A stretch of DNA of 24,779 bases from a virus, in IMG/VR virus record IMGVR_UViG_3300010430_000431, positions 1 to 24,779 of that record; one strand, given 5' to 3'. Every line of letters starts with the position of its first letter. The stretch's first letter is position 1. Of the stretch, positions 1-24,779 are shown one piece after another. The notes beneath the pieces are model-generated. The model ran no database searches. It saw only the letters and a program-made list of their open reading frames with translations, and was not told where the DNA came from. Made by a program: the position numbers and the translations under genes.

Positions 1-123
1 ACCATCATATTAAAGAAGTATCAGCCAGCGTGTATATTTTGCGGCCAGGCTAAAGGGGTTAGAAATCTAAAAGGGAAAAATATTTGTCCGACGTGTCTTG
101 ATGAAATGGCCAAACTAGTATAA
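1..123 (+). CDS. Gin-like small zinc-finger protein (5' partial)
   Basis: The last 40 codons of an ORF that begins left of the window and stops at 121-123. The visible residues contain two CxxC pairs (CIFC and CPTC) about 14 residues apart, with a GQAKGV stretch between them and LDEMAK after the second pair. This spacing and context resemble the sigma-G inhibitor Gin (CsfB) family, small zinc-binding anti-sigma proteins of spore formers. A phage copy could hold back late forespore transcription in the host, but that is inference. The next gene starts 11 bp downstream behind AGGGGG, so the two are probably co-transcribed. It could instead be a generic rubredoxin-like zinc ribbon. The N-terminus is not visible. 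Confidence 0.5.
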   Translation, partial: TIILKKYQPACIFCGQAKGVRNLKGKNICPTCLDEMAKLV

Positions 124-133
124 GGGGGATAAT

Positions 134-448
134 ATGAATTGTTTTATGTGTGAGGGATCCGGTAAAGCGTCGTCAATTGGAGAAGAAAAAGATTGTCCAA
201 GGTGCAATGGATCAGGAATCGCACCACTATATATGACCGTTGACGAATTGAAAAAAGAAGGGGAAACAGTAGTGAGCTTGGAGTGCGAAACTAAAGATTG
301 CCGGTACAAAATTGAAAAGGGCGCAATGAAAGACGTTATTTTTCAACTCTGTATGGACGGCGGAAGCTTTTCAATGACTGACGAAGGCGTATATAATTCA
401 TGGTGCCCGATTTGCGAAAAAGATCATTTAGTCATGTCGGAAAACTAA
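134..448 (+). CDS. Cysteine-rich zinc-binding protein with DnaJ-type CxxCxGxG repeats
   Basis: A 104-residue protein with ATG at 134 behind AGGGGG. Residues 3-10 and 21-28 are two CxxCxGxG motifs like those of the DnaJ zinc-binding domain, but there is no J domain. Further cysteines at 51, 56 and 73 and a CPIC pair at 91-94 bring the total to nine Cys in 104 residues, so more than one zinc site is likely. It directly follows the Gin-like gene and is followed by a hairpin, so the two appear to end one transcript. Small proteins with isolated DnaJ-type zinc fingers occur in Firmicutes phages without known function. A role as adaptor or anti-host factor is only a guess. Confidence 0.75.
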   Translation: MNCFMCEGSGKASSIGEEKDCPRCNGSGIAPLYMTVDELKKEGETVVSLECETKDCRYKIEKGAMKDVIFQLCMDGGSFSMTDEGVYNSWCPICEKDHLVMSEN

Positions 449-453
449 AAAAT

Positions 454-485
454 ACCCAATGTTGCATTAACACACAACATTGGGT
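454..485 (+). terminator. Hairpin after the zinc-finger gene pair
   Basis: ACCCAATGTTG (454-464) pairs perfectly with CAACATTGGGT (475-485) around a 10-nt loop. It begins five bases after the stop of the upstream gene. The 3' flank (ACAATTCTAATTAG) is AT-rich but lacks a clean T-tract, so it may be a weak terminator or an mRNA-stabilising stem. Confidence 0.55.
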
Positions 486-569
486 ACAATTCTAATTAGA
501 AATAGTTATCAGGTTTAATGGGATTATGCTAAATAAGCAACCCACAAAATATATAATAATAATCGTCAG

Positions 570-602
570 CAAAAGGGCACGTAAAAAATACGTGTCCTTT
601 TG
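570..602. terminator. Bidirectional terminator between convergent genes
   Basis: CAAAAGGGCACGTA (570-583) and TACGTGTCCTTTTG (589-602) form a 14-bp stem with one G-T wobble and an AAAAA loop. The arms themselves give CCTTTTG on either strand. It lies between the + strand zinc-finger genes and the end of the minus-strand gene at 626, where a shared terminator is expected. Confidence 0.7.
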
Positions 603-625
603 CGTTGGCTGAGATTTTAATAAAG

Positions 626-1015
626 TTATTGCATACCACTGATACTACCCAGGACAAACCGGATAAGACTTTTATAGTCTTCGGGCATAACTTGTTGTAA
701 TTGGACACCCCATGTAAAGATCATTTGTTTGTTTGAGTAGTAGACTGACTCAAATAGCGGCCCCAGGATAAAAGTGTTTGTGATCTGAACGTCACCAAGA
801 CTATAGCAGAGTCTTGCAAAGCCCTTATAATCAAGACGCAAAGAGTAGACCTTGAAACGTGCGACCTCATCATAAGAGAGAGTAACTTTAGTTTTATAAT
901 CACCTTTTGATTTTTTCAGTAAGTAAGCGAATATGATTGCCTGGTTAGGATTTAATGAAAGGTTAAGTTCATTAGAACCGCGCGTCTCTATATGTTTATA
1001 GTTTATATTTGTCAT
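626..1015 (-). CDS. Minus-strand protein of unknown function, possible winged-helix regulator
   Basis: 129 residues, the only minus-strand gene in the window. Start ATG at 1015-1013 is preceded on its own strand by GGAAGGGG at a good distance. The protein has no signal peptide or membrane segment. The N-terminal part (NLSLNPNQAIIFAYLLKKS, then VTLSYDEVARF) and the middle (ITNTFILGPLFESVYY) weakly recall the winged-helix half of Rep_3-type replication initiators, but I cannot confirm this by eye. Its upstream region carries a consensus -10 box and phased repeats, as expected for an autoregulated DNA-binding protein. Orientation opposite to the late genes suits a regulator or lysogeny-expressed gene. 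Function is unknown. Confidence 0.65.
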   Translation of the reverse strand: MTNINYKHIETRGSNELNLSLNPNQAIIFAYLLKKSKGDYKTKVTLSYDEVARFKVYSLRLDYKGFARLCYSLGDVQITNTFILGPLFESVYYSNKQMIFTWGVQLQQVMPEDYKSLIRFVLGSISGMQ

Positions 1016-1044
1016 ATCAATACCCCTTCCTACTATGTTATTTC

Positions 1045-1091
1045 ATTATATGATATATAGCCCAGTAATGACATGTCACTTTTATGTCACT
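1045..1091 (-). promoter_or_regulatory. Operator-like repeats and -10 box upstream of the minus-strand gene
   Basis: On the minus strand TATAAT (1050-1045) is a consensus -10 box about 30 bp before the start codon. In the -35 zone the + strand sequence ATGTCACT occurs twice, at 1073-1080 and 1084-1091, exactly 11 bp apart, so one helical turn. The first copy overlaps a perfect 10-bp palindrome TGACATGTCA (1069-1078). No good -35 hexamer is visible at 17 bp. The arrangement looks like a repressor or activator site over the promoter. Confidence 0.5.
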
Positions 1092-1161
1092 ATAGGAAGG
1101 GAAAAAACGTGTTAATATGATATTGTAAGAAGCTTAAAGCTCCTTACTCAAACCCCCTAAG

Positions 1162-1194
1162 CACCGGTTACAAAATGTACCCGGTGTTTTTATT
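1162..1194 (+). terminator. Intrinsic terminator ahead of a small gene
   Basis: CACCGGTTACA (1162-1172) pairs with TGTACCCGGTG (1176-1186) with one mismatch, followed by TTTTTATTT. This is a typical rho-independent terminator. No + strand gene ends just upstream, so it must stop a short leader transcript that starts in the 1016-1160 region. It may act as an attenuator for the gene starting at 1211 or end a small RNA. Confidence 0.75.
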
Positions 1195-1210
1195 TGGAAA
1201 AGGTGATCTT

Positions 1211-1417
1211 ATGAGAAAACATGAAACGCGCATAAAGTTTAAGTATGGGAAAATAGTATGTTGCTCACAAACGAAGTGCCTCAGCTGCAAAGACTATAAT
1301 AGTTGTGAGGAAATAGACGTCTTTATAAAATCGGGGGTCGAAGACATTGTGGAGGTTATGCGTAACAGATCATATCACAGAAAGAATGGAAGGATCAAAC
1401 AAAACAAACATGGCTAG
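1211..1417 (+). CDS. Small cysteine-rich protein of unknown function
   Basis: 68 residues. An in-frame ATG at 1175 lies inside the terminator stem and is unlikely to be used. ATG 1211 follows AAAGGTGAT and is the better start. Cysteines at 17, 18, 23, 26 and 32 (CCSQTKCLSCKDYNSC) form a compact cluster including CxxC, suggesting one metal site. The C-terminal third is basic (NRSYHRKNGRIKQNKHG). The gene is bracketed by intrinsic terminators on both sides, so it behaves as a separate small transcription unit or an antiterminated one. No family was recognised. Confidence 0.6.
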   Translation: MRKHETRIKFKYGKIVCCSQTKCLSCKDYNSCEEIDVFIKSGVEDIVEVMRNRSYHRKNGRIKQNKHG

Positions 1418-1418
1418 C

Positions 1419-1475
1419 ACTTGAGCAGCAGCATATAGGAAGTAGCGTTCGAGTGCTGCTGCTTGAGTTTATTTA
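1419..1475 (+). terminator. Long hairpin with an alternative pairing between two small genes
   Basis: ACTTGAGCAGCAGCA (1419-1433) can pair with TGCTGCTGCTTGAGT (1454-1468): 15 bp with two wobbles, then TTATTTAT. A competing stem pairs 1416-1425 with 1448-1457 over 10 bp (two wobbles). The two share bases and cannot coexist. The first is longer and terminator-like. The pair may be a simple terminator or a switch controlling the next ORF. Confidence 0.55.
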
Positions 1476-1488
1476 TGAGGTGGTATTA

Positions 1489-1635
1489 ATGAGCATGCGG
1501 AAAGTCTTGATAGAGAAGCTTGAAAATGACAAGTACAATGTATATATGGTACATGGAAATAAGAATACCAAGAGCATTATGTATCGCGGGATCACCAAAG
1601 CCAAGGTTAAAAGAGAAATAGGCAACCTAATATAA
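1489..1635 (+). CDS. Small hypothetical protein
   Basis: 48 residues, starting at ATG 1489 behind GAGGTGG (1478-1483). An in-frame start at 1453 lies within the hairpin and would lack a ribosome binding site. The sequence is MSMRKVLIEKLENDKYNVYM, then a basic second half (ITKAKVKREIGNLI). It looks like a small beta-hairpin plus helix, with no cysteine or membrane segment. It sits between two terminator-like hairpins. No family was recognised. Confidence 0.5.
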   Translation: MSMRKVLIEKLENDKYNVYMVHGNKNTKSIMYRGITKAKVKREIGNLI

Positions 1636-1766
1636 AAAGCTTGCGAATAGCGGCAACTAGATAAATTTATTCAATGGATTTTATTAAACATAACAAGGGA
1701 ATGCCTGTATCAACTCAGAAAAAAAGGAGAAATATAGATATTCCAACGATTGCAGAGCAAACAACC

Positions 1767-1804
1767 AAGAGAAGGCTAAAGCCTTCTCTTTTGTTTTGTT
1801 TTAT
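1767..1804 (+). terminator. Strong intrinsic terminator
   Basis: AAGAGAAGGC (1767-1776) pairs perfectly with GCCTTCTCTT (1781-1790) around a TAAA loop, followed by TTGTTTTGTTTT. It ends the small-gene unit before the membrane peptide and recombinase genes. The 131 bp between the upstream stop (1635) and this stem show no supported ORF. Confidence 0.88.
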
Positions 1805-1828
1805 AAAGGAAAGTACCAGGAGGGCTAA

Positions 1829-1981
1829 ATGATAAGCTACACAATCTCTATGATCGTATTTCTAATTACTGCTAGATTTTATAATCATAACCCTGTGGCG
1901 TACGTTTGCGGTACTATATGGGTCAGCACAACACATATAATTTTGAGTATCCAGGAACTAAAAGGAAAAAAGAAAAAATAG
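1829..1981 (+). CDS. Small membrane protein
   Basis: 50 residues, ATG 1829 behind AGGAGGG (1818-1824), stop TAG at 1979-1981. Two hydrophobic stretches, ISYTISMIVFLITARFY and PVAYVCGTIWVSTTHIIL, are joined by a short NHN turn, and the tail is basic (KGKKKK). This predicts two short transmembrane helices with a cytoplasmic basic end. The recombinase gene starts 13 bp after its stop, so the two are co-transcribed downstream of the 1767-1804 terminator. It could be a superinfection-exclusion or small regulatory membrane peptide. The function is unknown. Confidence 0.6.
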   Translation: MISYTISMIVFLITARFYNHNPVAYVCGTIWVSTTHIILSIQELKGKKKK

Positions 1982-1994
1982 ATTGGGGTAAACA

Positions 1995-2567
1995 ATGGCC
2001 AACTCAATGGAACCTATAAAAGATATAAATATAATAGAAGATATCGCGGATTTTTTGAGAGCGGATTCCCCAAAACACGGTGAACGGAATCGCGTCATGT
2101 GGTTAATGGGAATCTATTTTGGGTTAAGGATATCAAAGCTTTTAGAGCTAAAGGTCCGTGATGTTAGAAACAAAGACATAGTGTATCTAAGAGGGAACAA
2201 AAGAAATAAAGAAAGAAAACTGACTATTAATGACGAACTGAAAGAGATCATTAATGAGTACATCAAAGACAAGAAAGATTATGAATATCTTTTTCCATCC
2301 CAAAAGGATCCTAACAAACCGGTCGGCCGGGGTCAATGCTGGCGAAAGTTTAGCCAAGCGGGCGCAGCCTTCAACATTGAAAAGGTTGGAACCCATACCC
2401 TAAGAAAAACTTATGGATATATCATTTATATAGAATCAGGGAAAGACGCGGTAGCAGTTAAAGAAGCACTTAATCTTTCATCGGTGGACACAGCCTTGAG
2501 ATACATAGGTATTATTAGAGATCAATCCAATCAGATCATGAGCAATATGAGGTTATTATCAAAATAG
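1995..2567 (+). CDS. Short tyrosine recombinase (catalytic domain only)
   Basis: 190 residues, about half the length of a normal phage integrase. It contains only the catalytic domain and lacks the arm-binding and SAM-like core-binding domains. Visible motifs are Arg45 in GLRISKLLEL, the HTLR box (His134, Arg137) and Tyr170 in TALRYIGI. Nine residues before the tyrosine, where family members normally have His or Trp (LNHSS), this protein has Leu161 (LNLSS). ATG 1995 follows GGGGT. ATG at codon 5 is an alternative. It sits in late-gene orientation just before the terminase module rather than at an attachment end. It may act in genome resolution, inversion or integration, or be attenuated. Confidence 0.85.
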   Translation: MANSMEPIKDINIIEDIADFLRADSPKHGERNRVMWLMGIYFGLRISKLLELKVRDVRNKDIVYLRGNKRNKERKLTINDELKEIINEYIKDKKDYEYLFPSQKDPNKPVGRGQCWRKFSQAGAAFNIEKVGTHTLRKTYGYIIYIESGKDAVAVKEALNLSSVDTALRYIGIIRDQSNQIMSNMRLLSK

Positions 2568-2585
2568 AACCAAGGGGGAATGAAC

Positions 2586-2858
2586 ATGTCATATTTATCA
2601 AATGATGATTTAGTAAGTGAATACGCGGGAAAGACAATATTTCGTATTGAAGATTTAGCGTTGTTGTATGAAGCAATTGCAATGAATTTATTACTAGTCC
2701 AGAAGGAACAACGGGAAGGCATAAACACAGATGTGATATTTGAGTACATAATGAATCATGAATTTGTAATAGGCGGCATTGAGACACCAAACAGCTTTGC
2801 AAATAGAGTATTTGTGTATTTTCATGCTTTCGAGAAAATCATATTAGAAAGTAAGTAA
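2586..2858 (+). CDS. Hypothetical protein
   Basis: 90 residues from ATG 2586, seven bases after AGGGGG (2573-2578). An in-frame ATG at 2580 is too close to that site. The sequence is acidic and looks mostly helical (SNDDLVSEYAGKTIFRIEDL, then LLYEAIAMNLLLVQKEQ and NRVFVYFHAFEKIILES). It has no cysteine cluster, signal peptide or clear membrane helix. It follows the recombinase by 18 bp and probably shares its transcript. Its size and position recall the small regulatory ORFs before terminase genes in Firmicutes phages, but I recognise no family. Confidence 0.6.
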   Translation: MSYLSNDDLVSEYAGKTIFRIEDLALLYEAIAMNLLLVQKEQREGINTDVIFEYIMNHEFVIGGIETPNSFANRVFVYFHAFEKIILESK

Positions 2859-2886
2859 TTCGTTAACTCATATTTATTTAGGCAAA

Positions 2887-2988
2887 AATGTAACAAAAAA
2901 CAACAGCGTTACATTACACGTGCAAATTTTAGACATATATAGTAAGAAGAAAGACGAAAAAATAAAATGTAACAGAATATATATGTCT
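2887..2988. repeat. Nested inverted repeats in the gap before the 3022 gene
   Basis: AATGTAAC occurs at 2887-2894 and 2966-2973, and its complement GTTACATT at 2908-2915. A perfect 10-bp inverted pair AGACATATAT (2931-2940) and ATATATGTCT (2979-2988) encloses the third copy. The first two 8-mers can form a stem. The AT-rich stretch reads as a regulatory gap, possibly binding sites ahead of the late operon. Confidence 0.45.
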
Positions 2989-3021
2989 GTTATATTTCTT
3001 GAGATTGGAGGCAATACAAAA

Positions 3022-3393
3022 GTGTACATAGAGAAGAGTATTTATTTTATTGCATACAAGGTTTCATCATCCAGCTACAGACATCACGTAATGATTGAAG
3101 TACTAAGAGATTACTTAAAAGACTTTGGAGAAATAAGATTTTTCAACTTTGATGTTAAAGATTCAATCAGAGGCAAGCACAATCTATTGATAAGCCTAGA
3201 AAGCAAGGAAACATTAGATGAAAAGAGAAAGCAAATAATAGAGCAAATATGGAGGGCTTTTATTGACAACTATGACAGGCCCAACCCTTATTATAGTCCT
3301 TCTCACGAAGGTCCAAAGTTCTTATGGACCGAATTGGTCGCCGTAAAAAAAGTAGGTTCTTTGGCAGAATATAAAGACTCTGCGGGTAAATGA
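3022..3393 (+). CDS. Hypothetical protein upstream of the terminase genes
   Basis: 123 residues from GTG 3022, ten bases after GGAGG (3007-3011). The open frame extends left to a GTG at 2920, but that region is full of inverted repeats and lacks ribosome binding sites, including before ATG 2983. The protein is basic and mixed alpha/beta (SIYFIAYKVSSSSYRHHVMI, then VLRDYLKDFGEIRFF and NLLISLESKETLDEKR), ending in YYSPSHEGPKFLW. The first half has a faint homing-endonuclease-like rhythm without a LAGLIDADG motif, so I make no family call. It lies 64 bp before the small terminase gene. Confidence 0.55.
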   Translation: MYIEKSIYFIAYKVSSSSYRHHVMIEVLRDYLKDFGEIRFFNFDVKDSIRGKHNLLISLESKETLDEKRKQIIEQIWRAFIDNYDRPNPYYSPSHEGPKFLWTELVAVKKVGSLAEYKDSAGK

Positions 3394-3457
3394 CGCCCGG
3401 GATTTTTTCAGTTAAAAAAATATTTTCATTGGCGTTATCGTTTACGGAGGTGAAAAA

Positions 3458-4000
3458 ATGGCGCATTACAAATCAGATCAAGCGGATTCCATCACGGTTC
3501 CTTCCAAAACTTTAGAAAAAGTGTTAGGTGTAAATAGTAGTCGTATAAGACAGCTAACCTCAGAAGGGCTTCTGACAAAATCTACACATGGAAGGTATAA
3601 CCTAATTGATTCTATGACCAGGTATGTTGCACACTTAAAGACAAATAATGAAATCAAGAATAGTGATGATAAAAAGAAAGAAATTGACTATGAGACCGAA
3701 AAGGCTAAACATGAAAAGGCCAAACGAGAAAAAACCGAAATCGAATTGGATCTCATGAAAAACAATGTCCATGAGGCAAAGGTCGTTGAGGATGTTATGA
3801 AAGGTTTTGTGTATAATCTCAGAGCCAAGATCCTGGCCATTCCTTCAACAATGGCGCCAAAGGTTGCAGCTGAAAACGATGTGGCCATAATTAGTGATCT
3901 ATTAAAGGAATCGTGTCACCAGGCATTAATAGAAGTTGCTGACTATAAGCCGGGAAACTTTAAAAGTGAGAAATATACTGAGGTGATTAAAAGTGAGTAG
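3458..4000 (+). CDS. Terminase small subunit, Nu1-like
   Basis: 180 residues, ATG 3458 behind CGGAGGTG. The N-terminal 65 residues form a winged helix-turn-helix (VPSKTLEKVLGVNSSRIRQL, then LLTKSTHGRYNLIDS) as in the lambda Nu1 packaging protein, which binds cos-type DNA and recruits the large subunit. Residues about 70-105 are highly charged and heptad-like (DYETEKAKHEKAKREKTEIE), a probable coiled coil for oligomerisation. The helical C-terminal part should contact the large terminase. The gene overlaps the large-subunit GTG start by 8 bp, consistent with translational coupling. Together they recognise and cut concatemeric phage DNA. Confidence 0.85.
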   Translation: MAHYKSDQADSITVPSKTLEKVLGVNSSRIRQLTSEGLLTKSTHGRYNLIDSMTRYVAHLKTNNEIKNSDDKKKEIDYETEKAKHEKAKREKTEIELDLMKNNVHEAKVVEDVMKGFVYNLRAKILAIPSTMAPKVAAENDVAIISDLLKESCHQALIEVADYKPGNFKSEKYTEVIKSE

Positions 4001-5849
4001 TGTTGAGAGTTATGTTAAAACCCTCAATTTATTTTCTATGATAGCGAAGGCAGCTGCACCACCACCTAATATAACAGTTACAGAGTGGGCCGAGGAAAAC
4101 AGAGTATTATCCAAAGAAGCGTCGGCCGAGCCTGGAAAGTATAGAGTTACAAGAGCTCCATATCAGGAAGAAATCCAAAATACAATAACGGACCCTAAAG
4201 TAACACATGTAATATTAATGACAAGTGCGCAGATCGGAAAAACTGAGATCATGAATAATGCTATAGGTTATTCGATCGACATTGATCCATGTCCTATGCT
4301 GGTCGTTATGCCAACCGAAGCACTGGCCAAAACGTGGAGTAAAAAAAGATTATCTCCAATGTTGAGAGACACACCAATATTACAAGGAAAAGTAGCTGAG
4401 GCGAAATCTCGTGATGGTGAAAACACTATACTTGAAAAGTCTTTCCCTGGTGGATATATAGCAATGGTTGGGGCTAACTCTCCGGTCGGGTTATCGTCAA
4501 GACCGATCAAAAAGATCTTTGCTGATGAGGTGGACAGATTCCCCGCCTCAGCTGGTGACGAAGGTGATCCGATTTCTTTAGCCGAAAAGAGAGCGGCTAC
4601 CTTTTGGGACTATAAATGTATATATGTATCGACACCAACGCAAAGGGGTTTATCCAGGATCGAGAAGGAATATAATGAATCATCAATGGATAAATGGAAT
4701 GTACCATGTCCGATGTGTGGCAGATATCAGCAATATGAATGGGATAGAATTAGCTTTAAAACTGTTCGTATGTCATGCAAGTTCTGTCGTGAGGACTTCA
4801 CGAAATACGAGTGGATGAAGGGCCAGGGCAAATGGATATCAGAACACCCGGAGAGGAAAGCCAAAAGAGGTTTTTCACTTAACGCCCTGGCTAGTCCGTG
4901 GGAATCTTGGGAGAAGATCATTGACAAGTTTCTAAGCGCGAAGGAAAAAGGCAAAGAAGCTTTAAAGACGTTTGTTAATACTTACCTTGGGGAGACCTGG
5001 GAGGATGAAATAGGTGATACGTTGGATCCTGATAGACTCATGTTGCGACGAGAGGAATATCATTCAGAGGTACCGGAAGGAGTTTTGCTTTTAACGGCTG
5101 GTGTTGACGTTCAGGACAACAGACTTGAGCTTGAGATTGTTGGTTGGGGCAAAAACAAGGAATCCTGGGGGATCTATTATAAACAGATTTACGGAGATCC
5201 AAAAAGACCGGAGGTGTGGCAATCTCTGGATACTTATCTAAATAAAACATATGAGTTGCCTAGCGGTAAGAAAATCCCCATTGCGTCGACGTGTATTGAC
5301 TCGGGTTATATTCCTGATAATGTTTACAAATTTACCCGGCCGCGAGAGCATAAAAGAGTTTATGCGATCAAGGGAAAGGGGGGCCCTAAGATAGATCATA
5401 TAGGAAACCACAAGAGAAATAACCGGTATAATGCAGCTCTTTTCTCTATTGGCGTTGATATTGGGAAAGATATATTATTTTCTAATCTGAAACAACCTCC
5501 TCCGGAGGATTCACAACCCTATCCGCCTGGATATTGTCATTTCCCATTAGAAAGAAACCTGGTTTTTAACCGAGGTTACGATCAAAAGTATTTTGAAAGC
5601 TTGTGTTCTGAAAAGAAGATCATAAAATACAAGCAAGGAGAATCCTATACAGCTTGGGTGAAAACAAGGACACGGAACGAAGGTTGGGACATTAGAAACT
5701 ATAATATTGCAGCCCTTGAAATATTAAATCCTAATTTTGAGCAAATTGAAAGAAGCTTGGAAAGGTTAAAGGGTAGTCAATCAGGAGGTGGCGCAAAGAA
5801 TGTAAGAAGGAAAAAGAAGGGCCGTAAGGTTCATTCATCAGGTATTTAG
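3993..5849 (+). CDS. Terminase large subunit, GpA-like
   Basis: 618 residues, GTG start after GAGGTGATT. It is the packaging ATPase and nuclease of the lambda gpA family. A Walker A variant TSAQIGKT lies at 77-84, Walker B IFADEVD at 175-181 and motif III YVSTPTQRG at 211-219. Two cysteine pairs (239/242 and 262/265, CPMC and CKFC) form the zinc-finger insertion seen in this family. The nuclease part begins at TAGVDVQDNRLE (Asp372) and includes CIDSGY (Asp436). The tail beyond 585 is basic and low-complexity (KNVRRKKKGRK). The length is normal for the family. GpA-type terminases usually go with cos packaging, so cohesive ends are likely. Confidence 0.96.
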   Translation: MSSVESYVKTLNLFSMIAKAAAPPPNITVTEWAEENRVLSKEASAEPGKYRVTRAPYQEEIQNTITDPKVTHVILMTSAQIGKTEIMNNAIGYSIDIDPCPMLVVMPTEALAKTWSKKRLSPMLRDTPILQGKVAEAKSRDGENTILEKSFPGGYIAMVGANSPVGLSSRPIKKIFADEVDRFPASAGDEGDPISLAEKRAATFWDYKCIYVSTPTQRGLSRIEKEYNESSMDKWNVPCPMCGRYQQYEWDRISFKTVRMSCKFCREDFTKYEWMKGQGKWISEHPERKAKRGFSLNALASPWESWEKIIDKFLSAKEKGKEALKTFVNTYLGETWEDEIGDTLDPDRLMLRREEYHSEVPEGVLLLTAGVDVQDNRLELEIVGWGKNKESWGIYYKQIYGDPKRPEVWQSLDTYLNKTYELPSGKKIPIASTCIDSGYIPDNVYKFTRPREHKRVYAIKGKGGPKIDHIGNHKRNNRYNAALFSIGVDIGKDILFSNLKQPPPEDSQPYPPGYCHFPLERNLVFNRGYDQKYFESLCSEKKIIKYKQGESYTAWVKTRTRNEGWDIRNYNIAALEILNPNFEQIERSLERLKGSQSGGGAKNVRRKKKGRKVHSSGI

Positions 5850-5864
5850 GAGGTGAGCATTATT
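5848..5864 (+). promoter_or_regulatory. Shine-Dalgarno with probable ATT start codon
   Basis: AGGAGGTGA (5848-5856) is followed by two ATT codons at 5859 and 5862 in frame with the DUF6148 protein. The only canonical start, GTG 5853, lies inside the Shine-Dalgarno itself. ATT 5862 sits eight bases after AGGAGG, an ideal distance, and gives a start matching where the family homology begins. Confidence 0.55.
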
Positions 5865-6095
5865 AGCAATATAAGTTATCAAACAGCTATAAGAATGCGT
5901 GATAGTTGGATGAATGCGGAAATGGCTGTACAAAATGGACAGTCCTATAGCATTGGTAACAGATCGCTTACAAAGGCAAATCTATCTGATATTAGAGAAG
6001 CGATTCAATACTGGGATAGGCAAGCAACCAAAGCCCAAAGAAAACAGAAAGGGAGAGGATCTGCAAGAATAAAATTTGTAGTCCCAATGGATTAG
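5862..6095 (+). CDS. DUF6148-family head protein (gpW-like head-tail joining position)
   Basis: 77 residues from the probable ATT start at 5862 (80 from GTG 5853). The core RDSWMNAEMAVQNGQSYSIG, then RSLTKANLSDIREAIQYW, is characteristic of a small phage protein family found between the large terminase and portal genes, the position of lambda gpW. The C-terminal part is basic (KAQRKQKGRGSARIKFVVP). By position and size it probably helps complete the head or join head and tail, although the gpW fold is not shown by sequence. It lies 13 bp after the terminase stop and 3 bp before the portal start. The portal gene lacks a strong ribosome binding site, so portal translation may be coupled to this gene. 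Confidence 0.75.
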   Translation: MSNISYQTAIRMRDSWMNAEMAVQNGQSYSIGNRSLTKANLSDIREAIQYWDRQATKAQRKQKGRGSARIKFVVPMD

Positions 6096-6098
6096 AAT

Positions 6099-7676
6099 AT
6101 GAATGTAATTGACAAAGCCATATCAATATTTGATCCTCAAACAGCACTCAAGAGACAAGTTGCTAGAGCGAAATTAGACATTATAGCTAAAGGTTATTCA
6201 CAACATGGAGCCTCAAGGACCGATAAAGCTTTGAAAGAATGGCCGACAGACTCAGGCAATGTTGACGAGGATATTCATGATAATTTAGATATCCTAGTTA
6301 AGAGATCACGTGATCTCTATTATGGGGCTAATATTGGAACTGGTGCCATAAAGAGCACAAGGACCAACGTAATTGGATCCGGATTGAAATGTAAACCAAA
6401 GATTGATAAAACGGTGTTGAATTTAACTGATGAAGAAGCATTGAAATGGAATGAGAAAACTGAAAAAGAGTTTGCCTTGTGGGGCGATTCAGTACACTGT
6501 GACGCTCAGCGAATGAACAATTTCGGAGAAATTCAACAACTTGCTTTTGTAACATGGTTAGTTGAGGGTGATACTTTCGCGTTATTGCCTTACATCCCAA
6601 GAAAACAACTACCTTATGATCTAAGAGTACAACTAATAGAACCAAGCCGAGTGAGCAACCCGAGCTTTATAGGCCGTGGAGGTAAAGACAAAAATGTAAA
6701 ACGTGGTGTTATCCGCGGGAAGCATGGCGAGGTAGTAGCTTATTACATTGCTAACAGAGAAGGCGAAGGCTACGACAGGACCATTAAACATAAGAAAATA
6801 TGGAAATACGGTAAGGAATCCGGAAGAACTAACGTCGTGCATGCGATGGAGTCCGAAAGAGTTGGACAGGTTCGAGGGCTTCCTTTTTTAACGCCTGTAA
6901 TTAAAAGTATCAAGCAACTTACCAGGTACACCAATGCAGAGATCACAGCTGCGGTTATTGCGGCTTATTTCACTGTCTTTATAGAAAATAAGTCGATGGA
7001 TAGTGGAGGAGCTCTTGGAAGTGAAGGTGGAAACGGTGAGTTTTACGAAGAAGCAGACCAAGACACTGGTGACAATTCAAGCGAACAAGCAGAATATAAA
7101 CTTGGATCAGGGGCCATTATTGAGCTAGAAGAAGGGCAGACGGTTAAAGATGTGAATCCAGGAAGACAGAATTCAAGCTTTGACGCTTTTATAAAGTCAA
7201 TGTGCAACCAAATTGGTGCAGCTCTTGAGATTCCATCTGATATTCTGCTAAAAGCCTTTAATAAATCTTATTCAGCTTCTAGGGCTGCAATGTTAGAAGC
7301 TTGGAAAATGTATAAAATGCGCAGAACCTGGATGGCAAATGATTTTTGTCAACCAATCTATGAGGAGTTTTTAACTGAGGCGATCACCAAAGGGAGAATC
7401 AAGGCACCAGGATTCTTTAGGGATCCGCTGATTAGAAAGGCTTATTGTAATGCTGAATGGATTGGTCCATCACCTGGACAAATTGATCCAGTTAAGGAAG
7501 TTAACGCAGCAATAAAAAGGGTTGATAATGGATTCACTACAAGGGAACAAGAGACAACGGCCCTCAATGGTGGAAGCTTTAGAGACAATATAGAAGCTGC
7601 AAAATGGGAAACGCAGCAAATGAAAGAATCAGGACTCAAGGAGGAAGTTAATGCCGAAAAAGTTTTGGGAAATTAG
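6099..7676 (+). CDS. Portal protein, lambda gpB-like
   Basis: 525 residues, ATG 6099 three bases after the previous stop with only a weak ribosome binding site. It forms the dodecameric ring at the capsid vertex through which DNA enters and leaves. The N-terminal segment ASRTDKALKEWPTDSG, then KRSRDLYYGANIGTGAIKST and TNVIGSGLKCKP, and the later AALEIPSDILLKAF and SASRAAMLEAWKM are typical of the lambda-type portal family. An acidic insertion around residues 300-340 (GGNGEFYEEADQDTGDNSS) looks flexible. The C-terminus overlaps the protease start by 26 bp. The length is normal for the family. Confidence 0.95.
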   Translation: MNVIDKAISIFDPQTALKRQVARAKLDIIAKGYSQHGASRTDKALKEWPTDSGNVDEDIHDNLDILVKRSRDLYYGANIGTGAIKSTRTNVIGSGLKCKPKIDKTVLNLTDEEALKWNEKTEKEFALWGDSVHCDAQRMNNFGEIQQLAFVTWLVEGDTFALLPYIPRKQLPYDLRVQLIEPSRVSNPSFIGRGGKDKNVKRGVIRGKHGEVVAYYIANREGEGYDRTIKHKKIWKYGKESGRTNVVHAMESERVGQVRGLPFLTPVIKSIKQLTRYTNAEITAAVIAAYFTVFIENKSMDSGGALGSEGGNGEFYEEADQDTGDNSSEQAEYKLGSGAIIELEEGQTVKDVNPGRQNSSFDAFIKSMCNQIGAALEIPSDILLKAFNKSYSASRAAMLEAWKMYKMRRTWMANDFCQPIYEEFLTEAITKGRIKAPGFFRDPLIRKAYCNAEWIGPSPGQIDPVKEVNAAIKRVDNGFTTREQETTALNGGSFRDNIEAAKWETQQMKESGLKEEVNAEKVLGN

Positions 7677-8721
7677 AAACAGCGCAACTGACGAAAACGT
7701 TGGAGAGGTTTTAATCTATGGACCATTGGCGAATCAGACATGGTGGAATGACGAAGTGACACCGGTCGCGTTTAATAATGATCTTGACGAACTTGGCGCT
7801 AAGAATGAATTACATGTAAGGATTAATAGCTATGGTGGTGACGTGTTTGCCGGTCATGCTATACATAATTCAATTAAGAACTACAAGAGGAAACATGAAG
7901 CCGAGATAAAGATATTCATAGATGGGATAGCAGCTTCCGCCGCTTCTACAGTTGCTATGGCTGGTGACGTTATAGTAATGCCAGCTAACACAATGATGAT
8001 GATTCATGATCCAATGATTGGCCTTTGTGGATATGTCAACAAAGATGAGTTATTGAAGTATATCGACATTTTGGATCCTATTAAGGAGTCTATAATTGCT
8101 GCATATCATGAAAAGACCGGTAATGATAAAAGCGAAATAGACAGCGATATGAGCAAGGAAACATGGATGACAGCAGAACAGGCCATAGAAAAGGGCTATG
8201 CTGATGTTATGTCTGACGAGATTGATCTTGATATTGAAATGAACAATCAAAATATCATATCAATCAATAATGTTGAATTAGATTGTAGGCGGTTTGTAAA
8301 CATGCCAACGCAATTTAAGAATATAGCCAAGAAACCAAAAGTTTCAAATGTACAAGGTAAAAAAGAGGAGGCACCAATGAAACCTGATGAAATCAAAAAC
8401 AAACACAGCGAGAGTTATTCTGCGATTGTTAACGATGCAGCAAAAGCGGAAAGAGAAAGAATCAAAGAAATCCAGGATCTAGCATTACCAGGTAACGAGG
8501 AACTTGTTAAAAATGCCATTGATAGTGGCATGGCAGCTGGTGAGTTTGCAATTGCTCAGACAAGAGCTGAGAAGATTGCTAATGAGTCTATTGCTGAGAA
8601 GGTTAAGAACGACGCTGAAAAAGTGAGTGTGAATCCGGCCGGGGATGATGAGATCACTGAGGACGAAAAGGAAGATTTTGAGGCTAAGAATATGGCCGAT
8701 TATATGAACGGTAAAAAGTAG
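7651..8721 (+). CDS. Head maturation protease, ClpP-like (lambda gpC-like) with scaffold tail
   Basis: 356 residues, ATG 7651 behind AAGGAGG inside the portal gene. Residues 1-195 are a ClpP-type serine protease: INSYGGDVFAGHAI near 58-71, nucleophile Ser96 in GIAASAAS, His119 in MIHDP, and ETWMTAEQAIEKGYAD where the third catalytic region lies. It should process capsid and scaffold proteins during prohead maturation. Residues 243-356 are charged and helical (AAKAERERIKEIQDLALP, then EKIANESIAEKVKNDAEKV), as expected of an internal scaffold. This protease-plus-scaffold fusion matches lambda gpC. A linker at 200-242 joins the halves. Confidence 0.94.
   Translation: MPKKFWEIRNSATDENVGEVLIYGPLANQTWWNDEVTPVAFNNDLDELGAKNELHVRINSYGGDVFAGHAIHNSIKNYKRKHEAEIKIFIDGIAASAASTVAMAGDVIVMPANTMMMIHDPMIGLCGYVNKDELLKYIDILDPIKESIIAAYHEKTGNDKSEIDSDMSKETWMTAEQAIEKGYADVMSDEIDLDIEMNNQNIISINNVELDCRRFVNMPTQFKNIAKKPKVSNVQGKKEEAPMKPDEIKNKHSESYSAIVNDAAKAERERIKEIQDLALPGNEELVKNAIDSGMAAGEFAIAQTRAEKIANESIAEKVKNDAEKVSVNPAGDDEITEDEKEDFEAKNMADYMNGKK
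8377..8721 (+). CDS. Nested scaffold protein (Nu3-like), in-frame internal start
   Basis: An internal ATG at 8377 (Met243 of the protease gene) is preceded by AGAGGAGG ending at 8371, a strong Shine-Dalgarno at proper spacing. Initiation here gives 114 residues holding only the helical, charged scaffold region. In lambda the Nu3 scaffold is made in exactly this way from within gene C. The product would fill the prohead interior and then be degraded by the protease. The role is inferred from the lambda parallel and the strong internal ribosome binding site. Confidence 0.65.
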   Translation: MKPDEIKNKHSESYSAIVNDAAKAERERIKEIQDLALPGNEELVKNAIDSGMAAGEFAIAQTRAEKIANESIAEKVKNDAEKVSVNPAGDDEITEDEKEDFEAKNMADYMNGKK

Positions 8722-8731
8722 GAGGTGCTTT

Positions 8732-9082
8732 ATGAATTCAACATATGTAAAGGCAAGTAATTTTATTGCCAATACTACCCCAAGACCAATCACTAAAGGG
8801 GTACTAGTTAAGATGGGTCAAGGCCAGTTAACACAAGGTACAGTTCTTGGCAAAGAAACAAGCTCAGGTTTATGTGTCAAAGTTGATAAAATCTTAAATA
8901 CTGGTGCTGAAAAGGCTTATTGTGTTTTAGGAAATGATATTGATACAGATCAAGGCGAAAATGTACTTGCTACTGGATATATGACAGGATCATTCTTTAA
9001 AGATGCTTTAGTATTCGGAGGCGAAAGCACGCTAGCAGATCATGAAGACGAGTTAAGAGATTATCAAATATTCGCAGTATAG
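8732..9082 (+). CDS. Head decoration protein, lambda gpD-like
   Basis: 116 residues, ATG 8732 behind AGGAGGTGC. TPRPITKGVLVKMGQGQLTQ, followed by GTVLGKETSSGL and DIDTDQGENVLATGYMTGSF, matches the lambda D / HDPD family of small beta-rich proteins that form trimers on the expanded capsid and stabilise it against DNA pressure. Length is as in the family. It lies between the protease and the major capsid genes, the lambda order C-Nu3-D-E. The short NSTYVKASNFI N-terminus is the arm expected to contact capsid subunits. Confidence 0.9.
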   Translation: MNSTYVKASNFIANTTPRPITKGVLVKMGQGQLTQGTVLGKETSSGLCVKVDKILNTGAEKAYCVLGNDIDTDQGENVLATGYMTGSFFKDALVFGGESTLADHEDELRDYQIFAV

Positions 9083-9093
9083 GAGGGAAATAT

Positions 9094-10107
9094 ATGCCAT
9101 TAAGAACAAGAAAATTATTAAAAGCAATTAATTTAAGAAAAAGACCTGGTACTTTTTTAAGAGACACATTTTTCGATGATGATGTTTTTCACAATACAAC
9201 AGACATAGAGATCCACACAAGCAGAGCAAAAAGAAAAAAAGCTCCTTTTGTATCACCGGTTAAAGGTGGCAAGGTCATGTCTCGTGAAGGTCATACAAGA
9301 AACATTTTATCTCTACCTAAAATTGCACCTGAGAGAATTACTACTATTGACGATATTGAATCATTAAGAGCTGGTGAAAGTGAGTATTCATCAATCAGCG
9401 TTGAAGAAAAGCAAGATCAAATTGCAGCTGATGACATGGTGTTCATGGATGATGCAATCACCCGAACAGAAGAATGGATGGTAAGAGAGATCTTGCTTAA
9501 TAAAGAAGTGACGATCAAGGGAGACGATTTTTCAAGAAACATCAAGTTTGATGAAAATGACACGCTAGCTTTATCGGGTACCGAGTTATTTTCACACCAA
9601 GACTGTGATCCACTAGCACTTCTCAAGGAGCAACAAAGACTTGTGTTAAAGGCGTCAGGTGAAAAGCCTAGATTATTTGTTATGGATTCAGAAGCTGGGG
9701 ACGCTTTTATTTCAAATGTAAAAGTAAAAGAAGCGTTCGACTCGAAACACATTAAGCTTGGTAGTATTGAGCCAACTTTAGTAGACAATAATATAACATT
9801 CATTGGTAAGATTGTAGCCTTAGGCATAGAAGTTTATACTTATGACGAAATGTTTGAAGATGAAAATGGCGACGATGTGGCATATTTACCAAAGGGGACA
9901 TGTATCTTAGGTAATAAGAATACAGGGAAGATGAATTATGCAGCAGTCAAGCAGTTAGAAAACAAAAAATGGGTTTCGATTCCTGGTCGAAGGGTACCGA
10001 AACACATTGTAAATGAGGAAGATGAAATCGAAAAGTTAAGATTATCAGCGCGTCCACTTCCAGTACCAATGGATACAAAAAGCTGGAGAACTATGAAAGT
10101 TTTATAG
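9094..10107 (+). CDS. Major capsid protein, lambda gpE-like
   Basis: 337 residues, ATG 9094 behind AGGAGGGAAAT. The RKRPGTFLRDTFFDDDVFHN start, the HTRNILSLPKIAPERITT segment and the AYLPKGTCILGNKNTGKMNY segment are those of the phage major capsid protein E family (HK97 fold). Length is close to lambda gpE (341). The N-terminal 30 residues are basic and probably the flexible arm. It is expected to be the most abundant virion protein, forming the icosahedral shell with the decoration protein encoded just upstream. Confidence 0.93.
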   Translation: MPLRTRKLLKAINLRKRPGTFLRDTFFDDDVFHNTTDIEIHTSRAKRKKAPFVSPVKGGKVMSREGHTRNILSLPKIAPERITTIDDIESLRAGESEYSSISVEEKQDQIAADDMVFMDDAITRTEEWMVREILLNKEVTIKGDDFSRNIKFDENDTLALSGTELFSHQDCDPLALLKEQQRLVLKASGEKPRLFVMDSEAGDAFISNVKVKEAFDSKHIKLGSIEPTLVDNNITFIGKIVALGIEVYTYDEMFEDENGDDVAYLPKGTCILGNKNTGKMNYAAVKQLENKKWVSIPGRRVPKHIVNEEDEIEKLRLSARPLPVPMDTKSWRTMKVL

Positions 10108-10119
10108 GGGGATAAGTAT

Positions 10120-10407
10120 ATGAAAGTAGAAGTTACAGGTTATGAAGTAAGACATAATGGTAAGACGTACAAAAGAGGCGATATTATACCTAATAATCAG
10201 TTAGGCAAAGAAGCTGGACAAAGATTGATAGAATTAGGTGTGGCAATAAGATGTAATAATGAGGACGAAAATAACCAGGACAATACACCGCCAGAAGATT
10301 CGCCAATGAATACGAACGAGGGCGAAACAACGTCGGGGGAGAGTGACAACACTACACCCAGCAATGAGCCGAAAGAAACTCAAGTTTCTGATGGGGAAGA
10401 AGAATAG
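10120..10407 (+). CDS. Small head protein with acidic disordered tail
   Basis: 95 residues, ATG 10120 behind AGGGGGATAA. The first 45 residues (YEVRHNGKTYKRGDIIPNNQ, then LGKEAGQRLIELGVAI) look like a small folded domain. The remaining 50 are almost entirely Asp, Glu, Asn, Thr, Ser and Pro and are surely disordered. Its place between the capsid and head-tail joining genes is that of lambda FI or other small connector proteins, and an acidic tail would suit a DNA-mimicking or packaging-associated role. No firm family is recognised, and function is inferred from position only. Confidence 0.65.
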   Translation: MKVEVTGYEVRHNGKTYKRGDIIPNNQLGKEAGQRLIELGVAIRCNNEDENNQDNTPPEDSPMNTNEGETTSGESDNTTPSNEPKETQVSDGEEE

Positions 10408-10424
10408 GAGGGAAAACTCTTATT

Positions 10425-10733
10425 ATGTTTAAGGACATGTTAGAATCGGATCTTGATGTTTTCTTTAATATCGACGAGTTTGCAGAGAAGGCAAAGATTG
10501 AAAATTTAGAAGTTCCTATTATTAGTTTGAGCGAGGAACTTAAAGAGCTTCAACTTAAAGAAGGCGAAGGCCTTTACAGAGTTAAAGCTCTTTTTTGTGT
10601 CCGGGCTTCATCCTTACCAAGACAACCGGCCATTAATAAAACAATGAACTTTAATGGTGATCGCTATACCGTTATGAACTCAGTTGCTGAGGGTGGCACC
10701 TACACAGTAACGCTGGGAGTAAAAAGACAATGA
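10425..10733 (+). CDS. Head-tail joining protein, lambda FII-like
   Basis: 102 residues. ATG 10425 lies 13 bp after AGGAGGG (10406-10412), longer than usual, and an in-frame ATT at 10422 would be closer. The sequence FKDMLESDLDVFFNIDEFAE, then the beta-rich end RYTVMNSVAEGGTYTVTLGV, resembles small head-tail attachment proteins (lambda FII type), which form a ring beneath the portal and provide the surface for the tail. Order and size agree. It overlaps the next start by 4 bp (ATGA). Confidence 0.65.
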   Translation: MFKDMLESDLDVFFNIDEFAEKAKIENLEVPIISLSEELKELQLKEGEGLYRVKALFCVRASSLPRQPAINKTMNFNGDRYTVMNSVAEGGTYTVTLGVKRQ

Positions 10734-11269
10734 TAGACAGTCGAGAGCTACGGATTGTTGAGAATAGACTCGGGGCCATGAGAAGAAAGGCCCCGGGGAT
10801 CATGGCGCAAGCCATCAACAGGGCGACCGTTACATTTAACAAAGTAATCTCTAAGGAGACTAGAAAAGAGTATCACATTAAAGCACGTGATATTAAGAAA
10901 ACGATCACAGTCACAAAGGCCAGTAGATACTCTCTAGGTGCCGTTATCGAGAGTAAAGGCGGCCGTGAATCTATTAGAGTTTTCAAGGCTAGCCCAACAA
11001 GACAAACCACAAGGCGCAGCACTGTAAAAGTAGCCGTTAAAAGAGACGGCACGAAGCAGCTCTTGCATGCCTTTGTCGTTGATCGGTTAGGCAGTCATAT
11101 TTTTGAAAGGGTGAGCGGTCCTAGATTACCTATTCGTAAGATTAGGGGACCAGCTGTCCCACAAATGCTTAAGAATAGAGAGACTGTTAAACTTGCAAAC
11201 AAGGAAGCTATGAAGACTTTTAAGAAAAGAATAGATCACGGCGTTGACAGAGCTTTAGGAGGTCATTAA
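10730..11269 (+). CDS. Tail completion protein, lambda gpZ-like
   Basis: 179 residues, ATG 10730. A basic protein whose features fit the phage minor tail protein Z family: an N-terminal helical region RLGAMRRKAPGIMAQAINRA, the segment KEYHIKARDIKKTITVTKAS, the middle FKASPTRQT, and SGPRLPIRKIRGPAVPQML near the C-terminus. In lambda gpZ finishes the tail and allows correct DNA positioning for ejection. It lies between the joining protein and the gpU-position gene, the lambda order. It overlaps the following start by one base (TAATGA). Confidence 0.85.
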   Translation: MIDSRELRIVENRLGAMRRKAPGIMAQAINRATVTFNKVISKETRKEYHIKARDIKKTITVTKASRYSLGAVIESKGGRESIRVFKASPTRQTTRRSTVKVAVKRDGTKQLLHAFVVDRLGSHIFERVSGPRLPIRKIRGPAVPQMLKNRETVKLANKEAMKTFKKRIDHGVDRALGGH

Positions 11270-11742
11270 TGATACTCGAATTATTAGACGGTGCCAAGGA
11301 GCACATAGAAGATCTTTTTAAGGACACAAAGTTTAAGAGCGAAAGAGATTCTAAACGTGTACCCATTACCGTTTACAAACATTATTTAGAACAAGAAACG
11401 TGTTTAGACGTGGAAAATCAACAATTTCCTTATATCATTTTGCGCACGAGCTCCGGCAAGTTAGCAACTGATAAAAACAACAGATCTGACATAAACCTGG
11501 ATATCATTATCGGGCTTTATGACAATGCCCCTGATAACCAGGGGACCCATGACGTGATCACGGTCATTGAACGGTTGGCCCTTTCACTAATAGAAAGTGG
11601 CCACATAAATAACAAGTATACATTAACTGATGATATCTCATGGGGGATCACAGAAGAAGACACGGCGCCTTATTTCTTTGGTGCGCTACAATGCCAATGG
11701 AAGTATAGGGGCCCTAGTAAAGTTATTAGTCAATTTATTTAG
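11269..11742 (+). CDS. Probable tail terminator (gpU-position) protein
   Basis: 157 residues, ATG 11269 overlapping the previous stop, with GGAGG upstream. ILELLDGAKEHIEDLFKDTK, then KRVPITVYKHYLEQE, FPYIILRTSSGKLATDK and INLDIIIGLYDNAPDNQGTH, describe an alpha/beta protein like phage tail terminators that cap the tail tube. Position directly after gpZ and before the sheath gene supports this. The family is not certain from motifs alone. Another neck completion role is possible. Confidence 0.6.
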   Translation: MILELLDGAKEHIEDLFKDTKFKSERDSKRVPITVYKHYLEQETCLDVENQQFPYIILRTSSGKLATDKNNRSDINLDIIIGLYDNAPDNQGTHDVITVIERLALSLIESGHINNKYTLTDDISWGITEEDTAPYFFGALQCQWKYRGPSKVISQFI

Positions 11743-11753
11743 GAGGCGAGAAC

Positions 11754-13196
11754 TTGAATTACAAACACGGTATTTATCCAGGTGAAAACAGTTCACCAAC
11801 AACAACACCGGCCAAAAGCAAAACGGTCCAAGTGGTAATCGGTACCGCGCCGGTACACCTTACCGCTGATCCAAAAGTAAATGTGCCAATCCTGGCGCAT
11901 ACCTTAGAAGAAGCTAAAAAACACCTGGGCTATAGTAAAGATTTCGACAACTTTACTTTATGCGCTGCTATGAAAGTAACCTTTGAGATTTACAAGGTGG
12001 CACCAGTTGTTTTTATTAATGTATTGGATCCAGCCAAACATAAAACGTCAACGACCAAAAAAGAGTTAGCTGTAACAGCTCTGAAAGCAGTTTCAGAAGT
12101 TGGCGGTATCATCACAAGCACAGTGAAGGTTAAGAACTCAGACGGTTCAAAGACCTATGTAAAAGATACAGACTACACGTTGGCATACAATGAGGATGGC
12201 TTATTAGAAGTAACAATTATTGCAGATGGCCAAGCTAAGGACGAAACATCAATTTTCCTTGACTATTCATTTGTAGATATCACAAAGGTTAGTGATTCAG
12301 ACGTTATTGGTGCTTATGAAGCAGCTACAAACTCATATACAGGTATTGAGGTAATCAATCAGATCTACCCAATGTTTTCAGTGGTACCTAGCATTATTTC
12401 AGCGCCGGGCTTTTCACATAAAAATAATATTGCGCGAGCTCTTGAAGCAAAGGCAGCCAATATTAATGAATGCTTTGAGGCTTTTTGTTTCTTAGACGTG
12501 GATCCAAGCCTAAGAGATCATACACAAGTAGAAGCCTGGAAGCTTGCCAATGGTTATAAGAGTGAATTTGCTTACTTGTCTTACTTGAAATACAAAAAAG
12601 ACGGTGTAATTTATTGGGCCAGCACACATAATGCCGCGATCATGCAAAAGGCAGACGCAGAAAACAGCGATGTACCATCTCTTTCAATCTCAAACAGAGG
12701 CCTACAGATCGACGCAACGGTGTTTGATGATGGTACCGAGATATATCTTGAGCAGTCCCAAGCCAACATTTTAAATGGTGCTGGTATTGGAACGGCCATC
12801 AATCAAGCTGGCTTTAAGACCTGGGGGAACAATACAACGGCCTACCCTGAAAAAACAGAAGTTAAAAAGCGCTTTGTTATGTCTAGGAGGATGTTTTCAT
12901 ACATTGGCAATACCTTCATAACAAACTTTACTGAGTTCGTTGACCGAGCGATTGACTATCGTTTGATCGAACATGTTGTAGTAAAAGAAAACATGCGCCT
13001 TAACTCATTAAAAGCTCAAGGCTTTATTGCTGAGGGTTCCATTGAGTTTAGGGAGGACGATAATCCATTAGAAACCATACTAGATGGAAAGATCCAGTTC
13101 ATTACAAAGTTAAGTACCAATGTGCCAGGTAAGGAATGGATCAATATTTTAGAATTCAATCCAAATGGTATATTGGCCAATTTAGGAGGTGAGTAA
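11754..13196 (+). CDS. Tail sheath protein
   Basis: 480 residues, TTG start at 11754 behind AGGAGGCGAG. KHGIYPGENSSPTTTPAKSK and VQVVIGTAPVHL at the N-terminus, and the C-terminal FVMSRRMFSYIGNTFITNFT, then DYRLIEHVVV and GKIQFITKLSTNVPGKEWIN, are typical of the P2 FI-type contractile sheath. Contraction of the sheath drives the tube through the host envelope. An inserted domain at about residues 110-180 (SDGSKTYVKDTDYTLAYNED) is a surface decoration common in sheath proteins. It establishes myovirus morphology and is followed after 2 bp by the tube gene. Confidence 0.95.
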   Translation: MNYKHGIYPGENSSPTTTPAKSKTVQVVIGTAPVHLTADPKVNVPILAHTLEEAKKHLGYSKDFDNFTLCAAMKVTFEIYKVAPVVFINVLDPAKHKTSTTKKELAVTALKAVSEVGGIITSTVKVKNSDGSKTYVKDTDYTLAYNEDGLLEVTIIADGQAKDETSIFLDYSFVDITKVSDSDVIGAYEAATNSYTGIEVINQIYPMFSVVPSIISAPGFSHKNNIARALEAKAANINECFEAFCFLDVDPSLRDHTQVEAWKLANGYKSEFAYLSYLKYKKDGVIYWASTHNAAIMQKADAENSDVPSLSISNRGLQIDATVFDDGTEIYLEQSQANILNGAGIGTAINQAGFKTWGNNTTAYPEKTEVKKRFVMSRRMFSYIGNTFITNFTEFVDRAIDYRLIEHVVVKENMRLNSLKAQGFIAEGSIEFREDDNPLETILDGKIQFITKLSTNVPGKEWINILEFNPNGILANLGGE

Positions 13197-13198
13197 TC

Positions 13199-13729
13199 TT
13201 GAATAAAGCTAAATCAATGAGACTTCCGGAAGTTGTCGCAGACCTAAATGTCTACAGTGAGGGGAATACCTTTTTAGGTATGAGTGGTGAATTACAACTT
13301 CCAACTTTAGATCCTCAAACGGAAACCATTTCGGGGTTGGGGATTGCTGGCGAAATAGAGACATGCGTACCTGGTCAATTCGGATCAATAGCAATGGATT
13401 TCCCTTTCAGGACCTTATCAGACGCCAATTTCAGGTTAATGGTACCTGGTAGCAAGACCCTTATCATCCGTGGCGCCGTTAAGTATCACAACTTAGAAAC
13501 AGGCATGGACGAGTACGGCGGCCTCAAGGTCATGGTCAAGGGATCACCTAAGGGAACGGATATCGGAAAGTTATCACCAGGGAAACCAACAGAGAGTAAG
13601 AATACACTTGAGCTGACTTATATTAAGATAGAGCTTGACGGTGTTGAAATGTTAGAGCTTGACAAGCTCAACAGTATTTATAGGGTTTATGGCGAAGACG
13701 CAAGAAGCGGCATAAACAAATTTATCTAA
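13199..13729 (+). CDS. Major tail tube protein, P2 FII-like
   Basis: 176 residues, TTG start at 13199 behind AGGAGGTGAG. LPEVVADLNVYSEGNTFLGM, SGELQLPTLDPQTETISGLG and PFRTLSDANFRLMVPGSKTL, then VMVKGSPKGTDIGKLSPG and VYGEDARSGINKFI, match the P2-type tail tube family. It polymerises into the inner tube under the sheath. Length fits the family (about 170 residues). It immediately follows the sheath gene, as in P2, Mu-like and many Firmicutes myoviruses. Confidence 0.94.
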   Translation: MNKAKSMRLPEVVADLNVYSEGNTFLGMSGELQLPTLDPQTETISGLGIAGEIETCVPGQFGSIAMDFPFRTLSDANFRLMVPGSKTLIIRGAVKYHNLETGMDEYGGLKVMVKGSPKGTDIGKLSPGKPTESKNTLELTYIKIELDGVEMLELDKLNSIYRVYGEDARSGINKFI

Positions 13730-13740
13730 GGAGATCACAC

Positions 13741-14193
13741 ATGAAGAAAGAAAAAGACAATATAGACATTAACAAAGCGGCAAATGCAGCTGCTGAGAAT
13801 GTCGGCTTTAATCTTAACAAGCCAATCGACATTAAAAAGGCCGTGGAGGTCGAGAGCGCAAAAGAAGTTGTGGAGATTGCAACACCACAAGCAGAAGACC
13901 AGGAGAAGGACCTTCTAATCGTTGAGTTAGCAAATCTTTATGTGTTCGACGGTGTAGAATATGAAACCCTTGACTTAACGGGCATTAAAAACCTCACAAC
14001 AACGGACGCGCAAAGCCTTGAAAAAAGATTCTACGGCGGTGGTAACATTGCACCGATCAATGAAATGTCAACAGCCTATACCATGTTTGTTGCCTCAATT
14101 GCTACTAAAATGCCGATTGAGTTTTTTAATGCTTTAAAGATCCAAGACACAGTAAAAGTTAAAAATGCGGTTTCAACTTTTTTGTTGAGTTAG
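13741..14193 (+). CDS. Tail assembly chaperone gpE-like (unshifted product)
   Basis: 150 residues, ATG 13741 behind AAGGAGATC. The N-terminal 60 residues are charged and probably flexible. From about 60 onward (LLIVELANLYVFDGVEYETL, then TDAQSLEKRFYGGG and YTMFVASIATKMPIEFFNAL) it resembles P2 gpE-type tail assembly proteins, which bind the tape measure during tail assembly and are absent from virions. The stop TAG at 14191 follows closely behind a slippery heptamer at 14178-14184, so some ribosomes shift and make a longer protein. It sits between the tube and tape measure genes, as expected. Confidence 0.88.
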   Translation: MKKEKDNIDINKAANAAAENVGFNLNKPIDIKKAVEVESAKEVVEIATPQAEDQEKDLLIVELANLYVFDGVEYETLDLTGIKNLTTTDAQSLEKRFYGGGNIAPINEMSTAYTMFVASIATKMPIEFFNALKIQDTVKVKNAVSTFLLS

Positions 14194-14363
14194 GTTTTTG
14201 TAAAGGCTTTTCAAGGAAGCTCTATAAGCTTTGTGTTTCTGCTGCGCTTGCAACATTTACAAGCATAGAGTATTTCGTGAACTTGTCTATCGAAGACCTA
14301 GCCGACGTGCTAGAGATCATTAAGGAGGTACAGGACGAATCGGCCGGAACAACTACGAAATAG
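13741..14363 (+). CDS. Tail assembly chaperone gpE+E' fusion made by -1 frameshift
   Basis: A -1 shift at T_TTT_TTG (14178-14184) joins gpE to a second open frame that runs to TAG 14361-14363, giving 207 residues in all. The E' part has 59 codons after the slip: GFCKGFSRKLYKLCVSAALA, then FTSIEYFVNLSIEDLADVLE and IIKEV. The E' frame has no start codon or ribosome binding site of its own and would otherwise leave an unexplained gap of 145 bp. P2 uses the same heptamer and layout for gpE+E'. The slippery bases are in exact phase (P-site TTT, A-site TTG). Confidence 0.88.
14178..14184 (+). other. Programmed -1 ribosomal frameshift site T_TTT_TTG
   Basis: In the gpE frame the codons are ACT TTT TTG, so T_TTT_TTG is correctly phased for tandem -1 slippage. 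The gpE stop is only two codons after the heptamer (TTG AGT TAG). A short stem AAGCT/AGCTT further downstream (about 14216-14231) may contribute, but I see no strong stimulatory pseudoknot. Confidence 0.85.
14322..14341 (+). promoter_or_regulatory. Shine-Dalgarno with probable ATC start for the tape measure gene
   Basis: AAGGAGGT (14322-14329) lies inside the E' coding region. The tape measure frame is open from 14324, just after TAA at 14321, and contains no ATG, GTG or TTG until GTG 14450. ATC at 14339 sits nine to ten bases after the Shine-Dalgarno and would start a protein beginning MGRNNYEIAFRLGG, which is where homology to tape measure N-termini begins. Confidence 0.55.
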
Positions 14364-16684
14364 CGTTTAGACTTGGCGGACGATTAAGCTCCTCATTTAA
14401 CCGAAGCTTCTCACAAGCAACTACTACAATAAGAGGGTTAACAAGCACAGTGGCCGGCCTCACGTCGGCCTATGTTGGCTTTCAAACGGTTCAAAAAACA
14501 GCCTCAACCATGTACGAATCATCCACAGCGCTGGAAAGTTATCGAGGCACCTTAAATGTTGTATTAAAGGATCAGGAAAAGGCGGCTAAAATGATGAAGT
14601 GGGCGACTGAGTTCGCCAACTCTACGCCGTTTGAAACTGAATCCATTGTGGAAGCGACTGTAAAGCTAGAAAGTTACGGCCTAAAGGCTATGGACGTCCT
14701 ACCCCGAGTAGGGGACATGGCCGGTGTTATGGGTAAAGATCTGATCCAAGCCGTTGAGGCAATCGCTGACGCTCAGAATGGAGAGCTTGAGCGATTGAAG
14801 GAATTCGGGATCACGAAAAAGAAGATCATTGAGCATGGCAACAAGGCTCTAGGTATGGCGGATCTTGTTAACAAGAAAGGCCAAATCACGAACCAGGAGA
14901 ATTTCAACAAGGCCCTTTTCTCACTAATGGAAACCAATTTCAAAGGTGGTATGGCACAACAAGCCTCAATGCAAAAGGGTTTAATGTCAACTGTAACAGG
15001 TGTTTGGAAATCAGGACTAGCGACAATCTCAGGCGTTAAGGCAACGGGCGAGATCATGGACGGTAGTCTTTTTCACATGCTAAAGGTTAACACGGAGTCG
15101 CTGGTTAAGATCCTGAATCAAGCCAACTCTAATGGTACCTTTGAAATGATTGGCCAAAAGTCAGCGGCCTTCTTCCGCTTCATTGGATCCGGCATTAACT
15201 TTGCCACGGCTGGCATGAAAAAGGTCTTCCCATACATCAAGAAGGGCGGCAAGATACTAGTATCACTTATCAAAGAGACCGGCAAGAACATAAAGAAGCT
15301 CAAACCGGTTATTATGGCCATTGGCGATAAAGTTAAGTGGTTTAAGTCCGTCTTTTCTAATGGCTTTAACAAATCGCGGTTAATCATTGAGGAGAATCTT
15401 CCAAAGTTAAACGCATTTAAAGACAGCCTTATAGACATTGCCATGAAAGGCATTGGGCTAGTAGGCCGCGCCTTTGAATGGGCGCAACCACCTATCGGGT
15501 GGTTAATCGAAAATGGCTTACCACTAGCCATAGAAGCATTTACAAGTATAACGGGTATTGCTAGCGATCTTTACAATCACTTTAGTGATAAATGGTCCCT
15601 AGTTGCGCCGGTGTTTGAAACAATCGGCACCGCTTTACAAAACGGTTTACTCTTTGCCTTTGAACTTGTAAAGCCAATAATTGAGTGGTTAATTACTGAT
15701 GGCTTCCCGATCATGAATGAAATACTATTTGAAGTGATCGACACAGCAGCGGAGCTCTACACATTCTTTGCTGAGAACTGGACAACGATCGAACCTATTA
15801 TTGTCGGTATTACCGGCGCACTGTTACTATACAAGGCTTACATGATCGCCAGTAGTATTGTTACAGCTATCCAGGTCGGACTTATTACAGCCTTAACGGT
15901 CGCCATGAGTGCGCTTAGTACTGTTATCGCAATACTAACATCACCGATCACTCTTGTTGTTGCAGCAATTGCGGCAGTCATTGCCATTGGTTGGCTAGTA
16001 TATAAAAACTGGGACGAGATAATGGCCTGGTTTAAACAAAAGTTTGCAGACTTCATTACCTGGATTAGTCCGGTTACCGATTTCATTTCGAGCGCTTTCA
16101 CCACAGCGTGGGAAACCGTGAAAAGTGTGTGGACTGGCGCTGGCGAGTGGTTTTCTGGTCTATGGTCCGGTATTGGTGAATCCTTCTCAGGTTTTATCAA
16201 TCTATTTTTATCCGGTGTTAACTGGTTGATTGATGGCCTAAACAAGATTCAAATTGACATTCCGGATTGGGTGCCAAACGTTGGCGGCCAAACATTCGGC
16301 CTACAGATCCCTAATATTCCATACCTGGCAACGGGCGGCGTAACAACAGGTCCGACACTGGCCATGATTGGTGAGGGACGAGAACAGGAGGCCGTATTAC
16401 CACTTTCTAAGCTTGAAGGCCTTGTAAGACTTTCTATCCTCAGAGCTTTAAAGATGGACAAGAAAAGTAAAGAGGACTCTATAGGCAGCAGACTAAACCG
16501 TCTAAGTGGTGGATCCAATGTCTTTGTCAGCAACTTCAACATTACAATTGACTATAAACCTAAATTCATCATTGAGGGCAATGCTTCTGAGGAGGATCTT
16601 GTCTCAGCTGCTAAGAAAGGCCATGACGATTTAGAAAAGCGTATGGAGTCAATTCAGATCAAGAAAAAACGATTAAAATTCTAA
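14339..16684 (+). CDS. Tail tape measure protein
   Basis: 781 residues if read from the probable ATC start at 14339 (744 from GTG 14450). Upstream of GTG 14450 the frame encodes NYEIAFRLGGRLSSSFNRSF, typical of the extreme N-terminus of these proteins, so 14450 is too late. A long helical region follows, with the conserved ESIVEATVKLESYGLKAMDV and LKEFGITKKKIIEHGNK segments. Hydrophobic helices lie near GITGALLLYKAYMIASSIV and SPITLVVAAIAAVIAIGWLV. The C-terminal GGVTTGPTLAMIGEGREQEA, then VLPLSK, is a family hallmark. It sets tail length. At about 0.15 nm per residue the tail would be near 115 nm. It overlaps the E' frame by 25 bp. Confidence 0.94.
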   Translation: MGRNNYEIAFRLGGRLSSSFNRSFSQATTTIRGLTSTVAGLTSAYVGFQTVQKTASTMYESSTALESYRGTLNVVLKDQEKAAKMMKWATEFANSTPFETESIVEATVKLESYGLKAMDVLPRVGDMAGVMGKDLIQAVEAIADAQNGELERLKEFGITKKKIIEHGNKALGMADLVNKKGQITNQENFNKALFSLMETNFKGGMAQQASMQKGLMSTVTGVWKSGLATISGVKATGEIMDGSLFHMLKVNTESLVKILNQANSNGTFEMIGQKSAAFFRFIGSGINFATAGMKKVFPYIKKGGKILVSLIKETGKNIKKLKPVIMAIGDKVKWFKSVFSNGFNKSRLIIEENLPKLNAFKDSLIDIAMKGIGLVGRAFEWAQPPIGWLIENGLPLAIEAFTSITGIASDLYNHFSDKWSLVAPVFETIGTALQNGLLFAFELVKPIIEWLITDGFPIMNEILFEVIDTAAELYTFFAENWTTIEPIIVGITGALLLYKAYMIASSIVTAIQVGLITALTVAMSALSTVIAILTSPITLVVAAIAAVIAIGWLVYKNWDEIMAWFKQKFADFITWISPVTDFISSAFTTAWETVKSVWTGAGEWFSGLWSGIGESFSGFINLFLSGVNWLIDGLNKIQIDIPDWVPNVGGQTFGLQIPNIPYLATGGVTTGPTLAMIGEGREQEAVLPLSKLEGLVRLSILRALKMDKKSKEDSIGSRLNRLSGGSNVFVSNFNITIDYKPKFIIEGNASEEDLVSAAKKGHDDLEKRMESIQIKKKRLKF

Positions 16685-16699
16685 GTAGGTGCAAAGCTT

Positions 16700-16906
16700 A
16701 TGACCAATTACAAAACAGTCTCAGGAGATACCTGGGACTTAATTTCTTTTAAGCTATACGGCGACTACTCGCAACTTGACGAGCTTATCAACGCGAATCC
16801 GGATCACACTGATGTATTCATTTTCCCAAGTGGGATTGATCTTATCATTCCGGATCGCGCTGAAAGGTTCGATCAATCAGTTCCGCCGTGGAAAAGGGGT
16901 GGCTAA
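16700..16906 (+). CDS. Tail protein X (LysM-like)
   Basis: 68 residues, ATG 16700. MTNYKTVSGDTWDLISFKLY, then ADYSQ-like GDYSQLDELINANPDHTDVF and FPSGIDLIIPD, is the classic LysM-like fold of P2 gpX. It is thought to act near the baseplate hub, possibly in tail initiation or by contacting peptidoglycan during infection. The upstream site is weak (GTAGGTGC). Stop TAA overlaps the ATG of the hub gene by one base, so translation is coupled. Confidence 0.9.
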   Translation: MTNYKTVSGDTWDLISFKLYGDYSQLDELINANPDHTDVFIFPSGIDLIIPDRAERFDQSVPPWKRGG

Positions 16907-17910
16907 TGTTATCAAGAAGAACCACCCTCAAAGTTAAATACAACGATCACGACATTACACAAGATATTAGCAAGCTCATTGAGTCCTTTTCTTATACGGA
17001 TAACGCAACCGGTGTCGCTGATAGCGTGACCTTAACCATAAATGATTCTAAAGGTGTTTGGATGAATGGTTGGTATCCTGAAAAAGGGGACTATTTGAAG
17101 GCGACCATTGAGACGCTTAACTGGGAAAGAGAAGGGGATAACAAGAGCTTATTTTGTGGTGCTTTCTTAATCGACAACCCTAGTTATTCAGGTCCGCCAA
17201 AGAAAGTGACTTTAGACGGTCAATCGTCACCAATCAATGGCCAGTTTAAAGACGTCGAAAGGTCAAAAACTTGGCGTGCTTCCAGCTTTAAAAATATTGC
17301 GACAACCATTGCCAACAGATCCGGCCTGAAACTCATTTTTGACAGTCAAAAGAATCCAGTACTTACTAAGGCCGTGCAAAACAAACAACCGGACTCAACC
17401 TTTCTCAATGATCTCTGCATTAAGTATGGTTATGGTCTCAAGATCAATAACAAATACCTTATTGTTTACAATATTGAGGAATACGAGCAAAAAGAAGCGG
17501 TTGCCGTTTATAACTTGGATCAATCGACTATTGTCAATTATTCATTTTCAACGGTACCACTACAAACAAACTACTCTCATGTAAAAATGAGGTACAAGAA
17601 CAATGGGGCTAACTTGTGGTTTTCCTATGGCACAGACCAGCAAGCAAACGACGACATGAAGATCTTTAAAATCCTAGAGATCGCTGAGAGCTATTCAGAA
17701 GCCGAAACCCGATGCCTGGCAAAGTTAAAAGAGTTACGCAAGAGTGACACAAAGCTTGCTTTAACGGTTGTTGGCAACACAAAGTTACTGGGCGGCTCTT
17801 GTATCGTCTTAAAAGACTTTGGCCGTTTTAGTGGCAAGTACTTCATTGAAGACGTAACCCATTCTATCGCACCAGGTTATCAAACAACTATCAACGCAAG
17901 GAGGATATAA
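16906..17910 (+). CDS. Baseplate hub protein, P2 gpD-like (T4 gp27-like)
   Basis: 334 residues from ATG 16906, preceded by AAAAGGGGTGG. An in-frame GTG at 16888 lies within the gpX gene and upstream of that site, so it is less likely. RRTTLKVKYNDHDITQDISK and SFSYTDNATGVADSVTLTIN at the N-terminus, FLNDLCIKYGYGLKINNKYL in the middle, and LGGSCIVLKDFGRFSGKYFI, then EDVTHSI, near the end match the gpD late-control / hub family. The trimer connects the tail tube to the spike encoded by the next gene. The name late control refers to P2 genetics. A hub role is expected here. Confidence 0.92.
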   Translation: MLSRRTTLKVKYNDHDITQDISKLIESFSYTDNATGVADSVTLTINDSKGVWMNGWYPEKGDYLKATIETLNWEREGDNKSLFCGAFLIDNPSYSGPPKKVTLDGQSSPINGQFKDVERSKTWRASSFKNIATTIANRSGLKLIFDSQKNPVLTKAVQNKQPDSTFLNDLCIKYGYGLKINNKYLIVYNIEEYEQKEAVAVYNLDQSTIVNYSFSTVPLQTNYSHVKMRYKNNGANLWFSYGTDQQANDDMKIFKILEIAESYSEAETRCLAKLKELRKSDTKLALTVVGNTKLLGGSCIVLKDFGRFSGKYFIEDVTHSIAPGYQTTINARRI

Positions 17911-17911
17911 G

Positions 17912-18307
17912 ATGGACTATATCAGAGTCGGCCGGGTTGTTTCTCACAATATGGCCAATGGATCCATTGCCGTTCAATTTGACGATGATGATTCAGTTAT
18001 TGACGAGATCTTTCTTTTAAAAGCTTCTTACAATCCACCGGACATAGATAGCTTTGTTGTTTGTGTGTTTCCGGATGATGATAGCGGTATATGCCTAAGC
18101 TCTGTTTATTATCACCACGATAAACCGCAAGGCTTGGATCAATATTCGTTTTATATGCCACTCGGCAATAACAGTTATTTAGCCGTCGAAAAGACCAGTG
18201 GAAAGCTGGTTATTGTGGCCAATGATATAACGATAAGTGGCAATGTTGTATTAACAGGCAACATTGATATAACGGGCACTTTAAAAGTAGGAGGGCGGAC
18301 CATATGA
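17912..18307 (+). CDS. Baseplate spike protein, gpV-like
   Basis: 131 residues, ATG 17912 behind AAGGAGGAT. Residues 1-75 form an OB-fold (IRVGRVVSHNMANGSIAVQF, then DSFVVCVFPDDDSGICLSSV). The C-terminal 45 residues carry short strand repeats (NDITISGNVVLTGNIDITGT, then LKVGGRTI) like the intertwined beta-helix of trimeric membrane-piercing spikes. It is shorter than P2 gpV (211) and lacks the HxH iron-binding tip motif seen in P2. It overlaps the next gene by 4 bp (ATGA). Confidence 0.88.
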   Translation: MDYIRVGRVVSHNMANGSIAVQFDDDDSVIDEIFLLKASYNPPDIDSFVVCVFPDDDSGICLSSVYYHHDKPQGLDQYSFYMPLGNNSYLAVEKTSGKLVIVANDITISGNVVLTGNIDITGTLKVGGRTI

Positions 18308-18705
18308 ACATAGGAAGTTTTGGTGGGATCATATTTCAAGTATCTGATGAAACCCTTTTAACCTTATCTAATTTCTTACGCTCAGGTGGTGCGCGCTTTG
18401 CTGTTAGTGAACGGTTAGGACAAAAGCCTAGCGCTGAGTATATCAGCCCTAACCAGGGATCTATTACCTTTGATATCATCCTCAAGTCGTCACTTGGCGT
18501 CAATCCTGGTGAAATGATCGATACAATAATCGCTTACTCAGAAGCTGGTGAAACATTTCCTTTAATTGTAGGAACTAAAGGGCATGGCTCAGATAAATGG
18601 TATATTGAAACTTACTCTATTGGTATTCAGAGCCTTGACGCCAATGGGGATATTGCTTCGGCAACGGCAGCCCTAACCCTAAAGGAGTATGGTGAGGCAC
18701 TATGA
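18304..18705 (+). CDS. Tail protein, P2 gpU-like
   Basis: 133 residues, ATG 18304 behind GGAGGGCGG. The order of elements IGSFGGIIFQVSDETLLTLS, the VSERLGQKPSAEYISPNQGS and ITFDIIL segment, TFPLIVGTKGHGSDKWYIET, then SATAALTLKEYGE, agrees with P2 gpU, a tail protein of the sheath-tube assembly. In P2 the U gene comes before X and D, but here it comes after the spike gene, so the order is rearranged. ATGA overlaps join it to both neighbours. Confidence 0.85.
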   Translation: MNIGSFGGIIFQVSDETLLTLSNFLRSGGARFAVSERLGQKPSAEYISPNQGSITFDIILKSSLGVNPGEMIDTIIAYSEAGETFPLIVGTKGHGSDKWYIETYSIGIQSLDANGDIASATAALTLKEYGEAL

Positions 18706-18974
18706 AAACGGATCTTATAACAAACAACCTGACTCAAAGGATTAAAAATCGACTGAATACTCTATATTCCACACCAGCTGGCACAGTACCAGGAGACCGG
18801 GCCTTTGGGATCAATCAAGATTTATTAGACAAACCGCTTCAAGTAGCCAAAGCGCTTTTGACAGCTGAATATATAAGCAAAACTAAAAAATATTTTCCTG
18901 ATCTAACGATTGATTCTGTTACTATAACGACTAGTGGATCAGGCACATTTATTGTTAAGGTGGTGATTAAATGA
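18702..18974 (+). CDS. Baseplate wedge protein, gpW / gp25-like
   Basis: 90 residues, ATG 18702 overlapping the previous stop. LTQRIKNRLNTLYSTPAGTV, then PGDRAFGINQDLLDKPLQVA and the beta-rich end IDSVTITTSGSGTFIVKVVI, are those of the T4 gp25 / P2 gpW lysozyme-like-fold wedge family, which initiates sheath assembly and links the sheath to the baseplate. The GDR element near residue 31 matches the conserved EPR/GDR-type position. It overlaps the J gene by 4 bp (ATGA). Confidence 0.88.
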   Translation: MKTDLITNNLTQRIKNRLNTLYSTPAGTVPGDRAFGINQDLLDKPLQVAKALLTAEYISKTKKYFPDLTIDSVTITTSGSGTFIVKVVIK

Positions 18975-20113
18975 CAACACCCAATTTACCGGATATCTCT
19001 TTTTTTGATGAAACATTTGAGGAGGTCCTAGAAAGAAACATAAAGCTATTTGAGGAATGTTACTTCCAGGAACATGAAGAAAGGTATATCTTACACCCAG
19101 GGGATCCGATCAGGATCCAAATTTACGCGAGCTCTTACAGAGAGTATCAACTATGTAAATACAATAATGAGCTGGCCAAGCAAAACTCTTTACTCTATGC
19201 CAGCATGAACGTATTAAAACACCTGGGTTACTTTTATAACACAGATCCTATTCTTGAAAAGGCTGCTGTATGTACGATGGAGGTTAATCTTTCAAAGACA
19301 TTTGAGGCGGTTTATACCATACCAAAAGGCACAAGCTTTACACCTGGTAATGGTCTCGTGTTTGAACTTGAAAAAGACCTGGCGATCACACCGGGCAGTT
19401 TGAAAGGTGAAGGAAAAGTCATTTGCAAAACACCTGGTACCATCGGTAATGATTACACACCTGGACAAATTAACGTCCTCATGAAACCGATCGCTTACGT
19501 GACTGAGGTTAAGAATATTCAAACATCATTCGGCGGTGCTGAAGCCGAAACAGCTGAAAGTTATCGCGAACGGATCCGTCTAGCGCCTTCGAGCTATTCA
19601 ACGGCCGGGGATGAAGATTCTTACAAGTTACTGGCTAAGTCCTACGGATCCACAGTAAGTGACGTGTCAATAAACTCGCCTACACCTGGACAGGTAGACA
19701 TTATCTTTTCCACTGAAAATGGTATTCCAAGTACGGACGAGATCGCAAGTTTTCAAGATTACTTAAACAACACCCAGGGGCGGCCGCTTACTGATAAGCT
19801 TGTCGCTGGTGGTCCAGTCGCTAAAGATTTCACTATTGATCTTACTTACTATATTTCATCAAGTGATAAGCTCAGGGAAACCGAGATCAAGACCATGTGT
19901 GAAGGCGCTGCGGATGACTACAAGGTATGGCAATCAAACGCCATCGGGCGACATATCAACCCGTCTGAGCTTCACAGATTATTAACAAAGGCCGGCGCTT
20001 CAATGGTCCTCATTGCTGAACCAACAGCAACGGACCTATTAAAGACTGAGTTAGCAAATTGTACTCAAGTCAACTTGAATTATGGAGGGTTACGCAATGA
20101 TCAGATTGATTAA
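18971..20113 (+). CDS. Baseplate wedge protein, gpJ-like
   Basis: 380 residues, ATG 18971 overlapping the previous stop. FEEVLERNIKLFEECYFQEH near the N-terminus, TIPKGTSFTPGNGLVFELEK, the GKVICKTPGTIGNDYTPGQI stretch and GGAEAETAESYRERIRLAPS, then YSTAGDEDSYKLLAKSYG, match the baseplate J family (T4 gp6-like). Copies form the wedge ring around the hub and relay the trigger for contraction. Length is close to the family norm. The gpI gene starts inside its end. Confidence 0.93.
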   Translation: MTTPNLPDISFFDETFEEVLERNIKLFEECYFQEHEERYILHPGDPIRIQIYASSYREYQLCKYNNELAKQNSLLYASMNVLKHLGYFYNTDPILEKAAVCTMEVNLSKTFEAVYTIPKGTSFTPGNGLVFELEKDLAITPGSLKGEGKVICKTPGTIGNDYTPGQINVLMKPIAYVTEVKNIQTSFGGAEAETAESYRERIRLAPSSYSTAGDEDSYKLLAKSYGSTVSDVSINSPTPGQVDIIFSTENGIPSTDEIASFQDYLNNTQGRPLTDKLVAGGPVAKDFTIDLTYYISSSDKLRETEIKTMCEGAADDYKVWQSNAIGRHINPSELHRLLTKAGASMVLIAEPTATDLLKTELANCTQVNLNYGGLRNDQID

Positions 20114-20666
20114 TTCTAAACTCATTGATATTATCCCACCCAATTTAAAAGAGGATCCTATTATTAGAACGCTCTGCCATGTTGAAGATATGGCCATTCA
20201 AAAGATAGTCAGAGAGTCGAGCAAGCTCCTTCTACTGGCCAACATCGACCAGCAAGAGCATGCGGTCCTGGATAATCTAAGTTGGCAAATGAATGTTGAT
20301 TTCTACGAACCAGGTTTACCCCTTGAGGTTAAAAGGAATCTTATAAAAAACTCTTTAAGGTTTAAGATGGACAAAGGCACACCCAAGGCCGTCGAGGAAA
20401 TACTCTCAGTTGTCTTCGATGAAAGCCAAGTTGTTGAATGGTTTAACTACGACGGTGATCCATTTACCTTTAAGATCCTTACAACGGATCGTATCAGTAA
20501 CATGGATAAGTTTACAGAAATCAGAAAGGTCATAGATACAGTAAAAAACAAGAGGTCCCACTTGACTGAGTTTGTTATCGAAAGAGATAACCAGGTCGAC
20601 GAGGCCATATGTTGCGCCTTGCAGCGTAAGAAAGTAACTACTATAGAAATTGTTGAGGGGACTTAA
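20097..20666 (+). CDS. Tail protein I, P2 gpI-like
   Basis: 189 residues from ATG 20097, with GGAGGG at 20084-20089 just upstream. An in-frame ATG at 20082 lies before that site. IIPPNLKEDPIIRTLCHVED, then LLLLANIDQQEHAVLDNLSW and NLIKNSLRFKMDKGTPKAVE, followed by EILSVVFDESQVVEWFNYDG, are typical of the P2-I tail family, the outer wedge component to which fibres attach. The start lies within the J gene (17-bp overlap), so the two are coupled. The stop lies 1 bp before the fibre start. Confidence 0.92.
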   Translation: MIRLINSKLIDIIPPNLKEDPIIRTLCHVEDMAIQKIVRESSKLLLLANIDQQEHAVLDNLSWQMNVDFYEPGLPLEVKRNLIKNSLRFKMDKGTPKAVEEILSVVFDESQVVEWFNYDGDPFTFKILTTDRISNMDKFTEIRKVIDTVKNKRSHLTEFVIERDNQVDEAICCALQRKKVTTIEIVEGT

Positions 20667-20667
20667 G

Positions 20668-21546
20668 ATGGCATACAATAAAGCGGTACTAACCGAAAAA
20701 GGTGGCGCTCACATACTGGCAGCACAAGGCGGAAAACAGTTAATTTTCACTAGAATAGCCTTAGGTGATGGACCGCCTCAAGCTGACCTAAAAAAAGCGG
20801 TAAGCCTTTCTAATCAAACACATAGTATAAACATTGACGACATTGAGATCCAAAACAATCAAGTCAAAGTCAAATCCACAATCAGTAACAAAGACTTGGT
20901 TAGTGGGTTTTTTATTAAGGAGATAGGACTTTATTCCCGGATTGATGGGGAGGAGGTTCTTTACTGTATATGTAATTCGACTGAACAAGCGGACTACATA
21001 CCAGGCCGGGCGCATGAGGCCGTGGAGGAAACTTTTGTTTTTTCGACTCAGTTAGTTGAAGGGGTTACTCCTATAGTCGAGTTAACTTCTGAAACTTATG
21101 CCTCAAAAGAAGACGTAGAAAAGGCTTTAATATTAATGAATCAAAAGTATAACGCCTTACAAATGAGTATGGCAGTTACACAAGTCCAGGTGGAGCAAAG
21201 CACGCCTGATAGTTTATTCCTACAGAACTCTGGCCAACGCTTCTACAACTACCTTAACGACACAGACGAAATTGACCTGGTGAACTCAGCAGACATCACC
21301 CATGACGCTGTTAACCATAAAATTAAAATAGGTACCGGTAAGGTCGTTATGAAACCGGTGGTACACAAGTTTGCTTTTAACGAGATCATCACAAGGACCT
21401 ATTATAATGTCCCATTCGGTGAAGTTGAAGCAGCTGTTAACAATTCTAATGAGATAGCTTTAACACTAAGTAAACCACTAACAAATTCAACACATATCAA
21501 AATAGGCAACAAAATACTTAAGATCTCAGAGACAAGGAGGTTGTAA
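20668..21546 (+). CDS. Tail-collar-type fibre protein
   Basis: 292 residues from ATG 20668 behind GAGGGG (20655-20660). The first 150 residues (YNKAVLTEKGGAHILAAQGG, KQLIFTRIALGDGPPQADL and LVSGFFIKEIGLYSRIDGEE) match the N-terminal domain of P2 H-like and collar-type fibres that docks on gpI. A helical segment (KEDVEKALILMNQKYNALQM) probably forms the trimeric stalk. The short C-terminal part is beta-rich. It lacks a large receptor-binding tip, so binding may depend on the next gene. The stop TAA abuts the next ATG, and the end of this gene carries its AGGAGG. Confidence 0.85.
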   Translation: MAYNKAVLTEKGGAHILAAQGGKQLIFTRIALGDGPPQADLKKAVSLSNQTHSINIDDIEIQNNQVKVKSTISNKDLVSGFFIKEIGLYSRIDGEEVLYCICNSTEQADYIPGRAHEAVEETFVFSTQLVEGVTPIVELTSETYASKEDVEKALILMNQKYNALQMSMAVTQVQVEQSTPDSLFLQNSGQRFYNYLNDTDEIDLVNSADITHDAVNHKIKIGTGKVVMKPVVHKFAFNEIITRTYYNVPFGEVEAAVNNSNEIALTLSKPLTNSTHIKIGNKILKISETRRL

Positions 21547-23442
21547 ATGAGTGTAGAAAATTTTGGAATAAAACGTATTTACTCCGGCGATCATATGGAT
21601 AACGTAACACGTTCCAGTGGGAAAATGGTTTGTATCTTAAGCAAAACACACGTTGTAAAGATAAACAACAATGGTGGGAAAATCATCATAACAAATGTCA
21701 AAGAAGAAACACATCAGGAATTTACATGGCCTCATGGTTCTTATCAAGCTTATTGCATATGTCGCATTGATGATGAAAGATTTGCAATTGCTGGCCAAAA
21801 TGGTCGTTTTTCAATCCATAGCAGTAATGGTAGTTGCCTTGTTAGTTCGGACAACTACTTAAATGGTCAAAATATTTTTAGTTGTTCACATCACGAAGGC
21901 ATCATATACCTTGCCGGTGGATCCGGATATTATGAAGCCCGCTACCTAAATAACATGGGTTCAAGGAAGTTTGGACCTTTTCAGTGGAATGGTGGTGTTT
22001 CTAATATATATACGATCGGTGTTGGTGAAGACAGCCTTATCTACATAGGCGGTGGCGGTAACAGGGTTACAGCTTATCAAATTAACGGAAGTACGATGGA
22101 AGGCACAGTAAACGGGTTGAACGCAGGCGATATAAATGAAGTCGTTCGCATGAGTAGTCTCACATACATTTGGGCCACTGGTTCCGGTAATGACAATATA
22201 GGCCGTATTTATCCTGGTAATTTTACTAATCACGGCCCAATGGATATGCAAACTGATTCTATGTTTAAAGCTGGTCTTGCAGTTGGTCCCGATGGATATG
22301 TTTATACAGCCCACGCAAATGGCATGATTTCACGTATTAATCCAGTAACTAACAAAGTCGAAAAAGAAAGTGCCAGTATAGGTGCTCTCCATTCTATGGA
22401 TATATATGACGGCCTCTTTGCTCTTTTTACCGTTGATGGACTTTTACAAGTCTTCACATGGAACCAAGCACCTGAAACACCAACCGCAAAAATTGAGAAT
22501 GTAGAAATTTCAAAGACACCTGAAACACCAACAGAAGCAAATCCACGGGAACTCTTTGTCTCTATTCAATCAGCAGATCCCGACAATGACGATATACAGA
22601 CAAAAGTGACCATCACTAAACCAACTGGGGAGATTGTACACACGACTGATTATGCAACGGGTAACATCGCAGACGGTGGTGTTGACAATGTTACCTGGAA
22701 CGTCTCGGGATCATCATTAAAAACAGCAGATCATATTTTAATTGACAAAGACACCGGTAGAATTGCAAAACTAAATCTTAGGAAAATGATACCTACCGGC
22801 ACTGTTGTCAGTCTATTTATTGAACTGATAGAAATAAACGGAAGTTCCAATCTAAACGCCGCAGTTTATAACAATGATAGTACCAACGGTGGCGCGCTCA
22901 CAAGTTCCCTAAACACACCAGGTATTTATAAATTTGATAAGACCACTGTGTCACCAGCAGATGAATTATGGATATTCTTCCAATCAAATGCCGAAGAAGG
23001 AGCAACCGCCAAATTCAGAGTGTTAGCCCTGATTGAGAACGCTCCACAAGACGCTATTATCACTCGTCCATACAAGGCGTTTGAAAACATTAGCAAGGTA
23101 CCTATAGACCTATTGGAGGCGCCGAAAGACTACCACTTAAAATGTTATGCCAAGGACACCAAGGGTGACGAGACTGTAAGTGCCACCTATTACTTTAAAA
23201 CACTCCTTAGGTACCTGATTATCTTAGAAGAACCGGTGACCGTTTCAAAAGGTGATATCTTACCATACACTGAAATGGTTATAAAGCATGATGGAGTACC
23301 GCTCAATATTGTGACCTTAGAGCCTACCCATGTAGAACATACAATAGCCGGCCTTGACACCAACACGGTCAATATAACTATTGAAGATAATTCTATTGAC
23401 ATGGATAGATATTTACATGTTGTCAATAAACTAGAGATTTAG
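21547..23442 (+). CDS. Beta-propeller-like tail adhesin (probable receptor-binding protein)
   Basis: 631 residues, ATG 21547 behind AGGAGG. Residues about 20-310 contain six or seven blade-like repeats with recurring hydrophobic-strand plus Gly patterns (DDERFAIAGQNGRFSIHSS, HHEGIIYLAGGSGYYEARYL, GEDSLIYIGGGGNRVTAYQI, GPDGYVYTAHANGMISRINP, YDGLFALFTVDGLLQVFTW), as in PQQ/NHL-type propellers. A linker with a repeated PETPT motif (about 309-330) leads to Ig/FN3-like beta domains and a C-terminal YLIILEEPVTVSKGD domain. No enzyme motif or coiled coil is seen. Its place after the collar fibre and before lysis genes is that of a receptor-binding protein. The binding target is unknown. Confidence 0.7.
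   Translation: MSVENFGIKRIYSGDHMDNVTRSSGKMVCILSKTHVVKINNNGGKIIITNVKEETHQEFTWPHGSYQAYCICRIDDERFAIAGQNGRFSIHSSNGSCLVSSDNYLNGQNIFSCSHHEGIIYLAGGSGYYEARYLNNMGSRKFGPFQWNGGVSNIYTIGVGEDSLIYIGGGGNRVTAYQINGSTMEGTVNGLNAGDINEVVRMSSLTYIWATGSGNDNIGRIYPGNFTNHGPMDMQTDSMFKAGLAVGPDGYVYTAHANGMISRINPVTNKVEKESASIGALHSMDIYDGLFALFTVDGLLQVFTWNQAPETPTAKIENVEISKTPETPTEANPRELFVSIQSADPDNDDIQTKVTITKPTGEIVHTTDYATGNIADGGVDNVTWNVSGSSLKTADHILIDKDTGRIAKLNLRKMIPTGTVVSLFIELIEINGSSNLNAAVYNNDSTNGGALTSSLNTPGIYKFDKTTVSPADELWIFFQSNAEEGATAKFRVLALIENAPQDAIITRPYKAFENISKVPIDLLEAPKDYHLKCYAKDTKGDETVSATYYFKTLLRYLIILEEPVTVSKGDILPYTEMVIKHDGVPLNIVTLEPTHVEHTIAGLDTNTVNITIEDNSIDMDRYLHVVNKLEI
22469..22532 (+). repeat. In-frame 16-bp direct repeat in the adhesin linker
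   Basis: CACCTGAAACACCAAC occurs at 22469-22484 and 22517-22532, exactly 48 bp apart. It encodes the repeated PETPT motif at the junction between the propeller and the C-terminal beta domains. Confidence 0.8.
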
Positions 23443-23452
23443 GAGGTAGACA

Positions 23453-23593
23453 ATGCCAATAGATACAGACGAAAAAAAATGGACGGCAGATTTAGAAAAG
23501 CTTGAAGAAACAAGCAAGGTTGATAATCTTGAAAACATCGTCAACCTTCTTCTTATTAAGGCGCTTGAACCAAAGGAGGAATCAAATGTATAG
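23453..23593 (+). CDS. Small hypothetical tail-region protein
   Basis: 46 residues, ATG 23453 behind AGGAGGTAGAC, stop TAG at 23591. The sequence is acidic and helical (PIDTDEKKWTADLEKLEETS, then KVDNLENIVNLLLIKALEP). It overlaps the next ATG by 8 bp, and its own last codons carry the next AAAGGAGG. Small proteins of this type are common between fibre and holin genes in Firmicutes myoviruses. The function is unknown. Confidence 0.7.
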   Translation: MPIDTDEKKWTADLEKLEETSKVDNLENIVNLLLIKALEPKEESNV

Positions 23594-23717
23594 GCAAATT
23601 AAATTTCTGTATATCCTTGGGGCCATTAAGGAAGCTGGTCTCGATAATGCAGTAAAGGAAAACTGGATCTCCGAAGCACAGAAAAAAGAAATCATGGACA
23701 GCAAACCATCAACCTAG
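23586..23717 (+). CDS. XkdX-like small protein
   Basis: 43 residues from ATG 23586 behind AAAGGAGG (23573-23580). The open frame extends upstream to 23502, but that part overlaps the 23453 gene and lacks a site. YRQIKFLYILGAIKEAGLDN, then AVKENWISEAQKKEIMDSKP, has the pattern of the XkdX family (aromatic N-terminus, AV..gwIt..q..eI). The family is found after tail fibre genes in PBSX-like prophages and clostridial phages. No biochemical role is established. Confidence 0.7.
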   Translation: MYRQIKFLYILGAIKEAGLDNAVKENWISEAQKKEIMDSKPST

Positions 23718-23718
23718 A

Positions 23719-23740
23719 AACCCTCACACGGTTCTTTTTT
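23719..23740 (+). terminator. Weak hairpin with T-tract between tail and lysis genes
   Basis: AACC (23719-23722) and GGTT (23730-23733) flank a 7-nt loop and are followed by CTTTTTT. The four-pair stem is weak. It may give partial termination before the lysis cassette, or be incidental. Confidence 0.3.
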
Positions 23741-23754
23741 ATTGGAGGTAGTTA

Positions 23755-24018
23755 ATGCCGGCACAAACAGAAATACTTAATTTACTAGCGACACAAGGTG
23801 TATTTGCACTACTATTCGGAGCTCTGCTTTTCTACGTTCTAAATGAGAGCAAGAAAAGGGAGGGGGAAAGTAAAGAAAGGGAAGCTAATCTCTTGAAAGA
23901 AAATAGCGCGCGTGAAGCAAAGTACCAGGAGATCATCACAGCTCTAACAGAAAAATTCAATCTTGTAGAAAGGGTTCAGGAAGATGTTAAGGAAATTAAA
24001 ACAAAGATTTTTAACTAA
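23755..24018 (+). CDS. Holin, BhlA/UviB-like
   Basis: 87 residues, ATG 23755 behind GGAGGTAGTTA. One transmembrane helix near the N-terminus ([20 protein letters not shown]) is followed by a long charged helical tail ([20 protein letters not shown], then [20 protein letters not shown]), the architecture of BhlA and UviB holin-like proteins in Bacillus and Clostridium phages. It probably permeabilises the membrane to release the amidase or acts in bacteriocin-like lysis. The second membrane gene starts 13 bp after its stop. Confidence 0.85.
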
Positions 24019-24031
24019 GGAGGTTATCAAT

Positions 24032-24247
24032 ATGTTTAAGAAAGTATCAGCATTAATCGAAGTAAGGAAACTGATCGCTTTATCTATTACAGCCATGTTT
24101 ATCGTATTATCTCTCAGGGGCCAAATTGATAACAAGCTGATCGAGTATGTCATTGTTGCAGTAATAACTTATTACTTTGCAAAATCTACAGCCCTGGATC
24201 AACCAGGTGGCAACTTAAAAACTGAGGCGGTGAATTTGAATGAATAG
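24032..24247 (+). CDS. Second small membrane protein of the lysis cassette
   Basis: 71 residues from ATG 24032 behind AAGGAGGT (24017-24023). The longer in-frame reading from 23984 overlaps the previous gene and lacks a site. Two hydrophobic helices are predicted, about residues 14-28 (LIALSITAMFIVLSL) and 37-53 (LIEYVIVAVITYYFAKS), with a polar tail. It may be a second holin, an antiholin or a spanin-like helper. A two-component holin set is common in Firmicutes phages. Its end overlaps the amidase start by 8 bp. Confidence 0.7.
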   Translation: MFKKVSALIEVRKLIALSITAMFIVLSLRGQIDNKLIEYVIVAVITYYFAKSTALDQPGGNLKTEAVNLNE

Positions 24248-24779
24248 ACCTGAATGTATTATCCTACACCACACATTAACAAAAGACGGAGAAGTCAAAG
24301 ACTGGCTAGCAATAAAACGGTATCATGTTTCCTTGGGATGGGGTAACATTGGTTATCATTATGGTATTGAAAATATTAATGGCGATTATGAGATCATGAA
24401 GGGCCGGGCTGAAAAATCCGAAGGCGCTCACACTAAACAAAAAGGCATGAACAGAAAATCAATAGCTATTTGCCTCGTTGGTAATTTTGATCTAGCGCCA
24501 CCACCACAAGAACAGTTAGAAAAATTAAACGAGCTCATCAATGATATTCATGATAGATATGGACCTTTACCAATTTATGCACATAATGATTTTGCAAGTT
24601 ATAAAAGTTGTCCAGGTAAATTGTTCCCGATGGATCAATACAGAAATTACAAACCGGTCTACAACCAATCACATTGGGGCCATGCTGAACATGATTATTT
24701 AATCAATCTCGGCATGGATCTTGACGACGATATGCGACACGATGAACCTATCACACGAGCAGAAGTAAAAGCAATGTTC
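24240..24779 (+). CDS. N-acetylmuramoyl-L-alanine amidase with SLH domain (3' partial)
   Basis: 180 visible residues, cut by the window end. ATG 24240 lies within the end of the previous gene, with GAGGCGGTG upstream. Residues 5-130 are an Amidase_2 (PGRP/T7-lysozyme-like) domain with zinc ligands His10 (ILHHT), His115 (YAHND) and Cys124 (SCPGK). It cleaves the amide between muramic acid and L-alanine. Residues 144-180 (SHWGHAEHDYLINLGMDLDD, then DEPITRAEVKAMF) start an S-layer-homology domain. These usually bind pyruvylated secondary cell wall polymers. Other copies may follow outside the window. It is the endolysin of the lysis cassette. Confidence 0.92.
   Translation, partial: MNRPECIILHHTLTKDGEVKDWLAIKRYHVSLGWGNIGYHYGIENINGDYEIMKGRAEKSEGAHTKQKGMNRKSIAICLVGNFDLAPPPQEQLEKLNELINDIHDRYGPLPIYAHNDFASYKSCPGKLFPMDQYRNYKPVYNQSHWGHAEHDYLINLGMDLDDDMRHDEPITRAEVKAMF

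Follow-up and report, generated by a model that had tools for sequence, protein, structure and literature searches.

An ATC codon conserved among related phages suggests a weak start for a tape measure gene

Near-cognate isoleucine codons are already known as translation starts in bacteria. The infC gene of E. coli starts with ATT and that of Streptomyces with ATC, and starts of this sort are repressed by IF3 (PMC5472188); the near-cognate infC start has been found in several species (PMC5472188, PMC13009471). In infC (AUU/AUC/AUA) and pcnB (AUU) a start of the isoleucine type limits translation (PMC5472188, PMC13009471), as we propose for the locus described here. In S. aureus, cvfC1 (AUU) and ccpN (AUA) have conserved starts with extended Shine-Dalgarno (SD) sequences, and reporters with AUU or AUA gave ~10% of AUG output (PMC13009471). 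An AUC mutant start in B. subtilis allowed low but measurable expression (PMC10303841), and an AUU start has been used in engineered clostridia (PMC11040787). Here, two virion genes of one phage lineage appear to have conserved isoleucine codons as starts. The phage genes resemble cvfC1 and ccpN in combining a conserved non-canonical start with an extended SD; however, cvfC1 and ccpN are host genes with AUU and AUA starts, AUC not being among them, and their starts were demonstrated with reporters and ribosome profiling (PMC13009471), whereas the phage starts are predicted ones. In contrast to the phage virion genes, infC and pcnB are chromosomal regulatory or RNA-processing genes, and infC is autoregulated by its own product, whereas the virion genes have no obvious feedback. 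No report of conserved isoleucine starts in phage structural genes was found in the literature searched, the coverage of which was incomplete.

The DNA analysed (henceforth referred to as the window, that is, the whole stretch of 24,779 bases of an IMG/VR virus record, with a G+C content of 40%) is metagenomic phage DNA and encodes a head and contractile-tail operon. A terminase gene (at 3993), a gpW-like adaptor gene, a portal gene, a ClpP-like protease gene (7651), a capsid E gene (9094), a tail sheath gene, a tail tube gene (13199) and a tail assembly chaperone are followed by the tape measure (TMP) gene, downstream of which lie hub and baseplate genes. An Amidase_2 endolysin gene at 24240-24779 runs off the end of the window, and by eye its C-terminal sequence resembles an S-layer homology repeat. 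Judged by its terminase and its gene order, the window has relatives among the phages of Exiguobacterium, Paenibacillus and Faecalibacterium. Of the annotated phages, Exiguobacterium phage vB_EalM-137, the terminase of which is 50% identical to that of the window, comes closest in gene order between terminase and TMP; unlike in the window, its gpW-like gene and its TMP gene both start with ATG. A scan of genome contigs with the TMP N-terminus found no host or prophage copy, and in 398 sampled genomes of the phylum no high-score match included the TMP N-terminus of the window.

The TMP gene (14339 to 16684, + strand, as for all intervals of the features described below) comprises 781 codons when read from an ATC codon at 14339 to 14341. 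Its product matches many PHROG tape measure families, with values down to 9.4e-24, and Pfam PF20155 (TMP_3) at 3.9e-7, which is under the gathering score. The gene is also placed as a tape measure should be, in that it is large, directly follows a pair of chaperone genes joined by a -1 frameshift and precedes the tail hub genes, the local order being chaperone G, the slippery sequence T TTT TTG, the T frame, TMP, LysM and hub. The TMP frame has a TAA stop at 14321-14323 and is then open from 14324 to 16684, and its first ATG, GTG or TTG is a GTG at 14450 to 14452; the original prediction had described this frame correctly, coordinates included. As had also been predicted, a strong SD precedes the ATC: the octamer AAGGAGGT (14322 to 14329) sits 9 nt upstream and pairs with the anti-SD at -12.5 kcal/mol, compared with -4.1 on average at random positions, of which 1.4% reach -12. 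The octamer occurs three times in the window (0.71 copies expected in shuffles), each time just upstream of a gene start. RNA structure hiding the ATC was considered and rejected, as the folds are no stronger than those of shuffles (z of -0.10 in the window and 0.90 in the related contig L036).

The 37 codons from ATC 14339 encode an N-terminus homologous to that of other tape measure proteins (IGRNNYEIAFRLGGRLSSSF in alignment with MGKEYEIAFKLGAKLESAF), in agreement with the prediction that the stretch before 14450 belongs to the protein. Translation from the ATC begins IGRNNYEIAFRLGGRLSSSFNRSFSQA..., and similarity in the TMP frame starts exactly at the ATC residue, with none upstream of that codon. 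At this homologous N-terminus there is no ATG, GTG or TTG, and an isoleucine codon lies at SD distance. The motif Y-E-I-A-F-[KR]-L-G is common to the N-termini of tape measure proteins that start with TTG, GTG or ATG: in the Paenibacillus phages phiERICV (LGKEYEIAFKLGAKLESAFSKTF, TTG start) and Lily (VGKEYQIAFKLGAQLESAF, GTG start) it lies a few residues from the start. These two phages are like the window in gene order (sheath, tube, chaperone, TMP) and in the N-terminal motif, but their TMP genes start with TTG and GTG where the window has ATC, and identity over the whole protein is ~24%. We considered whether translation might instead begin at GTG 14450, the earliest codon acceptable to gene callers, leaving the 37 upstream codons untranslated in the TMP frame. 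This appears highly improbable, since the GTG has a poor SD (-6.3 kcal/mol at 12-nt spacing) and no counterpart in L036, where the next canonical codon is codon 77, and since the 37 codons are conserved as protein while silent sites are saturated.

The same ATC is found in related phages. In L036 and L062, which are independent IMG/VR contigs, an ATC occupies the same alignment column as position 14339 of the window, at 9302 in L036 and at 4849 in L062, in each case within ATCGGAAGA and with AAGGAG upstream at 8 nt spacing. The reading frames continue ATC GGA AGA AAA GTA AAT TAC GAA in L036 and ATC GGA AGA AAG ACC AAC TAC GAA in L062, and the SD before the ATC is moderate in both (-8.3 and -7.4 kcal/mol, respectively). 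In L036 the TMP frame holds no ATG, GTG or TTG until codon 77; the L062 contig, which comes from a separate metagenome, ends 11 codons into TMP. L036 was found through its terminase (65% identity), as were L031 and L032, with start codons disregarded. A scan of viral contigs for an SD-ATC-GG pattern gave 38 loci, among which the only tape measures were L062 and L065, the latter being the L036 contig; since L062 was found by a pattern that requires ATC, it is uninformative on how often relatives have lost the codon. In ~12 further independent TMP relatives, an ATG, GTG or TTG stands behind a strong SD in every one. The ATC is kept in the three lineages available (the window, L036 and L062), and canonical codons stand at this point in the other relatives examined.

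The conservation of the codon can be set against the divergence of these phages. The TMP proteins of the window and L036 are 55-57% identical (57% over 496 aa from the isoleucine codon), with a four-fold site identity of 0.39 against 0.28 for random. For the sheath, four-fold site identity is 0.36 (random 0.30) between the window and L062, at 49% protein identity, and 0.42 (random 0.37) between L036 and L062, at 67% protein identity. As these values are near random, silent sites are nearly saturated among the three phages: silent positions have changed many times over, and the isoleucine codon has stayed, with ATG one base away. That single base would be all that an error of sequencing or assembly had to alter. 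However, two further assemblies, both diverged, show this ATC too, and three phages have assemblies with the adaptor ATT described below; for one of these phages, separate metagenomes gave three assemblies (L032, L033 and L036) that are 99.98-100% identical. Since the ATC is shared while silent sites are close to random identity, we regard an error as extremely unlikely and the codon as retained. Overall, the conserved ATC suggests an unusual, weak TMP start that is used on purpose.

The start of TMP lies within another reading frame. Within tail assembly chaperone G (13741 to 14193; phrog_3140 tail assembly chaperone, 1.4e-19) lies a -1 frameshift heptamer, T TTT TTG (14178 to 14184; ACTTTTTTG, also in L036 and L062), which yields a G-T fusion. 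The T extension in the -1 frame (14181 to 14362) has homologs in L036 and L062 and reaches 24 bases into the TMP gene, so that ATC 14339 lies inside the T frame. There the codons read GAA TCG in the window and CCA TCG in both L036 and L062, and a swap of ATC to ATG would turn the serine that T has in all three phages into tryptophan; any ATG, GTG or TTG followed by G creates TGG in the T frame. The overlap could therefore explain, or help, the retention of the ATC, which would then be the true start but kept for the T-frame serine codon (TCG), or by drift, rather than for weak initiation. We consider this unlikely, because these phages also conserve the adaptor ATT, which no evident gene overlaps and which the T overlap cannot explain, because the C-termini of T are otherwise variable around the serine, and because other phages of the kind have TTG, GTG or ATG at the TMP start. 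The overlap would also accommodate a second -1 frameshift: the TMP frame lies at -1 with respect to T, and both are open between 14324 and 14362, so that the tape measure could be made as a fusion to G-T and need no start codon. However, the three phages share no slippery heptamer in their overlaps, each has an SD upstream of the ATC, and homologous TMPs have their own start, which leaves a second frameshift with very little probability. We thus rejected GTG 14450 as the start, an error in sequencing and a further frameshift, and the homologous N-termini, the SD and the conservation in L036 and L062 uphold the predicted TMP start at ATC 14339.

The original prediction had placed the TMP start beside an ATT case, giving two late genes with isoleucine start codons in one phage. 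We take the second gene to be the gpW-like head-tail adaptor gene (5862 to 6095), an identification made in the present analysis and not from coordinates given. The gene sits between terminase and portal and matches phrog_118 (head-tail adaptor, 3e-20) and, above the cut-off, PF19645 (DUF6148, 1.7e-10). Its ATT at 5862 is preceded by an extended SD, TAGGAGGTGAG (5847 to 5857), with a pairing energy of -16.1 kcal/mol, tied strongest among the gene starts tested and identical in L031, L032 and L036. The first canonical codon of the frame, GTG 5853, lies inside TAGGAGGTGAG, and lacks its own SD (-3.9 kcal/mol). The ATT is 7 nt from GGAGGT in the window, in L031 and in L032/L033/L036, and is thus conserved at the same spacing across three lineages, which bears out the pairing of a TMP ATC with an adaptor ATT. 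In Faecalibacterium phage Lelie the adaptor homolog has its ATG in the alignment column of ATT 5862, and in the remaining adaptor homologs examined an ATG start lies within a few columns. The portal gene (6099 to 7676; PF05136, 2e-84) has an ATG start 3 nt after the adaptor stop and no recognisable SD (-3.1 kcal/mol; junction at 6093-6110), and the junction is alike in L031, L032 and L036. The portal is therefore probably translationally coupled to the ATT-started adaptor, and a weak ATT may throttle both genes.

To place the two genes among other gene starts, we surveyed the window, L036, L031, L032 and L062. Nearly all genes have ATG, GTG or TTG options, and the adaptor and TMP genes are the only two consistently without. 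The tail sheath gene (11754 to 13196; phrog_23, 1.1e-56) starts with TTG in all three phages (window 11754, L036 6729, L062 2282); since the sheath is a high-copy protein and keeps this conserved TTG, start strength is not simply tied to copy number. A general rule of weak starts for tape measures was rejected: in a Paenibacillaceae sample of 30 fetched loci, TMP genes start mostly with ATG, the commonest codon, and ~1/3 start with GTG, TTG or CTG, a mild tendency at most. One TMP gene of that sample (L142) has an apparent CTG start (aagaggtgatttaaCTGTCTGGTAAA) directly after an in-frame stop, where its homologs have ATG.

Overall, the observation that the TMP gene has no ordinary start codon and begins with ATC is confirmed at the level of sequence, and its original interpretation appears largely to hold. 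Given an open frame, an SD, a homologous N-terminus and isoleucine codons (ATC and ATT) conserved from lineage to lineage, all of which the sequences show, we consider it likely that TMP is translated from ATC 14339 by weak fMet initiation, rescued by the SD and under selection, probably for low dosage. We infer fMet initiation, IF3 sensitivity, lowered output and purpose as follows. The strong SD would position the 30S subunit at ATC 14339, where initiator fMet-tRNA would pair with AUC with a mismatch at the third position, and the first residue of the protein would be methionine. IF3 would discriminate against the fMet-tRNA/AUC complex, because of which initiation would be slow and output a fraction of the AUG rate. 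Selection would retain the TMP ATC together with the adaptor ATT in the phage lineage, most likely with the purpose of holding down virion proteins needed in few copies (the tape measure, the adaptor and, via coupling, the portal). All three of these are ring or axis proteins of low copy number, which fits such a role. Dampened expression of low-copy proteins by isoleucine starts, as originally suggested, is thus plausible, and a function of these starts as a dosage device seems likely.

The finding may bear on gene annotation as well as on phage assembly. Callers limited to ATG, GTG and TTG would shorten TMP by 37 residues in the window and by 76 in L036, and would start the adaptor at a GTG inside its own ribosome-binding site. 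We tentatively suggest, with slightly less than even confidence, that the lineage uses ATT (adaptor with coupled portal) and ATC (TMP) with strong SDs as a conserved device for low-copy dosage, possibly making late assembly responsive to host IF3 levels. If true, the late operons of phages would gain a further means of setting dosage, namely conserved isoleucine starts in virion genes.
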